From Streptomyces sp. MMBL 11-1 (GTDB lineage Bacteria; Actinomycetota; Actinomycetes; Streptomycetales; Streptomycetaceae), in assembly GCF_028622875.1 (NCBI RefSeq), contig NZ_CP117709.1, positions 7,815,001-7,879,000 of the forward strand: a stretch of DNA of 64,000 nt, in the 5' to 3' direction. Below are positions 1 through 64,000 of the stretch, in pieces. Below the pieces are notes generated by a model, which did no database searches, was not told the origin of the DNA, and saw only the letters and a list, made by a program, of their open reading frames with translations. Within the stretch, counting starts at the first letter, position 1. Each line of letters opens with the position of its first letter. The translations under genes were made by a program, and so were the position numbers.

Positions 1-1
1 C

Positions 2-1312
2 TCGGCGCTGTACCGGCCGGTGGCCCTCGCCATCGCGCTGACCGAGGCGGTCACGGCCCGTCAGGTCTCCGCGGTGGTCACGGAGGAGCTGCTGCCGGCG
101 TTCGGCGGCCGTCAGCTCGCCATCTACCTGCTGAACGAGCGCCATCTCCACCTGGCCTGGGAGACGGGCTTCCCGAAGGGCTTCCTCGACCGCTTCGACG
201 GAGTCGGGCTCGACGTCAGCATTCCCGGGGTGGAGACCCTGACCACGGGCCGTCCGATCTTCTTCGAGTCCATGCAGCGCCTGGCCGAGGCCTATCCGGG
301 CATCCCGATCGACGCGGATGTCGGCGCGCGCGCGTTTCTGCCGCTGATCGCCTCGGGGCGGCCCGTCGGTTCCTGCATCCTCGGCTTCGACCGGCCCCGC
401 GGCTTCAGTCCCGAGGAGCGTACGGTCCTGACGGCGCTGGCCGGACTCATCGCCCAGGCCCTGCAGCGCGCCCAGCGCTACGACAGCGAGTCGGCCCTCG
501 CCCGCGGGCTCCAGGACGCCCTGCTGCCGAGCCGGCTGCCCGAGGTGGACGGGGTGGACACCCTGGGGCGCTATCTCTCCGGCACGCAGGGCATGGACGT
601 CGGCGGCGACTGGTACGACGTCATCGAGACCGGCCAGGAACTCGCCCTGATCATCGGCGACGTACAGGGCCACGGCGTCTCCGCCGCCGCGACCATGGGC
701 CAACTGCGCAGCGCGGTGAGGGCGTTCGCACTGAGCAGCCGTGATCCCCAGGAGGTGATGAGCGGGACCAACCGGCTGCTCATCGACCTCGACCCGGGCC
801 AGTTCGCGAGCTGCTGCTACATCGTCCTGGACCCGGTGACCGGAGTGGCCCGCGCCGTGCGGGCGGGGCATCCGCAGCCCGTGCTCCGTCGGCCGGACGG
901 CCGGACGGAGGTGCTGGACCTGCCCGGCGGCATCGTGCTCGGGATCGATGAGGAGGCGTCCTACCCGGTCACCGAGTTGCGGCTCGAACCGGGGGCGATG
1001 CTCGCCCTGTTCACGGACGGGCTGATCGAGCGCCCCGGGACGGACATCGACGAGGGGATCGAGCGGCTGCGCGCCACCGTCGAACGGATCGGCGCGGTCC
1101 CCCTGGCCGAGACGGCCGACCAGGTCATCGGAGAGGCCCGGGCTGCCATCGACCGCCCCGACGACATCGCGCTCCTGCTCGCCGCCCGGTGGGCCGGGAC
1201 CCCGGCGGTCCGGCGGCCCCGGGCGGGCCGGGCGCCCGGACCCGACCTGTGGCGCACGTTCGGGAGGCCGGATCCGGGGCGCACGGCGGGCGCCCCGGAT
1301 CCGGCCTCCTGA
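2..1312 (+). CDS. GAF-PP2C (SpoIIE-type) serine/threonine phosphatase, 5' partial
   Basis: The open frame runs in from the left edge and 436 codons are visible. The first part (about residues 15-150) looks like a GAF sensor domain. The rest is a SpoIIE/PP2C phosphatase with the metal-binding stretches GGDWYDV, IIGDVQGHG, LFTDGLIE and, near the end, RPDDIALL. In Streptomyces such proteins dephosphorylate anti-sigma-factor antagonists, with the GAF domain as likely signal input; that role is inferred here. Further sensor domains may lie upstream of the window. The C-terminal tail of about 30 residues is rich in Pro, Arg and Gly. Related phosphatases sit at 46203-47852 and 62410-64000. Confidence 0.85.
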   Translation, partial: SALYRPVALAIALTEAVTARQVSAVVTEELLPAFGGRQLAIYLLNERHLHLAWETGFPKGFLDRFDGVGLDVSIPGVETLTTGRPIFFESMQRLAEAYPGIPIDADVGARAFLPLIASGRPVGSCILGFDRPRGFSPEERTVLTALAGLIAQALQRAQRYDSESALARGLQDALLPSRLPEVDGVDTLGRYLSGTQGMDVGGDWYDVIETGQELALIIGDVQGHGVSAAATMGQLRSAVRAFALSSRDPQEVMSGTNRLLIDLDPGQFASCCYIVLDPVTGVARAVRAGHPQPVLRRPDGRTEVLDLPGGIVLGIDEEASYPVTELRLEPGAMLALFTDGLIERPGTDIDEGIERLRATVERIGAVPLAETADQVIGEARAAIDRPDDIALLLAARWAGTPAVRRPRAGRAPGPDLWRTFGRPDPGRTAGAPDPAS

Positions 1313-1341
1313 CGCGTGTCGCGGAAGGCGTCCTGTTTCCG

Positions 1342-2733
1342 TCAGGCGTCGGCGGCGCGTTCGGCCGGGACGAAGGCGCCGGAGGCCTCCAGCATGCCCT
1401 CGCGCTCCACGACCTTGACCCGCTCACGGCCCTGGGCCGCGCCCAGCGCCTGCTCGTGGGCGTCCAGCTTGTGCCAGCCCTCCCAGGTCGTGTAGCGGAC
1501 CCCACGCTCCTCCAGGAAGGCGTCGACGGCCTCCGGCGCGGGCGTGGCCGGCTCGGCCAGACGGCCGGCGGCACGGTCCTCCAGCACGCAGGCGACCGTC
1601 TCGTTGGCATCGCCCTTGGTGTGTCCGATCAGACCGATCGGGCCGCGCTTGATCCAGCCCGTGACGTAGACCGAGGTCATGTGCTCGTCACCGGCGATGA
1701 CGCGGCCCGCCTCGTGCGGCACGGTGCCGGAGGCCACGTCGAAGGGAAGCTTGGGCAGCTCCTCCGAGTAGTAGCCGACGGCGCGGTAGACGCTCTGCAC
1801 GTCCCAGTCGGTGAACCGACCGGTGCCCCGGACGTTGCCGGTGCCGTCCAGCTCGGTGCGCTCGGTGCGCAGCGCCACGACCTTGCCGTCGTCGCCGAGG
1901 ATCTCGACGGGGGACTCGAAGAAGTGCAGGTACAGCTTGTGCGGGCGGTCGCCGACGTCGCGGATCGCCCAGTTCTCCAGGGTCTGCGCGACCATGTTGG
2001 CCTGCTTGTTCTCCCGGCGGGTCGCGATGGAGCCCTCGTCGTACTCGATGTCCTCGGGGTTGACGATGACCTCGATGTTGGGGGAGTGGTCCAGCTCCCG
2101 CAGCTCCATCGGGCTGAACTTGGCCTGCGCGGGGCCGCGCCGCCCGAACACGTGCACCTCCAGCGCCTTGTTCTCCTTGAGGCCCTGGTACACGTTGTCC
2201 GGGATCTCGGTGGGCAGCAGCTCGTCCGCCGTCTTGGCCAGGACGCGGGCCACGTCCAGCGCCACGTTCCCGACGCCGAGCACGGCGACCTTCTCCGCGG
2301 TGAGCGGCCAGGTGCGCGGGACCTCGGGGTGCCCGTCGTACCAGGAGACGAACTCGGCCGCGCCGTAGGAGCCGTCCAGCTGGATGCCGGGAACGTCGAG
2401 CGCCCGGTCGGCCTCGGCGCCGGTGGAGAAGATCACCGCGTCGTAGAACGACCGCAGGTCGTCCAGGCCGATGTCGTGCGGGTAGCTGACATTTCCGAAG
2501 AGCCGGATCTGGGGCTTGTCCAGCACCTGGTGCAGGGCCTTGACGATGCCCTTGATCCGCGGGTGGTCGGGGGCCACCCCGTAGCGGATCAGGCCGAAGG
2601 GCGCGGGCATGCGCTCGAAGAGGTCGATGGAGACCCCCGGGTCCTGGCAGACCTCGGATTTGAGCAGCGCGTCCGCAGCGTAGATACCGGCGGGGCCGGC
2701 TCCGACAATGGCGACGCGGACGGGGCGTGTCAT
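1342..2733 (-). CDS. fprA: FAD-dependent ferredoxin/adrenodoxin-type NADP+ reductase (FprA-like)
   Basis: This 463-residue protein matches the length and pattern of FprA, which passes electrons between NADPH and ferredoxins that serve cytochromes P450 and other redox enzymes. It opens with an FAD-binding Rossmann motif, VGAGPAGIYAADALL, and has a second dinucleotide site, VLGVGNVALDVARVL, for NADP. The signature GVAPDHPRIKGI is also present. I chose the ATG at 2733 because GAAGGA lies just upstream and the FAD motif follows within a few residues; an upstream in-frame extension to 2814 looks non-coding. A partial iron-box-like sequence lies at 2790-2808. The gene is convergent with the phosphatase at the left edge. 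Confidence 0.9.
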   Translation of the reverse strand: MTRPVRVAIVGAGPAGIYAADALLKSEVCQDPGVSIDLFERMPAPFGLIRYGVAPDHPRIKGIVKALHQVLDKPQIRLFGNVSYPHDIGLDDLRSFYDAVIFSTGAEADRALDVPGIQLDGSYGAAEFVSWYDGHPEVPRTWPLTAEKVAVLGVGNVALDVARVLAKTADELLPTEIPDNVYQGLKENKALEVHVFGRRGPAQAKFSPMELRELDHSPNIEVIVNPEDIEYDEGSIATRRENKQANMVAQTLENWAIRDVGDRPHKLYLHFFESPVEILGDDGKVVALRTERTELDGTGNVRGTGRFTDWDVQSVYRAVGYYSEELPKLPFDVASGTVPHEAGRVIAGDEHMTSVYVTGWIKRGPIGLIGHTKGDANETVACVLEDRAAGRLAEPATPAPEAVDAFLEERGVRYTTWEGWHKLDAHEQALGAAQGRERVKVVEREGMLEASGAFVPAERAADA

Positions 2734-2789
2734 GGCGTGGTGATCCTTCGGGGCGGGCGAACGCGGGCAGGTACAGCGTACGTCGGAGG

Positions 2790-2808
2790 TAAGGGTTGGC
2801 TTACTAGT
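2790..2808 (-). promoter_or_regulatory. Weak iron-box-like (DmdR/IdeR) sequence
   Basis: The stretch matches about 12 of 19 positions of the actinobacterial iron box (TTAGGTTAGGCTAACCTAA) and contains GTAAG and CTTAC arms. It lies 57-75 bases upstream of the FprA-like start, a plausible promoter position. The match is much poorer than the site at 19640, so this is tentative. Confidence 0.3.
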
Positions 2809-2814
2809 CTCCAC

Positions 2815-3207
2815 CGCACACCGTAAGCGATCGCCTCGCGGGCCCCTCGACCGGCCCCGCCTAGAGTGCCCGATTAATCCGTTTTGCTATACCGATATGG
2901 TCGATTTGCTTCTTTTGCCTTCATGTTTCCCAAAGGGCTTGTTGGGCCTCTTTGAGGCATTTGCTTGACCCGGTTTTCACCGCCACCGCGAGGGAGTGGT
3001 GAGCGTCACGTCCGAGGGGGCGGACGGGGAAGCGGAGGTGTCGGTTCCCTTCCGTGCGAAGAAAGTTGACGCCGTGACGGAGTGGCCCGATCCGGTAATT
3101 CCATCACTCGATCTTGCGTGAAAAGGGGAATCCGGAATGCGGGGCTTGTTCTGTTCGGCGTTTCTCGCCTACGGTCACCGTCAATCCGGATGGAACGCCG
3201 AATCCTG
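2815..3207. other. AT-rich intergenic promoter region
   Basis: No coding region is evident. Bases 2870-2960 are unusually AT-rich for this genome and contain several T-runs, which fits one or more promoters for the riboswitch-controlled hydrolase downstream. I could not pick a convincing -35/-10 pair. Confidence 0.4.
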
Positions 3208-3370
3208 CCGCCGTCCGGGAATCCGAAACCCACTCACGTACGGCAGGAGCGGGGGACCCAGGTAAGTCGCCGATCCGTCACCGGAACGGCTTGGGGTGAA
3301 GCCGCACGAGCGTGCGGCCAGACATCTCCCGTCTGAACCCGACAGCTCACCTCGCAGGCGCCGGAGAGGA
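3208..3370 (+). ncRNA. c-di-AMP riboswitch (ydaO/yuaA class)
   Basis: The leader carries conserved blocks of the ydaO-type riboswitch in the expected order: GGGGGACCCA at 3251-3260, TTGGGGTGAA at 3291-3300, a variable GC hairpin at 3301-3318, and GAACCCGACAGCTCACCTCG at 3335-3354, followed by the ribosome site GAGAGGA. In Streptomyces this class binds cyclic di-AMP and turns off genes for muralytic enzymes such as Rpf and LysM/transglycosylase proteins, exactly the kind of gene found here. The boundaries are estimated. Confidence 0.85.
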
Positions 3371-3378
3371 AATCCCCC

Positions 3379-4224
3379 ATGCCCGCACAGGGTAAGCACC
3401 GTCGTCCCCAGTCCCCCTCGCTGCGCCGCGGCCTGGCCGCCGTGACCACCGGCGGGGCCGTCCTGGCCCTTCCGGTGATCGGCGCCACCAGTGCCTTCGC
3501 GGCCCCCGCGCCCGCCGCCGCGCCGCAGCAGGCCGTGGCGTCCGCCCCGGTGTCCGCGCAGGCGAATTCCGTCCTGCGTGCCGCCCCTGCCCAGCATTCC
3601 GTGGTGGCCGGTGAAACGCTTTCCAAGATCGCCCGTGAATATTCCGTCAGTGGCGGCTGGGAGAAGCTGTACGAAGGCAACCGGAAGATCGTCGGAGAGA
3701 ATCCCGACCTTATTCACCCGGGTATCAAGCTGACCCTCGGAATCAAGGCCGAGGCCTCTTCGGGCGACACGGCGGGCAAGGCCGCCAAGGCTTCGCCGTC
3801 CGCCGCGCGCGGCGCCGAGGCGGACCGCGCCGACCGTTCGGAGCGCGTCGACGCCGCCCCCGTGGCGAAGGCCGCCCCGGCCGCCGAGAAGGCCGTCACG
3901 TACACGAACGACCTCGACGGCTGGATCAAGGAGTCGCTGGCGGTCATGGCCGAACAGGGCATCCCCGGCACCTACGAGGGCATTCACCGCAACATCATGC
4001 GCGAGTCCTCGGGCAACCCGGCCGCGATCAACAACTGGGACTCCAACGCGGCCAAGGGCACCCCGTCCAAGGGGCTGCTCCAGGTCATCGACCCGACCTT
4101 CCAGGCCTACCACGTGCCCGGCACCTCGACCGACAGTTACGACCCGGTGGCCAACATCACGGCCGCGTGCAACTACGCCGCGGACCGGTACGGCTCGATC
4201 GACAACGTCTTCGGCGCCTACTGA
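3379..4224 (+). CDS. Secreted LysM and lytic-transglycosylase-like cell-wall hydrolase
   Basis: The 281-residue protein begins with a Sec signal peptide (hydrophobic core about residues 20-40, likely cleavage after SAFA). A LysM peptidoglycan-binding domain spans about residues 72-122 (VVAGETLSKIAREY to LTLGI). An Ala/Lys-rich linker follows, then a C-terminal SLT-like domain of about 100 residues with IMRESSGNP, which holds the likely catalytic Glu, and GLLQVIDPTFQ. It should cut or remodel peptidoglycan outside the membrane during germination or growth. The ATG at 3379 follows GAGAGGA by eight bases. Control by the upstream c-di-AMP riboswitch is strongly suggested. Confidence 0.9.
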   Translation: MPAQGKHRRPQSPSLRRGLAAVTTGGAVLALPVIGATSAFAAPAPAAAPQQAVASAPVSAQANSVLRAAPAQHSVVAGETLSKIAREYSVSGGWEKLYEGNRKIVGENPDLIHPGIKLTLGIKAEASSGDTAGKAAKASPSAARGAEADRADRSERVDAAPVAKAAPAAEKAVTYTNDLDGWIKESLAVMAEQGIPGTYEGIHRNIMRESSGNPAAINNWDSNAAKGTPSKGLLQVIDPTFQAYHVPGTSTDSYDPVANITAACNYAADRYGSIDNVFGAY

Positions 4225-4234
4225 TCCTCCGTCC

Positions 4235-4271
4235 CCCGAGGGCCCCGGACCCCAGGTCCGGGGCCCTCGGG
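4235..4271 (+). terminator. Strong hairpin terminator
   Basis: A perfect 17-base-pair stem with a CCA loop lies 10 bases after the stop of the LysM hydrolase gene. No U-tract follows, which is common for Streptomyces terminators. Confidence 0.8.
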
Positions 4272-4350
4272 CGCGCCAAGAAGTCACCCCCGGGTTTCTC
4301 GTGACCCACCGGCAACTACGGCCGGCTGCGTCATCCGGGAGGAACGGGTG

Positions 4351-4384
4351 TTCCCGGGCCCGCGGTGGTCCGCCGGCCCGGGAA
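4351..4384 (-). terminator. Hairpin terminator of the glucanase gene
   Basis: Two 15-base arms (4351-4365 and 4370-4384) pair with one mismatch around a four-base loop. The hairpin lies about a dozen bases beyond the stop codon of the minus-strand gene ending at 4397. Confidence 0.6.
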
Positions 4385-4396
4385 CCGTGCCGCGGA

Positions 4397-7348
4397 CTAC
4401 CGCTCGGCGCGTGCCCCGTTCGGGGCTCCGGAGACGCTGAACTGCGAACCGGGCTCGATCAGTACATGGCCGTCGCGCGAGTCGGTGATCGTCACGTCCG
4501 TGAGCGTCGCGTTGCCGCGCGCGCCGCCCATCGCGAGGATGCCGGATCCGTTGTTGGACTTGTCGATCCGGACGTTCTCGATTCTGACGTCCGGCATCAG
4601 GCCGCCGCCCGTCTTGAACTGGATGCCGTCATAGGTGGAGTCGACGATGTCCGTGTCGCGGATCGTGACGCCGGGGATCGGCAGGTTCTGCGGGAAGAGA
4701 GTGATCGCGCCGAACTCCTGGTCCTCGTTCCAGAAGGCTCCACCGGTGCGGTGAAGGCCGTTGTTGGCGATCAGCGTCCGCCCGGAGAACGGCAGCGGGT
4801 CGTGGTCGGTCGCCAGCATGATGGCCGGGTAGTTCATCGTGTCGGAGATCAGGTTGTTCTCGATCGTGTTGTCGTAACCTCCGTAGATCGCGATGCCGTT
4901 GGCGCGCCACGGAAGCTGGATGGTGTTGTTGCGGAAGCTGTTGTCGTGGCCGATGTCGACGGACTGGTCCTTGACGTACTTGCTGGACCAGACCGCGAGC
5001 GCGTCGTCGCCGGTGTTGCGGAACGACGAGTTGTGGACCGTGGAGTTGCGGGTGCCGTTGGCGAGGTTGATGCCGTCGGCGTAGGTGTTACGGATCCGCA
5101 TGCCGGTGAACTCGACGCCGTCGCCCGGGTTCCACAGTTCCTGGATGTTGGTGTAGTCGCGACCGGCCCAGACGCCCACGTTGGCGTGTTCGATCCAGAC
5201 GTTGCTGATCTTCGTGTTCTTGCCGAACCGGCCGTTGAGCGCGACGCCGCCCTCGTGGTTGCCGTCGCCGCCGCGAATGGTGCCGGAGCCGAAGATGGCG
5301 ATGTCGGAGATTTGCGTGTTGTCGTCGATGTCGAAACCGAAGTTGCCCTCGTGCGGGTGGTTGATCCCGCCCGCCTCGTGCGGCGGCGTGAGGGTGTAGA
5401 GCCGGGAGTGCCACATGCCCGCGCCCCGGACCGTCACGTCACGGATGCCGACCTGGTTCCACTGGCCCCGGTCGAGCGGGTCGTCCGTGAGGATCTTCTG
5501 CTCCTGGCGCCACTGCCCGGCCGGAATCCACACGCAGCCGATCTCACCGCTCTGGTTCGCCGTCACCGCGCGCTGGATCGCGGCCGTGTCGTCGATCCCG
5601 TCGTTCGCCACCGCGCCGTAGGCCGTGATGGACACGCACCCCGAGGGCTGCGACGAGGGCGCCGCCACCTGCTCCAGGTCGATCAGGTCGATGACGTGGA
5701 AGGCGGCGTTGTCGCTCGCGTCCCGCTGGAGACGGAACTTCGTTCCCGCCGGGTAGGTCCGCGTGAGCAGGGCGTGGGACTCGTCGAACAGCCGTCGGGC
5801 GTCGCCGCCGGGGATGTTGGTGAGCCCTTCGGGGCTGTCGGTGTTCCCGTACAGCCAGCTGTGCTTCGAGGAGAGGTCGAGCTTGCGGACGAACTCGCCG
5901 TCGGCGTACAGGCTGATGGTCGTCTCCCGGCCGCCACCGCCCGGCGCGTCCGGAACGGAGTTGCGTACGACGACGGAGTTCGACGGGGCGGTCGAGGTGA
6001 ACTCCACGAACTCACCGGTGGCGTCGAGCCGCACCGACTCGCGGCCGGAGGACTCGGTGGCGAAGTTGGTGTGCCCGAAGGTGCGCTCGGCGTCGGACCG
6101 CAGCAGCGTGCCCCGGTAAGCGGCCTTCTCCGCCTCCAGTTCGGTGTACGGCACGGCCGCGCCGCGTCCGACCACGAGGGAACGGGCGAAGACGTTGTTG
6201 GTCTCGTTGGTCTCCGCCACCTGGTTCGTGGCATCGGCGGTGGCGGTCAGCGTCGCGCCGCCGCTCGCCGCCGTCCAGTTGCCGTCGATCGTGACGTTCG
6301 CGGTCGCGCCCGCGGCGATGGCCGGTGTGGTGCCGTTGAGCGTGGTGGAACCGACGGTCAGGCGGGTGACGGTGCCCGCGTTCACCGCGCTGGTGCCGCG
6401 GTTGCGCACCGTCACGGCGAAGGTGACCGCCGCGCCGACGGCCGGGTCGGCCGGGCTGGAGGCGATGGAGCGGACCTCCAGGTCGGGGCCGGGGCTCTGT
6501 CCGACCACCAGCGGGGAGGCGGTGGTCCGGCTGTTGTTGGCGTTGTCCGACTCGACGACCGTGTCGGTCGGGTCCACCAGCGCCGAGACGGTGTACGAGC
6601 CCTGCGGCCGCTTGCCGACCCCGACCGAGACCGGGGCCGAGGCTCCCGCGGCGAGCGGACCGACCGGCGCGCTGCCCACGGCCACGCCGCCCAGGCTCAC
6701 GTTGACGGTCGTCGCGGGGGAGGGGGCCGAACCGGTGTTGCGGACGGTCCCGTCGATGGTGATGTCGTCCGTCTCGGACGGGGACGAGGGGCTCCAGGAC
6801 AGAGCGCTCACGGTGAGGTCCGGGTGGGGCGCGGCCGTCCCCCGGACCTGGATCTCGCCGATCTGCGCGCCGGGCGCCCCGGTGTTCGCGAAGAACCTGA
6901 GCTGGAGGTCGGCGACCCGGCCGGCCACCGGGATGGTCACCGTGTTCTGGTTGCCGGCCGGGTGGAACGCGTAGCCGGCGCGGGCCCGGAGCGAGGTGAA
7001 CGCGGTGCCGTCCTGGGTCCGTCCGAGCACCTGGATGTCCTGGGTCCGGCTGCCCCAGATCGGATCGGGATTGAGCTTGACCACCACGGACTCCAGGTCC
7101 GCGTCGGCGCCGAGCTTCACCGTGAGGTCGGCCGGCAGCCCGTTCGACTCCCAGTAGCTGTTGACGTTGCCGTCGTTGGCGTTGGCGGCGGAGAACCCAC
7201 CGTGCGACCCGCTGGCGACGACGGGTTTGCCCCGGGCCAGATCGGTGGCCTCAGCCGCGCTCGCGGTCACGGGCAGGAGCCCGACGGAGACCATTGCGGC
7301 TATCAGCAGCCCGGTGATCGACGGTCCGAAGAGTCGTTTCCATCTCAT
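4397..7348 (-). CDS. Secreted multidomain GH87-type glucanase (mycodextranase/alpha-1,3-glucanase-like)
   Basis: The 983-residue protein has a signal peptide (core GLLIAAMVSVGLLPV), a discoidin-type domain (about residues 36-150), two CARDB repeats (about 155-390, with VVESDNANN and VAETNETNN), a further carbohydrate-binding-like domain (about 390-535) and a right-handed beta-helix catalytic domain. In that last domain ADGINLANGT and RNTGDDALAVW give the three aspartates expected for family GH87, which cleaves alpha-1,3-glucans of fungal walls or dental-plaque type. The family call is from motif recognition, and a pectate-lyase-fold enzyme of other specificity is possible. The ATG at 7348 follows AGAGGG; an upstream GTG at 7366 has no ribosome site. 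Confidence 0.8.
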   Translation of the reverse strand: MRWKRLFGPSITGLLIAAMVSVGLLPVTASAAEATDLARGKPVVASGSHGGFSAANANDGNVNSYWESNGLPADLTVKLGADADLESVVVKLNPDPIWGSRTQDIQVLGRTQDGTAFTSLRARAGYAFHPAGNQNTVTIPVAGRVADLQLRFFANTGAPGAQIGEIQVRGTAAPHPDLTVSALSWSPSSPSETDDITIDGTVRNTGSAPSPATTVNVSLGGVAVGSAPVGPLAAGASAPVSVGVGKRPQGSYTVSALVDPTDTVVESDNANNSRTTASPLVVGQSPGPDLEVRSIASSPADPAVGAAVTFAVTVRNRGTSAVNAGTVTRLTVGSTTLNGTTPAIAAGATANVTIDGNWTAASGGATLTATADATNQVAETNETNNVFARSLVVGRGAAVPYTELEAEKAAYRGTLLRSDAERTFGHTNFATESSGRESVRLDATGEFVEFTSTAPSNSVVVRNSVPDAPGGGGRETTISLYADGEFVRKLDLSSKHSWLYGNTDSPEGLTNIPGGDARRLFDESHALLTRTYPAGTKFRLQRDASDNAAFHVIDLIDLEQVAAPSSQPSGCVSITAYGAVANDGIDDTAAIQRAVTANQSGEIGCVWIPAGQWRQEQKILTDDPLDRGQWNQVGIRDVTVRGAGMWHSRLYTLTPPHEAGGINHPHEGNFGFDIDDNTQISDIAIFGSGTIRGGDGNHEGGVALNGRFGKNTKISNVWIEHANVGVWAGRDYTNIQELWNPGDGVEFTGMRIRNTYADGINLANGTRNSTVHNSSFRNTGDDALAVWSSKYVKDQSVDIGHDNSFRNNTIQLPWRANGIAIYGGYDNTIENNLISDTMNYPAIMLATDHDPLPFSGRTLIANNGLHRTGGAFWNEDQEFGAITLFPQNLPIPGVTIRDTDIVDSTYDGIQFKTGGGLMPDVRIENVRIDKSNNGSGILAMGGARGNATLTDVTITDSRDGHVLIEPGSQFSVSGAPNGARAER

Positions 7349-7512
7349 GATGCCCTCTGCTTCCACAATATTTGAGCCGACAAGTCAATCTTTTGCGGTG
7401 AGAGGTTCATAGATTTCTGCTCAGCTTCTGCTTTGTCAACGGTCTTCGCATGGCCATGTCATTCGGATGCCTTGGTTGACGCTGCGTCAGATCGGTGATG
7501 CGGTGGGCCCGT
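7349..7512. promoter_or_regulatory. Promoter region of the glucanase gene with a palindrome
   Basis: The 165 bases are AT-rich near 7365-7440. TGACGCTGCGTCA at 7477-7489 is a perfect odd palindrome, a possible operator. No regulator gene is adjacent. Confidence 0.35.
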
Positions 7513-8451
7513 TCAGGCCCCCGCGGCTCCTCTGGCCAGCAGCAGCGCGAGATCCACCGCCGCCACGGCCACCGCTCCCGCCAGGGCGGCCTTGCGCCAC
7601 CGGCGGCCGAGCGCCGGACCCGCGAGCGACGCCGCACCGGCCAGGACGAGCGCCGTCGCACCCCCGGTGCCCACCGGCCCCGGCGGCCCGAACGCCAGCA
7701 CGGCCGTGGCGCCGAGCAGCGGCACCGGCAGCAGCAGCCGGGTCCCCCTGACGCCCAGCCGGTGCGGGAGCCCCCGGACCCCGGCCGCCCGGTCCGCCGC
7801 GATGTCCGGGAGCGTGTCGGCCAGATGCGCCGCGAACCCGAGCAGGGACCCGGCCGCCACCACCCACCACCGCGGCCACGGCCCGCCGGGCAGGGAGAGG
7901 GCGACGGCTGCGGGCAGGGCGCCGAACCCGGCCACGTACGGCAGCCAGGACAGGACGGTCGCCTTGAGCCACAGGTTGTAGAGCCAGGCGGCGGTGACCG
8001 CGGCGAGATGCGCCGTACCGGCGAGCGCCCCGCAGGCCAGCGAGAGCGGCACACACAGGGCGGCCGCGACCACCGCCGCCGCCCACACCGCACGCGCCCC
8101 GACCGTGCCGTCGGCCGCGGGCTTCCCCCGGCGGCCCGCGTCGGCGTCACGCCGCGCGTCGTACGCGTCGTTGCACCAGCCCACCGAGAGCTGGCCGGTC
8201 AGCACCGCCGCCGTGACCAGCGCGGAGCGGGTGCCGCCGAGGCCGGAGCCGAGGGCGAGGGCGCAGGCGAGCGCGGTCACCGCGAGCGCCGGTCCCGGGT
8301 GGCACGCCAGCGCGAGCCCCGTGACCCGGCCGCGCCGCCCCGCACCGGTCGGGCCCGCGCCCGCCGGCCCCGACTCGGCCGGCTCCGCCCCGGCCGGCTC
8401 GGCGTAGGCCGGCCCCGCTCCGGCCGGGCTCACCCTGTCCACGGCGTCCAT
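7513..8451 (-). CDS. UbiA-family membrane prenyltransferase
   Basis: The 312-residue membrane protein carries the two Asp-rich UbiA motifs, NDAYDARRDAD and DTLPDIAAD, between multiple hydrophobic segments. Such enzymes bind prenyl diphosphate through Mg2+ and attach the prenyl chain to an aromatic or other acceptor. The first 40 residues are a Pro/Ala/Gly-rich, low-complexity extension, so the true start may be downstream; no clear ribosome site precedes 8451. The gene diverges from the type III polyketide operon with a 118-base gap, which suggests that it modifies that pathway's product. That link is inference. Confidence 0.8.
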   Translation of the reverse strand: MDAVDRVSPAGAGPAYAEPAGAEPAESGPAGAGPTGAGRRGRVTGLALACHPGPALAVTALACALALGSGLGGTRSALVTAAVLTGQLSVGWCNDAYDARRDADAGRRGKPAADGTVGARAVWAAAVVAAALCVPLSLACGALAGTAHLAAVTAAWLYNLWLKATVLSWLPYVAGFGALPAAVALSLPGGPWPRWWVVAAGSLLGFAAHLADTLPDIAADRAAGVRGLPHRLGVRGTRLLLPVPLLGATAVLAFGPPGPVGTGGATALVLAGAASLAGPALGRRWRKAALAGAVAVAAVDLALLLARGAAGA

Positions 8452-8569
8452 CCGGCGATCGTAGGGGCCTGGCGCCCCGTCAATGCGGCGACCGGGCGGG
8501 TCTTTTACGCCGATTCATTACCTTTTGTGGGCAGGATGGGGCCATGACGCCACCGAAGCAGGAGGCAGG
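8452..8569. promoter_or_regulatory. Divergent promoter region with a nine-codon upstream reading frame
   Basis: An AT-rich patch at 8502-8530 separates the UbiA and polyketide genes and probably holds both promoters. At 8544-8573 an ATG opens a nine-codon frame that ends in TGA overlapping the polyketide start as ATGA; a purine-rich GGATGGGG stretch precedes it. Confidence 0.4.
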
Positions 8570-9622
8570 ATGACCCGCATCGCCGCGGTTCACGGGGCAC
8601 TGCCGCCCCACCGCCACACCCAGCGCGAGGTCACCGAGATGGTGGCCCGCACCTGCCTGCCGCCCGAAGCCGACCGCCGTGTCCTGGACCGGCTCCACGA
8701 GAACGCCCGGGTCCGCACCCGACGCACCGTGCTCCCCCTGGACGGCTACCGCGACCTCGACGGCTTCGGCGCGTCCAACGACGTGTTCATCCGGTCCGCG
8801 GTCGACCTCGGCGCCCAGGCCGTACGCGGTGCGCTGCGGGCGGCGGGGCTGCGGCCCACCGATGTGGACCTGCTGATGTTCACCTCGGTCACCGGCATCG
8901 CCGCCCCCTCCGTAGACGCCCGGCTCGTGGCCCGCCTGGGGATGCGCTCGGACGTCAAACGGCTGCCCCTCTTCGGCCTCGGCTGCGTCGCCGGAGCCGC
9001 CGGGACGGCCCGGTTGCACGACTATCTCCTCGGCCGCCCCGACGACGTGGCCGTGCTCCTGTCGGTCGAGCTCTGCTCGCTCACCTTCCAGCGCCACGAC
9101 GCGTCGCCCGCCAACCTGGTGGCGACCGCGCTGTTCGGCGACGGAGCGGCCGCCGTGGTCGCCCTCGGCGGCCGCCGGGCCGTCTCCGGGCCCGAGATCG
9201 TGGCCACCCGCAGCCGGATGTACCCGGACACCGAGCACGTCATGGGCTGGGACATCGGCAGCACCGGCTTCACGGTGGTCCTCGACCCGGCGGTGCCCGA
9301 GGTCGTACGGCGCTATCTCGCCGACGACGTAAGGGAGTTCCTCGACGAGCACGGACTCAAGCCGAAGGACGTCGCCCACTGGGTGTGCCACCCGGGCGGC
9401 CCCAAGGTGCTGGAGACCGTCATCGAGGTCCTCGATCTGCCCGACGGCGCGCTCGACGTCACCTGGCGCTCGCTGGCCGACGTCGGCAACCTGTCCTCGT
9501 CCTCGGTCCTGCACGTCCTGCGGGACACCATCGAACAGCGCCGGCCGGAGCCGGGCACCCCCGGCCTGCTGCTGGCCATGGGCCCGGGATTCTGCTGCGA
9601 ACTGGTGCTGCTGCGCTGGTAG
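8570..9622 (+). CDS. srsA: Type III polyketide synthase (alkylresorcinol synthase, SrsA-like)
   Basis: The 350-residue enzyme has the chalcone-synthase-family triad: Cys in FGLGCVAGAAG, His in WVCHPGGPKV and Asn in VGNLSSSSVLH. Such enzymes extend an acyl starter with malonyl units and cyclise it. The downstream methyltransferase and flavoprotein reproduce the order srsA-srsB-srsC known from S. griseus, which makes alkylresorcinols and alkylpyrones, so a long-chain phenolic lipid is the best guess. The ATG at 8570 follows AGGAGG, and the protein start MTRIAAVHG fits the family. The gap to the methyltransferase gene is 15 bases. Confidence 0.85.
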   Translation: MTRIAAVHGALPPHRHTQREVTEMVARTCLPPEADRRVLDRLHENARVRTRRTVLPLDGYRDLDGFGASNDVFIRSAVDLGAQAVRGALRAAGLRPTDVDLLMFTSVTGIAAPSVDARLVARLGMRSDVKRLPLFGLGCVAGAAGTARLHDYLLGRPDDVAVLLSVELCSLTFQRHDASPANLVATALFGDGAAAVVALGGRRAVSGPEIVATRSRMYPDTEHVMGWDIGSTGFTVVLDPAVPEVVRRYLADDVREFLDEHGLKPKDVAHWVCHPGGPKVLETVIEVLDLPDGALDVTWRSLADVGNLSSSSVLHVLRDTIEQRRPEPGTPGLLLAMGPGFCCELVLLRW

Positions 9623-9637
9623 GAAGGAGAGACCCCC

Positions 9638-10174
9638 ATGACCTCGACCACCTGGTACACCCTCCTGGTGCTGGCCGTCGCGGCCGAGCGCCTCGCCGAA
9701 CTCGTCGTGGCCCGCCGCAACACCCGCTGGAGCCTCGCCCGGGGCGGCGTCGAATCGGGTCGCGGGCACTATCCGGCGATGGTCGCGCTGCACACCGGGC
9801 TGCTGGCCGGCTGCCTGGCGGAGGCCGGGTTCGCCGAACGTCCCTTCCCGCCCGTCCTCGGCTGGACGATGGCCGCCGTCGTCGTGGCCGCGCAAGCGCT
9901 GCGCTGGTGGTGCATCCGCGCGCTCGGCCCCCGCTGGAACACCCGCGTCATCGTCGTTCCCGGCCTCCCCCGGGTCGCCGGCGGCCCCTACCGGTGGATG
10001 GGCCACCCGAACTACGTCGCCGTCGCCGCCGAAGGCCTCGCGCTGCCCCTGGTCCACGGGGCGTGGGCGACCGCCCTCGTGTTCACCGTGCTCAACGCCG
10101 CGCTCATGGCCGTGCGGATCCGGTGCGAGGACGGGGCGCTCGCCCGCCTCCCGGCCGCGGACGCGCGCGCGTGA
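9638..10174 (+). CDS. srsB: Isoprenylcysteine carboxyl methyltransferase-family protein (SrsB-like)
   Basis: This 178-residue integral membrane protein has a hydrophobic N-terminus, a central pair of membrane segments and the ICMT signature GGPYRWMGHPNYVAV, which binds S-adenosylmethionine. In the srs pathway the counterpart O-methylates the alkylresorcinol ring; the same role is inferred here from gene order. A strong GGAAGGAG site precedes the ATG. The stop overlaps the GTG start of the flavoprotein (GTGA), so the two are translationally coupled. Confidence 0.85.
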   Translation: MTSTTWYTLLVLAVAAERLAELVVARRNTRWSLARGGVESGRGHYPAMVALHTGLLAGCLAEAGFAERPFPPVLGWTMAAVVVAAQALRWWCIRALGPRWNTRVIVVPGLPRVAGGPYRWMGHPNYVAVAAEGLALPLVHGAWATALVFTVLNAALMAVRIRCEDGALARLPAADARA

Positions 10175-11187
10175 TCGACGTCCTGGTCGTGGGCGGCGGA
10201 CCGGCCGGACTGGCCGCCGCGATCCGGGCCGCCTCGGCGGGCCTGGAGGCGGTGGTGGTCGAGCCGCGCACCGCCCCCGTCGACAAGGCGTGCGGCGAGG
10301 GCATCATGCCCGGCGGCGTCGCGGCCCTGCGCGACCTCGGCGTCCGGGTCACCGGCCACGAACTGCGCGGCATCCGCTACACCGACGGCCGGCGCAGCGC
10401 GGAGGCGGCCTTCCGGGGCGGCCCCGGCGCGGGCGTCCGCCGCACCGAACTCCACGCCGCCCTGCACGAGCGGGCCGCGGCCCTGGGCGTACGCGTCGTC
10501 GGCGCGAAGGCGGGGGAGATCCGGCAGGACGAGGGCACCGTCACCGCCGCCGGACTCACCGCGCGCTGGCTCATCGCCGCCGACGGGCTCCACTCGCCGC
10601 TGCGCCGCGCCCTGGGCCTCGACCGGCCCGTCGCCGGGCCCGGACGCTACGGTCTGCGCCGCCACTACCCGCTCGCCCCGTGGACGGACCACGTCGAGGT
10701 GCACTGGTCCCGGCACGGCGAGGCATACGTGACCCCGGTCGGTGAGCGCCTGGTGGGGGTGGCGGTCCTGAGCCGCGAGCGTCGCCCCTACGACCGGCAT
10801 CTGGCCGCCTTCCCCGCTCTCGCGGCCAGGCTAGCGGGCCACCCCGGGGCCACCCCCGTACGCGGGGCCGGTCCGCTGCGTCAGCGGGCGCTGGGCCGGC
10901 GGGCCGGGCGCGTCCTGCTGGTCGGCGACGCCGCGGGGTACGTGGACGCCCTGACCGGAGAGGGCATCGCCCTCGCGGTCGCCACCGCGACGGCCGCGGT
11001 CGACTGCCTGGCCACCGGTCGCCCCGAGGACTACCCGCGCCGGTGGGTACGGGTCACCCGACGCTACCGCCTGCTCACCGCGGCCCTGCTGGCCGCCGCG
11101 GGCCACCCGTCCTCGGGGCGGCTGATCGTCGCCGCGGCCCACCGGGCTCCCGCCGTCTTCCGTACCGCGGTCCACGCGCTCCAGTGA
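10171..11187 (+). CDS. srsC: FAD-dependent monooxygenase/oxidoreductase (SrsC-like)
   Basis: The 338-residue flavoprotein begins with VGGGPAGLAAAIRAA for FAD binding and has the second FAD motif LLVGDAAGYVDALTGEGIAL near residues 245-265, as in geranylgeranyl reductase/PHBH-type oxidoreductases. In S. griseus SrsC hydroxylates the methylated alkylresorcinol, giving a quinone after further oxidation. The GTG at 10171 overlaps the previous stop, and the FAD motif begins within six residues, so this start is secure. It is the last gene of the operon. Confidence 0.85.
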   Translation: MIDVLVVGGGPAGLAAAIRAASAGLEAVVVEPRTAPVDKACGEGIMPGGVAALRDLGVRVTGHELRGIRYTDGRRSAEAAFRGGPGAGVRRTELHAALHERAAALGVRVVGAKAGEIRQDEGTVTAAGLTARWLIAADGLHSPLRRALGLDRPVAGPGRYGLRRHYPLAPWTDHVEVHWSRHGEAYVTPVGERLVGVAVLSRERRPYDRHLAAFPALAARLAGHPGATPVRGAGPLRQRALGRRAGRVLLVGDAAGYVDALTGEGIALAVATATAAVDCLATGRPEDYPRRWVRVTRRYRLLTAALLAAAGHPSSGRLIVAAAHRAPAVFRTAVHALQ

Positions 11188-11248
11188 ACCAGGCCGCCCG
11201 CGCGGGCGGCCGGCCGCCCGAATGGCGGGGCTCCGGGTTCCGGCATAA

Positions 11249-11286
11249 CGTCGGTCGGGTGAACGCCCGCGTTCACCCGACCGACG
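11249..11286. promoter_or_regulatory. 17-bp perfect inverted repeat ahead of the efflux gene
   Basis: Two 17-base arms are separated by CCCG. The core GTGAAC..GTTCAC resembles TetR-family operators and the element lies 58 bases before the efflux pump start. It could equally act as the terminator of the polyketide operon, which ends 61 bases upstream. Confidence 0.55.
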
Positions 11287-11344
11287 CGGAGACCGGCAGC
11301 CCCCACCGGGCGCACCGCCCTCGGCACGAGAGACGAACTACACC

Positions 11345-13042
11345 ATGACGGGCTCCCACGCGACACCCGCCGACACGGCCACCTCCGATCGGCACCGCGG
11401 CGGACTGGCACTGCTGGTCATCGCCTCGTGCCAGCTGATGGTGGTGCTCGACGTCACCATCGTCAACATCGCGCTTCCGCACATGCAGAAGGACCTGGGG
11501 TTCTCCACCGAGAACCTCTCCTGGGTCGTCAACGCGTACACGCTGACGTTCGGCGGCCTCCTGCTGCTCGGCGGACGCCTCGGTGACATCCTCGGCCGCC
11601 GCCGGGTCTTCGTCTTCGGCGTGCTGCTCTTCGTCTTCGCCTCGCTGCTCGGCGGACTGTCCCAGGAGGGCTGGCAGTTGCTGGCCGCCCGCTCGCTCCA
11701 GGGCGTCGGCGGCGCGATCGCCTCGCCCACCGCTCTGTCGCTGATCACCACCACCTTTCGCGAGGGACCCGAACGCAACCGCGCGTTCGGGGTGTTCGCG
11801 GCCGTCTCGGCGGGCGGCAGCGCGATCGGACTGCTCGCCGGCGGGCTGCTGGTGGAGTGGCTGGACTGGCGCTGGGTCCTGTTCGTCAACGTCCCGATCG
11901 GCCTGCTGATCGCGTTCGCGACCCCCCGCTACATCCCCGAGTCCGAACGCCGTCCGGGCCACTTCGACATCGCCGGGGCGCTCACGTCGACGGTCGGCAT
12001 GGTGCTGCTCGTCTACGGTTTCATCCGCGCCTCCGAGGACGGCTGGACCGACGCGATCACCCTCGGCTCGTTCGCGGTGGCCGTGGTGCTCCTCGCGGTG
12101 TTCATCACGGTCGAACGTGGCTCGAAACAGCCCATCACGCCTCTGAGGATGTTCCGCGACCGCAATCGCGCCGGCTCCTACGCGATGATGCTCAGCCTCG
12201 CCGCGGCGATGTTCGGGATGTTCTTCTTCCTGACGCTCTTCGTGCAGAACGTCCTCGCCTTCAGCCCGCTGCGGGCCGGCCTCGCCTTCCTGCCGGTGAG
12301 CGCCGTCATCGCGGTCAGCGCCGGCCTGGCCTCCCAGCTGCTGCCCAAGTGGGGTCCCAAACCCTTCATGGTGGTGGGCGCCCTCCTGGCCGCCGTCGGT
12401 CTCGGCTGGCTGACGCTGACCGACGTCCACAGTTCGTACCTGGGCTCGATCCTCGGTCCGATGCTCGTGTTCGGCTTCGGCATGGGCATGCAGTTCGTGT
12501 CGCTGACCCTGATGGCGGTCTCGGGCGTCGCCCCGAAGGAGGCGGGCGCCGCCTCCGGCATCCTCAACGCCACCCAGCAGGTCGGCGGGTCCCTGGGACT
12601 GTCGATCCTCGTCACGACGTTCGGCACGGCCAGCCGCAACGAGGCGACCGACCAGGTGCCGAGATTCCTCCGGGAGGGCACGCCCGCCCAGCTGCTGGAG
12701 TTCCGCAGGACCGGTGAGCTGCCACCGCCCTGGGGACACGAGGTGCTCGCCTCGGGCGTCTCCAGTGCCTTCGTCGTCGCGGCCTGCTTCGCCGTGGTCG
12801 CCGCCCTGGTCGCCCTGTTCGTCATCCAGGTCAGGCCCGCCGACCTGGCCCGCCTCCAGGGCGGTGCGGCACCGCTCGCCGCCGAGGGAACGGGCGACGC
12901 CGCAACGGACACGGCAGGGCCGGGCACGGACGCTTCCCGGCACGGCGTGGACAAGTCACGGCCCGGCACGGACCATTCACAGCCCGGCATCGATGAGCCA
13001 CGGCCCGAGCAGGGCCCCGAGCGGCCCGCGAAAGAGAGCTGA
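11345..13042 (+). CDS. DHA2-family (EmrB/QacA-type) MFS drug efflux transporter
   Basis: The 565-residue protein has about 14 predicted membrane segments, the MFS loop GGRLGDILGRRRVF and the drug-antiporter region RSLQGVGGAIASPTAL. It should export hydrophobic or cationic compounds by proton antiport. Position next to the phenolic-lipid operon suggests product export, but it has its own upstream palindrome. The last 50 residues form a hydrophilic tail with repeated PGTD/PGID-like units that is unlikely to lie in the membrane. The VOC gene starts four bases after the stop. Confidence 0.85.
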   Translation: MTGSHATPADTATSDRHRGGLALLVIASCQLMVVLDVTIVNIALPHMQKDLGFSTENLSWVVNAYTLTFGGLLLLGGRLGDILGRRRVFVFGVLLFVFASLLGGLSQEGWQLLAARSLQGVGGAIASPTALSLITTTFREGPERNRAFGVFAAVSAGGSAIGLLAGGLLVEWLDWRWVLFVNVPIGLLIAFATPRYIPESERRPGHFDIAGALTSTVGMVLLVYGFIRASEDGWTDAITLGSFAVAVVLLAVFITVERGSKQPITPLRMFRDRNRAGSYAMMLSLAAAMFGMFFFLTLFVQNVLAFSPLRAGLAFLPVSAVIAVSAGLASQLLPKWGPKPFMVVGALLAAVGLGWLTLTDVHSSYLGSILGPMLVFGFGMGMQFVSLTLMAVSGVAPKEAGAASGILNATQQVGGSLGLSILVTTFGTASRNEATDQVPRFLREGTPAQLLEFRRTGELPPPWGHEVLASGVSSAFVVAACFAVVAALVALFVIQVRPADLARLQGGAAPLAAEGTGDAATDTAGPGTDASRHGVDKSRPGTDHSQPGIDEPRPEQGPERPAKES

Positions 13043-13045
13043 CCC

Positions 13046-13501
13046 ATGGACTGGACCCTCGAAGTGATCGTGCTTCCCGTCACCGACATCGACCGGGCCC
13101 GGGACTTCTACCGGGACAAGCTCGGCTTCCACGTCGACATCGACGCCGAGGTGATGCCGGGCGCCCGCGTCGTCCAGCTGACGCCGCCCGGATCCGGCTG
13201 CTCGATCGCCCTCACCGACGGCCTGCCCAACCCGACCGGAACCCCGCGACCGGGCACGTACCACGGCCTCCAGCTGTGCGTCACCGACATCACCGCCGCA
13301 CACGCCGAACTCGTCGGCCGGGGCGTCGAGGTCTCCGAGCCGCAGCGGTACGCTCCCGACGACGGGGCGACCTTCATGTACTTCACCGATCCGGACGGCA
13401 ACGGCTGGGCGGTGCAGGAGTACCGCCGCCGGGAGACCGAACCCCTGCACAAGGTCCTCGCCGACCTGGCCGCGAGCAACGCGGGGGACACGGTGGGGTG
13501 A
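13046..13501 (+). CDS. VOC-family (glyoxalase/bleomycin-resistance-like) protein
   Basis: This 151-residue protein shows two beta-alpha-beta-beta-beta modules: LEVIVLPVTDIDRARDFYRD at the start and YHGLQLCVTDITAAHAEL in the second half, ending in YFTDPDGNGWAVQEY. VOC proteins bind a divalent metal and act as lyases, dioxygenases or drug-binding resistance proteins; the substrate cannot be told. It follows the efflux gene by only a few bases, so the two are probably co-transcribed. Confidence 0.8.
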   Translation: MDWTLEVIVLPVTDIDRARDFYRDKLGFHVDIDAEVMPGARVVQLTPPGSGCSIALTDGLPNPTGTPRPGTYHGLQLCVTDITAAHAELVGRGVEVSEPQRYAPDDGATFMYFTDPDGNGWAVQEYRRRETEPLHKVLADLAASNAGDTVG

Positions 13502-13595
13502 ACCGGATGCGGAGGTGGCTCGTGCCGCGTCCGGTCCACCAGAATGCTCCCCGTATCGAGTGCAGAGATCCGTCAGCGCAAGGGAGCGGCATCCA

Positions 13596-13994
13596 ATGGC
13601 CGGCAACGCAGACATGGTGGCCTTCGTCCGGGCGCGGCTCGCCGACGAGGAACACGTCGCACTGGCCGCCGGCGGGGACCGATGGCGGTGCCCGGCCGAT
13701 GTGCCGGGCGAGGTCCACGACCGCACCGGCGGGGTGGCGTTCACCGTACGGGGCCGGGGCTTCGACCAGCACATCGCCCTCCAGAACCCCGCGCGGACCC
13801 TGGAGCGCATCGAGACGAGCCGGGTCATGCTCGGCGAGTACGTCGAGGTGGCCGACCTGGACACCGACCGCCCGGCCGAGGACTTCCGCTCCGGCCGCGC
13901 GGTGGGCCTCGGCTTCGCCGTACGGCAGCTGGCCGCCGAGTACGCGGGCCACCCCGACTACCAGGCGCGCTGGCTGCCCCGGTTCATCCAGTAG
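13596..13994 (+). CDS. DUF6221-family protein
   Basis: The 132-residue protein starts MAGNADMVAFVRARLADEEH, the usual opening of the DUF6221 family of streptomycetes and their phages. Its function is unknown. The charged, mixed composition with no signal or membrane segment implies a cytoplasmic protein. The C-terminus RQLAAEYAGHPDY is also family-typical. AAGGGAG lies at a normal distance before the ATG at 13596; a longer frame from 13515 has no ribosome site. Confidence 0.7.
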   Translation: MAGNADMVAFVRARLADEEHVALAAGGDRWRCPADVPGEVHDRTGGVAFTVRGRGFDQHIALQNPARTLERIETSRVMLGEYVEVADLDTDRPAEDFRSGRAVGLGFAVRQLAAEYAGHPDYQARWLPRFIQ

Positions 13995-14542
<548 letters not shown>

Positions 14543-14556
14543 TCCGGGTTCGACCG

Positions 14557-14600
14557 GCTCTGGAGCCCCGGAACGCGATCGCGTTCCGGGGCTCCAGAGC
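14557..14600 (+). terminator. 44-bp perfect palindrome, terminator of the cold-shock gene
   Basis: The 44 bases equal their own reverse complement, so they fold into a 20-bp stem with a GATC loop. The element starts 14 bases after the cold-shock stop codon. Confidence 0.8.
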
Positions 14601-14631
14601 GTTCCGGGCCGATTCCCGACAGGGGCTGTCC

Positions 14632-14656
14632 GGTTGGGGCGGCGGGTGCCGGGTAC
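14632..14656 (+). promoter_or_regulatory. SigB-like promoter
   Basis: GGTTG, a 14-base spacer and GGGTAC match the S. coelicolor SigB consensus GNNTN-14to16-GGGTAY. The element is 67 bases upstream of the 42-residue gene at 14723. Confidence 0.6.
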
Positions 14657-14722
14657 GCGGTGGCTCTCGCACCGATCGTTCCGGAACCTCCGGAAGGTCC
14701 GGGCGGGAATGGAGGGCGACCC

Positions 14723-14851
14723 ATGCTGAAGGCCATCGCAGACGTACTCCGCTCCATCGGCGGAGCCATCGCCACCGTGGTCACGCTGCCCTTCCGGGCA
14801 CTGGCCAGGCTGTTCGGCGGCGCGTCGAGCAGCGCGCGCGGCCACCACTGA
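14723..14851 (+). CDS. Small conserved-looking 42-residue protein with LPFRALARLFGGAS motif
   Basis: The peptide has an amphipathic N-terminal helix (MLKAIADVLRSIGGAIATVV) followed by LPFRALARLFGG and a Ser/Arg/His-rich tail. I recall similar peptides annotated as hypothetical in streptomycetes; the function is unknown. The amphipathic, basic character suggests membrane association. GGAGGG lies six bases before the ATG. A SigB-like promoter precedes it, and a long inverted repeat begins inside its last codons. Confidence 0.65.
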   Translation: MLKAIADVLRSIGGAIATVVTLPFRALARLFGGASSSARGHH

Positions 14852-14914
14852 ACGCACGGGTGTGTGCCCCGGACCGGAGAGGGCCGGGGCACACACCCGT
14901 GCGTTCAGTGGTGG
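14842..14914. terminator. 31-bp perfect inverted repeat overlapping the end of the small gene
   Basis: Arms at 14842-14872 and 14884-14914 are perfect reverse complements around an 11-base loop. The left arm includes the final codons and stop of the 42-residue gene. The right arm ends 42 bases before the stop of the convergent gene at 14956, so it may serve both strands. Confidence 0.75.
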
Positions 14915-14955
14915 GCCGTCCGGATTCGCGCCCACCGGGCCGGTGGGACCGGGGG

Positions 14956-15204
14956 CTAGCCCGTCGACTCGTCCGGGGTCGGGTGCTTGTCGGGATGCGC
15001 GCCCGCGTTGCGCGGGACCTCCCGGCCTGCGCCGGCCTCGTCCGGCTCGGGATGCCCGGCTCCGCGCGCCACCCGGTCCGGGACCGGTATGTCGAGCGCG
15101 TCCTCGCCCTCCTGCGTCTGCTGGTCCTGCATGTCCGCCGGAACGGGGGGCGGGCTGCCGGAAGCCCCGGTGTAGGCGGTGCCTTCCGGCCTGCGGTCGG
15201 TCAT
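14956..15204 (-). CDS. Small hydrophilic 82-residue protein, function unknown
   Basis: The protein (MTDRRPEGTAYTGAS at the start) is rich in Pro, Asp, Glu and Gly with no membrane or signal segment and is probably disordered. A strong GGAAGGAAG site precedes the ATG at 15204. A SigB-like promoter lies about 60 bases upstream on the same strand. Small, disordered, acidic proteins under SigB often belong to general stress regulons, but no function can be assigned. Confidence 0.65.
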   Translation of the reverse strand: MTDRRPEGTAYTGASGSPPPVPADMQDQQTQEGEDALDIPVPDRVARGAGHPEPDEAGAGREVPRNAGAHPDKHPTPDESTG

Positions 15205-15263
15205 GTGAGCTTCCTTCCGTACTGCCCCGGTGCGACCGGGGAACGAGTGATGTGCCCTGGTGG

Positions 15264-15288
15264 GTACCCCCTGGCGGGCGAAGCACTC
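15264..15288 (-). promoter_or_regulatory. SigB-like promoter
   Basis: On the minus strand GAGTG, a 14-base spacer and GGGTAC match the SigB consensus. A start of transcription near 15257 would give a leader of about 50 bases for the 82-residue gene. Confidence 0.6.
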
Positions 15289-15440
15289 CCTGGATCCGAC
15301 GAGGACCCGGACACAGGGCCCGCACGCATGCCGAGGGGCGGAGAAGATGCGGAGGCCAGGCCGCCCGGCCATATTGGAGCTCCGGCGACCGGCCGGGGCG
15401 CGTCGCCCGGTACGCGGGGGACGATGCGACGCCCCGGTGT

Positions 15441-15465
15441 GTGTGGCTCGCCTGTGGGCGGGTAC
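15441..15465 (+). promoter_or_regulatory. SigB-like promoter
   Basis: GTGTG, a 14-base spacer and GGGTAC match the SigB consensus. It is 65 bases upstream of the DUF5133 gene, which the YbdK-type ligase gene follows closely. The remaining sequence between 15205 and 15529 shows no gene. Confidence 0.6.
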
Positions 15466-15529
15466 CCGGGGCGGTGCCCCACCCGGGCACAGGACGCCAC
15501 CCGACGAATCCGGCGGAAGGATGACCCGC

Positions 15530-15757
15530 ATGCTGATGGCCCACCCCACGGTGCTGTGCAACCTGGTCGAGCAGTACGAGGCACTGCGTGTGCTGCACGC
15601 GGAGAGCGGCGGCGAGGAGGCCCGGCAGCGCATGGACGACGTGGCGTACACGCTGTGCGTGTCGACCGGCACGGCTGACGTCGACAGCGCGCTGGTTGCC
15701 GCCCGCCACCGGCTGCCCGGCGCCCGGCCCGAGGACGACTCGGTCCTCTCCCCCTGA
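15530..15757 (+). CDS. DUF5133-family small protein
   Basis: The 75-residue protein begins MLMAHPTVLCNLVEQYEAL and contains RQRMDDVAYTLCVSTGT, both typical of the streptomycete DUF5133 family, whose function is unknown. A start at 15530 places GGAAGG nine bases upstream; an ATG at 15521 would directly abut it. It is probably co-transcribed with the ligase gene 26 bases downstream from the SigB-like promoter. Confidence 0.75.
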   Translation: MLMAHPTVLCNLVEQYEALRVLHAESGGEEARQRMDDVAYTLCVSTGTADVDSALVAARHRLPGARPEDDSVLSP

Positions 15758-15783
15758 CCGTTGTCGAAGGCGAAGGGGGCGCT

Positions 15784-16875
15784 GTGGCCCGCACGGTAGG
15801 AGTCGAGGAAGAACTGCTGCTGGTCGACGCGGCCGGCGGAGAGCCACGGGCCCTGTCCTCGGCCGTGCTGGCGGTCGCGGAGAAGGAGGCGGGTGGGCAG
15901 GCGTCCTTCGAGGCGGAACTGCACCGCCAGCAGCTGGAGTTCGCCACGGATCCCTGCGCGGACATGGACGAACTCGCCGCCTCGGTCCGCCGGTGGCGTG
16001 CGGCGGCGGAACGGCACGCCTCGGACGTCGGGGCGTCGGTCGTGGCCCTGGCGACCTCGCCCCTCCCGGTCAGCCCGAAGATCGGCACGGGTGAGCGCTA
16101 CCGGTGGATGGCGGAGCGCTACGGGCTGACCGCCCAGGAACAGCTGACCTGCGGCTGCCACGTCCATGTCTCGGTTGCCTCGGACGAGGAGGGGGTCGCC
16201 GTGCTCGACCGGGTGCGCCGCTGGCTGTCGGTCCTGCTCGCCCTGAGTGCCAATTCTCCGTTCTGGCAGGGGCAGGACAGCCATTACCGCAGCTACCGCA
16301 GTCGGGTCTGGGGGCGCTGGCCGTCGGCCGGCCCGGTGGAGGTCCACGGCTCCGCCGCGGAGTACCACGCGCGCGTGCGGTCGCTGATCGGCACCGGGGT
16401 GCTCCGGGACGAGGGGATGGTCTATTTCGACGCGCGCCTCTCGCACCGCTACCCCACCGTGGAGGTCAGGGTCGCGGACGTCTGCCTGGACCCGGCCGAC
16501 ACCGTGCTGCTGGCCACGCTGGTACGAGGACTGGTGGACACGGCCGCACGCGAGTGGCGGGCCGGTGAGCAGCCCCCGGACATCAGCACGTCCCTGCTCC
16601 GTGCGGCCTCCTGGCAGGCGGGCCGCGCGGGCCTGGAGGGCCGGCTGGTCCACCCCCGCACCCTGCGGCCGGAGCCGGCCACCGACGTCCTTGGGGCCCT
16701 GTTGGACCATGTGCGGGACGCACTTGAGGAGAACGGGGACCTGGAAGCCGCGGAGCGGGCCCTGGCCGCCGTGGAGCGGCGTGGCAACGGCGCACGGCTC
16801 CAACGCGAGATCCTGGCGCGGACGGGGAGCCTGCGCGACACCGTCGCCGAATGCGTCCGGATCACGACCGGATGA
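15784..16875 (+). CDS. YbdK-type carboxylate-amine ligase (glutamate-cysteine ligase family 2)
   Basis: The 363-residue protein has the family opening VGVEEELLLVD, the central TCGCHVHVSV and the metal-binding-type stretch FDARLSHRYPTVEVRVADV, and its length is normal for the family. YbdK-type enzymes join glutamate to an amine with ATP, with weak gamma-glutamylcysteine activity in E. coli. Since actinomycetes use mycothiol, the true substrate is probably another amine. GAAGGGGG precedes the GTG start. The location in a SigB-like stress region suggests a role in stress. Confidence 0.85.
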   Translation: MARTVGVEEELLLVDAAGGEPRALSSAVLAVAEKEAGGQASFEAELHRQQLEFATDPCADMDELAASVRRWRAAAERHASDVGASVVALATSPLPVSPKIGTGERYRWMAERYGLTAQEQLTCGCHVHVSVASDEEGVAVLDRVRRWLSVLLALSANSPFWQGQDSHYRSYRSRVWGRWPSAGPVEVHGSAAEYHARVRSLIGTGVLRDEGMVYFDARLSHRYPTVEVRVADVCLDPADTVLLATLVRGLVDTAAREWRAGEQPPDISTSLLRAASWQAGRAGLEGRLVHPRTLRPEPATDVLGALLDHVRDALEENGDLEAAERALAAVERRGNGARLQREILARTGSLRDTVAECVRITTG

Positions 16876-16958
16876 ACTGCCGGCCCGAAACGACCTATGA
16901 GACCTGACCCACTGGACGACACGACCGCATGAGCGACAGCACAGGAACGGAGCAGCCC

Positions 16959-17522
16959 ATGTCCACCACCGCTCTCGACGACCGCCGGATCCTGGCCATC
17001 GTCACCAACTACGGTGTCGAGCAGGACGAACTCGTCGTCCCCCTCAAGCACCTGCGCGGACACGGGGCGCAGGTCAGCGTGGCGGCGGTCTCCACCGACG
17101 GGATCCGCACCCTCGTCGGCGACCGCGATCCCGGCGAGACCGTGCGGCCCGACCTCACGCTCGACGACGTCGACCCCGCCGCGTACGACCTGCTGCTGAT
17201 CCCGGGCGGCACGCTGAACGCCGACTCGTTGCGTCTGGAGGACGCCACCACCCGGATCGTCAGCTCGTTCGCCGCTTCCGGCCGGCCGGTGGCAGCCATC
17301 TGCCACGGGCCGTGGGCGCTGGTCGAGGGCGGCTACGTCCGGGGCAAGACGCTGACCTCGTACGCGTCGTTGCGGACCGACATCACCAACGCGGGCGGCA
17401 CCTGGGTCGACAAGCCGGTGGTCCGCGACGACGCGTCCGGATGGCCGCTGATCACCTCCAGGAACCCCGGTGACCTGGACGATTTCCTCGGCGAGATCGA
17501 CGCCGTGCTCGACGAGGCCTGA
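16959..17522 (+). CDS. DJ-1/PfpI-family (type 1 glutamine amidotransferase-like) protein
   Basis: The 187-residue protein has the nucleophile-elbow motif AAICHGPWAL with the conserved Cys, and IPGGTLNADSLR upstream for the partner Glu region. Family members include stress-induced proteases, deglycase-like proteins and chaperones such as YhbO/YraA. The ATG at 16959 follows GGAACGGAG by six bases; an ATG at 16929 lacks a site. It lies 83 bases beyond the ligase gene on the same strand and may share its stress control. Confidence 0.85.
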   Translation: MSTTALDDRRILAIVTNYGVEQDELVVPLKHLRGHGAQVSVAAVSTDGIRTLVGDRDPGETVRPDLTLDDVDPAAYDLLLIPGGTLNADSLRLEDATTRIVSSFAASGRPVAAICHGPWALVEGGYVRGKTLTSYASLRTDITNAGGTWVDKPVVRDDASGWPLITSRNPGDLDDFLGEIDAVLDEA

Positions 17523-17523
17523 G

Positions 17524-17540
17524 CCGTCCTCTACGGACGG
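17524..17540. terminator. Short hairpin between convergent genes
   Basis: CCGTCC and GGACGG pair around TCTAC. The hairpin overlaps the beta-lactamase stop codon and follows the DJ-1 stop by one base, so it may end transcription from both sides. Confidence 0.4.
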
Positions 17541-18496
17541 TCCCGCTGCCCGGTGAGGGCGGCGACGGCGGCGGACGCGGCCTTCGCGATCAGGGTGTTG
17601 TCGAAGTCGGCGTCCGCCTCCGTGCGGTTGGAGAGCACCGCCAGCACCAAGGGCGACGCGTCGGGCGGCCACGCCACGGCGATGTCGTTGCGCGTCCCGT
17701 ACGTACTGCCCGCCCCCGTCTTGTCGCCGACGGTCCACCCCTTCGGGAGCCCGGCCCGGATCAGCTCGCCGCCGGTGGTGTTGGTGGTGAGCCACTGCTT
17801 GAGCCGGGCCCGCTCGGGCCCGGCGAGGGCGTCGCCCAGGACGAACGCCCGCAGATCCCCGGCCAGTGCCCGGGGGGTGCTGGTGTCGCGGGTGGCACCG
17901 GGAGTCCACTCGTTGAGCTCGGTCTCCCGTCGCACCATCCGGGTCACGTCGTCCCCCAGCTCCGCGAGCACCGCCTGCAGCTTCCGGGGCCCACCGACCG
18001 CGTCGAACAGCAGATTGCCCGCGGTGTTGTCGCTGAAGCGCACGGCGGCGTCGCACAGATCGCCCAGGCTCATTCCGGTGGCCACGTGCTTCTCGGTGAC
18101 GGGGGAGTGGTCGACCAGATCCTCACGGCGGTACGTCACGACCCGCTCCAGCCCGGCCAGCCCGTGCTTGCGCAGCACTGCCCCCGCCGCCAGCGCCTTG
18201 AACGTGGAGGCGTAGGCGAACCGCTCCCCGTCACGGTGGGCGACCGTGCGCCCGGTCCCGGTGTCGAGCGCGTACACGCCGAGGCGCGCCGCGTACTCCT
18301 TCTCCAGCGCCGCGAAGGCGCGCCCGGCATCCCGCGCCGAGGCCGAGGGCGAGGGCGATCCGGCGGGCTTCCCGGCGGGCGAGGGCGCGGGGGAGTCGGC
18401 TTCCGTGCCGCAGGCCGTGAGCGGCACGGACACGAAGGCGCCGCCCAGCAGGCGGAGCACAGAGCGTCGGGCGTGGGGAGGTGGCAGTCGACTCAT
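17531..18496 (-). CDS. bla: Class A beta-lactamase, lipoprotein type
   Basis: The 321-residue protein carries all class A landmarks: STFK with the catalytic Ser97, the SDN loop in [13 protein letters not shown] with the omega-loop Glu, and DKTGAG. It hydrolyses penicillin-type rings outside the membrane. The N-terminus has an Arg pair ([12 protein letters not shown]), suggesting Tat export, and a lipobox PLTAC with Cys29, so the enzyme should be anchored to the membrane. A Ser/Pro/Ala-rich linker (residues 33-55) separates the anchor. Such genes are common in streptomycete chromosomes. Confidence 0.93.
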
Positions 18497-18550
18497 CCCG
18501 CCATGCTAGGTCGTGTCCGCTTCCTGGGGCGCACGCCGTCCGGCGGTGTG

Positions 18551-19579
18551 TCAGTCCAGTGTCTGCGTCAGCTCGCTGCGCGTCGACGTGTGGACGACCC
18601 GGCCGCGCGCCCCGTTGACCAGGGGGAGGTAGGGCGGCACATGGCCGCACTCGACGTCCGCGACGATCGGCACCCGCAGCGGTCCGAGCGCGTCCAGCAC
18701 GGCCTGCCGCTGGGTAAGCGAGCTGGTGTCCGGGGCCGAAGTCCGGCCGACGAGAACGGCGTTGGCCGCGTCGAAGAACCCGGCCAGTCGCATCCCGTGC
18801 AGATTGCGGCAGATGGTGAGCGCGTCGTGGCCGCCGGCCTCCACATATACGAGGAGGCCCTCCGGGGCGTGGGTCCGGGCGAAGGAGGAGGTGTCGAGGT
18901 AGGGCGTCCCGGTGAGGTTGCTCAGCATCTCGATACAGCCTCCGATCAGCCGCCCCTCGACGTCCACGTCGCCGTCCCCGTCCAGCCTCGTCCAGCGGCC
19001 CGGGGTGTCGAGCGTGAACGTGCGGACGTCGGGATGCTCCGCGTAGTCGTCGTAGCCCGTGGCCCGGTGCCGCTCCGGCGGAAGCTGGGTGAAACGGTGG
19101 CCCGGCGGCGCGGCGACGACGTCGAGCCAGGACAGCAGTCCCTCCGGCACCCGGTAGGGAGTGTCCATCAGGTTGTTCCCGTGCACGGTCGCAGCCCCCG
19201 TGAGAAGGGTCAGCGGTGTCATGACGGTCGACATGTCCGAGTAGCCCACCACCCAGGTGGGCTCCGCCGCCCGCAGCCGGTCCCAGTCGAGCAGAGGCAG
19301 CAGGTCGATCGCGGTCTCCCCGCCCCACGGCGGCACCACGGCCCTGATGCCGGGGTCCGCCAGCATCGCCGTCAACTCGGCGGCCCGGACGGCCGCCGGG
19401 GCGCTGATGTGCCCGTCGCCGTCCATGCACCGGCCGGTCACGACCTCGTATCCCCGCGCCTCGACCTCACGCACAGCGACGGCGAGCCGCTCGCGCAGAT
19501 CCTCGGGAACGCCGCTGGACGGGGAGGTGACCCCGACTCGGTCCCCGGGACGCAGCGGGCGTGGGTATCGAATGAACAT
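18551..19579 (-). CDS. S66-family peptidase (LD-carboxypeptidase/MccF-like)
   Basis: The 342-residue protein has the S66 pattern: GVTSPSSG near the start, the nucleophile Ser in VGYSDMST, the Glu in VYVEAGGHD and the His in DVECGHVPP. Family members are LD-carboxypeptidases that trim tetrapeptide stems of recycled peptidoglycan, or MccF-type enzymes that cleave nucleotide-peptide antibiotics such as microcin C. The length fits the MccF branch. The ATG at 19579 is preferred by family fit, though its ribosome site is weak; a GTG at 19594 is the alternative. Confidence 0.85.
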   Translation of the reverse strand: MFIRYPRPLRPGDRVGVTSPSSGVPEDLRERLAVAVREVEARGYEVVTGRCMDGDGHISAPAAVRAAELTAMLADPGIRAVVPPWGGETAIDLLPLLDWDRLRAAEPTWVVGYSDMSTVMTPLTLLTGAATVHGNNLMDTPYRVPEGLLSWLDVVAAPPGHRFTQLPPERHRATGYDDYAEHPDVRTFTLDTPGRWTRLDGDGDVDVEGRLIGGCIEMLSNLTGTPYLDTSSFARTHAPEGLLVYVEAGGHDALTICRNLHGMRLAGFFDAANAVLVGRTSAPDTSSLTQRQAVLDALGPLRVPIVADVECGHVPPYLPLVNGARGRVVHTSTRSELTQTLD

Positions 19580-19639
19580 GGCGGATTCTTGCACGGAGTC
19601 CGATCGTGTGGTCGAGGCCCTGTCGAACCGACAACCGTG

Positions 19640-19658
19640 GAAGGTTAGGCTGACCTAA
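19640..19658 (+). promoter_or_regulatory. Iron box (DmdR1/IdeR-type operator)
   Basis: GAAGGTTAGGCTGACCTAA matches the 19-base iron box at 16 positions. It lies 70-89 bases before the siderophore-interacting protein gene, so that gene is very likely repressed by DmdR1 when iron is plentiful. Confidence 0.85.
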
Positions 19659-19728
19659 GCAAATTCGGTTCCCTCGTCCCGGCGGGCGAGGCGCTCAGGC
19701 CGATCACGCGTACGAAGGGGCAGAGTCC

Positions 19729-20622
19729 ATGACGATCCACCGAGCCGTCGTCGCCCGGGTGCAGCCGCTCACCGGAACCATGACCCGCGTCACGCTCCAC
19801 GGGGACGGCCTGGCCGGCTTCAGGACCACCGGGGTCGGTGACGAGTACGTGCGGATCTTCCTTCCGCACGGCCCGGACCGCACCGACGTCTCCCTGCCCC
19901 GGACGACCGAGCAGGGCGGGTGGGAGACCCCTGAGGGGCAGCCCGTCGCCCCGATGCGTACGTACACCATCCGCGACGTGCGCCCGGACGCGGGCGAGGT
20001 CGACATCGACTTCGTCCTGCACGAGGGCGGCGTGGCCTCCGGCTGGGCAGCCGGGGCGCGCCCCGGGGACGTCGTGGGCGTCAACGACCCCACCGGCCTC
20101 TACAGCCCCCCGGCCGATCTCTCCTGGCAGGTGCTGGTCGCCGACCAGACCGGTCTGCCCGCCGCCGCCCGCCTGCTGGAGAACACGCCGGACCATGTCA
20201 GGACCCGGGTGGTGCTGGAGGCGCCCGCGCCCTCGGCCGTGCTCCCCCTGCGGGAGCACTCCGACTCCAAGGTGACCTGGACGTACGGCGGGAACGGTCA
20301 TGGCCCGAGCCGGCTGGCCGACCTGGTGGCCGCCGCCGTTCCGCCCGGCACGGACCTCGCGGGCGGATACGTCTGGGTCGCGGGGGAGACCAACGCCCTG
20401 CGCTCGGTGCGCCGTTACCTCCGTCGCGACCTCGGGCTCCCGGCGGACCGCTTCAAGGTCGTCGGCTACTGGATACCGAACTCCGACACCTGGTCCGAGC
20501 GGTACGAAGCGCTGCCCGACGCCGTGCGCTCCGAGCTGGAGGCCCTCTGGGACAACCCGGCCGGCGACTCCGAGGACCTCACCATCCGCTACGAGGCCCG
20601 TCTGAGCGATCTCGGGCTCTGA
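19729..20622 (+). CDS. Siderophore-interacting protein (FAD-dependent ferric-siderophore reductase)
   Basis: The 297-residue protein belongs to the ViuB/SIP family. The N-terminal half is an FAD-binding barrel with RTYTIRDVR, and the C-terminal half is an NAD(P)H-binding domain with YVWVAGETNALRSVRRYLR and ending KVVGYWIPNSD. These enzymes reduce ferric siderophores taken into the cytoplasm to release iron. An excellent iron box lies upstream. No siderophore biosynthesis or uptake gene is adjacent, so it acts as a stand-alone member of the iron regulon. Confidence 0.92.
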   Translation: MTIHRAVVARVQPLTGTMTRVTLHGDGLAGFRTTGVGDEYVRIFLPHGPDRTDVSLPRTTEQGGWETPEGQPVAPMRTYTIRDVRPDAGEVDIDFVLHEGGVASGWAAGARPGDVVGVNDPTGLYSPPADLSWQVLVADQTGLPAAARLLENTPDHVRTRVVLEAPAPSAVLPLREHSDSKVTWTYGGNGHGPSRLADLVAAAVPPGTDLAGGYVWVAGETNALRSVRRYLRRDLGLPADRFKVVGYWIPNSDTWSERYEALPDAVRSELEALWDNPAGDSEDLTIRYEARLSDLGL

Positions 20623-20650
20623 CCGGGCCCGCCCGGCCCCGGCGGCTCCG

Positions 20651-20697
20651 CCCGCATGAGCGACACGCACCGCGTCCGCGGGCCGGGCTCATGCGGG
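20651..20697 (+). terminator. Possible weak hairpin after the siderophore-interacting gene
   Basis: Eleven-base arms CCCGCATGAGC and GCTCATGCGGG pair across a 25-base GC-rich loop that can itself fold. It starts 28 bases after the stop codon. No gene is seen in the rest of 20623-20849. Confidence 0.4.
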
Positions 20698-20849
20698 GTG
20701 ACCACCGTGCGCAGAGCGCGAAGCGCATTCCGGCGCCTTGTGATCGCACGCACCGGACGCCGCGCGGCCGCCTACGGGCGACGACGGCAGTCTGACGACA
20801 GGACCTAGGCTGCGACCCTGTACCGGCACCGACCCAGGAGCGCACCCCC

Positions 20850-21407
20850 ATGCACGACCCCGTCTCCGAACTTCCCTTCCCCGACGCCCTCCACCCCGAT
20901 GCGTCTCCCGCACCGCATCCGCTGCTCGCCCCGGTGACCGGATACATCGGCACCTGGCGGGGCACGGGCCGCGGCGGATATCCGACACTGGAGGCGGACT
21001 TCACCTACGCGCAGGAGGTCACGTTCAGCCACGACGGGCGGCCCTTCCTCGCGTACGAGGCCCGGGCCTGGCTGCTCGACGCGGACGGGAGCCCCCTGCG
21101 GCCGTCCGCCCGCGAGACCGGATGGTGGCGCCTGCAGCCCGACGGGCGGGTGGAGGCCCTGATCACCCAGCCCACCGGTGTCGCCGAGATCTCGGTCGGC
21201 CACGCCCGGAACGGTGTCGTCGACCTCGCCACCGAGCGGGTGTCCCTCACCCCCACGGCCAAGGAGGTCGACGCGACCCGCCGCCGCTACAGCCTGACGG
21301 ACCGGGACACGCTCGCCTTCGTCCACGATCTCGCCGCGGTCGGCCGGCCGCTGCAGCACCACCTGTCGGCGCGGCTCCGCCGAGAAGCTCCTGGCCAGGG
21401 CATTTAG
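20850..21407 (+). CDS. FABP-like heme-binding protein (nitrobindin/DUF1794 family)
   Basis: The 185-residue protein contains the nitrobindin signature [13 protein letters not shown] and the C-terminal [11 protein letters not shown], where a His ligates ferric heme in characterised relatives. The fold is a ten-stranded barrel, and proposed functions are peroxynitrite isomerisation or nitrogen-oxide sensing. The first 25 residues are a Pro-rich, variable extension. The ATG at 20850 is preceded by CCAGGAGCG. It is probably cytoplasmic. Confidence 0.85.
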
Positions 21408-21493
21408 TTGCCGGAGTGTGACCAAGGCGGCGCATGGAGGGCGGACCACGGGGCAGGTGCACGGGAAGCCAGGAGAACAGGAGCGCCTCCCCG

Positions 21494-21922
21494 ATGTCCT
21501 ATCCGTCTTACCCCGATTCCCCGTACCCGGGACAGCCGGCGGCCGATCACGACCCCTACGGCGGCCAGGTGCCCGCACGGACGAACGGCTTCGCGGTCGC
21601 CGCACTCGTGCTCGGCCTCATCGCCTGCCTGTTCTTCTGGACCGTGGTGGGCGGGCTGCTGCTCGGTCTGCTCGCCATCGTCTTCGGGATCATCGCCGCG
21701 CTCCGCACCCGCCAGGGCCGTGCGCCGCGCCGTGTGATGGCGATAGTCGGCGCCGCGTTCGGGGCGCTCGGACTCATCGGTTCCGCGATCGTCCTCGTGG
21801 TGGCCATCTCCGTGTTCGACTCCCAGGAGTTCAAGAACCTCGAGGACTGCATGAACCGGGCCAACGGCCAGGCGGCCGAGGACCGGTGCGCGGAGGACTT
21901 CGTCGACGAGCTGATCAACTGA
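21494..21922 (+). CDS. DUF4190-domain membrane protein
   Basis: The 142-residue protein has a Pro/Tyr-rich hydrophilic N-terminus (about 30 residues), then two hydrophobic helices of the DUF4190 type (FAVAALVLGLIACLFFWTVV and the AFGALGLIGSAIVLVV region) and an acidic C-terminus containing two Cys residues (EDCMNRA and EDRCAED). Function is unknown; streptomycetes have many copies. The ATG at 21494 has AGGAG about ten bases upstream. Confidence 0.75.
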   Translation: MSYPSYPDSPYPGQPAADHDPYGGQVPARTNGFAVAALVLGLIACLFFWTVVGGLLLGLLAIVFGIIAALRTRQGRAPRRVMAIVGAAFGALGLIGSAIVLVVAISVFDSQEFKNLEDCMNRANGQAAEDRCAEDFVDELIN

Positions 21923-22141
21923 CGGACGAGGGCTGTGAGCGCCCCGGGCCACGGCTTCCGCACACCTGTCCGTCCGTGGCCCTCGCACACCTGTCCGCGC
22001 CCGCCCCGCGGCGCGCCGCCGGTTGCACCCGCGCCGGGTGTTTGCCACGGTGTCCCTGGGTAGGCGGCCCGGTGATCACCGGGCCGCGCCGCCCGATGGG
22101 CCGCCCGCAACGGAGTACACAGCAGAGAGAAGGAGGGTTCG

Positions 22142-22219
22142 ATGTCATCGAAGCGACGTCGTAAGAAGAAGGCCCGCCGCAAGAACGCCGCGAACCACGG
22201 CAGGCGTCCGCAGAGCTGA
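22142..22219 (+). CDS. Ribosomal protein bL37 (25 residues)
   Basis: The peptide is almost wholly basic, and its C-terminal AANHGRRP closely matches the ANHGKRP motif of the actinobacterial large-subunit protein bL37, described in mycobacterial ribosome structures, as does the KRRRKKKARRK start. It should sit in the 50S subunit near 23S rRNA. The AAGGAGGG ribosome site five bases upstream is near ideal, as expected for a ribosomal gene. Its tiny size means it is often missed by gene finders. A strong hairpin follows. Confidence 0.85.
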   Translation: MSSKRRRKKKARRKNAANHGRRPQS

Positions 22220-22224
22220 GGCGA

Positions 22225-22268
22225 CGCCGCGGCCCCACCGGGCGGAGGAGCCCGGTGGGGCCGCGGCG
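22225..22268 (+). terminator. Strong hairpin terminator after bL37
   Basis: Two perfect 19-base arms (22225-22243 and 22250-22268) flank a six-base loop, starting five bases after the bL37 stop. Confidence 0.8.
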
Positions 22269-22521
22269 GTTTCCATGGGCCGGGGGAGGGCCGTGCGGAA
22301 CTCGGGTCCTTATGGTGATTCCCGATGGGCCCACGGTTCACACCCCGAGCGGGGCCGTGGGATCGGTTCCCGCCCCGGCGCAGACCGACGCGGCCGTCCC
22401 GGCGTCGCCCTTCGGGTGTCCGGGCGGCATGGCCGGGTCCCGGTCGCCTCCGCCCCCGGTCAGGTCGGCATCCCGGCCATGAGCGCGTCACCCGTTCCGA
22501 TGGTGGTCAGCGAAGCGTCCG
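22269..22521. other. Intergenic region without a visible gene
   Basis: About 250 GC-rich bases between bL37 and the end of the dehydrogenase gene. I see no convincing gene or signal. Confidence 0.4.
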
Positions 22522-23511
22522 TCACGGCTCCACCACGATCTTGCGGCCGATCCCCGCCCGGAAGCGCTCGATCGCCTGCGGATACTGCTCCAGCGGCAGC
22601 CGGTCGCTGATGAACACCGACGCGTCCAGCACCCCGCTCTCGAAGAGCGCCGCGGCCCGCTCGTAACTGTGCAGGACCGCCATCGAGCCGGTGATCGTGA
22701 TCTCCTGGTTGTAGATCCTGTACGGCTCGATCACCGCGGTGGTGGCGTAGTCGGAGACCCCGAACTGAAGGAACGTGCCGCCCTTGGCGACCCTTCCCAG
22801 GCCGTCCTGGATGGCCCCGGCGTTGCCGGTGGCGTCGATCACGACGTCCCAGCCGCCCGGACGCTCCAGCTCTTCGGCCCGGGCCGCCGCGCCCGTGCAG
22901 CCCAGGGTCGTCGCGGTAGCCAGCCGCCGGGCGTTGACGTCCAGCATGTCCACCGACGCGGCGCCGGTGCGCTTGGCCAGTTCCAGCATCATCAGACCCA
23001 TGGTTCCGGAACCGTAGATCAGCACCTGGGCGCCGAGGTTGCCGTTGAGGACGTCGTAGCCCCGTACCGCGCAGGACAGCGGTTCGATCAGCGCCGCGTC
23101 CCGGACGTCGATGTGCTCCGACAGGCGTACGCAGTTGGCGACGGGCGCCACCGCGAACTCGGCCGCGCCCCCGGGCACGGTGACGCCGATCGCCGCCCAG
23201 TTGTCGCAGAGGTTGCCCCGGCCCGAACGGCAGTAGCGGCACTCGTGGCAGTGCAGCGAGGGGTCCACGGCCACCTTGTCGCCGAGGGAAAGCTCGGTGA
23301 CGTCCGCACCGAGACCGACGACCTCCCCGGCGAACTCGTGTCCCGGCACGATCGGCAGCGTCGGAGCGAACTCGCCCTGGAGGATATGGAGATCGGTGCC
23401 GCACAGCCCGCACGACGCCACCTCGACGACCACGTCGCGGGGGCCGGGCGTGGGGTCCGGGACGGTGGTCACGGAGACCTTGCCGGGGGCTTCGACGATG
23501 GCTGCCCTCAT
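22522..23511 (-). CDS. Zinc-dependent alcohol/polyol dehydrogenase
   Basis: The 329-residue medium-chain dehydrogenase has the catalytic-zinc motif GHEFAGEVVGLG with Cys in ASCGLCGTD, four structural-zinc cysteines in CHECRYCRSGRGNLC, and the NAD-binding GSGTMGLMMLELAK. It should oxidise a polyol or sugar alcohol to a ketose with NAD+. The start overlaps the stop of the permease gene by four bases (ATGA), so it is the last gene of the importer operon and probably acts on the imported substrate. Confidence 0.9.
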   Translation of the reverse strand: MRAAIVEAPGKVSVTTVPDPTPGPRDVVVEVASCGLCGTDLHILQGEFAPTLPIVPGHEFAGEVVGLGADVTELSLGDKVAVDPSLHCHECRYCRSGRGNLCDNWAAIGVTVPGGAAEFAVAPVANCVRLSEHIDVRDAALIEPLSCAVRGYDVLNGNLGAQVLIYGSGTMGLMMLELAKRTGAASVDMLDVNARRLATATTLGCTGAAARAEELERPGGWDVVIDATGNAGAIQDGLGRVAKGGTFLQFGVSDYATTAVIEPYRIYNQEITITGSMAVLHSYERAAALFESGVLDASVFISDRLPLEQYPQAIERFRAGIGRKIVVEP

Positions 23512-24392
23512 TTGACTGCTCCCAGGGAGAGGCCCTGGACGAGTTTGTCCTGGGCGGCGTAGCCGGCGACGAGCACCGGCAGGGACACGACCACGGACGC
23601 CGCGCACAGCTGGGCGAGGAAAAGGCCCTGACTGGTGACGAAGGTGGTCAGATGGACGGGTGCGGTCCCGGCGACCACGCCGGTCAGCACCCGCGCGAAC
23701 AACAGCTCGTTCCAGCTGAAGATGAAGCAGATCAGGGCGGTCGCGGCGATGCCGGGACCGGCGACCGGGGCGACGACCCGGCGCAGCACCGTCGGCAGCC
23801 GTGCCCCGTCGACCTGCGCGGCCTCGATGATGGAGACGGGAACGTCCGCGAGGAAGGACTGCATCATCCACACCGCGATCGGCAGGTTCATCGAGGTGTA
23901 GAGCAGCACCAGCAGCCAGATGTTGTCCAGCAGCCCCGTGTTCTTCGCGAACAGGTACACCGGCAGCAGCCCGGCGACCACGGGCAGCATCTTGGTGGAC
24001 AGGAAGAAGAACATCACGTCCGTCCACTTGCGCACCCGCCGGATGGACAGCGCGTACGCGGCCGGAAGCGCGAGCAGCAGTACCAGCACGGTCGAGAAGA
24101 ACGAGGCCGCCAGCGAGTTGACCAGCGGGGGCCACGGCGTCGGGCCGCCCCCGCCGCCGAAGAAGGTGCGGTAGCCGTCCAGCGTCAGCGCGGCGGCGAG
24201 CGCCGGCGGGTTGGTGGCAGCGTCGGACTCCGCGTGGAAGGACGTCAGTACCATCCACAGGGCGGGCAGACAGAAACCGATCCCCACGGCCCAGGCGGCC
24301 ACGCCCAGCGCGGCCGAGCGCCGACGGGCCCTGCGCGTGGAGGCGTTGACGGAGGCGGACGCGGCTGCGGATGTCACGGTCGAGGCGCTCAT
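23508..24392 (-). CDS. Carbohydrate ABC transporter permease (MalG type)
   Basis: The 294-residue inner-membrane protein has about six membrane helices and the EAA loop IEAAQVDGARLPTVLRRVV, which docks the ATPase. The N-terminal 30 residues are Ser/Ala/Thr-rich. It pairs with the MalF-type permease, from which it overlaps by ATGA. No ATPase gene lies in the operon, so a shared MsiK-type ATPase encoded elsewhere is likely, as is usual in Streptomyces. Confidence 0.9.
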   Translation of the reverse strand: MSASTVTSAAASASVNASTRRARRRSAALGVAAWAVGIGFCLPALWMVLTSFHAESDAATNPPALAAALTLDGYRTFFGGGGGPTPWPPLVNSLAASFFSTVLVLLLALPAAYALSIRRVRKWTDVMFFFLSTKMLPVVAGLLPVYLFAKNTGLLDNIWLLVLLYTSMNLPIAVWMMQSFLADVPVSIIEAAQVDGARLPTVLRRVVAPVAGPGIAATALICFIFSWNELLFARVLTGVVAGTAPVHLTTFVTSQGLFLAQLCAASVVVSLPVLVAGYAAQDKLVQGLSLGAVK

Positions 24393-25351
24393 GCGCGGCT
24401 CGCCTCCTCGCGGAAGAGGGACGAGACCACCCGGAGCGCGAAGGTGGCGATGACGATCGTGCCGATCACCACGACCACGCCCGCGGCCGACGCCAGCCCG
24501 TACTCATGGGCCCGGTAGAAGGTCTCGTAGATGGTGTACGGGAGATTGGCGGTGTCGAGACCGCCGGAGGTGATCGTGAACACCGCGTCGAAGTTCTGCA
24601 CGATGTACACCGACCCGAGCAGGATGCCGAGTTCGAGATAGCGGCGCAGATGCGGCAGGGTCAGATGGCGGAACATCTGCCAGGGGCCGGCCCCGTCCAG
24701 CCGCGCGGCCTCCATGATCTCGGCCGGCCGGCTCTGCAGCCCGGCCAGCAGGATCAGCATCATGAACGGTGTCCACTGCCACACGAGCGACGCCTCGATG
24801 GCGATCAGCGGCATCTCGGACGTCCACTCGGGCTGCGCGACGCTTTCGATGCCGAAAAGTTCGCCGAACCAGGTGAGCGCCCCGTTGAACAGCCCGTACT
24901 CGGGGTTGTAGAGGGCGTGCTTCCACAACAGCGCGGCGGAGACCGGCACCAGCAGGAACGGGGTGATCAGCAGGGTGCGCACGAACCCCCGGCCGAAGAA
25001 CGCGCGGTCCAGCAGCAGGGCGAAGACGAGCCCCAGCACGACGCTGGCGATCACGACGGACGCGGTGAGGACGACGGTCGTCACGACCGATTCGCGCAAC
25101 GCCTCGTCGGTGAAGACGGAGGCGTAGTTGGAGAACCCGGTGAAGTGGCGCTTCTCCGGCTTGAGGGAGTTCCAGTCGAAGAGCGAGATCACCAGGGTCG
25201 CCACGAAGGGCAGTTGGGTCACTGCTATCAGGAAGACGAGCGCGGGCAGTAGCGGGGCGCGGGTCGCCCAGGCACGCCGTCGGCCGCCGCTGCCCGGCTT
25301 CTTCGCCGGGGCGGGCGGGGATGTGGTCTCTCTGGTCGCGGTGACGGTCAT
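24389..25351 (-). CDS. Carbohydrate ABC transporter permease (MalF type)
   Basis: The 320-residue permease has about six membrane segments and the EAA loop MEAARLDGAGPWQMFRHLTL. The pattern WQWTPFMMLILLAGLQSRP is typical of permeases for sugar alcohols and monosaccharides. The start at 25351 overlaps the stop of the binding-protein gene (ATGA). The Pro/Ala/Lys-rich first 25 residues are cytoplasmic. Confidence 0.9.
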   Translation of the reverse strand: MTVTATRETTSPPAPAKKPGSGGRRRAWATRAPLLPALVFLIAVTQLPFVATLVISLFDWNSLKPEKRHFTGFSNYASVFTDEALRESVVTTVVLTASVVIASVVLGLVFALLLDRAFFGRGFVRTLLITPFLLVPVSAALLWKHALYNPEYGLFNGALTWFGELFGIESVAQPEWTSEMPLIAIEASLVWQWTPFMMLILLAGLQSRPAEIMEAARLDGAGPWQMFRHLTLPHLRRYLELGILLGSVYIVQNFDAVFTITSGGLDTANLPYTIYETFYRAHEYGLASAAGVVVVIGTIVIATFALRVVSSLFREEASRA

Positions 25352-26715
25352 CGGTACTCCTCCGCGACCTTCTCGGCCAGTTTCTGGGAGGCGGCGAGTG
25401 CGGCGTCCACCGACTGTCGGCCCGCGATGGCGGCGCTGATCTCCTGCGCCACGCGGGTGCCCAGGTCGGTGAACTCCGGTACGCCGACGAACTGGATGCC
25501 CGCCGTCGGGCGGGGCTGGGTGCCCGGATTCTTCGGATCCGCCTCGGAGATGGCCCGCTCGGTGACGTCCGCGAACGCGCCCGCCTCCGCCCGGTAGTCG
25601 GGGTTGGCGTAGGTGGAGGCCCGTTTGCCGGCGGGCACGTTGGACCAGCCACTGGTGGCCCCGACGAGCTCCTCGTACTCCTTGCTGGAGGCCCAGGAGA
25701 CGAACTTCCAGGCGTCGTCCGCCTTCTTGGACGCCTTCTGCAGACCCCAGGCCCAGGTGTAGAGCCACCCGGAGCTCTCGGTCCGCTCGACGGGGGCCGG
25801 GACGTAGCCGATCTTCCCCCTCACCGGCGAGCCCTTCGCCTCCAGGGACCCGGCGCCGGCCGTGGCGTCGTACCACATGGCGGTCTTGCCCTGGGTCATG
25901 TTGTTCAGGCACTCGGCGTATCCGGACTGCGGAGCGCCGAGCTCTCCGTGCTTCCGCACGAGATCGACGTAGAACTTCGTCGCCTTCCTGAACTCCGGTG
26001 CGGTCAGGCGCGGTTCCCAGTCCTCGGTGAACCAGGTGCCGCCCATCGTGTTGACCACCGTGGTGAGCGGGGCGATGACCTCGCCCCAGCCCGGCAGCCC
26101 GCGCAGACAGATGCCCTTCATCCCGCGCTCCGCCCCGTCCGTCCGCTCGGCGAGCTTGGCCACCTGCTCCCAGGTCGGCTTCGCGGGCATCGTGAGGCCC
26201 TGCTTCTCGAAGACGTCCTTGCGGTACATCAGGAAGGACGACTCGCCGTAGAAGGGCTGGGCGTAGAGCTTGCCGTCCTCGGCGGTCAGCGATTCCCGCA
26301 GCGGCTGGAGGATGTCCTCCTGGTCGAAGGCGATGTCGGCCCTCGCGTAGTCGTCGAGGGGGTGCAGCCAGCCGTTCTTCGCGAAGAACGGCAGCTCGAA
26401 GTTGCTGATGGTGGCGACGTCGTACTGACCGGCCTGGTTGGAGAAGTCCTGGCTGATCTTGTCGCGCACATCATTCTCGGGCAGCACGGTGAAGTGGACC
26501 TTGATGCCGGTCTCCTTCGTGAAGTGCTTCGCGGTGAGCTTCTGCAGTTCGACCATCTGCGGGTTGTTCACCATCAGTACGTTCAGTGCGTCGCCGCCCC
26601 CGAAGGAGGTCCCGCCCGCTCCGGCGCAACCGGTGGCGAGCAGGGCCAGTGCGGCGGTCACGGCGCAGGCCCGACCGCGTACACGTGGTCGGCTGCGGCG
26701 TCCTGGATGGGGCAT
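25348..26715 (-). CDS. Extracellular sugar/polyol-binding lipoprotein
   Basis: The 455-residue family 1 solute-binding protein has a lipoprotein signal with lipobox LATGC near residue 30, so the mature protein is tethered outside the membrane. Typical stretches include LAERTDGAERGMKGICLRG and WKFVSWASSKEYEELVG. Together with two permeases and a polyol-type dehydrogenase it probably imports a sugar alcohol such as mannitol, sorbitol or arabitol, but the ligand is inferred only from context. AGGAG precedes the ATG. First gene of the four-gene operon. Confidence 0.9.
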   Translation of the reverse strand: MPHPGRRSRPRVRGRACAVTAALALLATGCAGAGGTSFGGGDALNVLMVNNPQMVELQKLTAKHFTKETGIKVHFTVLPENDVRDKISQDFSNQAGQYDVATISNFELPFFAKNGWLHPLDDYARADIAFDQEDILQPLRESLTAEDGKLYAQPFYGESSFLMYRKDVFEKQGLTMPAKPTWEQVAKLAERTDGAERGMKGICLRGLPGWGEVIAPLTTVVNTMGGTWFTEDWEPRLTAPEFRKATKFYVDLVRKHGELGAPQSGYAECLNNMTQGKTAMWYDATAGAGSLEAKGSPVRGKIGYVPAPVERTESSGWLYTWAWGLQKASKKADDAWKFVSWASSKEYEELVGATSGWSNVPAGKRASTYANPDYRAEAGAFADVTERAISEADPKNPGTQPRPTAGIQFVGVPEFTDLGTRVAQEISAAIAGRQSVDAALAASQKLAEKVAEEYR

Positions 26716-26863
26716 GGGGGCTCCTGATCAGTCGTAGCGGCTCGGTGATCGGGTCGTTGCGGGCATGGCGAACCTGGCCCCGGCGGTGAGGTGGAGCGGT
26801 GGTGCGGGTGCGGGAGCCGCGCGGTCGGCGGTACGGACGGGCCGGTCGGACGGCTGGGGCCGG

Positions 26864-27625
26864 TCAGACGCGGATGACCTGGGGCCCCAGCAGGGAGTAG
26901 CGCTGGGCCTCCGCCGAGGAGAGCCCCGCGTCGGTGACGATCGCCTCGAAGTCGCCGACCCCCGCGAACCGGCAGAAGCTCACCGCCCCGAACTTGCTGT
27001 GGATGCCGACGAAGATCCTGCGCCGGGAGCTGCGCAGCGCCTGCGCCTTCACCTCGGCGACGGCGGGGTCCGGCGTGGTGAGGCCGTACTCGCGGGAGAT
27101 GCCGTTGGCTCCGAGATACGCGAGGTCGATGACGAAGTCCGCGAGCATCCGGGAGGCCCAGTGGTCGACGGTCGCCATGGTCGAGCCGCGCACCCGGCCG
27201 CCCAGCAGCAGCACCGAGGTCTTCTCGGTCCCGGCGAGGGAGGTGGCGACGGCCAGGGAAGCGGTGATCACGGTCAGCGGCCGGTCCTGCGGGAGCGCCT
27301 CGGCGACGAGCTGCGGGGTGAAGCCCTCGTCGACGAAGACCGTCTCGGCGTCGCCGAGCAGATCGGCGGCGGCGGTCGCGATCCGCGACTTCTGCGGAAC
27401 GTTGCGCGTGGTACGGACGGCGAGCGTGGTCTCGAAACCGGCCGACTCCACCGGGTAGGCGCCGCCGTGGGTCCGGCGGACGAGTCCGTGCTCCTCCAGC
27501 ACACGCAGGTCGCGGCGGACGGTCTCCTTGGCCACCTCGAACAGGTCCGCGAGGGCGTTCACCCCGACCGCCCCCTCCCGCCGGGCCGTGTCCAGAATTC
27601 CCCGACGGCGTTCCTCGGTGTCCAC
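26864..27625 (-). CDS. DeoR/GlpR-family transcriptional repressor
   Basis: The 253-residue protein has the DeoR N-terminal helix-turn-helix VNALADLFEVAKETVRRDLR followed by LRTHGGAY-like text (VRRTHGGAYPVES) and a sugar-phosphate-binding DeoRC domain with the characteristic LGGRVRGSTM and DLAYLGANGIS. It should repress the adjacent importer operon until a phosphorylated sugar binds. The GTG at 27625 follows AGGGAAG. It sits 148 bases upstream of the binding-protein gene on the same strand and may be co-transcribed. Confidence 0.88.
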   Translation of the reverse strand: MDTEERRRGILDTARREGAVGVNALADLFEVAKETVRRDLRVLEEHGLVRRTHGGAYPVESAGFETTLAVRTTRNVPQKSRIATAAADLLGDAETVFVDEGFTPQLVAEALPQDRPLTVITASLAVATSLAGTEKTSVLLLGGRVRGSTMATVDHWASRMLADFVIDLAYLGANGISREYGLTTPDPAVAEVKAQALRSSRRRIFVGIHSKFGAVSFCRFAGVGDFEAIVTDAGLSSAEAQRYSLLGPQVIRV

Positions 27626-27636
27626 GGTGCACTTCC

Positions 27637-27963
27637 CTGGTCGCTGCTGGGCCCGTTGCGGGCGGAGCCCGCTTGTCCGTTCGGGCTCATGTGTCGTTTG
27701 TACAAGCACTCCCGGGGCGACTACCAGCCGCTTCACCAGATCCCCTCAGCCCGATCGTGCCCGTTTCCCGAGAATGACGGTGCTGGTCACGCCCAGGACG
27801 GTCACCGGTCCGGTCGCCGGGGCTGCCCGCTTTCCCGTGTTCGCCGCCCGTTTGACGCCCGAAGTGCGGAGCCCCGGCGTCCGCGGTGCCGAGAAGGAGG
27901 CACGCGGAGGCCGGGGCAAGGGGCGTGGGCCGAGCCGGACAGGATCAGGCCGCTCAGGTCACG
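27637..27963. promoter_or_regulatory. Promoter region of the DeoR regulator with TTGTACAA palindrome
   Basis: No gene is seen in this stretch. TTGTACAA at 27698-27705 is a perfect palindrome in an otherwise GC-rich sequence, about 75 bases upstream of the regulator start, and could be its own operator or contain its -35 element. Confidence 0.35.
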
Positions 27964-29049
27964 TCAGGAGAGAACGGCGCTGTCGCCCTCGCCGCGGTGG
28001 GGGCGGGTCAACGCAACCCTGCCGGGCGTCTCCGGGTAGAACCGCTTGGCCCAGCGCCGGAACGGGCCGATCGGTCCGTCACCGGAGGCCAGCCGGGGCG
28101 GCTGCTGGTACTGCTTGTGGTGCCAGATCGGGAAATCGGCGGCGGTGAACTCGCAACTGGACCGGAAGACCGGGCGGTCCAGGAGCCGGGCCGCGGTACG
28201 GCTGACGATCCGGGCGAGCCCGGACGGCAACCGGCCCGGCTCGTCGAAGGCGATGCGGTTCAGCTGCCGGAACTGCATCCGGTTGGGCCCGATGGCCGTC
28301 GGCATCACCATCGTGCACATCCGCAACCCGAAGCGGGGCGTGTGGACGTCGGCGTGCAGGCAGCCCAGACCGTAGCCGTCCACCTTCACATCGACGGTGA
28401 AGTCACCCATGAGCGGCGCCGACTCGTGGGCCCGCATGGCGACGTTGAACGTCGCGTCGTCGTACGTCACAGGACCGTCGATCTCGGCCTTCGCCCAGCC
28501 GTGCAGGGTGGCGAAGTGCCCGAGGTCGACCGAGTTCTCGATGACCTCCTGGACGTTGCCGGCCAGCTCCCAGGCGGCCGTACGCGCGGGCCTGTGCCCG
28601 ATCTCGTGCCACTGCGGGATGGCCCAGTCCGGAGCCCTGCCGTCATGGTGCCGCCAGACGAAGACGGCCCCGTTCACCTCGTGGACGGGCAGCCGCGTCA
28701 GCGGGGACCGCGGCGGCGGTGTGCCGTACCCCGTGCGCACACAGGTGCCGTCGGGGCCGAACGAGAAGAAGTGGAAGGGGCACGTGAGATTCTCCCCCTC
28801 GACCTTCGCCAGGCCGAGATGGGCCCCCAGGTGCGGGCAGTAGGGACGGACGGCGCGGAGCACCCCCGTGCCGGTGCGATACAGGACGACGTCGCGCCCG
28901 GCGAGCGGCCGGGTGAGGACGGTGCCCGGTCGCAGCTCGTGCGAGAAGGCCAGCGCGGACCAGCCGCTCGGCCAGGGCAGGGCGGGCGCTCCCGCCACAT
29001 CGGCCGGTGTCGGACCCTCACTGATGGCGCGACCGTACTCACGTGCCAC
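27964..29049 (-). CDS. Rieske non-heme iron oxygenase (KshA-like)
   Basis: The 361-residue protein has a Rieske 2Fe-2S domain (CPHLGAHLG and CPFHFFSF giving two Cys and two His, about residues 70-95) and a catalytic domain with ENSVDLGHFATLHGW, which holds the bridging Asp and two His iron ligands. The pattern resembles 3-ketosteroid 9-alpha-hydroxylase and cholesterol 7-desaturase, so a steroid or similar lipid is a plausible substrate. A separate reductase is needed; none is adjacent. I prefer the GTG at 29049, eight bases after GGGGGAG; GTG at 29055 is close by. Confidence 0.85.
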   Translation of the reverse strand: MAREYGRAISEGPTPADVAGAPALPWPSGWSALAFSHELRPGTVLTRPLAGRDVVLYRTGTGVLRAVRPYCPHLGAHLGLAKVEGENLTCPFHFFSFGPDGTCVRTGYGTPPPRSPLTRLPVHEVNGAVFVWRHHDGRAPDWAIPQWHEIGHRPARTAAWELAGNVQEVIENSVDLGHFATLHGWAKAEIDGPVTYDDATFNVAMRAHESAPLMGDFTVDVKVDGYGLGCLHADVHTPRFGLRMCTMVMPTAIGPNRMQFRQLNRIAFDEPGRLPSGLARIVSRTAARLLDRPVFRSSCEFTAADFPIWHHKQYQQPPRLASGDGPIGPFRRWAKRFYPETPGRVALTRPHRGEGDSAVLS

Positions 29050-29232
29050 TCCCACGACTCCCCCTTCACGATTGGTCGCACGAAGGCTGCCCAGCGCCGC
29101 ACCGGGATCCTCCCGACACACCGCACATCACCCGAACGGTGCGACACGTGCGAGGCGTTGACGAACAGGGTGAAGAGGGAGAAGTGAGAGGTGGGCGGAG
29201 GAGGAGCGGGGGAGAGGCCGGAGAAGGGCCGA

Positions 29233-29262
29233 GGGCGGGCGCGCTCCGGAGCGCGCCCGCCC
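29233..29262 (-). terminator. 30-bp perfect palindrome, terminator of the LLM gene
   Basis: The stretch equals its reverse complement and lies directly beyond the stop codon of the minus-strand gene ending at 29266. Confidence 0.7.
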
Positions 29263-29265
29263 GCC

Positions 29266-30165
29266 TCAGAGCTCGTCGCCGAAAGCTTCGGCCAGCTCAC
29301 GCCATGCGGCTCGCGGCAGGCCGGCGCCGCCCTCGTCGGCGGTGAGCACCTGCAACGCGACATGGTCCGCGCCGGCGTCGAGGTACGCCCGGGTCCGACG
29401 CCTCACCTGCTCGGCGTCGCCCAGCGCGAAGAGCGCGTCGAGCAGACGGACGCTGCCGCCGCCGTCGAAGTCGCCTTCCGTGAAGCCCAGCCGCAACAGG
29501 TTGTCGGTGTAATTGGGCAGCTGCAGATACATGCCCAGCATCGTCCGCGCGGTGGTGCGGGCCCGGTCGAGATCGGTGTCCAGCACCACGGTCAGCTCCG
29601 GGGCGAGCAGCGCGTCGGGGCCGAGCGCCTCGCGGGCCTCCGCGGTGTGCTCGGTGGTGACGAGATAGGGGTGCGCCCCCAGCGACCGGCCGGCCGCGAG
29701 CTTCAGCATCTTCGGCCCGAGAGCCGCCAGAACCCGGTGGCCGGAGCCCACGGACGGTTCGGCGGCGTCGAGCGCGTCCAGGTAGGACACCATCGCGCTG
29801 TACGGCTTGGCGTACTGCGGCACCATCGGCCCGTGGCTGACGCCCAGACCGAGGACGAAGCGACGGCGCGCGTCCGGATCGATCGCCGCGATCGCGGCCG
29901 CCGCCTCCTCGGCCGTGTGGTTCCAGATGTTCAGGATGCCGGTGGCCACCGTGATCGACCGGGTGGCGGCCACGACGGCCGCCGCGTCCCCGGGCGTCGG
30001 ACTGCCCCCGATCCAGACGGCGCCGTACCCCAGCTCCTCGAGCTCGGCGAGCGCCTCTGCGATCGCCTTCCTGCCCGCGTCGTCCACCCGCGAAGCGTGC
30101 AGGGCCCCGCTCCAGATCCCCACCCGTCCGAATGTTCTGCCCGTCCCGGAATTCTCAGAAGTCAT
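29266..30165 (-). CDS. F420-dependent LLM-class oxidoreductase (TIGR03620-like)
   Basis: The 299-residue protein looks like the bacterial-luciferase-like family: GYGAVWIGGSPTPGD near the start, ATRSITVATGILNIWNHTAEE and RFVLGLGVSHGPMV in the middle. Such enzymes use coenzyme F420 in actinomycetes to reduce or oxidise varied substrates, which cannot be named here. No cofactor or pathway gene is adjacent. A palindromic terminator follows it. Confidence 0.85.
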   Translation of the reverse strand: MTSENSGTGRTFGRVGIWSGALHASRVDDAGRKAIAEALAELEELGYGAVWIGGSPTPGDAAAVVAATRSITVATGILNIWNHTAEEAAAAIAAIDPDARRRFVLGLGVSHGPMVPQYAKPYSAMVSYLDALDAAEPSVGSGHRVLAALGPKMLKLAAGRSLGAHPYLVTTEHTAEAREALGPDALLAPELTVVLDTDLDRARTTARTMLGMYLQLPNYTDNLLRLGFTEGDFDGGGSVRLLDALFALGDAEQVRRRTRAYLDAGADHVALQVLTADEGGAGLPRAAWRELAEAFGDEL

Positions 30166-30274
30166 GGTCCGTCAACAACGGGCCCTGACCCGGCTATTCC
30201 TGGCCTGACGTCGGTTCACCCGTCCGGCCGCGCCGAGCGTCCGATGGGCGCCCCGCCGGGCTTCAGGAGCGTCT

Positions 30275-31467
30275 TCAGTCCCCCGGGACGTCCTTCATGA
30301 ACACGACTCCGTCGATGCGGGCCAGGTGTGCCGGGTCGAGCGGGGCGTAGCCGAAGTACGGGGAGTCGCGCCGGACGAAGCCGGTTGCGGCGGCGGGCTC
30401 GGAGGCGTCCACCAGGCAGGACTCCTCCGGGAGCGCGTACAGGGCTCCTTCGAGGGTGTCCGGCGGCGGAACGTCGACCCCGTGGTGCCTCATGGTGCCG
30501 AAGGCGGTGGCCAGGAATCCGTACCCCTCGCCCAGGCGGGCGTTGACGACGGCGCCCGCGCTCCACCACTCCAGACGTCGGCCGCCCATCCGCATCGAAC
30601 TCATGTCCCGCTGGAGATGGCTGTTGTGGGCGTGCACCAGAACCGGCCCCCGCTCGGCGAGCGCGAGGAGATTGCCGGCCATCATCTGGTCCCGCAGGCC
30701 CGTCAGCCGTGACAGCCGGTTCGGTGACGTGTCGGCCATCCAGAAGTGGTATCGCAGGAGCCCCTTGGCGGCCCGCGCGTACACGAGCGCCCGGTCGAAC
30801 GCGTCCCGCGAGGCCACCGCGATCAGGTGCGGCGTCCACGCGTCGAGCAGGGCGCCCAGATCGTCGGCGAGCAGGCGCAGCTGCCCGGCCTCCGCCGACC
30901 GTCCGAAAGAAGCGGACGGGTCCAGCATCGCCGCCGGGTCGGTCCACCGGCCGTCGGCGCCGAGGAGGCGGTCGAGCGTCTCGGCGGTGCAGGGGAGCAG
31001 GCCCGGGTCCACGTGGTCCGCGAGAACTCGATGGAGCGAGGTGAGGGCCTCTCGAGGGCTCGCGGCGTAGGCCATCTCCAGCGGGCCGTCGAAGCCGGCG
31101 AAGCGGACCCGGTCGGACGCGGGCCGGCCGTCGTTGAACGCGCGCATCCAGCACACCAGCTCACGATGGGCCGTGGATTCCCCGAGGCCGTGGCCGAACC
31201 CCCGCTCCATCACCTCGTCGAGCGTGCCCGCGCCCGTCGTCACGTAGTCGTCCACGAGCAGCCCCGCCACACAGTCGCTCTCGATGGTGATGGTCCGGTA
31301 GCCCTCCCGCTCGACGAGCTGCCGGAAGAGTGCGTTGCGCAGGCGGAGGGGGCCTCCACCCCGTGGGTGGGCTCGCCCAGGGCCAGCACCCTGGGCGGGG
31401 AGGCGAACAGCCTCATGACGGAAGCCGCGTCGACGGCGTGGGCGATGGTCCTGATGTCGTTGGCCAT
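30275..31467 (-). pseudogene. Erythromycin-esterase-family gene broken by a frameshift
   Basis: The N-terminal part (from ATG 31467) reads RVLALGEPTHGVEAP, with the Glu and His of the esterase active site, and then loses homology. The rest (to 30275) continues in another frame with EREGYRTITIESDCVAGLLV, VLVHAHNSHLQRDM and so on. The switch falls at a run of five G (five C on the coding strand) at 31348-31352, and one extra base there restores the frame. The intact protein would be about 396 residues. Family members hydrolyse macrolide lactones, but many homologues have other targets. Either a true pseudogene or a homopolymer sequencing error. Divergent from a MerR regulator. Confidence 0.8.
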
Positions 31468-31471
31468 GGCT

Positions 31472-31499
31472 TCAACCGTATCTTTGAACCCTCGGTTGA
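31472..31499. promoter_or_regulatory. Inverted repeat between the esterase-like gene and MerR regulator
   Basis: TCAACCG and CGGTTGA are perfect 7-base arms separated by 14 bases. The element starts five bases from the esterase start and ends 27 bases before the regulator start, a natural operator position for the divergent pair. Confidence 0.5.
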
Positions 31500-31525
31500 G
31501 GCTTTTGCGCGATAGCGTGGGTCAC

Positions 31526-32266
31526 ATGAGGCAGAACCCTCAAACAGCAGGCAGACTCCGTCCGGTCGATCTGGCCCGGCGGCACGGTCTGTCGACGCAG
31601 GCCGTCAGAAACTACGAGGCGGCGGGGATCCTCCCGGCCGCCGGGCGCACCCCCCAGGGCTACCGCACCTACGCGCCCCTGCACGCGCACGCCCTCGCGG
31701 CGTTCCTCGCACTGGTCCCCGGCCACGGGCGGGGGACCGCGGAGTCGATCATGCGGGCGGTGAACCGCGACGATCCGGAGGAAGCGTTCCGCATCGTCGA
31801 CGAGAGCCACGCCCAGCTCCTGGCGGACCGTCGGACGCTGGAAGCGGTCGAGAAGGCCCTCCGGGACCTGGGGTCCGGCGCAGTGCCCGCACCCGGTGGC
31901 GCGCCGAGCACCGGCGGGATGTTCGTGGGACCGCTGGCGGGGAAGCTGGGGATCAGGCCCGCCACGCTGCGGAAGTGGGAGCGCGCCGGTCTCGTGACCC
32001 CGCGCCGCGACCCGCGGACCGGCTACCGGGTGTACGCCGAGGCCGACGTGCGGGACGCCGGGCTGGCCCACCAGCTCAGACGGGGCGGCTACCGGCTGGA
32101 GCAGATCGCCCCGCTGATCGCCCAGGTGCGTGCGGCGGGCGGTCCGGAGCCACTGGCGGCCGCCCTGCGTGACTGGCACGCCCGGCTGGCCGCCCGCGGG
32201 CGGGCGATGCTGGCCGGGGCAGCCGAGCTGGACGCCTACCTCCGCCTGGCACACGACGGTCACTGA
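31526..32266 (+). CDS. Regulator with two MerR-type DNA-binding domains (TioE-like)
   Basis: The 246-residue protein has two MerR helix-turn-helix regions: VDLARRHGLSTQAVRNYEAA with PQGYRTY at about residues 14-50, and GKLGIRPATLRKWERAGL with TGYRVYAEADV at about 141-178. Most MerR proteins have one such domain and dimerise; a tandem copy may act as a built-in dimer. No Cys-based metal-sensing tail is visible. The ATG at 31526 lacks a clear ribosome site and may be leaderless. It probably controls itself and the divergent esterase-like gene. Confidence 0.8.
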   Translation: MRQNPQTAGRLRPVDLARRHGLSTQAVRNYEAAGILPAAGRTPQGYRTYAPLHAHALAAFLALVPGHGRGTAESIMRAVNRDDPEEAFRIVDESHAQLLADRRTLEAVEKALRDLGSGAVPAPGGAPSTGGMFVGPLAGKLGIRPATLRKWERAGLVTPRRDPRTGYRVYAEADVRDAGLAHQLRRGGYRLEQIAPLIAQVRAAGGPEPLAAALRDWHARLAARGRAMLAGAAELDAYLRLAHDGH

Positions 32267-32341
32267 CCGGACGACCGCGGGCCGGGCGGCACGGGTCGAC
32301 CACGGGGCGGCGGTGCTTCCCGTCGCCCATCCGCTGCCCCG

Positions 32342-34000
32342 TCAGACGGGCAGCCGTCCCAGCAGAGCCGCGAAGTCCGTCTTCGCGGGGAGCGTGCCGA
32401 AGGCGAGCCCCTGGTCCCCGGCGAGGCGGGTCGCGCAGAACGCGTCGGCCACCGCCGCAGGGGCGTGGCGCACCAGCAGGGAGCCCTGCAGCACGAGAGC
32501 GGCCCGTTCGACGACCCGGCGGGCCCGGAGCTGCGCGTCCTTCGTGCGTGCCAGCTCGGTCCGCAGCTCCCGCCACGCCGCGTCGAGACGCGCGTCCGCC
32601 CCGGTCGCCGACTCGATCTCGGCGTGAAAGGCCTCCAGTGACGCGGGCTCCCGCGTCAACGCCCGCAACATGTCGAGGGCGTTGACGTTGCCGGAGCCCT
32701 CCCAGATGCCGTTGAGCGGGGCCTCGCGGTACAGCCGCGGCATCCCGGACGCCTCGTCGTACCCGTTGCCGCCGAGGCACTCCAGGGCCTCGGCGACCGC
32801 GGCGGGCTGCCGTTTGCACACCCAGTACTTGCCGATGGCGGTGGCCAGGCGGAGGAAGGCGCGCTCCCCGTCGTCGCCCCGGTGGGCACGGTCGGCGGCC
32901 CCCGCCAGGCGCAGGGCCAGGGTCGTGGCGGCCTCCGACTCCAGGGACAGGTCCGCCAGGACGTTGCGCATCAGGGGCTGGTCGATCAGCCGGGCACCGA
33001 ACACGGAGCGGTGGCGCGCGTGGTGGGCCGCCTGGGCGAGCGCTCCACGGGTGCCCGCGGCGGACCCCAGCACGCAGTCGAGACGGGTCATCGTCACCAT
33101 GTCGATGATGGTGCGCACGCCCTTGCCCTCGTCACCGACGAGCCAGGCCACGGTGTCGTCGAACTCGGGCTCGCCGGAAGCGTTGGAGCGGTTGCCCAGC
33201 TTGTCCTTGAGCCGCTGGATGCGGAACGTGTTCCGGCTCCCGTCCGGCAGCACGCGTGGCACCAGGAAGCACGACAGACCGCTGGGCGACTGGGCGAGGA
33301 CCAGGAAGAGGTCGTTCATCGGCGCGCTGGTGAACCACTTGTGCCCGCGCAGCCGCCAGGTGCCGTCGGCCTGCTCGGCGGCCGCCGTGGTGTTGGCGCG
33401 CACATCGGTGCCGCCCTGCTTCTCCGTCATCCCCATACCGGCGAGCAGGCCGCGTTTGGCGGTGGGGGCGCTCAGCCCGGGCTCGTACACCCGGCTGGTC
33501 AGCAGCGGTTCGTACGTCTTGGCGAGGTCCGGCGAGCGGCGTAGTGCCGGGACGACGGCATACGTCATCGAGACCGGGCACAGGTGGCCCTGCTCCAGCA
33601 TCGTGGCCAGCATGAAGCCGCCGGCACGAGCGACATGGGCCCCGGGGCGATCGTCGGCCCATGCGGCGCCCGCCAGACCCGCCCGCACGGAGGCGTCCAT
33701 CAGGCAGTGGTAGGCGGGGTGGAACTCGACCTCGTCGATCCGGTGGCCGAAGCGGTCGTGGGTACGCAGCTCCGGTTCGTGGCGGTTGGCCTGGTCGGCC
33801 CAGCGTTGCGCCTCCTCGCCGCCGACGTAGCGGCCGAAGCGATGGAGTTCGTCCAGGTGCCATGCGGCGCCCTCGCGGCGCACCCCTTCGAGCAGCACCG
33901 CGTCGTCGGCGGCGTCGTGACCGGTGAGCGGAGGCGGCTGGTTCGTCACCTCGTGCGTCACGGCGGTCGGGTTGCTGCGGGGTGCGGCGGGCGCGGGCAT
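32342..34000 (-). CDS. AidB-type acyl-CoA dehydrogenase
   Basis: The 552-residue flavoprotein carries the AidB signature GMGMTEKQGGTDVRANTT, the acyl-CoA dehydrogenase stretch RLRGHKWFTSAP, and ALECLGGNGYDEASG followed by IWEGSGNVNALDMLR. The length suits the AidB branch rather than the ~380-residue fatty-acid enzymes. E. coli AidB is part of the Ada response and binds DNA; its physiological substrate is unclear. GGAGGAG precedes the ATG. The TetR regulator lies 82 bases upstream on the same strand and probably controls it. Confidence 0.9.
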   Translation of the reverse strand: MPAPAAPRSNPTAVTHEVTNQPPPLTGHDAADDAVLLEGVRREGAAWHLDELHRFGRYVGGEEAQRWADQANRHEPELRTHDRFGHRIDEVEFHPAYHCLMDASVRAGLAGAAWADDRPGAHVARAGGFMLATMLEQGHLCPVSMTYAVVPALRRSPDLAKTYEPLLTSRVYEPGLSAPTAKRGLLAGMGMTEKQGGTDVRANTTAAAEQADGTWRLRGHKWFTSAPMNDLFLVLAQSPSGLSCFLVPRVLPDGSRNTFRIQRLKDKLGNRSNASGEPEFDDTVAWLVGDEGKGVRTIIDMVTMTRLDCVLGSAAGTRGALAQAAHHARHRSVFGARLIDQPLMRNVLADLSLESEAATTLALRLAGAADRAHRGDDGERAFLRLATAIGKYWVCKRQPAAVAEALECLGGNGYDEASGMPRLYREAPLNGIWEGSGNVNALDMLRALTREPASLEAFHAEIESATGADARLDAAWRELRTELARTKDAQLRARRVVERAALVLQGSLLVRHAPAAVADAFCATRLAGDQGLAFGTLPAKTDFAALLGRLPV

Positions 34001-34082
34001 CGGTTCTCCTCCGGGAGTCGGGACGGCGGGTGAGGCACAGGGGCGGGGGTGAGGGCGCCGGGGTTGAGGGGCGCGGCCCGGG

Positions 34083-34688
34083 TCAGGGAGGCGCGCCCGC
34101 GCAGCGCAGGGCCACGGTGGTGAGGCAGGTGACGAGCCGGTCCGTGTCGTGCGCCGCCGAGGTGCTCAGGGGGTGGACGAGGACCTCGCCGATGGCGCCG
34201 GTCAGCGCGGCGGCGGTGATCTCCGCGTCCTGGTCCGGCAGCAGCCCCGCGGCGGCCCCCTCGCCGATCACCGCGGCGAACAGCGCCCGGTAGCGGCGCC
34301 GGAAGACGAGACGTTCCGCGCCGACCGCCGGTTCGGCGGGCGCCGCGAGCAGCGCGTACGCCAGGCCGTGGTTCTCCAGGGCGCGGCGGGCGAACACCTC
34401 CACACCCCTGCGCAACCGCTCGGCGGGGTCGCCGTCGCCCTCCAGCACCTCGCCCAGCACGTCCACCTCGCGCTGCGCGGCGCGTCGGAAGACCTCCACG
34501 GCCAGCGCGGACTTGGACGAGAAGTGCTGGTAGACGGAGCCGGCCGCGATCCCGGCCGCGTCGGCGACAGCGGTCACGGACGCCTGAGCCCAGCCGACCT
34601 CCGCCACGACCTCGGTGGCGCGGACGACGAGATGCTCCCGGGCGGCTTCGAGCCGACGGATTTCGGCCGGGGTTTTACGGTAGGCCAT
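34083..34688 (-). CDS. TetR-family transcriptional regulator
   Basis: The 201-residue protein has a TetR DNA-binding domain: SVTAVADAAGIAAGSVYQHFSSKSALAVEVF at about residues 38-68. The C-terminal ligand domain is divergent. The start codon ATG at 34688 touches a clear inverted repeat, and no ribosome site is visible, so the mRNA may be leaderless. It likely represses itself and the acyl-CoA dehydrogenase gene downstream; by analogy the ligand may be an acyl-CoA. Confidence 0.88.
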   Translation of the reverse strand: MAYRKTPAEIRRLEAAREHLVVRATEVVAEVGWAQASVTAVADAAGIAAGSVYQHFSSKSALAVEVFRRAAQREVDVLGEVLEGDGDPAERLRRGVEVFARRALENHGLAYALLAAPAEPAVGAERLVFRRRYRALFAAVIGEGAAAGLLPDQDAEITAAALTGAIGEVLVHPLSTSAAHDTDRLVTCLTTVALRCAGAPP

Positions 34689-34710
34689 GAATGAAGTGAA
34701 CCATCATTCA
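34688..34710. promoter_or_regulatory. TetR-type operator overlapping the regulator's start
   Basis: TGAATGA and TCATTCA are perfect 7-base arms separated by nine bases. The repeat begins at the first base of the TetR start codon, so binding would cover the transcription start. Confidence 0.7.
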
Positions 34711-34859
34711 GAGTTTCCCGCCATGCCCGGTCGGCGTCGACTGCCGGTGCGGGCCCCGGGTCGGCATCGCCGTCGGGGGTGTGCCGCACCCGACGAGACC
34801 GCCCGGGGCGGCAGCGGCCCTCGGCGCACCAGCTCGTCACCGCGCGGCCGCCGCCCTGA

Positions 34860-35891
34860 TCAGCGGACCGCCGCGACCATGGAAGGTGACGACGCGTCGC
34901 GCAGGAGGAGTCTCGGCTCGGCGGCCGAGGTGCCGACGGGGACGGCCCAGATGTCCGAAGTGCCCTTCGCCCGGCCCGGAAGGGCGTACGCGAGGGTCGA
35001 GTCGTCGAGCCACGCCGCCTGGTCGTCGACGCTGCGGGTCTCGGCGACGGGAGTCTCCCGCATCGTCGCCACGTCCAGTACGTGCAGTCGCCACGGATTC
35101 TCGGCGCCCTCGCGGACCCTCTTCTTGAAGGCGATCCGGGTGCCGTCGGGCGAGAGGGACGGGCATTCGACGTTGCGGCGGAGTGTGCGGGCCTTCCACG
35201 TCCTGATGTCGCCCTCGACGAGATACGTCTTCCCCTTGGTGGCCACCGTCGCGTAGAAGCGGTGGTCGTCCACGAAGGTGACGCCCCAGTAGTTCACGTC
35301 CGGTGCGTGGTAACGCCGCCCCTCCAGGTAGAGCTGGAGGGTCTCCACGTTCTTGACCAGATACCCGGTCCGGGTGTCGAGGATGCCGGTCCTTGTCGAG
35401 AAGGAGGACGAGGCGTACGAGTCGCCGCTGACGAACAGCGTCCAGGCGACCATCCGGCCCGAAGGAGAGACCCGCGCCCGGTTGGGGATGCCGCCGACCA
35501 CGACGGTCTTCCGGGTGTTCAGCTTCCGGTCGAGGACACGCACCTTCGTCTTCTGCGAGATCCCGGGGTGGCTCGCGATACAGACCGCCGACTGTCCGCT
35601 CGCGTAGAAGCGGTCGCACGACAGCCCGGTGTTCCTGCTCCGTGCGTCGTCGGCGCCTCCTCCCGTACCGGAGGGGCTGTACGGCGTCGAGCGCACGCTG
35701 CCCTTCCGTGCCGCGTGGTACAGGCCGGGCGCCTCGTCGAGTGTGAGGCCCGGAGCGGCGACGGACTCCGGCGACCGGCCGTCGCCGTCGGCTGCCGCGA
35801 CCGTGTAACCGACGGCGACGGTCGCCAGTACGGCGGTGGCCGCCGTGAGCGCGGTGATCCGCGCGCGCAGGGAAAGAGGAGGCAGGGTCAT
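34860..35891 (-). CDS. Membrane-anchored beta-propeller (TolB-like) protein
   Basis: The 343-residue protein has an N-terminal hydrophobic segment (residues 13-33, ITALTAATAVLATVAVGYTV) that can be a signal peptide or anchor. The rest has repeated beta-propeller blades: VSPSGRMVAWTLF, CPSLSPDGTRIAFKK and QAAWLDDSTLAYALP, as in TolB/WD40-like six-bladed propellers. Two Cys pairs could form disulfides outside the cell. Function is unknown. The start overlaps the stop of the MFS gene by four bases (ATGA), so the two proteins are probably made together. Confidence 0.75.
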   Translation of the reverse strand: MTLPPLSLRARITALTAATAVLATVAVGYTVAAADGDGRSPESVAAPGLTLDEAPGLYHAARKGSVRSTPYSPSGTGGGADDARSRNTGLSCDRFYASGQSAVCIASHPGISQKTKVRVLDRKLNTRKTVVVGGIPNRARVSPSGRMVAWTLFVSGDSYASSSFSTRTGILDTRTGYLVKNVETLQLYLEGRRYHAPDVNYWGVTFVDDHRFYATVATKGKTYLVEGDIRTWKARTLRRNVECPSLSPDGTRIAFKKRVREGAENPWRLHVLDVATMRETPVAETRSVDDQAAWLDDSTLAYALPGRAKGTSDIWAVPVGTSAAEPRLLLRDASSPSMVAAVR

Positions 35892-37195
35892 GAGGGCTCC
35901 GGGGCGGTTGCGGTTGCGGGGCCGGCGGGCGTGGGCGCGGCCGGCAGGAGTACGCAGGCGAGGGCGAGGACGGCGCCGAGTGACGCGGCGGCCAGGACGA
36001 GGGCGTGGTCCATGCCCCACAGCGTCCAGACGGCTCCGAACCCGACGGACGCGAACAGACGGCCCAGACTCTGGCCCGTCTGCAGCAGTGCCATCCCGCC
36101 CGCGCGCCGGTCCGCCGGCACGACCGGGCCGCCGAGCGCCATGAGGACCCCGTCGGTCGCCGCGTAGAACGTGCCGTGCAGGACGAGTACCAGGATCGTG
36201 AGCGGCCATCCCCCCACCGGGGAGAACAGCGCGACGTACACCCCGAGCAGAGCGACATGCCCCAGCAGGTACGGGACGCGGCGGCCGATCCGGTCGGCGG
36301 CCCGGCCGAAGGGGACGGCGAGCAGGAGATAGACCGCCGCGCTGCCGAGCGGCAGCAGCGGGAAGAACTCCACGTCGAGGGCGAGCCGCTTCTGCAGGAC
36401 CAGGTAGAGGAGTCCGTCGCCCACGCCGACGAGGCCGAGCGCCGTGGCCGCGAGGAGGATCCGGCGGAAGGCGGGGACGTGGAAGAGCCGCAGGGTCTCC
36501 CGCAGTGTGGCCGCGGCCCTGCCGGGCGGGCGCGCCGGTCGGGCCGCGCGGCCGGGGACGAACGCGAAGAGGATCAGTACCCCCAGCAGGCCGAAGCAGA
36601 AGCTGACGACGAAGACCGCGTCGTAGGCGTCGACGGTCGCCCACAGGACGGCGAAGGCGACGAGCGGTCCGAGCATCGCGCCCGTGGTGTCCATGGCCCG
36701 GTGCACCCCGAAGGCGCGGCCGAGGTCCCGCTCGTCGCAGCTCAGTGAGATCAGGGCGTCGCGCGGCGCCGTCCGCACGCCCTTGCCGACCCGGTCGGCC
36801 GCGAGGGCGGTGGAGAGGGCGGGGGTGGAACCGCCCGCGAGGAGCAGGCCGAGTTTGCAGACGGCGGACAGCGCGTAGCCGCTTCCGGCGACGAGCCTGT
36901 GCCGCTGCCAGCGGTCGGCGGCGTGCCCGCCGGCGAGTCTGACGAAGGCGGTGACCCCGTTGTAGAGGCCGTCGAGGAAGCCGAACTGGAGAGGGCTGAG
37001 CCCCAGGCCCAGGACGAGGTAGAGGGGCAGTACGGCGGTGACCATCTCGGACGAGATGTCGGTGACGAGGCTGACCGCGCCGAGCGCGACGACGGTGCCG
37101 GTGAGGCGCCTTCGGCCGGCGGGCCGTACGGCCGAGGGGGACCGGTCGGGGGCGGTTCCGTCCGGCGGACGGGTTCTGCCGACGGCAAGGTACAT
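35888..37195 (-). CDS. MFS transporter
   Basis: The 435-residue protein has about twelve membrane segments with LAGGHAADRWQRHRLVAGSG and ADRVGKGVRTAPRDALIS, a pattern seen in MFS proteins annotated as multidrug or unknown transporters. The substrate cannot be told. AGGAGC lies seven bases before the ATG at 37195. It overlaps the beta-propeller gene downstream, suggesting that the propeller assists transport or senses the same compound; that is inference. Confidence 0.8.
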   Translation of the reverse strand: MYLAVGRTRPPDGTAPDRSPSAVRPAGRRRLTGTVVALGAVSLVTDISSEMVTAVLPLYLVLGLGLSPLQFGFLDGLYNGVTAFVRLAGGHAADRWQRHRLVAGSGYALSAVCKLGLLLAGGSTPALSTALAADRVGKGVRTAPRDALISLSCDERDLGRAFGVHRAMDTTGAMLGPLVAFAVLWATVDAYDAVFVVSFCFGLLGVLILFAFVPGRAARPARPPGRAAATLRETLRLFHVPAFRRILLAATALGLVGVGDGLLYLVLQKRLALDVEFFPLLPLGSAAVYLLLAVPFGRAADRIGRRVPYLLGHVALLGVYVALFSPVGGWPLTILVLVLHGTFYAATDGVLMALGGPVVPADRRAGGMALLQTGQSLGRLFASVGFGAVWTLWGMDHALVLAAASLGAVLALACVLLPAAPTPAGPATATAPEPS

Positions 37196-37274
37196 ACAGA
37201 CGCTCCTGGTACGCGGTGCCCGGAGCTCCGGCTGCACAACCGGTGCTCCGGGCGGCTTCGCAGGCCGGGCACGG

Positions 37275-37299
37275 CCGGCCGCCGGGGCACGGCGGCCGG
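37275..37299 (-). terminator. Hairpin between the three-module enzyme gene and MFS gene
   Basis: CCGGCCGCC and GGCGGCCGG pair around a seven-base loop, 42 bases past the stop of the gene ending at 37341. It suggests that the MFS/propeller pair is transcribed separately. Confidence 0.5.
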
Positions 37300-37340
37300 A
37301 CCACGACGGACGGCGCGGGGGTGGGTGACAGGCGTGGAGA

Positions 37341-39482
37341 TCAGTGGCAGCTGTACGTCGGGCCGGTGTCCAGGACCGTTCCGTCGGTACCGACGAACTT
37401 CGAGGTGAAGGTCGTGTCGGTGAAGTCGAGCTGCATCACGCCGAACTTGTCCCAGATGCGCTTCTGGCTGTTCTTCTGCACGGTGTCACCCTGGCCGTAC
37501 AGGTCCTTGCCGCCCATACCGCCGAGGATCTCGACGATGCCGTTCGGGTCTGCCCGGCCGTCCGGGCTCTGCGGGGCGAAACGCTCGTAGTGGTGGTCGT
37601 GGCCGCTGAGCACCAGTTCGGCGCCGGCTGCCTGCAGCATGGACCAGACCGGCTTGCTCACGGGGTCGTTGCCGTGGCTGCCGGAGCTGAACAGCGGGTG
37701 GTGGAAGTACGCGGCGACGCACTTCTTGCTGTTCTTGGCGAGGTCGGCCTTCAGCCAGTCGAGCTGTTCGCGCTCGTCGAACCGGTTGGAGTTGAGGGCG
37801 ACGAAGTGCCAGTTGCCGTAGTCGTAGCTGTACCACATCTTGCCCTGGGGGGTGGCGCGGTCACCGAAGTACTGCCGGTAGGCGACCTCGTCCTGGTTGT
37901 CCCAGTCGTCGTACGCCTCGTGGTTGCCGGGCACGGGGTGGGTCTTGTCCTTGAACTGGCCCCAGGACTTGTCGTAGTAGTTGCGGAAGTCCTCGATGTG
38001 GGCGTCGTCGTACTGATTGTCGCCCATGGTGATGTAGAAGGCCGGGTCGATCGCCATGGCGCGTGCGGCGGTCTTGAAGTGCTGGCACCCCGGATCGGTC
38101 CGATTGCACCGGTCGGCGATGTCACCGGCACCGACCACGGTGAACGCGCCCTGCGGGGGCGGGTCGGTGGGGGTGGTGCCCCCGGCGGTGCCGTACACGT
38201 CGGCCTCCCACAGGGAGTACCCGTACGTGGTGCCGCGCGCGGTGCCGTACACGCGCAGGTAGCGGCCCTTGCCGGTCAGACCGGTCCAGGTGTCGGTCCC
38301 GCCGTTGCCCGCCGTCTCCGTGGCGAGGCGGGTCCAGTCGGTGCCGTTGGGAGAGATCTCCAGCCGGTACTGCTTCGCGTACGCGGCCTCCCATGTCAGC
38401 TCGACGCGGGAGACGGACGCCCCTTCGCCGAGGTCGATGCGGAGCCACTGCGGGTCCGATCCTTCGGCACTGGCCCAGCGGGTGGTCGCGACGCCGTCGA
38501 CGGCCTTGCCGGGGGTCAGGGTGGAGGTTTCGGACGAGGAGGCGGTGGCGGGCCTGCCACGCGATATCAGCGTCTCGGACCCGGAGGGGTCCGTGGGTTC
38601 CGGGCCCGGCCGGGGGTCGGTGTCGATACGGAAGTCGTCGCCGTAGACGGCCCAGGCCAGTGGCGTGTCGAGGTCGAGATTGCCGTTCCTCAGGAACACG
38701 CGCTGGGCGGTGTCGACACGGCTGGTGTCCTCGTGCGCCGCCTCCTTCTTCATCTCCATGACCCGGGCGTCGAGGAAGGCATCGAGGTACCGGGTTTCGT
38801 CGCCGCCCTCGGCCGGTGTACGGGCGTCGCTCCGGGCCTCGGCGCGGATGCTGTCGAAGCCCGACTGTCCGTGCATGACGATGGCGTCGTAGTAGGCGAA
38901 CTGGCCGAGCACCCGCAGTCCGTCGCTCTTCGCCCGGGATACGGAGGGGTCGAAGTAGACGCGGTCACGCTCGTGTTCCTGGGCCGCGCGGAACTCGGGG
39001 GTGGCCGCGGCCTGCTGCCACGCGGTCGTGAAGCCGGGGTCCAGGCCTTCGTGGGAGTCGCTCCCGTCGACCGCGCGGAGCGCCGGGAGGTACTTGGCCA
39101 GCGGATTGCCCGGCACCTTGCCCGTGTAGTACTCGACGAGTTCGAGCATGTCGTGCGTACCGGAGCAGAAGCCGACGACGCCGGCCGTGTAGCCGCGCCC
39201 GTCGCCGATGTCCTCGATGTAGTCGAACTGCTCGCGCCACTGGAGCGAGGAGTTCTCGGCCGTCGAGACGATCTGCATGGCGATTTCCTTCTTCACCGGA
39301 TCGTCGAGGCCGGAGGCCACGGCCGCCTGTCCGGTGTTGAGGGCGATCACGGCGGGGATCGCGGTCAGCGCCATGGCCAGGGCGATCCGCACGCCGGTGC
39401 GACGTCGGCGGTGCACGGGCCGGGGCGGTCGTTCCGAACGGGAAACGCGCCGGGAAACGCGGTGGGGCATGCGCATGCGCAC
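37341..39482 (-). CDS. Secreted fusion: GH46 chitosanase, discoidin-type domain and metallophosphoesterase
   Basis: The 713-residue protein has a long, Arg-rich signal peptide (hydrophobic core about 31-48). A complete GH46 chitosanase domain (about 59-293) follows: LDDPVKKEIAMQIVSTAENS with catalytic Glu76, and IEDIGDGRGYTAG with Asp94, spaced 18 residues apart as in S. sp. N174 chitosanase. Next is an F5/8-type domain (about 305-440), a TPTDPPPQ linker and a calcineurin-like phosphoesterase (about 455-690) with GDIADR, GDNQYDD, GNHEAY, HHPLF and GHDHHYER. It should hydrolyse chitosan and a phosphate ester outside the cell. The GTG at 39482 has GGAG six bases upstream. Confidence 0.9.
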   Translation of the reverse strand: MRMRMPHRVSRRVSRSERPPRPVHRRRRTGVRIALAMALTAIPAVIALNTGQAAVASGLDDPVKKEIAMQIVSTAENSSLQWREQFDYIEDIGDGRGYTAGVVGFCSGTHDMLELVEYYTGKVPGNPLAKYLPALRAVDGSDSHEGLDPGFTTAWQQAAATPEFRAAQEHERDRVYFDPSVSRAKSDGLRVLGQFAYYDAIVMHGQSGFDSIRAEARSDARTPAEGGDETRYLDAFLDARVMEMKKEAAHEDTSRVDTAQRVFLRNGNLDLDTPLAWAVYGDDFRIDTDPRPGPEPTDPSGSETLISRGRPATASSSETSTLTPGKAVDGVATTRWASAEGSDPQWLRIDLGEGASVSRVELTWEAAYAKQYRLEISPNGTDWTRLATETAGNGGTDTWTGLTGKGRYLRVYGTARGTTYGYSLWEADVYGTAGGTTPTDPPPQGAFTVVGAGDIADRCNRTDPGCQHFKTAARAMAIDPAFYITMGDNQYDDAHIEDFRNYYDKSWGQFKDKTHPVPGNHEAYDDWDNQDEVAYRQYFGDRATPQGKMWYSYDYGNWHFVALNSNRFDEREQLDWLKADLAKNSKKCVAAYFHHPLFSSGSHGNDPVSKPVWSMLQAAGAELVLSGHDHHYERFAPQSPDGRADPNGIVEILGGMGGKDLYGQGDTVQKNSQKRIWDKFGVMQLDFTDTTFTSKFVGTDGTVLDTGPTYSCH

Positions 39483-40017
39483 GTGGGTCTCCGATCTCTT
39501 GCGACATGCCGGACGCCGGACGCACAGAGGCGTCGTGGAGGGCGTACGGACACAGCTCAGCCGGGAGGAAGCTCTATTAGGAAAGTTTCCTTTCCATTGA
39601 GTCGCGTCCATTGGAGCGCGCCGCTCCTCTTCTTGCAAGGGTCATGACAACAACAATCGGAGAGAGGTGGTGCGTCCTGCGGGAGGTCGGGACCGAGCGA
39701 CGCGCACTCGACCGCAGTCTCCCGATGGGGCGGCGCCGCGGACGTGGACGCGGGCGCGCCGAAGCTCTCCGCGTCGCACCGTCTGCCGTACGTGAGCTCG
39801 TTGAGGCCCCATGAGGTCGTGCGTACGGGGGGGTGTCGGCTTCGACGGGGTGGTGTCGGCGTCGACGGGGGCGCCGTCCGTACCGACAGGCGTCAAGGCG
39901 TGACGCTCGCCCCCACTGGCGGAGCGTGAGGATGACGAGAAGGCTGGGGCACGACCTCGGCGTACGGGCGGAGCCCCGACGGGTCCGCCCGCCGCGGCCC
40001 GACGGGGTGTTTTCCGG
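39483..40017. other. Intergenic region upstream of the chitosanase fusion
   Basis: About 530 bases without a convincing gene. It holds the palindrome at 39579 and an imperfect 19-base direct repeat (39832-39850 and 39852-39870, one mismatch). A 67-codon frame at 39611-39814 has no family resemblance and was not called. Confidence 0.4.
39579..39591. promoter_or_regulatory. AGGAAAGTTTCCT palindrome (CsnR-like operator)
   Basis: The 13 bases form a perfect palindrome about the central G, in an AT-rich patch about 100 bases upstream of the chitosanase start. From memory, actinomycete chitosanase genes have similar GAAA/TTTC palindromes bound by the ROK repressor CsnR. No csnR gene is in the window. 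Confidence 0.55.
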
Positions 40018-40458
40018 TCAGCGGCGGCCGGCGGCGAGGACGACGAGGAACTGGCCGCCGCCCGGCTCGATGCCGGCGGTCACCGGCAGCCCCGGGGTCA
40101 GCCGGGCGAACCGGTCCACCAGCCAGTCCGCCGCTTCTTGGGCGTCCTGCCTGGTCGGACAACGGCCCACCATCTCGCGGCCCCCCTTGCGCTCCAGCCG
40201 GGAGGCCACGGTAATCAGCGGTGCGGGATCGACCACGTACAGGCGGTCCGGCCAGGCGATGGACACCTTGACCGCGCCCTTGCGAGAGTTGCACCCGCGG
40301 TGCGCGAGCCGCTCGGCGACCTTGGCCTTCCGGTCGGCGGTCCGACTGTCGACACTGGGCCCCTGCGGGTCGTTCACCGACTTGTCGGGGTCGACCGGCT
40401 CGTCGCACACCCAGCACCGCCAGCCATCGCGCTCGGCCACATCATGGAGAAGGCTCAT
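40018..40458 (-). CDS. HNH-endonuclease-like zinc protein, function unknown
   Basis: The 146-residue protein has a CWVCDEPVDPD zinc knuckle near the N-terminus and ERLAHRGCNSRKG further on, which resembles the HNH nuclease arrangement. The C-terminal part (ITVASRLERKGGREMVGRC onward) is a separate small domain. Nuclease activity is not certain because the usual HNH histidines are not all obvious. Similar proteins are widespread in streptomycetes as I recall. The ATG at 40458 is preferred because the protein start MSLLHDVAERDGWRCW fits; an upstream extension looks non-coding. Confidence 0.7.
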   Translation of the reverse strand: MSLLHDVAERDGWRCWVCDEPVDPDKSVNDPQGPSVDSRTADRKAKVAERLAHRGCNSRKGAVKVSIAWPDRLYVVDPAPLITVASRLERKGGREMVGRCPTRQDAQEAADWLVDRFARLTPGLPVTAGIEPGGGQFLVVLAAGRR

Positions 40459-40617
40459 CCGAGCAAAGTAGCTCCTCCGGCCGTGGCCCTGTGCACCAGG
40501 GCCACGGTGGGGTCGGCCCGGTTTCCGGCGGCGGACCGGCGACCGCACCGTTTCCGAACTGCACCCTTGCACCCTTGTTCCCTCGCGGGCGACGCGTGAT
40601 TTCACCGGCGCCCCCAC

Positions 40618-41472
40618 CTACCGATAGCCGGCGAGGCCGTCCGCCAGCTCCTCCTCGTCACCGTCGCGCTGTGCGTAGAGGGCCTGTTGGAGGGCGAAGG
40701 TGCCGCGGATCGCGGCGATCCGTCTCACCGTCGAACTGTCGCCCCAGCCGCCGAGCGCCAGCACCTGGGCCAGCAGCTTCTCCCCGTAGGCGGCCCCGAC
40801 GGCCGCCAGGTCCTCGGCGGGGTCACCCAAAGTGACCTGGTCCCAGTCGATGACACCGTTCAGGCGCGGCATACCGCCCGAGATCACCCACAGGACGTTC
40901 TCACCGCCGAGGTCGCCGTGGACCACAGCGGAAGTGAGCGGAGGAAGGTCCTCTAGTGCGGCGAGTTCGCGCGCGGCACGCTCCCGGCCGCCGTCGGACA
41001 TCAACGGGAACAGCTCGGCGCGCACTCCCGCCGCGAACTCCTGCCACTGGCGCGCGGGGGTCGCCGGAAGCGCGGCGTGCACCCTCTCGTCCTTGCCCGC
41101 CACGCTGAGCCCGGAGAGGAGTTCGGTGAGCTGCTCGGCCGCCGCCTCGGCGGCCTCGGGGCGTTCGAGTGTGTCGTCCTCCAAGGGCGCCCCGAAAATC
41201 CGGCTCAGCACCAGGTAGGGCGGTTCCCCCGTGCCAGGCCCGCCGCCCTGGGCGAGCGGGCGCGGGGTCCGGAAGCCGAGGCCGAGCCCGGCGAGGGTGC
41301 TCAGTACGGCTGCCCGCGCCGGCAACCGTGCCGCGGCTGCCTCGGTGCGGGCGAAACACACCACGCGCTCCGAGCCGACGACCACGTGGTGGAACTGACC
41401 CCGGCGGGCGAAGAGCTCCTCCTCCTTGTCGTCGGGCAGCAGACGGCTCACCAGGTCGCGCTGCGCGTCCAT
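40618..41472 (-). CDS. Aminoglycoside-phosphotransferase-fold (APH) kinase
   Basis: The 284-residue protein has the kinase catalytic loop VVHGDLGGENVLW (HxD...N) and the metal-binding VIDWDQVTLGDPAEDLA of the APH family. Members phosphorylate aminoglycosides, macrolides, homoserine, choline or fructosamines, so resistance cannot be concluded. The N-lobe contains ERVVCFARTEAAAARL, where an ATP-binding Lys would usually be and Arg is seen. The ATG at 41472 follows GGAAG closely; a GTG at 41481 is an alternative. Confidence 0.82.
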   Translation of the reverse strand: MDAQRDLVSRLLPDDKEEELFARRGQFHHVVVGSERVVCFARTEAAAARLPARAAVLSTLAGLGLGFRTPRPLAQGGGPGTGEPPYLVLSRIFGAPLEDDTLERPEAAEAAAEQLTELLSGLSVAGKDERVHAALPATPARQWQEFAAGVRAELFPLMSDGGRERAARELAALEDLPPLTSAVVHGDLGGENVLWVISGGMPRLNGVIDWDQVTLGDPAEDLAAVGAAYGEKLLAQVLALGGWGDSSTVRRIAAIRGTFALQQALYAQRDGDEEELADGLAGYR

Positions 41473-41641
41473 CACTTCCACGGGGGTGAGATCTCCATTT
41501 TCTCAGGCTTTCACGGACTGCCGAACGCGAGGCTGCGTGTCCGAGGCGCGATCCCTCGGCCGTGAGGAACTCGGCGCCCCCGGGCGAGCTGCCGGCCTGG
41601 AGACAGGACACAACGCCCTCAACTCCGCACATCACGAACGA

Positions 41642-41660
41642 TGCTGATTAATCATTAGCA
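41642..41660. promoter_or_regulatory. AT-rich near-palindrome between divergent genes
   Basis: TGCTGATTAATCATTAGCA is close to palindromic and very AT-rich for this genome. It lies between the APH-type kinase and the zinc-ribbon gene, a natural place for promoters or an operator. Confidence 0.35.
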
Positions 41661-41753
41661 GATTTCCGCCCCGTGTCCGCAGCTCAAGCGCTACTCTCCG
41701 AGTTAATGCGCGGCGACGGGTTGCGCGCTGGCATGCGGATGGGGAGAGCAACG

Positions 41754-41873
41754 ATGCCCAAGGGACACAAGTGCCCGGTGTGCGGTACGAACACGGTGCA
41801 CATGACGAGCACCAACAAGATGCAGTGCTCGAAGTGCAAGTCGCGTTATGACAAGAGCGTCTTCGGCCTCTGA
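41754..41873 (+). CDS. Tiny zinc-ribbon protein (39 residues)
   Basis: The protein MPKGHKCPVCGTNTVHMTST... contains two CxxC knuckles, CPVC and CSKC, 22 residues apart, which should bind one zinc ion as a minimal zinc ribbon. The rest is basic and may contact nucleic acid. GGGGAGA lies six bases before the ATG at 41754. It is monocistronic with a hairpin after it. Function is unknown. Confidence 0.7.
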   Translation: MPKGHKCPVCGTNTVHMTSTNKMQCSKCKSRYDKSVFGL

Positions 41874-41890
41874 GTCGGAACGTCACGGGC

Positions 41891-41915
41891 GGGGCTCGCT
41901 ACTGGGGCGAGCCCC
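41891..41915 (+). terminator. Hairpin terminator after the zinc-ribbon gene
   Basis: GGGGCTCGC and GCGAGCCCC pair around a seven-base loop, starting 18 bases after the stop. Confidence 0.65.
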
Positions 41916-42495
41916 TGGCCTCCCAGGCTTTCACTTGGATCTGCCCGGATCATGGGCGCGAACCCGAACGTGACTTCGGGATGACGCCGGCTGACGGCGG
42001 TGGGGCCATCGCGGATCCGGCCGTGCCGCGCGACCACAGCGAGGCGTTCGGCCACATCGCCCCGACACCGACGGCCCGGCGGCCGGTGGCCAGTGGCTGC
42101 CGTCGGCGAACGCGTACCTGACCGGTCACCTTCTGCTCGGACGATGCGCGGTCACCGAACCGGCCCTCCGTGCGCTCCGGGCCCCTGGCCGGGCAGGCCC
42201 GGCGCCCCGCACTTGACCAGAGCGGCACCCTCCGCGAGTCCGTCGAGGCCGCCGTACCGGCCGGGATGACCGCCTTGCCGGAGCTCCGCCTCCGGGTGGA
42301 TCAACGCCCTCGCTCCGGCGGCATCAGCCCGCAGCCACATTCCATCGCCCGGCCGCACTGCCCCGATCCGCCGGCGGGCCGGCTTCTTCCCGGCCAGTCA
42401 GGTCCGAATGGCAGTGGAGAACCCGGCCACCGCGCCGGGTCGCCGTCGCTTCCTCGTTCCGGACATGCAGGAGCCGTGAGGCCGAGAACTTGTCA
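41916..42495. other. 580-base stretch without a supported gene
   Basis: Both strands have open frames, but codon-position GC, family resemblance and ribosome sites are all poor. It may be decayed coding sequence. I see nothing else in it. Confidence 0.4.
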
Positions 42496-42519
42496 ATTGG
42501 TATCCCGTGAGTTACCAAT
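42496..42519. promoter_or_regulatory. ArsR-type operator
   Basis: ATTGGTA and TACCAAT are perfect 7-base arms separated by ten bases, ending six bases before the ArsR start codon. Position and AT-rich arms fit auto-repression. Confidence 0.7.
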
Positions 42520-42524
42520 AAGGG

Positions 42525-42902
42525 GTGGACCCGTTCGTCGCACTGGCTGACCCGATACGCCGTGATCTGCTGCGCGCACTCGCCTCCGGCCCCGCCCGGG
42601 TGGTCGACCTCGCGGCGCGCTATCCCATCAGCCGGCCCGCTGTGAGCAAGCATCTGCGACTGCTCACCGAGGCCGGGCTGGCCACCGTCGAGGACCGAGG
42701 TCGCGAGCGCCACTACGCGCTCGCCCGCCCCGGCCTCGCCCCGGTCCGCGCGCTGCTCGACGAGCTCGCCGGGCAGCGCCCCCCGGTCCCCGAAAGCGCC
42801 TTCGACGCCCTCGACCTGGAGGTCCGCAGAACCGTCCATGAACGCCGGGCCGGCACCGACGCCGCTCCCGGCACCGGCAGACCTCAGGAGGAATCCGCAT
42901 GA
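42525..42902 (+). CDS. ArsR-family transcriptional repressor
   Basis: The 125-residue protein begins MDPFVALADPIRRDLLRALA and has the winged-helix motif YPISRPAVSKHLRLLTEAGL, typical of ArsR proteins that pair with SRPBCC/AHSA1 genes rather than metal sensors, since the CxC metal site is absent. The GTG at 42525 directly abuts AAGGGG, so a leaderless transcript is likely. The stop overlaps the next start (ATGA). It should repress the pair through the operator at 42496. Confidence 0.88.
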   Translation: MDPFVALADPIRRDLLRALASGPARVVDLAARYPISRPAVSKHLRLLTEAGLATVEDRGRERHYALARPGLAPVRALLDELAGQRPPVPESAFDALDLEVRRTVHERRAGTDAAPGTGRPQEESA

Positions 42903-43408
42903 CCAGCACCCCCACCGGGCGTCGCGTGAGCATCGACGGCCTGGACAGCATCGCCTTCGACCGTACGTTCCGGGCCGGCGTCGAGGACGTCTGGGCGGCG
43001 GTCACCGAGCCGGACCGTCTGGCCCGTTGGATCGGCGAATGGACCGGCGACCCGTCGACCGGTTCGGTCGACTTCCGGATGCTCTACGAGGGCGACGAGC
43101 ACCAGACCGAACGCCTGACCATTCAGGAGTGCCGGGCCCCGCACCGTCTGGTCCTCACGTCGCAGGTGCCCGGCCAGGAACTCATCTGGCACATGACGCT
43201 CACGCTCGTCGAGCACGAGGGCACCACCACGCTCACCTTCAGTCAGTCCGTCGGCGACGACCCGGCGATGGCGGGCGGCGTCGGCCCCGGCTGGGACTAC
43301 TACCTCGACCGGCTCGTCGTCGCCGAGGCCGGCCGTGACCCGGCATCCGTCGACTTCGGCGACTACCACCCGGTCCACGCACAGCACTACCTCGACATGT
43401 TCAGCTGA
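42899..43408 (+). CDS. SRPBCC/AHSA1-domain protein
   Basis: The 169-residue protein has the START-like AHSA1 pattern: FRAGVEDVWAAVTEPDRLARWIGEW near residues 21-45 and TLVEHEGTTTLTFSQSV later. Such proteins form a deep hydrophobic pocket and may bind a lipid or aromatic ligand. Translational coupling with the ArsR gene through ATGA implies that it is the regulated target, perhaps sequestering or altering the signal molecule. The ligand is unknown. Confidence 0.85.
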   Translation: MTSTPTGRRVSIDGLDSIAFDRTFRAGVEDVWAAVTEPDRLARWIGEWTGDPSTGSVDFRMLYEGDEHQTERLTIQECRAPHRLVLTSQVPGQELIWHMTLTLVEHEGTTTLTFSQSVGDDPAMAGGVGPGWDYYLDRLVVAEAGRDPASVDFGDYHPVHAQHYLDMFS

Positions 43409-43584
43409 GCCCGACGGGGGCGCCGAGTGCGAGGGTTCGGTTCCTGTCGGTCCGCCTGCGGGCCGAGCATCTCGCGCCTCGCACCGGTGGAGGTCGGGAT
43501 CGCGGATCCCCGTGTACCGATCTTGCCCCTGCTGTCCGGCGGATCCTGGATCGCGGCCACGGGCGAGCCGTCGGAGGAGCTGGG

Positions 43585-43618
43585 CCCGGGGGCGCCCGTA
43601 GGGACGGGCGCCCCCGGG
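43585..43618. terminator. Hairpin between convergent genes
   Basis: Perfect 15-base arms (43585-43599 and 43604-43618) around AGGG lie between the SRPBCC gene and the convergent trypsin gene, so it can stop transcription from both sides. Confidence 0.7.
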
Positions 43619-43670
43619 ATGGTTCAGCGGTGATCACCCGAGAACGGTCGGGCGGTGGTGGAGCGGGGCG

Positions 43671-45303
<1,633 letters not shown>

Positions 45304-46113
45304 TCAGGGCTTTCTGGCGACTGCCCCGTACATGGCGATGTCGCGGCCGTCGATGTCTTCCTGTTCCGGGCCGGGGCGCCAGGAGTGCACTTGGGTGACT
45401 CCCGGGTCCTGGAGCTCCAGGCCGTCGAAGAGCGAGGTGGCGGTGGCCAGTTCACGCAGGACGAAGGGCATGCCCTGCTGGCGGTACTCCTGGGCGACCT
45501 GGTTGACCTCCTCGGGTGCGAAGTCCGCGGTGCCGATGGTCATCGCCAGGTAGCTGCCGGAGGGCAGCGGGTCCAACAGGCGTCGTACAAGGTCCCGGTC
45601 GTCCGGGGGCAGGATGAAGTGCATGATGCCGATCACCATGAGGCCGACGGGCTGGCTCAGGTCGATCAGCTCCCGGAACTCGGGGCTGTCCAGGATGGCG
45701 TCGGGGTCGTGCATGTTCGCGTCCACGTAGGCGGTGGCGCCCTCGGGTGAACTCTGCAGGAGGGTGCGGGCGTGAGCGAGGACGATGGGGTCGTTGTCGA
45801 CGTAGACCACGTGCGATTCAGGAGTCACCTCCTGCACGATTTCGTGCAGGTTCGGCGACGTCGGCAGACCGGTTCCGACGTCGAGGAACTGGCGTACGCC
45901 CCGTTCCTCTGCCAGGAAGTGCGCGGCACGGTGCATGAACCGGCGGTTCTCCAGCATGTGCACGGGCAGGGCGGGCCAGTGCCGGGCCATGGCGTCGCCC
46001 GCTTCCACATCCGCGGGGTAGTGGTCCTTGCCACCCAGGATGTAGTCGTACACCCGGGCGGAGTGGGCCCGTGAGGTCGCCAGGCCGCTCTGACGGTCGT
46101 TCGGCGTGTTCAT
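45304..46113 (-). CDS. DUF574-family SAM-dependent methyltransferase
   Basis: The 269-residue protein carries the hallmarks of the streptomycete DUF574 family: SARVYDYILGGKDHYPAD near residues 18-35, FLDVGTGLPTSPNLHEI as the SAM-binding motif I, and VVYVDNDPIVLAHAR after it. Many paralogues exist per genome, often next to regulators; the substrate is unknown. It lies 89 bases downstream of the phosphatase gene on the same strand, so co-transcription is possible. Confidence 0.85.
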   Translation of the reverse strand: MNTPNDRQSGLATSRAHSARVYDYILGGKDHYPADVEAGDAMARHWPALPVHMLENRRFMHRAAHFLAEERGVRQFLDVGTGLPTSPNLHEIVQEVTPESHVVYVDNDPIVLAHARTLLQSSPEGATAYVDANMHDPDAILDSPEFRELIDLSQPVGLMVIGIMHFILPPDDRDLVRRLLDPLPSGSYLAMTIGTADFAPEEVNQVAQEYRQQGMPFVLRELATATSLFDGLELQDPGVTQVHSWRPGPEQEDIDGRDIAMYGAVARKP

Positions 46114-46202
46114 GCGGGGCCTTTCGTCCGGGGACGGGCGTTCTCGACGGTATAGAGGCACTGTTCCGGGCGCAAACGATGAGGTTGTCGATGCGGGCGG
46201 GG

Positions 46203-47852
46203 TCATGAGTCCGGCCGGGCTTGCAGGGCGATGATGGCGATGTCGTCCCGGCGGTGGTGGAGAGGCGGGAGAAGGCCGCGGATCAGCGAGCGCAACGGCG
46301 GGCGCCGGCGGGCCAGCGCGTCGGTGCGTGTGCGCAGCAGTCGGAGGTTGTCGCCGATGTCCGTGTCCGGCGTCTCCACCAGCCCGTCGGTGTAGAACAC
46401 GAGGATGTCGCCCGTGTGCAGGTCCGCGTGGAGGGTGGCGCGGGTGAGGTCGTCGGTGACGCACAGGGGCGGGTCCGGGGCCGTGACGTCGCCCAGATAC
46501 CGCGATGGCGCGTCCGCCGGGATCAGCAGCGGCGGCGGATGCCCGGCGTTGGACAGAGCGACGTGCCAGCTGCCGTGCGTCCGCCGGCGCAGGACCGCGT
46601 GCACCGCCGTGACCATCAACGGGCTGTCGAGCGCCTGTACGAGGCGGTCGAGACGGCTCAGAGTGTCCCCGGGACTGCCGGCCGGGCCGCTGTCGTACGC
46701 GAGCCCCCTCAACATGCTGTTGACCCGTGCCATGGCCATGGCGGCATCTAGGTCGTGCCCCGCGATATCACCGATGGACAGGGCGAGGGCGTCGGGGGAG
46801 AGCCGCACGGCGTCGTACCAGTCCCCGCCGACCTCCGCCGCCGAGTCCGCCGGATGGTAGAGGGCGGTGATCGTGAGACCGTCGATGGTCGGCGGGGCCG
46901 CCAGGAACGACTGCTGCAGTGCGAGCGCCCTGCCACGGATGCTCTGCAGTTCCATCGTCCGGCGCAGCGGCCCGCTCATCTGCTGGAAGACGTCCCTCAG
47001 CAGTGAGAGGTCGGCCTCGTCCGGGGGCGGGTTGCCCCGGCAGGTCGCGATCGTCGCCAGTGCGACGGTCCGGCCGTCCACCACCACGGGCACCAATGCC
47101 ACGCCGGTCGCCCCGGCCTCCCGCAGCCACCGCAGGGAAACGTCCGAGAGCCCGTCCCCGGGGGGCCCGTCAGGAGGGAAGACCAGCAGCCGGGCCTCCT
47201 GGCTTTCGATGGCCCGCTGGGCGACCGGACCGAGCACGAAGTCAGGGTCCAGTGGGGGCAGGGAAGGCAGTCCGGGGGCAAGCCCCACACGCTCCGGCGA
47301 TGCCGCGGTCGGTGCGTCTGAGGGCCGCCCATCGAACTCGTCGCCGTCCACCAGGCGAAAGATGGCCACCGCGTCAGCGAGCTCGGGCACAACGGCCGCC
47401 GCCGTCGTCAAGAAGGCCTCCGAGAGATCGCGGGCCGCGGGCACCGCCGCCATACGCGCCAGCAGCTTCTCCCGCATACGGCCGCGCCAGTGCTCCTCCG
47501 CGTCGCTGGCCGTCCCGACATACTCGACTTCACCGCTCTCGTCGACCACGGGCGCAGCGATGATCTTGACGTGGCGGAAGCGGTCGACGGCACCGTCGAC
47601 CCGCACTCTGACGATCGTGTCGAGAGGGGACCGCTGCTGTGTGGCCCTCCGCCACGCCCGCCGGAACCAGTCGCGGTCCTTGGGGTGCACGGCGTCCATC
47701 CACGAGGCGTCGTCCCCGGGAGTCCACAGCTTCTCGGAGATCCCATTCCCGGACAACACGGTGACGACACCGTCGGGTGACATCACCCATACCGACTGCG
47801 GCACGGCCCCCATGAGCGCCTGGTACCGCCGGAGGAGATGCTCCTCGTTCAC
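46203..47852 (-). CDS. PAS-GAF-PP2C (SpoIIE-type) phosphatase
   Basis: The 549-residue protein starts with a PAS domain (about 8-125, VWVMSPDGVVTVLSGNG), then a GAF domain (about 140-300), then a SpoIIE/PP2C phosphatase (about 315-545) with EVGGDWYDAV, SIGDIAGHD, VFYTDGLVE and HRRDDIAII. It probably senses a small ligand or redox signal and dephosphorylates an anti-anti-sigma factor, though no partner gene is nearby. GGAGGGG lies six bases before the GTG at 47852. Confidence 0.9.
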   Translation of the reverse strand: MNEEHLLRRYQALMGAVPQSVWVMSPDGVVTVLSGNGISEKLWTPGDDASWMDAVHPKDRDWFRRAWRRATQQRSPLDTIVRVRVDGAVDRFRHVKIIAAPVVDESGEVEYVGTASDAEEHWRGRMREKLLARMAAVPAARDLSEAFLTTAAAVVPELADAVAIFRLVDGDEFDGRPSDAPTAASPERVGLAPGLPSLPPLDPDFVLGPVAQRAIESQEARLLVFPPDGPPGDGLSDVSLRWLREAGATGVALVPVVVDGRTVALATIATCRGNPPPDEADLSLLRDVFQQMSGPLRRTMELQSIRGRALALQQSFLAAPPTIDGLTITALYHPADSAAEVGGDWYDAVRLSPDALALSIGDIAGHDLDAAMAMARVNSMLRGLAYDSGPAGSPGDTLSRLDRLVQALDSPLMVTAVHAVLRRRTHGSWHVALSNAGHPPPLLIPADAPSRYLGDVTAPDPPLCVTDDLTRATLHADLHTGDILVFYTDGLVETPDTDIGDNLRLLRTRTDALARRRPPLRSLIRGLLPPLHHRRDDIAIIALQARPDS

Positions 47853-48552
47853 GGCCGTCCCCTCCGACGCCGGGCAGACGAGCCCGAGGACCAGGCCGAC
47901 GGCATGGCACCGCCTACGGCCGTCTCCGTTCGCCTCCGCCCGCCCCGCTCTCCGGGCGGCACCAGTGGATCATCACCACTCATGCTCCGATGATCTCGCG
48001 CATCCCGGATATCAGCACACCCAGCGGCTCCGCTCGACCACCGAGCCTCCAGCGGCCGACGGCGCCGCGGTGCGTACCGTCGGCCGCAGAGTGCGCTCGC
48101 GGGGGCAGGCCCGGGCACCCGGAAGCGAGGACCCGCCCCTGAGCGCGACCGGGGGCCTCAGAACGCCACCGCCGTGCGGGTTCCGGGGACACCGCCCGCC
48201 TACGGGCACACCCATTCTCTGTGCCGGACCGACTGTCACCGTCAGGACGCCGGTGCCGGACGGGGGGCGGTCCGGGGAGACGACGAGCCGGCCGAAGAGC
48301 ACCCGAGGTGCGCGCCGCCCGGGTCCGGGACCGAGTGGAAGCGCGGACGCCCCGGTCCCGCCGAGGTGAATACGTCATGGGCGGCGCTCCGCTCTGCTCG
48401 CCGGGATCGCTGTCCGCCGCCAGGGCCACCCAGGAAGCCACCGTCTCGCCCTCCCGTCCATGGGCTTTCGTGCCCTCCTACGTCGTCGCCGTCGGCCTCC
48501 GCGACAGGCTCGGTGCGCGGAGTCGTCGCCGCGGGGGCCGTGGCAGGACGGC
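47853..48552. other. 700-base stretch without a supported gene
   Basis: I see no gene with a credible start or family match on either strand. Sequence is uniformly GC-rich. It should contain the phosphatase promoter near 47860-47960. Confidence 0.4.
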
Positions 48553-49143
48553 TCAGGCGGTGTCGACGACCAGGCGGAGGTAGCGATCCCAGTCCCAGTG
48601 GACGCCCGGATCGGTGTGGTCGCTGCCGGGCACCTCGTGATGGCCGACGATGTGCTCCCGGTCCTTGGGGATGCCATGACGCTCGCAGATGTCCGCGGTG
48701 AGCCTGGCGGACCGCAGGTACATCACGTCCGTGAAGAACTCCGGGCGGTCCACCCATCCTTCGTGCTCGATGCCGACGCTCCGGGTGTTCCAGCTCCAGT
48801 TGCCCGCGTGCCAGGCGATGTCCTTCTCGCGTACGCACTGGGCGACATGGCCGTCACCGGAACGCACCACGTAGTGGGCCGACACCTGCTTGGAGGGATT
48901 ACGGAAGATGCCCGCGGTCGGCGTGAACAACTGTTGGGCGACATGGATGACGACGCGGTCGATCCGGCGCTCCGAAGGGCGGGCGGGGACGGTGTAGTTG
49001 GCGGGGGCGGCCGGAGCCCACAGTGCCGTCGCGTAGTCGGTGGGGCCTGTCGGCGCCGACACCACGGCCCGCGCGGAGGCGGGCAGGACGGCGGCTGCCG
49101 CCATCGTCGCGGCGGCGCACTGAATGATCCTTCTGCGATGCAA
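48553..49143 (-). CDS. Exported N-acetylmuramoyl-L-alanine amidase (amidase_2/PGRP type)
   Basis: The 196-residue protein has an Arg-rich N-region (LHRRRIIQ) and hydrophobic stretch ending SARA, suggesting Tat export. The amidase_2 domain follows: RVVIHVAQ with the first zinc His, YVVRSGDGHVAQCVREKDIAWHAG, and VGHHEVPGSDHTDPG with the other zinc ligand. It cleaves between muramic acid and the stem peptide. The start is uncertain: TTG at 49143 is spaced five bases from AGGAG, while GTG at 49149 overlaps that site. Confidence 0.85.
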   Translation of the reverse strand: MHRRRIIQCAAATMAAAAVLPASARAVVSAPTGPTDYATALWAPAAPANYTVPARPSERRIDRVVIHVAQQLFTPTAGIFRNPSKQVSAHYVVRSGDGHVAQCVREKDIAWHAGNWSWNTRSVGIEHEGWVDRPEFFTDVMYLRSARLTADICERHGIPKDREHIVGHHEVPGSDHTDPGVHWDWDRYLRLVVDTA

Positions 49144-49180
49144 CGGCACTCCTGAGGCCGGGCCCGGGGGGCCGAGGCAC

Positions 49181-49279
49181 GGACGGGGACGGGGCGGGAA
49201 CGGGGCAGGACGGGAACGGGGCGGGAACGGGGCGGGAACGGGGCACGGGCGGGAACGGGGCACGGACGGGGACGGGGGC
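49181..49279. repeat. G-rich tandem repeat (GGGCGGGAAC units)
   Basis: About 100 bases consist of irregular copies of GGGGCGGGAAC and GGACGGGG. The plus strand has more than a dozen runs of three or four G with short spacers. It lies just upstream of the amidase gene. Confidence 0.75.
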
Positions 49280-49630
49280 GTACGGAGCCGATCCGGAGCC
49301 GGCCCACCGGCTCGTGGATCATTCCCGCCGATGCGGATGACGAGCCCGCCGGACATCCGGTTCCCCGCAGTCGCTGTTCGGACACGCCACGGCTCCAGCG
49401 CGGGCGGGAGACGCGCCTGTGGCTGCCGTGCCTCCGGCGCTGCCGTGCCTCCGGCTCCCGTGTCTCCGGCGCTCCCGCGCCCGGGACACCGGGTTCGCCG
49501 CGAGCGAAGAGTTTCGCGCCGGGCGACGGACTCGCCAGGCCCCAGGCCCCCGGCGCCCTGCCCGTTGCCCCCAGCCGCCGCCCCGCCGCCCCGCCGACCC
49601 TTCCCCGACCTGCCCCGGGAACAGGACGGT
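49280..49630. other. Intergenic region without a visible gene
   Basis: GC-rich sequence with short direct repeats of GCTGCCGTGCCTCCGG near 49422-49455. I see no gene. Confidence 0.4.
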
Positions 49631-51028
49631 TCACACAGCCCCGTCCACCTCCCCGCCGTCGGCTCCCGCCAGCGCTCCCGCCGGGTCGTCGTCCGCCGGT
49701 CCGGCAGGCACCCAACGACCGCGCTCCTTGCGGTAGGGCCACCACCGCCCGGACCGGTCCCACCGGAGCTGGAGGTCGGCGCCCGCGACGGTCCAGCGGG
49801 CCCGCCCGCTCGCCCGCAGCGCCGGCCGCTCGCCCGCCTCCCACGCGTCGTCGAGCCGGACGCGGGCCCGCCCCAGGTCCTCCGGGCCCGGCGTCCACTC
49901 CTCGTCCAGCACCGCGAGTGCCGCGACCCCTCCGTACCGCCAGGCGCGGACCGCCGCCTCCAGGTCCGCGGCCGGCCGACCGGATCCCGTGGCCAGCCGG
50001 GCCCTGACCCGCTGCTCCGGCCGGGTGTCCGCGGCCAGCCGCACCGCGTCCTGCCGCGGAGTCAGCTCGGCCGGGAGCGGCTGTCCTTCGTGCCCCGGGG
50101 CCAACGCCTCCAGCAGCATCCGGTGGGCCCGTACCGCGCTGTCGGCCGCCAGCACCTGCAGTGCCGCCGGGTCGATCCCCGGTGCGGGCCCGGTCTCCGT
50201 GTCCAGCGAAGGCCCCAGCCCCGGTTCCTCGGGGACCGGCGGGGGAGCGGGGAGCGGCGGCAGGATCCCGGCCGCCGCGAACGCCTCGCCGGCCGGTACT
50301 CCGCGAACCTCCGGCTCCCCGTCGTCGGCGCCATCCCGCGCCCCGCCGTCCGCCCGGACCGCGCGGGCGGCGCTGCGCACCTGGAGCTCGTCCAGCAGCC
50401 GCCGCTCATCGCGCCCCCGCATCAGCAGCAGCACGAACGGGTCCTCGTCCAGCAGCCGCGCCACCTGGTAGCAGAGAGCTCCCGAATGCGGACAGTGGTC
50501 CCAGGCCCCACAGGTGCACTCCGGCTCCAGGTCCCCGATGCCGGGCAGCAGTTCGACCCCGGCGTCCGCCGCGTCCTCCACCAGATGCGGCGGCATCTCC
50601 CGGTCCAGCAGCGCCGCGATGTGTCCGGCCCGGTCCACGGCCATGTCCAGGAACCGGTCCCAGGCGCCCGCGCCGAGCTGCTGGAGCAGGACGTCGCTGC
50701 GGTAGGCCGTGCCGTCCCGGTCCCGCACGACGGCCGTGATCCGCCCCGGCCGTACGGAGACCGCCCCGACCCTGCCCTCCCGGGCCAGCCGCCGGCCCTG
50801 CTTGAGTTGCTGACCGTCCAGCGCGGTGTCCTCCAGGGCCTTGAGCCAGGCAAGTCCCCACCAGGACGTGGCGAAACCCCGGCCCTGCGCGGGGGGAAGC
50901 GCGGCGAACACCCGCTCCGCTCCGCGTCGGCCGTCCCGCGACCTCCCGCCGCCCCCGTCGGAGGCGTCCGCGTCGTCCGTCCCGTACTCCGCTCCGTACG
51001 CGTGGTCGTCCTCGTAGTCATCGCTCAT
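49631..51028 (-). CDS. SWIM zinc-finger protein paired with SNF2 helicase
   Basis: The 465-residue protein has an acidic N-terminus, a conserved block RGFATSWWGLAWLKALEDTAL and a SWIM zinc finger, CTCGAWDHCPHSGALCYQVARLL (residues about 177-199), which binds nucleic acid or protein. The rest is Pro/Ala-rich with a C-terminal globular part (LRWDRSGRWWPYRKERGRW). Its start overlaps the SNF2 gene stop by four bases, so the two are co-translated. The pair is common in streptomycetes; the role is unknown but is probably in DNA or RNA transactions. Confidence 0.85.
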   Translation of the reverse strand: MSDDYEDDHAYGAEYGTDDADASDGGGGRSRDGRRGAERVFAALPPAQGRGFATSWWGLAWLKALEDTALDGQQLKQGRRLAREGRVGAVSVRPGRITAVVRDRDGTAYRSDVLLQQLGAGAWDRFLDMAVDRAGHIAALLDREMPPHLVEDAADAGVELLPGIGDLEPECTCGAWDHCPHSGALCYQVARLLDEDPFVLLLMRGRDERRLLDELQVRSAARAVRADGGARDGADDGEPEVRGVPAGEAFAAAGILPPLPAPPPVPEEPGLGPSLDTETGPAPGIDPAALQVLAADSAVRAHRMLLEALAPGHEGQPLPAELTPRQDAVRLAADTRPEQRVRARLATGSGRPAADLEAAVRAWRYGGVAALAVLDEEWTPGPEDLGRARVRLDDAWEAGERPALRASGRARWTVAGADLQLRWDRSGRWWPYRKERGRWVPAGPADDDPAGALAGADGGEVDGAV

Positions 51029-54000
51029 CGCGCGCCCCCTCGCAGCTCGACCAGGTCGGCCAGTTCCGCATCGGTCAGTTCGGTCAGCGCGGCCTCGCCC
51101 GAGCCGAGCACCGCGTCCGCGAGTCCCTGCTTGCGGGCGAGCATCGCGGCGATCCGGTCCTCGATCGTGCCCTCGGCGATCAGCCGGTGCACCTGCACCG
51201 GCTGCGTCTGTCCGATCCGGTACGCGCGGTCCGTGGCCTGCGCCTCGACCGCCGGATTCCACCAGCGGTCGAAGTGCACGACATGACCGGCCCGGGTGAG
51301 GTTGAGCCCGGTGCCCGCCGCCTTGAGCGACAGCAGGAACACCGGCGCCTCGCCCGCCTGGAAGCGGGCCACCATCTCCTCGCGCCGTGCCACCGGCGTA
51401 CCGCCGTGCAGGAACTGCGTGTTCACCCCGCGCGCGGCCAGGTGCTGCTCCAGCAGCCGGGCCATCCGCACGTACTGCGTGAAGACCAGCACCGAACCCC
51501 GCTCGGCCAGGATGGTGTCCAGGAGTTCGTCCAGCAGCTCGACCTTCCCCGAACGGTCCGTGATCCGCGGATGCTCCTCCTTGAGGTACTGCGCCGGATG
51601 GTTGCAGATCTGCTTGAGCGCCGTGAGCAGCTTCATCACGAGCCCCCGCCGCTCGAATCCGTCGGCGGCGGAGATCTCCGCCAGGGTCTCGCGGACCACC
51701 GCCTCGTACAGGCCGGTCTGTTCCGGCGTCAGCGACACGGCCCGGTCGGTCTCGGTCTTCGGCGGCAGCTCCGGGGCGATCCCCGGGTCGGATTTCCGCC
51801 GACGCAGCAGGAACGGCCGCACCAGCGCCGCGAGCCGGTCGGCGGCGCCCGGATCGTTGCCGCCCTCGACCGCTGCCGCGTACCGCGTACGGAAGGTGCC
51901 GAGCCGGCCGAGCAGACCGGGCGTCGTCCAGTCCAGGATGGCCCACAGTTCGGAGAGGTTGTTCTCCACGGGCGTGCCGGTGAGCGCGACGCGGGCACGG
52001 GCCCCGAGGGTACGCAACTGCTTGGCCGTCGCCGAGTGCGGGTTCTTCACGTGCTGCGCCTCGTCGATCACGACCATGCCCCAGGACACGGCGGCGAGCC
52101 GTGGCGCGTCGAGGCGCATCGTGCCGTACGTCGTCAGCACGAACTCGCCGTCCGCCAGGCCGGCCAGGGAACGCGACGCGCCGTGGAAGCGGCGGACAGG
52201 GGTACCCGGTGCGAACCGCTCGATCTCCCGCTGCCAGTTGCCCATCAACGACGTCGGGCACACCACCAGCGTCGGGCCGGCGGCGTCCCGGTCGCTCTGC
52301 CGGTGCAGATGCAGGGCGATGAGCGTGATCGTCTTGCCGAGGCCCATGTCGTCGGCGAGGCAGGCGCCGAGGCCGAGTGAGGTCATCGTGTGCAGCCAGT
52401 TCAGACCGCGCAGCTGGTAGTCGCGCAAGGTGGCGGTGAGCGCCGCGGGCTGTCCGATCGACTGCTGGGCGGCGGACTCAGGGTCTGCCAGCCGGTCCCG
52501 CAACTGCTGGAGCCAGCCGGTCGCCGCCACCTCGACGCGACGGCCGTCCACCTCCGTCGAACCGGTCAGCACCGCGCCGAGAGCGTCGATCGGGGTGACC
52601 TTCCGGTCCTGGGTCTCCCGGGCCCGGCGCGCCTCCACGGGGTCGATGAGCACCCACTGGTCGCGCAGCCGCACGATGGGCCTGGTGGACTCGGCGAGCC
52701 GGTCCAACTCCTCACGGGTCAGCTTCCGGTCGCCGAGTGCGAACCGCCAGTCGAACGAGAGCAGCGCGTCGGCGGAGAGGAACGAGGGCATGTCAGCAGT
52801 GGTGCGTCCGCGCGTCCCGGCCCGCTGCCCGTCGCCCTCCTGGACCAGGAAGTCCCGGTCCGCGGAGTCCAGGTCCGTGGCGCCCCGGTCGTCCGGGCCG
52901 ATCACGGCGCGCGCGGTGAGCTTTCTGGCCAGTTCCCTGGGCCAGTGCACCGGAACACCGGCGGCCGCCAGGGACCGCGAGGCGGCCCCCAGCAGCTCGG
53001 CGATCTCCTCGTCGGCCGGCTCCACCGAGTCCGGCACCGCGGCGGAGAGCAGCGGCGCCAGCGGCGGCCAGGCGCGGGCGGCCCGCCGCAGGGTCAGCAG
53101 GGCGTCCATCCGGGCCCGGGGCCCGAACGCGGCGGCGGTCCGCGAGTCGCCCGCCCATACCTCGGCCGCGTCGGCCACCAGGGAGGGATCGCTGACACTG
53201 TGGATCTGCAGGACGGCGCGGAACGACGGCGTGGCCAGGTCCGGACCGGACCCCTGCCCCATCGCTTCCGGGCCGGCCCCGGTGCCGGCCACCGTGCCGA
53301 CCCGCGGCGAGGTCACGCCCGTGACCTCGATACGCAACGAGAGCCGTACGCCCGCGTCGTGACCGGCCGCCACATCGGCCGCCCAGGCGCGCCCCTCGGG
53401 CAGGTGCTGCGGCGGCTGGGCGGCGAACGCCGGCCCGGCGGCCGCGAACGCGGCGGCCGGTGTACGGGGCATCGCGTCGGCCACGGCGTCGAGGAACGCA
53501 CGCAGCAGGCGCTCCGGTTCGGGCAGCAACGTTTCGCCCGTGGCGCCGTCCGTCGCGTACCGCTTCCCGGCTCCCGCCGCCCGACCCGCACCGTCCGCCC
53601 GACCCGCACCGCCCGTGCCGCCCGTGCCGCCCGACCCGCCGGGCCCCTCCGGCGGTTCGTCGCCCTCGCCCTGAACGGGGGTCGCGTGGGCGGTCGGTGG
53701 CATCGACGCCGCCAGTTCCCGGATCCGTTTGAGGTCGTCGGCGCTCAGCGGCCCGATCCGCCAGGCGTCGTGGTCGGTGCCGCTCAGCCCCGGCAGCAGG
53801 AGGCCGCGGGCGACGAACTGGAGAGCGAGAAGCGCGGCGGCGCCCCAGAAGGCGGTGGCGGGTGAGACACCCGCGACGGCGCGTGCCCGGGTCAGGACCG
53901 GCAGGGCGTCCCGCACGGGGAGGTACCGCACCGTGACCGTACGGGGTCGCAGGTCGGTTCCGACGACGGTCAGGTCCGACGAAGCCCGGGGAGTGTCGGC

Positions 54001-54192
54001 ATCGGAAGGGGTGCTACCGTCCGGATCCCAGAACGCGATCCTGCCGGTACGGGCTGGATCCGCGGGGACGAAGACCGCTGAGTAGCGGGACAGTTCGGCG
54101 ATCTCGGAGGGCGTTGCCGCAGGGTGCCTGTGCACAGCGATGTCAGATTCCTCAAATTTGACTAGTGGGCGGAGTCGCCGAGGGTACCCCAT
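51025..54192 (-). CDS. SNF2-family DEAD/DEAH helicase
   Basis: The 1055-residue protein is a full SNF2 ATPase in its C-terminal half: CLADDMGLGKTITLIALHLH (Walker A), MVVIDEAQHVKNP (Walker B), LTGTPVENNLSELWAILDW (motif III), VFTQYVRMARLLEQHL and TDRAYRIGQTQPVQVHRLI (motif VI). The N-terminal half has the bacterial SNF2_assoc type region and a long Gly/Ala linker (about residues 170-200). It translocates on double-stranded DNA and may remodel protein-DNA complexes. The start at 54192 has no ribosome site, so a start slightly downstream is possible. Confidence 0.9.
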   Translation of the reverse strand: MGYPRRLRPLVKFEESDIAVHRHPAATPSEIAELSRYSAVFVPADPARTGRIAFWDPDGSTPSDADTPRASSDLTVVGTDLRPRTVTVRYLPVRDALPVLTRARAVAGVSPATAFWGAAALLALQFVARGLLLPGLSGTDHDAWRIGPLSADDLKRIRELAASMPPTAHATPVQGEGDEPPEGPGGSGGTGGTGGAGRADGAGRAAGAGKRYATDGATGETLLPEPERLLRAFLDAVADAMPRTPAAAFAAAGPAFAAQPPQHLPEGRAWAADVAAGHDAGVRLSLRIEVTGVTSPRVGTVAGTGAGPEAMGQGSGPDLATPSFRAVLQIHSVSDPSLVADAAEVWAGDSRTAAAFGPRARMDALLTLRRAARAWPPLAPLLSAAVPDSVEPADEEIAELLGAASRSLAAAGVPVHWPRELARKLTARAVIGPDDRGATDLDSADRDFLVQEGDGQRAGTRGRTTADMPSFLSADALLSFDWRFALGDRKLTREELDRLAESTRPIVRLRDQWVLIDPVEARRARETQDRKVTPIDALGAVLTGSTEVDGRRVEVAATGWLQQLRDRLADPESAAQQSIGQPAALTATLRDYQLRGLNWLHTMTSLGLGACLADDMGLGKTITLIALHLHRQSDRDAAGPTLVVCPTSLMGNWQREIERFAPGTPVRRFHGASRSLAGLADGEFVLTTYGTMRLDAPRLAAVSWGMVVIDEAQHVKNPHSATAKQLRTLGARARVALTGTPVENNLSELWAILDWTTPGLLGRLGTFRTRYAAAVEGGNDPGAADRLAALVRPFLLRRRKSDPGIAPELPPKTETDRAVSLTPEQTGLYEAVVRETLAEISAADGFERRGLVMKLLTALKQICNHPAQYLKEEHPRITDRSGKVELLDELLDTILAERGSVLVFTQYVRMARLLEQHLAARGVNTQFLHGGTPVARREEMVARFQAGEAPVFLLSLKAAGTGLNLTRAGHVVHFDRWWNPAVEAQATDRAYRIGQTQPVQVHRLIAEGTIEDRIAAMLARKQGLADAVLGSGEAALTELTDAELADLVELRGGAR

Positions 54193-54392
54193 CTCGGGCG
54201 GCGATAGGTCATCAAGCTATGTGGCGTGCGTCACTCATTCTCTTTCCCTGATCCCGATGGTGCAGCCAGCCCCACCATCGGGACCGGGGGTTTGCCGCAG
54301 GGGAACCGGGGTGGTGACGCCATGGCCCCCATGGACCCGCGGTCCGTACGTTCGACCAGGTCAGCGCATATGTTCCAGAGACCGGAGACGTC

Positions 54393-55463
54393 ATGCCCCA
54401 GGCGACAGCCACTGTTGCGCATCCCGCCGACGAAAGCGGTCCGGACCGCCCGGCCGACGGCCGCGGGGCGGCGGCCGGAAGCGACTTCGCGCCGCTGCTG
54501 CGCGCCGTGAGGGACCAGGGCCTGCTGGAGCGCCGCACGGACCGGTATGTGCTCGGCATCGCCGCCAATCTGGCGGCTCTGACCGCGGTGATCACCGGCT
54601 TCGTCCTGCTCGGCGACACCTGGTGGAGCCTGCTCCTCACCCTGCCGCTGGCGGTCCTGTGGACCCGTACGGCCTTCGTCGCCCACGACGCGGGGCACGC
54701 CCAGATATCCGGCGACCGCAGGACGAGCAGGCTGATCGGTCTCGTACACGCCAATCTGCTCCTCGGTATGAACGAGGCGTGGTGGAACGACAAACACGTA
54801 CGTCACCACGCCAACCCGAACCACATCGACAAGGACCCCGATGTCGGTGTCGGCGCCCTGGTCTGGACCCAGAAGCAGGCCGAACAGCGTGAGGGATTCG
54901 CCCGCTGGCTGACCAGGAACCAGGCCCGGCTGTTCTTCCCGATGCTGTTGCTCGAAGGCATCGCGCTGAAGATCTACGGATTCCAGTTCCTGCGCCGACA
55001 GCCCCTCCGGGAACGGGCTGTCTCGGGGCTGCTGCTGACCGCGCACTTCGCCCTTTACGCGACGCTGCTGCTCAGCACGCTCTCCCCGGGCAAGGCGATC
55101 GTCTTCGCCCTCGTGCTGCACGCGCTGTTCGGCCTTCACCTGGGCATGGCCTTCGCCCCGAACCACAAGGGCATGGAGATGCCCGACCCCGACGGCGAGC
55201 GCTGGGGCCACCTCCAGCGGCAGGTCCTGACCTCGCGCAACGTACGCGGCGCCGTCCTGACGGACTGGTTCCTCGGCGGGCTGAACTACCAGATCGAGCA
55301 CCACCTCTTCCCGAGCATGCCCCGCCCCCACCTGCGCCTGGCCCAGCCGCTGGTCAAGGCGCACTGCTCCGGCATCGGCATGCTGTACGTGGAGACCGGA
55401 CTGATCGAGTCCTACCGGCAGGCGTTGTCGCACATGCACGAGGTCGGCGAACCGCTGCGATAG
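54393..55463 (+). CDS. Membrane fatty acid desaturase (acyl-lipid type)
   Basis: The 356-residue membrane protein has the three histidine boxes of diiron desaturases: HDAGH (about residue 97), HVRHH (about 133) and QIEHH (about 303). The Gln-type third box is typical of the front-end/acyl-lipid branch, here without a cytochrome b5 domain. Hydrophobic stretches near residues 55-95 and 205-250 give four membrane helices. It introduces a double bond into membrane fatty acids and needs an external ferredoxin or similar donor. GGAGA precedes the ATG. Confidence 0.9.
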   Translation: MPQATATVAHPADESGPDRPADGRGAAAGSDFAPLLRAVRDQGLLERRTDRYVLGIAANLAALTAVITGFVLLGDTWWSLLLTLPLAVLWTRTAFVAHDAGHAQISGDRRTSRLIGLVHANLLLGMNEAWWNDKHVRHHANPNHIDKDPDVGVGALVWTQKQAEQREGFARWLTRNQARLFFPMLLLEGIALKIYGFQFLRRQPLRERAVSGLLLTAHFALYATLLLSTLSPGKAIVFALVLHALFGLHLGMAFAPNHKGMEMPDPDGERWGHLQRQVLTSRNVRGAVLTDWFLGGLNYQIEHHLFPSMPRPHLRLAQPLVKAHCSGIGMLYVETGLIESYRQALSHMHEVGEPLR

Positions 55464-55543
55464 CGCGGCCGGCGGGGAACGTACGGGCGCGTGGACGCGT
55501 TCACACAACAGGAGCGGCGTCGGCCGCGAAGGAGGCGTGGACC

Positions 55544-55726
55544 ATGTCGAATGGTGCGAAGGCAGCTGTCGCGGGAGTGCTGGCGGCAGCCATCCTGTGG
55601 CCCCTCATCGGATTCTGGTGGGCGCTGCTGATCGTGATCGGGGTTCCCGTGGCGGGCTATCTGCTGCTGGATCCGTCCCAGCGGCGCAGGCTCCGGAGGA
55701 TCAACCGCAAGGAGATCGGTCGCTGA
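55544..55726 (+). CDS. Small two-helix membrane protein (60 residues)
   Basis: The peptide is a helical hairpin: hydrophobic segments at about residues 5-22 and 26-43, then a strongly basic tail QRRRLRRINRKEIGR on the cytoplasmic side. AAGGAGG lies eight bases before the ATG. It lies 80 bases beyond the desaturase on the same strand. Function is unknown. Confidence 0.7.
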   Translation: MSNGAKAAVAGVLAAAILWPLIGFWWALLIVIGVPVAGYLLLDPSQRRRLRRINRKEIGR

Positions 55727-55737
55727 GCACGAGGGCG

Positions 55738-56598
55738 TCACGCGGGGTGGGCGGCCAACTCGTCCAGGGCCGTGAGCAGTCCGGGCAGCGTTGCTCCACG
55801 GCCGACGGGGATGACCGTGCCCGGCTCCTCGTCCAGCAGGAACAGAGCGATGTCGTCGGTCCGGGCCACCATCGACCACCCCGGGCCGTCGACGCGCAGA
55901 GTGCGCGCGTCTGCCGAGGCGTACGAGGAACGGATCCGCCCGGGCGGCGGCGGGGCCTTCGTATAGGCGGTCGCCTCCGACAGGGCCCTGCGTACACCGG
56001 GGTGCCGGGGAAACGTTGAAGGGGCGCTCTCCGGCTCGCCATCGGCGCCGTTCCCCGGCTCGCCCCCGACGCCCGGCCGCGAGAAATGCGCCTCGTCGAG
56101 CTGCTCGCGCCACACCGACCACTGCGCGGCGATCTCGTCCGCCCCCAGCCGCCGCTGCGCCGGGCCCCAGGCCTCCGCATCGGGAGGGGCCAGCGGCGCG
56201 GGGCCCTCCCCGTCCGTCTCCGGATCGTGCGGTTCCGGCACGCCGGGCGCGGCGACGGCCAGGTCCATCGGCCAGCCCGGCAGCGCGCACACCATGGAGC
56301 GCTCGTCGGGGGAGAGATCGTGCTCCATGCCGCAGTCCCACGCGGCGATGGCGACAGCCACCTGGGAGGCGTCCTCGACGACCACGGTCCACCGAGCCCC
56401 CGCGCTGTCCTGCCCGAGGACGAGTCCGTAGCCCTCCTCGTACGGTTCGAGCGCGAGAGAGTCGCACGCGGCTACGTAATCGTCCCCCAGCACGCCGGGA
56501 AACCGCGCGGGCGTCAGCAGCATCGCCGTCAGCACCAGCAGTGCGTCGTCGGCGACAGCGCCGTCCGCACCGGCCACGGGGCCCTCCCCATCGCTCAT
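55738..56598 (-). CDS. Conserved-looking hypothetical protein (286 residues)
   Basis: I recognise no family. The protein is acidic, soluble and without signal or membrane segments. It has a globular N-terminal half (VVVEDASQVAVAIAAWDCGM), a Pro/Glu-rich linker near residues 130-150, and a C-terminal part with SMVARTDDIALFLLDEEPG. AGGAGG six bases before ATG 56598 gives a secure start. Strong ribosome site and codon pattern support a real gene. Confidence 0.6.
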   Translation of the reverse strand: MSDGEGPVAGADGAVADDALLVLTAMLLTPARFPGVLGDDYVAACDSLALEPYEEGYGLVLGQDSAGARWTVVVEDASQVAVAIAAWDCGMEHDLSPDERSMVCALPGWPMDLAVAAPGVPEPHDPETDGEGPAPLAPPDAEAWGPAQRRLGADEIAAQWSVWREQLDEAHFSRPGVGGEPGNGADGEPESAPSTFPRHPGVRRALSEATAYTKAPPPPGRIRSSYASADARTLRVDGPGWSMVARTDDIALFLLDEEPGTVIPVGRGATLPGLLTALDELAAHPA

Positions 56599-56801
56599 CG
56601 CCCGCCTCCTCATCCCTCGGTCCTGCGTCCCTCGGTCCGTCGGCGCACCCTAACTACTCGGTAACCCCCTCGTCGAGGCTCTGACGAGCAGGAGCGAACC
56701 CCAGCCGCGCCCTCCCTTGTCCGGGTGCGGGGAAGCCGAAGGCCCGGGCGCGGGGGAGGCGTCCGCGTAGGATTGGACGTCCGGCCGAACGAGGGGACAG
56801 C

Positions 56802-57707
56802 GTGGTGAAGCGGTACGACCGGCTGAAAGAGATTCAGCGACTGGACCCCGAGCGGGACTTCCTGGAGATCTACCGTCTCACCGTCACCCACGAGTTCCCC
56901 TGGGACATCACCCGCGCCCTGGAACTGGCCCTCTACCGCACCTATGCCGTGCCCAGCATCGGTCGGCTCCTCGACGAGACGGCAGAGCTGACGGACCGCT
57001 CCCAGAAGCGCTACGACGACACCGCCCTGCTGCTCGACACGGTGGTGGAGCACGGTTTCGACTCCGACGACGGCCGCACAGCCGTCCGCCGGATCAATCG
57101 GATGCACCGCAGTTATGACATCAGCAACGACGACATGCGCTACGTCCTGTGCACGTTCGTCGTCACCCCGAAGCGCTGGCTGGACAGTTTCGGCTGGCGG
57201 CGCCTGTGCTGCCACGAGCTGGGCGCCTTCGCCGCCTATTACCGCACACTCGGCGCCCGCATGGGGATCAAGGATCTTCCGGAGACCTACGAAGACTTCG
57301 AGCGCACCCTCGACGCCTATGAGCACGAGCACTTCGGCTGGGACGAAGGAGCCCGCCGGGTATCCGACGCCACCCTGGCGCTGATGGCGTCCTGGTACCC
57401 GGCGCCCCTCGCCCCGCTGGTGCGCGGTGCCAGCCTCGCGCTCCTGGACGACTCGTTGTTGAGGGCGTTCCGCTACCGCCGCCCGGGGCCGGTGGCCCGC
57501 GGCCTGACCAGGGGAGCACTGCGGCTCCGGGCTCGTGCCGTCCGGCTCCTGCCGCCCCGGCGGACTCCCCATTACGCGCGCCAGAACCCCGAGATCAAGG
57601 GATATCCGAACGGATACGAGATCGAGGAGCTCGGTACGTTCCCCACGCCGGGCGTCCGTGGCTGCCCGGTTCCGGGCCGCCGGCCGTCGCAGCCGCCCGC
57701 CGAATGA
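56802..57707 (+). CDS. MpaB-family (DUF2236) oxygenase-like protein
   Basis: The 301-residue protein contains the DUF2236/MpaB pattern: LYRTYAVPSIGRLLDET, QKRYDDTALLLDTVVEHG, RINRMHRSYDISNDDMRYVL and TFVVTPKRWLDSFGWR. The family includes the fungal MpaB oxygenase and latex-clearing rubber oxygenase, which use heme to cleave carbon-carbon double bonds. The substrate here is unknown, though a desaturase lies nearby. GAGGGGAC precedes two adjacent GTG codons at 56802 and 56805. A 21-base tandem duplication begins at the stop codon. Confidence 0.82.
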   Translation: MVKRYDRLKEIQRLDPERDFLEIYRLTVTHEFPWDITRALELALYRTYAVPSIGRLLDETAELTDRSQKRYDDTALLLDTVVEHGFDSDDGRTAVRRINRMHRSYDISNDDMRYVLCTFVVTPKRWLDSFGWRRLCCHELGAFAAYYRTLGARMGIKDLPETYEDFERTLDAYEHEHFGWDEGARRVSDATLALMASWYPAPLAPLVRGASLALLDDSLLRAFRYRRPGPVARGLTRGALRLRARAVRLLPPRRTPHYARQNPEIKGYPNGYEIEELGTFPTPGVRGCPVPGRRPSQPPAE

Positions 57708-57745
57708 CGCGACGCCCTGACGGTATGACGCGACGCCCTGACGGT
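57704..57745. repeat. Perfect 21-bp tandem duplication at a stop codon
   Basis: ATGACGCGACGCCCTGACGG plus T occurs twice head to tail (57704-57724 and 57725-57745). The first copy contains the stop of the MpaB-type gene, so the length of the protein is unaffected. Confidence 0.9.
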
Positions 57746-57813
57746 CCATGCGCCGGGCCCGCTACGGCTCGGACACTTTCTGTACGGCGGCGGGCCCGGC
57801 CGCGCCGTCGGTA

Positions 57814-58416
57814 TCAGGCCTGCCTGACGGCGAGGGCGAGGAAGCGGTCGTCCTCGTCGGTGTAGGACTCCAGCCGCCACCCCGAGCCGGCCAGCAGCGC
57901 GCGCAGCCTGGGCTCGGCACGCAGGTCGTCGTCGGTGACGGTGCGCCCCTGGCGCGCGGCAAGGGCGGCCCGGCCGATCGGGTGGAACAGAGCCAGGACC
58001 CCGCCCGGCCGGACCACACGGGCGAATTCCGCCATACCGGCCTCGGGGCAGACCAGATGCGAGACCAATCCCGCTCCGAACACGCCGTCCAGGGCTCCGT
58101 CACGCAGCGGCAGCCGCGCGACGTCGGCACGCAAGAGTGTTCCGCTCTCCCCCCGTCCCGCCCGCACCGCCGCCTCCAGCATGGCCGGGGTCAGGTCGGC
58201 TCCCAGCACCGTGCCCTCCGGCCCGACCGCGGCCCGCAAGGCGGGCAGCGCGCGCCCTGTTCCACAGCCCGCGTCGAGCACGGCATCGCCGGGACACAGC
58301 CCGAGCAGTCCGGCCGCGGTGGTGTAGGCGGGGCCGTCGTCGGGGAACCGGCTGTCCCAGCCGGCCGCACGCGGGGTGAAGAAGTCCAGGACGTGATGGG
58401 TGTGGTCGTCGGCCAT
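57814..58416 (-). CDS. Class I SAM-dependent methyltransferase
   Basis: The 200-residue protein has the SAM-binding motif AVLDAGCGTGRALP and the follow-on VLGADLTPAMLEAAV, LRADVARLPLRDGALDGV and ARVVRPGGVLALFHP, like the methyltransferase_11 family (UbiE/small-molecule type). The substrate is unknown. The ATG at 58416 is chosen for family fit, and its ribosome site is weak. Confidence 0.82.
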   Translation of the reverse strand: MADDHTHHVLDFFTPRAAGWDSRFPDDGPAYTTAAGLLGLCPGDAVLDAGCGTGRALPALRAAVGPEGTVLGADLTPAMLEAAVRAGRGESGTLLRADVARLPLRDGALDGVFGAGLVSHLVCPEAGMAEFARVVRPGGVLALFHPIGRAALAARQGRTVTDDDLRAEPRLRALLAGSGWRLESYTDEDDRFLALAVRQA

Positions 58417-58642
58417 GGAGACATGATCGCGCAACCGGCGCGCGGCATGCCATCACCGGAACCCGGGCTCTCCGGTCAGACATCGCCGCCGTGGTCCGAG
58501 GCGCTCAGGTCGTAGCGGGCGCCGGTGACCGGGCGTCCGGAAAAGAAGTCCTGATCCGTACGGTCGAGTACGCCGGGCGCATGCCCACCGCCCGGCTCCT
58601 CGCCTCCGGCTGCCGACGGCCCGGGCATCGCGGCACCGTCCG

Positions 58643-59071
58643 TCAGCCGACCATGTCGGCCATCGCGACCACTTTGTCGATCCGCACCCGCACGACCAGT
58701 TCGCCGGGCACGCCGTTGCGCCGGCCGAACTCCTCGGCGGCGTCGGCCTCCACGTAGCGGTGGGCGATCAGTGTCGCCCACCGCAGGAGTTCCCCGGGGT
58801 CCTCGCTCAGCTCGGCATGCCCCTGCACCACCACGAACGCGTACGGAGGCCGGTCGTCGTCGACGCAGAGGGCGACGTGTCCGTCGCGTGCGAGGTTGCG
58901 TCCCTTCACGCTCTCCCTGCCGGTGTTGAAGACCACCGAGTCGCCGTCGAGAAGGAACCAGACAGGTGCGATGTGCGGGCTGCCGTCGGCCCGCACCGTC
59001 GAGACTTTCGCCGTACGCGTGCCCTTCGAGAGGAAGGCCCGCCATTCTTCTTCGGTCATGTGGTGTGCCAT
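58643..59071 (-). CDS. F420/FMN-binding PPOX-class oxidoreductase
   Basis: The 142-residue protein has a split-barrel fold pattern: GTRTAKVSTVRADGSPHIAPVWFLLDGDSVVFNT and RDGHVALCVDDDRPPYAFVVVQG. In actinomycetes the PPOX-class proteins of this type often use F420 to reduce or detoxify small molecules; others use FMN or bind heme. The ATG at 59071 is the first in frame after a weak region. Together with the LLM enzyme at 29266 it hints at active F420 metabolism. Confidence 0.8.
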   Translation of the reverse strand: MAHHMTEEEWRAFLSKGTRTAKVSTVRADGSPHIAPVWFLLDGDSVVFNTGRESVKGRNLARDGHVALCVDDDRPPYAFVVVQGHAELSEDPGELLRWATLIAHRYVEADAAEEFGRRNGVPGELVVRVRIDKVVAMADMVG

Positions 59072-59211
59072 GGGCCCATACTGAGCCGGAGCCCCGCATG
59101 GCGCGAAGCGGCGCCCCGAGAAGTGAGGGGCGCTTGCCCCCACGGTGTCGTTGCGCAAGGCTTGCGCGCGTAGCGGGGCACGGGGAACGAGGGTACGGGG
59201 AGGACGAGCAC

Positions 59212-59625
59212 ATGCCGCTTGACCGGGGACTTGACTGGCTCCTTGACGATCTCACCAGCAGGGTGCAATTCATACGGCACGCGTTGGTGCTGTCGAACGA
59301 CGGCCTGGTCACCGGGGCCAGCACCGGGCTCGCCCGCGAGGACGCGGAGCACCTGGCAGCGGTCTCCTCCGGTCTGCAGAGTCTGGCGCGCGGCTCGGGG
59401 CGCCACTTCCGGGCGGGCAGGGCCCGCCAGACCATGGTCGAGTTCGATGAGGCGCTGCTCTTCGTGACGGCCGCGGGTGACGGCAGCTGCCTGTGTGTGC
59501 TGACCGCCGCTGAAGCCGATGTCGGCCAGGTCGCCTACGAGATGACCCTGCTCGTCAACCGGGTCGGCGAGCATCTCGGTGTTGCCGTTCGCCAAGGTGG
59601 GCCCGATGACGTCGGGCCCTTCTGA
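59212..59625 (+). CDS. Orphan roadblock/LC7-domain protein
   Basis: The 137-residue protein is a roadblock domain: LDWLLDDLTSRVQFIRHALVLSNDGL and a central LCVLTAAEADVGQVAYEMTLLV. In Streptomyces such proteins usually belong to conservons (cvnA-D), in which a roadblock protein serves a histidine-kinase-like protein and a Ras-like GTPase. Here neither the kinase nor the GTPase is adjacent, so it is a solo copy or works with distant partners. GGAGG precedes the ATG by eight bases. Confidence 0.85.
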   Translation: MPLDRGLDWLLDDLTSRVQFIRHALVLSNDGLVTGASTGLAREDAEHLAAVSSGLQSLARGSGRHFRAGRARQTMVEFDEALLFVTAAGDGSCLCVLTAAEADVGQVAYEMTLLVNRVGEHLGVAVRQGGPDDVGPF

Positions 59626-59643
59626 CCTGCACTTCTCGTCGCC

Positions 59644-59661
59644 TGTGGAGAGTTATCCACA
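59644..59661. promoter_or_regulatory. Pair of DnaA-box-like sequences
   Basis: TTATCCACA at 59653-59661 is an exact DnaA box of the E. coli type. On the minus strand CTCTCCACA (59644-59652) keeps the TCCACA core. They meet head to head between the roadblock and DUF6397 genes. Confidence 0.45.
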
Positions 59662-59734
59662 GGGGTGACGGATGACGCCTCCCTCGGGCTACCGTGATCA
59701 CGGAGAGTATTCGATCCGACGGGGGAGGACAGTC

Positions 59735-60841
59735 ATGACGGTCAAGGAAGCACTCCGGGCGCACGCCAGGACCCAGGGTGCGCACGCCAGGACCCGGGCC
59801 GCGCGGGCCGAGGGCGCGAAGGCACGGGCCGACGCCCGTGCCGGGGGTGTCACGGAGACGGAGTGCGAGGGCGGGCGCACCCCATCCGCCGCTCCGGCGG
59901 CGACGGTCGCGGCCGGGCGCGCGGCCCAGGAGCTGAACATCCGGCGTGCGGAGTTCGAACTCGCGGTGCACCTCGGGCTGATCGCCGTCGTCGGCGCGCC
60001 GGGCGGTGGGCGGCCACGGGTGCACGAGGAGGAGATCGCGCGTCTGCGCGAGCAGCCGGGCTTTCCCGATGGTCTGGCGGAGCGGGTACGCACCGTCGGA
60101 ACAGCGGAAGGGGCGGCTCTGCTGGGCATCGCTCCGGCACGGTTCACCCGGCTCGCTCGGGCAGGCTGCGTCTCCCCGGTCACGTTTTATCTCAACCGGT
60201 ATCGCGCGGTGGTCTGGCTCTACCTCGCGGACGAGGTCGCCGCCTTCGCGGCCCGGGAACCCGAGCTGCTCGCGGGGCGGACGCCGTCGGGGATGCGCAC
60301 GATGCTCGAGTCGGGCACCGACCGGCGGCCGCGCAACTGGCGCTCGCAACGCATCGACCGGCTGCTGAACCGCACGGCGGACCCCTGGGCGCGAACGGCG
60401 GTCCAGGCCTCGGCACTTGACCCGGTGCAGCTCGCGGAAGTGGTGGACGACCCCTACGAACGCGCCTATCTCGTGCGGGTCCGGCCGGAGCCGGTCTTCG
60501 GACGTCCGGGGTCCATGGCGGCGAGGGAAGCCATGGGGGAGCTGATGCTGGCCGACGACCCCGATGAGATCCTCTGGCGGCGGGTCAACCTGACTCTGGA
60601 ACTGGACAGGGCGCGCGAGGACCGGCCGGCCCCGTGCCCCGGGGACGACGGAGAAACCCGAGCGGTGCCGGCCGTCCGGCCCGCCGCCAATGCCCGTCCC
60701 CGGGCCGAGGTGCCGCTGTCCGCCGCCGATCCGGCTCCGCCCTCCGCCTGTGCAGGGGCGTCACGCTCCGCTGCGGCGGGCGCGCCGACCGGGAAAGGAC
60801 TGCTCGCCAGGTTGGGGTGGCGTGGGAGGGGCGCCGGATAA
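59735..60841 (+). CDS. DUF6397-family protein with helix-turn-helix-like regions
   Basis: The 368-residue protein resembles the streptomycete DUF6397 family. A Lys/Arg/Ala-rich N-terminus with repeated AHART and ARA units (residues 8-40) is followed by RAAQELNIRRAEFELAVHLGLI and by GTAEGAALLGIAPARFTRLARAG, both resembling DNA-binding helix-turn-helix segments. A basic RPRNWRSQRIDRLLNR stretch and a Pro-rich tail complete it. DNA binding is likely but not proven. GGGGGAGGAC precedes the ATG. Confidence 0.75.
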   Translation: MTVKEALRAHARTQGAHARTRAARAEGAKARADARAGGVTETECEGGRTPSAAPAATVAAGRAAQELNIRRAEFELAVHLGLIAVVGAPGGGRPRVHEEEIARLREQPGFPDGLAERVRTVGTAEGAALLGIAPARFTRLARAGCVSPVTFYLNRYRAVVWLYLADEVAAFAAREPELLAGRTPSGMRTMLESGTDRRPRNWRSQRIDRLLNRTADPWARTAVQASALDPVQLAEVVDDPYERAYLVRVRPEPVFGRPGSMAAREAMGELMLADDPDEILWRRVNLTLELDRAREDRPAPCPGDDGETRAVPAVRPAANARPRAEVPLSAADPAPPSACAGASRSAAAGAPTGKGLLARLGWRGRGAG

Positions 60842-60880
60842 GTCTTCGCGCTGATCGTTCGGATGGGTCATCCTGTCCGC

Positions 60881-61369
60881 ATGCTGATCAGGGAAGCAAC
60901 CTCCGAGGACTGGCCCGCCATCTGGCCGTTTTTCCATACGATCGTCTCCACGGGCGAGACGCTCACCTTTCCGCTCGATCTCGGTGAGGAGGACGCCAAG
61001 GGGTGGTGGTTCGTCGCAGCGCCGAGCCGCGTGGTTGTTGCCGTGGACGATGCCGGGACCGTGCTCGGCACGGCGAAGATGAACCGGAACCACATGGGCA
61101 ACGGGTCGCACATAGCCAGCGCCACGTACATGGTCGACCCCGCGCGCTCGGGCCGGGGAGTGGGGCGCGCGCTGTGCGCGTACTCGGTCGACTGGGCTCG
61201 CGCCGAAGGATATCGGGCCATGCAGTTCAACGCGGTGGTCGAGACCAACACTCACGCCGTCAAGCTGTACCGCTCCATCGGCTTCGACGTGATCGGAACC
61301 CTTCCGGAGGGCTTCAACCACCCGACCGAGGGCTATGTGGGGCTTCACATCATGCACAAGGCCCTGTGA
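60881..61369 (+). CDS. GNAT-family N-acetyltransferase
   Basis: The 162-residue protein has the GNAT fold with acetyl-CoA-binding motif VDPARSGRGVGRALCAYSV (motif A, R/QxxGxG/A) and the C-terminal VETNTHAVKLYRSIGFDVIG. It transfers an acetyl group to an amine of an unknown substrate. The ATG at 60881 fits the usual family start MLIREATSED; an ATG at 60863 is possible. Confidence 0.88.
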   Translation: MLIREATSEDWPAIWPFFHTIVSTGETLTFPLDLGEEDAKGWWFVAAPSRVVVAVDDAGTVLGTAKMNRNHMGNGSHIASATYMVDPARSGRGVGRALCAYSVDWARAEGYRAMQFNAVVETNTHAVKLYRSIGFDVIGTLPEGFNHPTEGYVGLHIMHKAL

Positions 61370-61388
61370 CGTCAGGGCGACTTCACCC

Positions 61389-61418
61389 CGCCGCGCTCCC
61401 ACCGGCGGGAGCGCGGCG
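61389..61418. terminator. Bidirectional hairpin terminator
   Basis: Twelve-base arms CGCCGCGCTCCC and GGGAGCGCGGCG around a six-base loop lie between convergent stop codons at 61369 and 61420. Confidence 0.75.
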
Positions 61419-61419
61419 A

Positions 61420-62118
61420 TCAGGCGAAGGGGTCCGCTTCCGGCCCCAGATCCCGGCCCGGCAGTGTGCGGCCCGCCGGGCCCCCGTCCGCCTCGCCGCT
61501 CGCGGTGACCCCCGGGACGACCGTCCCGGCCCAGGAGAGAGCCGTCCATCCCGAGTCCGGCGAGCCCTCGACCACCACCACGCCCGTGTTGTCCAGGCCG
61601 TGTTCAGCGGCGAAACCGACCGTGACGTTTCGTGCGCGGGCGGCGGTCCACACACGGATGGCGGCACCGTGACTGACGAGTGCCACGGTCCCGGGCTCCC
61701 CGGCCTCCGCCGCCTCGGCCACCACGGCGTCGAAGCGGGCCAACGCCTCCGCCCCGCTCTCGCCCCCGGGCATCCGGCGGGCGATGTCCCCGGCGGACCA
61801 GGCGAAGGCGGTCGTCAGGTACTGCCGCACCGCGTCCTCATCGGCCCGCATCTCCAGGTCACCGGCCGACAGTTCGCGGATCCCGTCACGGATCCGGACC
61901 TCGATGCCCCGCTCTGCGGCGAGGGGTGCGGCCGTGAGTTGCGTACGGGTCAGGGTGGAGGCGTACACCGCGGCGATGCCCTCCCCGACAAGGGCCCCGG
62001 GGAGGGCCGCAGCCTGCCGCAGGCCCAGGTCGGTGAGGCCGGGGCCGGGCCGCGCGGTGTCCAGGAAGTTGCCGACGTTCGACGGTGTCTGTCCGTGACG
62101 GATCAGCAGCAAGCGCAT
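61420..62118 (-). CDS. Histidine phosphatase family protein (phosphoglycerate-mutase-like)
   Basis: The 232-residue protein starts with the phosphohistidine motif LLLIRHGQTPSN, has the catalytic acid region GIRELSAGDLEMR and the second His in ALVSHGAAIRVW. It is a cytoplasmic phosphatase of the broad-specificity branch; its substrate is unknown. The C-terminal 30 residues are an extra acidic, Gly-rich tail. Confidence 0.87.
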   Translation of the reverse strand: MRLLLIRHGQTPSNVGNFLDTARPGPGLTDLGLRQAAALPGALVGEGIAAVYASTLTRTQLTAAPLAAERGIEVRIRDGIRELSAGDLEMRADEDAVRQYLTTAFAWSAGDIARRMPGGESGAEALARFDAVVAEAAEAGEPGTVALVSHGAAIRVWTAARARNVTVGFAAEHGLDNTGVVVVEGSPDSGWTALSWAGTVVPGVTASGEADGGPAGRTLPGRDLGPEADPFA

Positions 62119-62148
62119 AGAACGGGTCCTGCTCCGGGCTCAGGCGCA

Positions 62149-62409
62149 CAGGCGGCGACGGATGGATGCGCGGTCCACCCTCTCATTCGGCCGCCCCGGA
62201 GGACAGCGCGACGTGAGGCCTGCTCGCATGAGGCCTGCTCGCATGGCCGGAAGCGGCGCTGGGGGACTCGTGGCCGTTGCTGTCGCCTGTCCGCCCTGAG
62301 ATGTCACCCGCGCGGGCCCGGGCGCGGCTCACCCCTCTCCCCGGGCCGCGCCCCGCTCCGAGGGGTGTGCCGTACCACCGCGGCGACGCGGCACACGCCT
62401 GTACGGCCG
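62149..62409. other. Intergenic region without a visible gene
   Basis: About 260 GC-rich bases between the histidine phosphatase start and the stop of the phosphatase at 62410. It contains a short direct repeat (GAGGCCTGCTCGCAT twice near 62214-62243) and no gene. Confidence 0.45.
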
Positions 62410-64000
62410 TCACCGTTCCGCGACCGGCGGCGGTGCGGTGGCCGGTGGGGGAGCGGGGCCGATCTCGCACCAGACGGCCTTGCCCTCGCCCCTCGGCTCG
62501 ATCCCCCAGCGCGAGGCGACCGCGTCGAGCAGGAGCAGTCCCCGGCCGGAGGTGGAGGTCTCGCCCGGCCTACGCCGACGGGGCCAGGCGCTGGACCGGT
62601 CCTGGACCGACAGCCGGACCCGCCGTACCGGGTCGGGCAGCACCTCCAGGGTCAGGACCGCCCCACCCTCGGTGTGCAGGAGCACGTTCACCAACAACTC
62701 GCCCGTGACGAGCTCGGCATCGTCGGCGAACTCGGCCATGTCCCAGTCGGCGAGGGCCTGGCGCACGGTCGCGCGGGCGTCCGAGAGCCCTTCCGGGTCC
62801 GCCTGGTGGATGTACTGGTGCAGCCGCGGCGCGTGCGACGACCCCACGTCGGGGCTGCGGCGCAGGACGAGGAGCGCCACATCGTCCCCCGACCCCCACC
62901 GTTCCCACAGCCGTTCCGACAGGTGATCGGCCAGCGCCTCGGCCCCGGCGGGCCCGGTGCTCACCTCGTTGCGCAGCGCGTCGATGCCGGTATCGAGGTC
63001 GGCTCCGGGCTCCTCCACGAGTCCGTCCGTGTACAGGACGAAGGTCTCACCGGGCACCAGGTCCAGGCGGGTCTCCGGGTACTCCTCGTCCTGGAGGTCC
63101 GTGGAGGTTCCCAGCGGCAGCCCGCCGCGCACCTGCGGGCTGCCGACCCGCCCGTCGAGGTGGCGGATCAACGGGCCGAGGTGTCCGGCCCGTACTACCT
63201 GCGCCGCTCCGGTCGCCAGGTCGACCTGGGCGTACGTGCAGGTGGCAAAGCGCTCGGTGTCCAGTTCGGCGAGGAAGCGGGAGGCCCGTGCCAGCACGGT
63301 GGCCGGCGGGTGCCCTTCGGCGGCGTACGCGCGCAGGGCGATACGCAACTGGCCCATGATCGCGGCCGCGTGGGTGTCGTGCCCCTGGACGTCCCCCACG
63401 ACAAGCCCGTAACGGTTCTTGGGCAGGGTGATCACGTCGTACCAGTCGCCACCGACCTGTCGGCCGCTCCACGCCGCGTGGTACCGGACCGCGATCTCGC
63501 CGCCCTCGACCTCCTGTATCCGGGGCGGGAGCATCGCGGACTGGAGCTGGGTGGCGAACTCCCGCTCCTCGTCGAAGAGCATCGCCCGTTGCAGGGACTG
63601 GGCCACGATGGCGGCGAGGCCCAGACACAGAATGCGCTCGTCCGCGTTGAACACCGTGCGCTCGCGGTAGAAGAGCGCCAGACCACCGAGCGACCGGGCC
63701 TGGGCCACCAGGGGAAGGTAGGCAGCCGCCCGGAATCTCAGCCTGCCGAGATGCGGTTCCAGTTCCGGGTAGCGGCGGGCGAGCGCGGCGAGAGAGGTGA
63801 TGAACCGGGGGCGTCCGCTGCGGATGGTGTCCGCGAGGGGGAGGTTGCGGTCGAGGTCGCCGGAGCCGAGCCCGTCGAGGACCTCGAGCGACTCGCCGCT
63901 CACCGCGACGATGCTCAGAGCGGAATTCTCCACGAGTCCCAGGGCGAGACCGTCGGCGCCGAGCCGGGCGAGCCCGCCGGGCCCGGTGAGGGCGGCCGTC
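62410..64000 (-). CDS. GAF-PP2C-HATPase (SpoIIE-type phosphatase with anti-sigma kinase-like domain), 5' partial
   Basis: The frame is open to the right edge, so the N-terminus is missing; about 529 residues are visible. A GAF-type region comes first, then SpoIIE/PP2C with QVGGDWYDV, VVGDVQGHD, VLYTDGLVE and GDDVALLVL, then a C-terminal HATPase domain with ELLVNVLLH (N box) and GRGLLLLDAVASRWG (G box), as in RsbW-like anti-sigma kinases. One protein thus joins phosphatase and kinase-like parts, a known streptomycete architecture for partner-switching control. Its upstream sensor, often PAS or GAF, lies outside the window. Confidence 0.88.
   Translation of the reverse strand, partial: TAALTGPGGLARLGADGLALGLVENSALSIVAVSGESLEVLDGLGSGDLDRNLPLADTIRSGRPRFITSLAALARRYPELEPHLGRLRFRAAAYLPLVAQARSLGGLALFYRERTVFNADERILCLGLAAIVAQSLQRAMLFDEEREFATQLQSAMLPPRIQEVEGGEIAVRYHAAWSGRQVGGDWYDVITLPKNRYGLVVGDVQGHDTHAAAIMGQLRIALRAYAAEGHPPATVLARASRFLAELDTERFATCTYAQVDLATGAAQVVRAGHLGPLIRHLDGRVGSPQVRGGLPLGTSTDLQDEEYPETRLDLVPGETFVLYTDGLVEEPGADLDTGIDALRNEVSTGPAGAEALADHLSERLWERWGSGDDVALLVLRRSPDVGSSHAPRLHQYIHQADPEGLSDARATVRQALADWDMAEFADDAELVTGELLVNVLLHTEGGAVLTLEVLPDPVRRVRLSVQDRSSAWPRRRRPGETSTSGRGLLLLDAVASRWGIEPRGEGKAVWCEIGPAPPPATAPPPVAER

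Follow-up and report, generated by a model that had tools for sequence, protein, structure and literature searches.

A phosphatase gene and its two neighbours, an MFS transporter gene and a TolB-like gene, lie repeatedly behind a chitosan-response operator in related bacteria; this arrangement suggests that phosphate removal is an unrecognised part of the digestion of fungal chitosan. In the window, i.e., the whole stretch of 64,000 nucleotides that was analysed, the phosphatase is joined to a chitosanase domain, and the fusion gene is judged, with slightly better than even probability, to be the first of a chitosan-response operon, whose chitosan-bound protein would remove masking phosphate or polyphosphate and would then cut the chitosan. 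The features of the window concerned are listed below.

39579..39591, no strand assigned: CsnR-box operator, exact AGGAAANTTTCCT, with 96 bp between the box and the GTG start of the fusion gene
37341..39482, minus strand: coding sequence of the fusion protein, a single intact frame from GTG 39482 to the stop at 37341, 713 aa
38658..39275, minus strand: predicted GH46 chitosanase domain, residues 70-275 (Pfam 3e-96), with E76 and D94 present
38205..38549, minus strand: F5/8 C (CBM32) domain, residues 312-426 (Pfam 5e-22)
37344..38144, minus strand: purple-acid-phosphatase-like metallophosphoesterase (MPE) domain, about residues 447-713, with the seven expected metal ligands present
35888..37195, minus strand: MFS transporter, the next gene downstream of the fusion on the same strand, with its reading frame open from GTG 37237
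34860..35891, minus strand: TolB/WD40-like (PD40) protein, 343 aa, with a signal-like N-terminus by eye and an ATG that overlaps the MFS stop (ATGA)

Domain architecture of the fusion protein

The Pfam matches to GH46, F5/8 C and Metallophos follow one another from the N- to the C-terminus, each above its own cut-off. The GH46 match covers the whole model (1-210) with 321 bits against a cut-off of 27, and the nearest PDB sequences of this part, as returned by a PDB sequence search, are the chitosanases 4ILY and 1CHK. In the alignment, E76 and D94 of the fusion are matched by a Glu and an Asp of the Streptomyces N174 chitosanase 1CHK, which we take to be its catalytic residues E22 and D40; moreover, E76, N77, D94, R96, T99 and D111 are invariant in all 14 aligned GH46-phosphoesterase proteins. 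By sequence, the domain is a predicted chitosanase with both catalytic acids. The N-terminus of the protein carries an Arg-rich n-region, a hydrophobic stretch and an AxA-type site near residues 52-56, so that, judged by eye, the protein is apparently secreted.

For the CBM32, all five PDB sequences matched at 1e-10 are modules of Paenibacillus glucanase/chitosanase (best 1.6e-35), which we presume to be the DD1/DD2 modules. The available text of two papers describes chitosan-specific binding by DD1/DD2 modules (PMC4663542, PMC5635096), and the CBM32 of the fusion is, as predicted from these matches, a chitosan-type (DD1/DD2-like) module. Similarly, Kitasatospora setae Csn2 combines GH46 with a DD1/DD2-like CBM32 and a putative CsnR operator; in contrast to the present protein, its CBM32 lies between the signal peptide and GH46, and no phosphoesterase is described for it in the portion of the report available (PMC5635096).

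The Pfam Metallophos match spans residues 478-632 (2e-10) of the MPE domain. Residues D454, D488, Y491, N520, H594, H628 and H630, which we regard as the equivalents of the seven purple-acid-phosphatase metal ligands, with the GDxxY Tyr among them, are invariant in 94/94 sequences. The PDB sequence search places the MPE domain of the fusion nearest to purple acid phosphatases, and the MPE-family profile, when compared with the PDB at 1e-5, matches purple acid phosphatases in 15 of 15 cases. By residue pattern and sequence matches, the predicted MPE domain is purple-acid-phosphatase-like; it shares the GDxxY, GNHE and GHxHxYER motifs and the seven expected ligands with purple acid phosphatases such as PDB 6git, 2qfp and 1qhw, and differs from them in being a bacterial domain of about 270 aa that is attached to a CBM32 and a glycosidase behind a chitosan operator. 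The same evidence bears on the possibility that the substrate is another polyanion on chitosan (nucleic acid, phytate or teichoic acid) instead of polyphosphate. Calcineurin-like folds include phosphodiesterases, and the phosphodiesterase SpdA is matched below threshold (15 bits against a cut-off of 400); however, the invariant ligand pattern with its Tyr and the uniform PDB matches to purple acid phosphatases make such a substrate unlikely.

The initial annotation had placed a GH46 chitosanase with Glu76 and Asp94, an F5/8-type domain and a calcineurin-like phosphoesterase in one open reading frame, a description that is borne out by the Pfam matches, the invariant residues and the intact frame. 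A frame error or assembly artefact is ruled out by the same full-length layout in four further genomes, at 76-95% identity, and the claim of a single gene accordingly stands.

Distribution of the architecture

The layout is not the one-off that it had first seemed, since further cases occur in Streptomyces and in Microbacterium, and a GH5 counterpart exists. The fusion of GH46, F5/8 and Metallophos is found in 12 of the best 120 proteins listed by protein search, the named ones being from Streptomyces and Microbacterium; among the same 120 proteins, one combines GH46 and Metallophos without CBM32 (P0013), and in two GH5 takes the position of GH46. The architecture is thus not unique among sequences; as regards its novelty, the part of the open-access literature that was searched yielded no description of such a fusion or operon. 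A review of GH46 refers, in the part available, to other modules in a supplementary figure.

In 199 genomes of the genus, for which all counts are lower bounds with at most about five candidates scored per genome, the full fusion occurs in at least five, namely the window's own (G000) and four others in which the full-length layout is 95% (G115), 93% (G057), 77% (G103) and 76% (G019) identical to the fusion of the window. A GH46 match is found in at least 149 of these genomes; in the window's genome, the fusion is the sole GH46 gene. CBM32-MPE proteins without a glycosidase are commoner than the fusion (at least 25 loci), and at least eight loci match the phosphoesterase only. Similarly, among the best 80 of at least 550 confirmed loci (named genomes, phosphoesterase alignment), the glycosidase-free CBM32-MPE is the commonest form (66/80). 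The stretches fetched for these 80 named loci hold a GH46 match in 10, a GH5 match in three and a GH75 match in none; as these total 13, 67 of the 80 loci are without a chitosanase-type gene nearby in the stretches fetched.

Two entries of an S. anulatus cluster (P0010 and P0011, 428 aa) are without the GH46 part, P0010 starting in the linker; the intact fusion is present in S. anulatus JCM 4721 (L104), and the GH46 part is lost or unannotated in some strains.

Operator upstream of the phosphoesterase genes

In the available text of the source, the CsnR-box consensus AGGAAANTTTCCT is the operator of the ROK repressor CsnR at actinobacterial chitosanase genes (PMC6097792); the longer S. lividans site contains CTGGTAGGAAACTTTCCTATCAGT (PMC4856308, consulted portion), and the K. 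setae report, as far as available, places CsnR-type palindromes between the putative promoter and the ribosome site (PMC5635096). The box at 39579-39591 is the only site with at most one mismatch in the window, and none appeared in 100 shuffles. The window's genome (8.5 Mb) holds two exact CsnR boxes and one with one mismatch; the second exact box lies 57 bp upstream of a csnR-like gene for a ROK repressor of 407 aa, and the opening of the gene that follows resembles a solute-binding lipoprotein, so that the pair looks, by sequence, like the expected csnR-csnE layout. With a box upstream of the fusion and a csnR-like ROK gene in the same genome, the fusion is a predicted member of the CsnR regulon, which CsnR would bind and chitosan would induce. 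The S. lividans CsnA/CsnR regulon offers the same operator, the same type of repressor and a GH46 chitosanase (PMC3048496, PMC6097792); as described in the accessible parts of these papers, it comprises csnA and csnREFGHK, and a phosphoesterase, an MFS transporter and a TolB-like gene are not named there.

In 30 genomes, at most one mismatch gives 163 boxes against 112 sites of the reversed control; because this genome-wide excess is modest, the signal of the box lies in its position and not in its number. In the genus, a box with at most one mismatch precedes 26 of 30 GH46 loci, which served as the positive control, all five fusions, 22 of 25 CBM32-MPE loci (199 congener genomes) and 8/8 MPE-only congener loci. 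Among the 80 named loci, such a box lies no more than 700 bp ahead of the first domain in 65; by class, it is found in GH46-CBM32-MPE (8/8), GH5-CBM32-MPE (1/1), CBM32-MPE (54/66), MPE alone (2/4) and the Microbacterium double-CBM fusion (0/1). These counts do not represent independent trials, because the loci are related, and the congener and 80-locus sets also overlap in part. The same 688,458 bases outside those promoters contain three boxes, and the reversed pattern occurs there zero times. One of the three precedes a GH5 match by 561 bp (L124), and another, which is exact, precedes an MPE-only match by 718 bp (L145). The third (L160, one mismatch) lies 82 bp before an inverted MFS-TolB pair (4857-7256), which, being inverted, has no access to the phosphoesterase promoter; this is the sole such locus among the 80, and its box points to the MFS-TolB pair itself as a likely member of the regulon.

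The remaining 15 of the 80 named loci have no box at one mismatch or less within 700 bp; nine of them carry a site with two mismatches and six carry none. Within the six, L142 starts too near a contig end, the box of L145 is the distant one already given, and the stretch tested in L116 is not its promoter, because the GH46 sits in another frame; in L130, L152 and L183, the stretch tested has no box even at two mismatches. No good box was found for the Microbacterium fusion L114. In both Microbacterium loci (L114 and L116), neither of which has a good box, a divergent ROK gene lies upstream, and its product is about 45% identical to the csnR-like protein of the window's genome. A wider class sample shows the box in L094-L096 and L098 (same genus) and in L099 (another family), and no box at L097 (same genus) or L100-L103, of which L103 is near a contig end.

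The flanks of the box were analysed in 23 promoters, a thinned set drawn from 67 promoters (those of 66 of the 80 loci and of L099) that had been chosen by their box; conservation inside the box is inflated by this choice, and the flanks are free of it. Outside the 13-mer, positions -6, -1, +14 and +20 carry 1.7, 1.3, 1.3 and 1.4 bits, respectively, against a flank mean of 0.27, as would be the case for a predicted extended operator.

At least 20 exact boxes that do not belong to MPE genes (19 fetched loci and L002) are listed from the 30 genomes; they lie upstream of csnR-like genes (12), GH75 (3), GH46 (2), GH5 (2) and a weakly lyase-like gene (1). The last of these (L073:2001-3083) encodes a secreted-looking protein of 344 aa with a sub-threshold match to PF14099 (polysaccharide lyase), a possible further enzyme of the chitosan regulon by its position. 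The two GH5 enzymes of this list are encoded at L079:800-1933 and L081:2025-3575, one with a CBM35-type module; they are 69-74% identical to the GH5 domain of the GH5-CBM32-MPE fusions, and the nearest solved GH5 by PDB search is an endoglucanase. That these GH5 domains act as chitosanases is a guess made on account of their operator; a GH5_2 chitosanase is on record, attributed to Streptomyces griseus HUT 6037 in the available part of the source (PMC3526467).

Downstream genes and the predicted operon

An MFS gene is present in 77 of the 80 named loci and a TolB-like gene in 78; both loci that lack a TolB-like gene and one of the three that lack an MFS gene are short contigs. The MFS gene is on the phosphoesterase strand in 76 loci, and in 60 of these its frame has a start codon that overlaps the MPE stop. 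Fused lineages have a gap in place of this overlap; in the window, it measures 103 bp if the MFS gene starts at GTG 37237 and 145 bp if it starts at ATG 37195, the latter start being preferred because the L175 orthologue begins MYI. Within this gap, 37238-37340 contains a GC-rich inverted repeat (by eye), which may be an attenuator or a terminator. Co-transcription of the fusion, MFS and TolB-like genes is probable from this gene order. When the reading frames of nine loci were used as probes, no further same-strand gene common to many loci emerged, and the remaining frequent probe matches look like overlapping frames of the MPE, MFS and TolB-like genes.

The box, the MFS gene and the TolB-like gene are kept also in the loci without a fused chitosanase, and for this reason it appears, by sequence, that the phosphoesterase is part of a chitosan-response operon and that chitosanase domains were joined to this operon later. 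The initial annotation had coupled chitosan breakdown to phosphate-ester chemistry within one protein; this coupling is partly supported, inasmuch as the operator also precedes MPE genes without a fused chitosanase, and it is here widened to a putative conserved chitosan-response operon.

The family matches assign no cargo to the MFS transporter, as its best curated NCBIfam matches are far below the cut-off. The second of these is a multidrug-resistance superfamily, and it bears on a distinctly improbable reading, i.e., that a phosphorylated compound encountered along with chitosan, either a toxin or a signal, is removed or exported by the operon and that the fusion is a convenient form of co-delivery. 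Chitosan is toxic to bacteria, and small-molecule pathways are known to place a phosphatase beside an exporter; however, the nearest solved relatives of the CBM32 bind chitosan, which is easier to reconcile with a substrate associated with a polymer.

Proposed role and substrate

In the preferred reading, chitosan oligomers would relieve repression of the operon by CsnR (ROK), and the secreted fusion protein would be anchored to chitosan by its CBM32. The purple-acid-phosphatase-like centre would free the chitosan of zygomycete (Mucoromycota) walls from masking phosphate or polyphosphate, the exposed chitosan would be cut by the GH46 domain, and a product or by-product would be dealt with by the co-produced MFS transporter and TolB-like protein. 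Unmasking of chitosan-phosphate complexes fits because the phosphatase is predicted to be chitosan-anchored and under chitosan control. As stated in the available text of the sources, polyphosphate is named among the major components of Mucoromycota walls (PMC7307774), chitosan-polyphosphoric acid is a better substrate for the CBM32-bearing form of K. setae Csn2 than for the form that has no CBM32 (PMC5635096), and TRAP, a purple acid phosphatase, degrades polyphosphate, preferring shorter chains and being inhibited by long ones (PMC3817253). The inhibition by long polyphosphate counts against polyphosphate unmasking. A more far-reaching form of the preferred reading, whose chances fall somewhat short of even, is that of a conserved chitosan-induced system that dephosphorylates and then cleaves, in which a purple acid phosphatase family would be dedicated to unmasking the chitosan-polyphosphate of Mucoromycota with its own transporter and propeller protein; the protein of the window would be the fully fused form of that system.

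The main rival to unmasking is phosphorus feeding, in which a wall-tethered phosphatase would make the Pi or organophosphates of fungal remains available to the cell and would not expose chitosan; chitosan would merely signal dead fungus nearby, and the MFS protein would import the phosphorylated product. A predicted secreted enzyme of purple-acid-phosphatase type does adjoin an MFS gene, whose best NCBIfam match, far below threshold, is the phosphoglycerate transporter PgtP, and the commonest form, in 66 of the best 80 loci, has no glycosidase. Phytase activity is also recorded, in the part of the paper available, for a soil-derived non-plant purple acid phosphatase (PMC6355987). Against this, the PgtP match reaches 28 bits where the cut-off is 408, and nutrition alone leaves the fusion to chitosanases unexplained. 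Moreover, no tandem PHO-box-like repeat rises above the shuffled background in the window or the 80 loci: by a simple score with a unit that we take to be GTTCACC-like, the window scores 8 against 8-11 in shuffles, and the 80-locus mean is 8.81 against 8.81 when shuffled. The absence of this signal weakens phosphorus feeding without removing it, and we hold it to be rather unlikely.

If the unmasking of chitosan is the true role, the actinobacterial chitosanase regulon includes a phosphatase, a transporter and a propeller protein, none of which is named in the portions of the CsnR literature consulted, and phosphate removal would be a standard, so far overlooked step in bacterial chitosan use. 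It would also give genetic access to a question of wall chemistry, namely whether fungal chitosan is protected against enzymes by phosphate or polyphosphate. Further, it would offer a candidate enzyme for obtaining fungal chitosan free of phosphate, as well as a path along which phosphorus from fungi is released by soil bacteria.

Origin of the fusion

A tree of 95 phosphoesterase-domain rows was built by a quick method with a midpoint root, and some of its inner branches are weak. A further alignment of the analysis (A2) leaves out L103, which has stops in its translation, drops L101, L102, L066, L069 and L072, and adds L036. One side of a fully supported branch holds 20 GH46-fused rows, three GH5-fused rows and two Microbacterium rows without an in-frame GH46; on the other side, no row has GH46 or GH5. 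The GH5-fused forms make up one group inside the GH46-fused part. The GH5-CBM32-MPE proteins L111 and P0024 (both Actinokineospora) and P0022 share the CBM32-MPE of the window's fusion and differ from it in having GH5 where it has GH46; L111 is, moreover, accompanied by an MFS gene and a TolB-like gene and has an operator with one mismatch. The simplest reading of these sequences would be one GH46 fusion and then one swap to GH5 in one lineage; on the tree alone, GH46 must change three times, and a single fusion is not proved by it. The commoner stand-alone phosphoesterase operon is probably the ancestral unit.

The grouping of fused forms also bears on whether the domains were shuffled together by accident without functional coupling, or with a dead phosphoesterase, which is considered very improbable. 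The entries P0010 and P0011 without GH46 and P0013 without CBM32 would suit such shuffling; however, every expected metal ligand is invariant, the operator and gene order are retained in loci without the fusion, the glycosidase-fused forms of Streptomyces, Actinokineospora and Microbacterium cluster in the tree, and the GH5 that replaces GH46 resembles GH5 enzymes behind CsnR boxes.

Distant relatives of the phosphoesterase domain, retrieved with a Microbacterium phosphoesterase as the query and left out of the analysis, lie in long PKD/Ig-type proteins (P0122-P0233), a few of which are named Gemmatimonadales.
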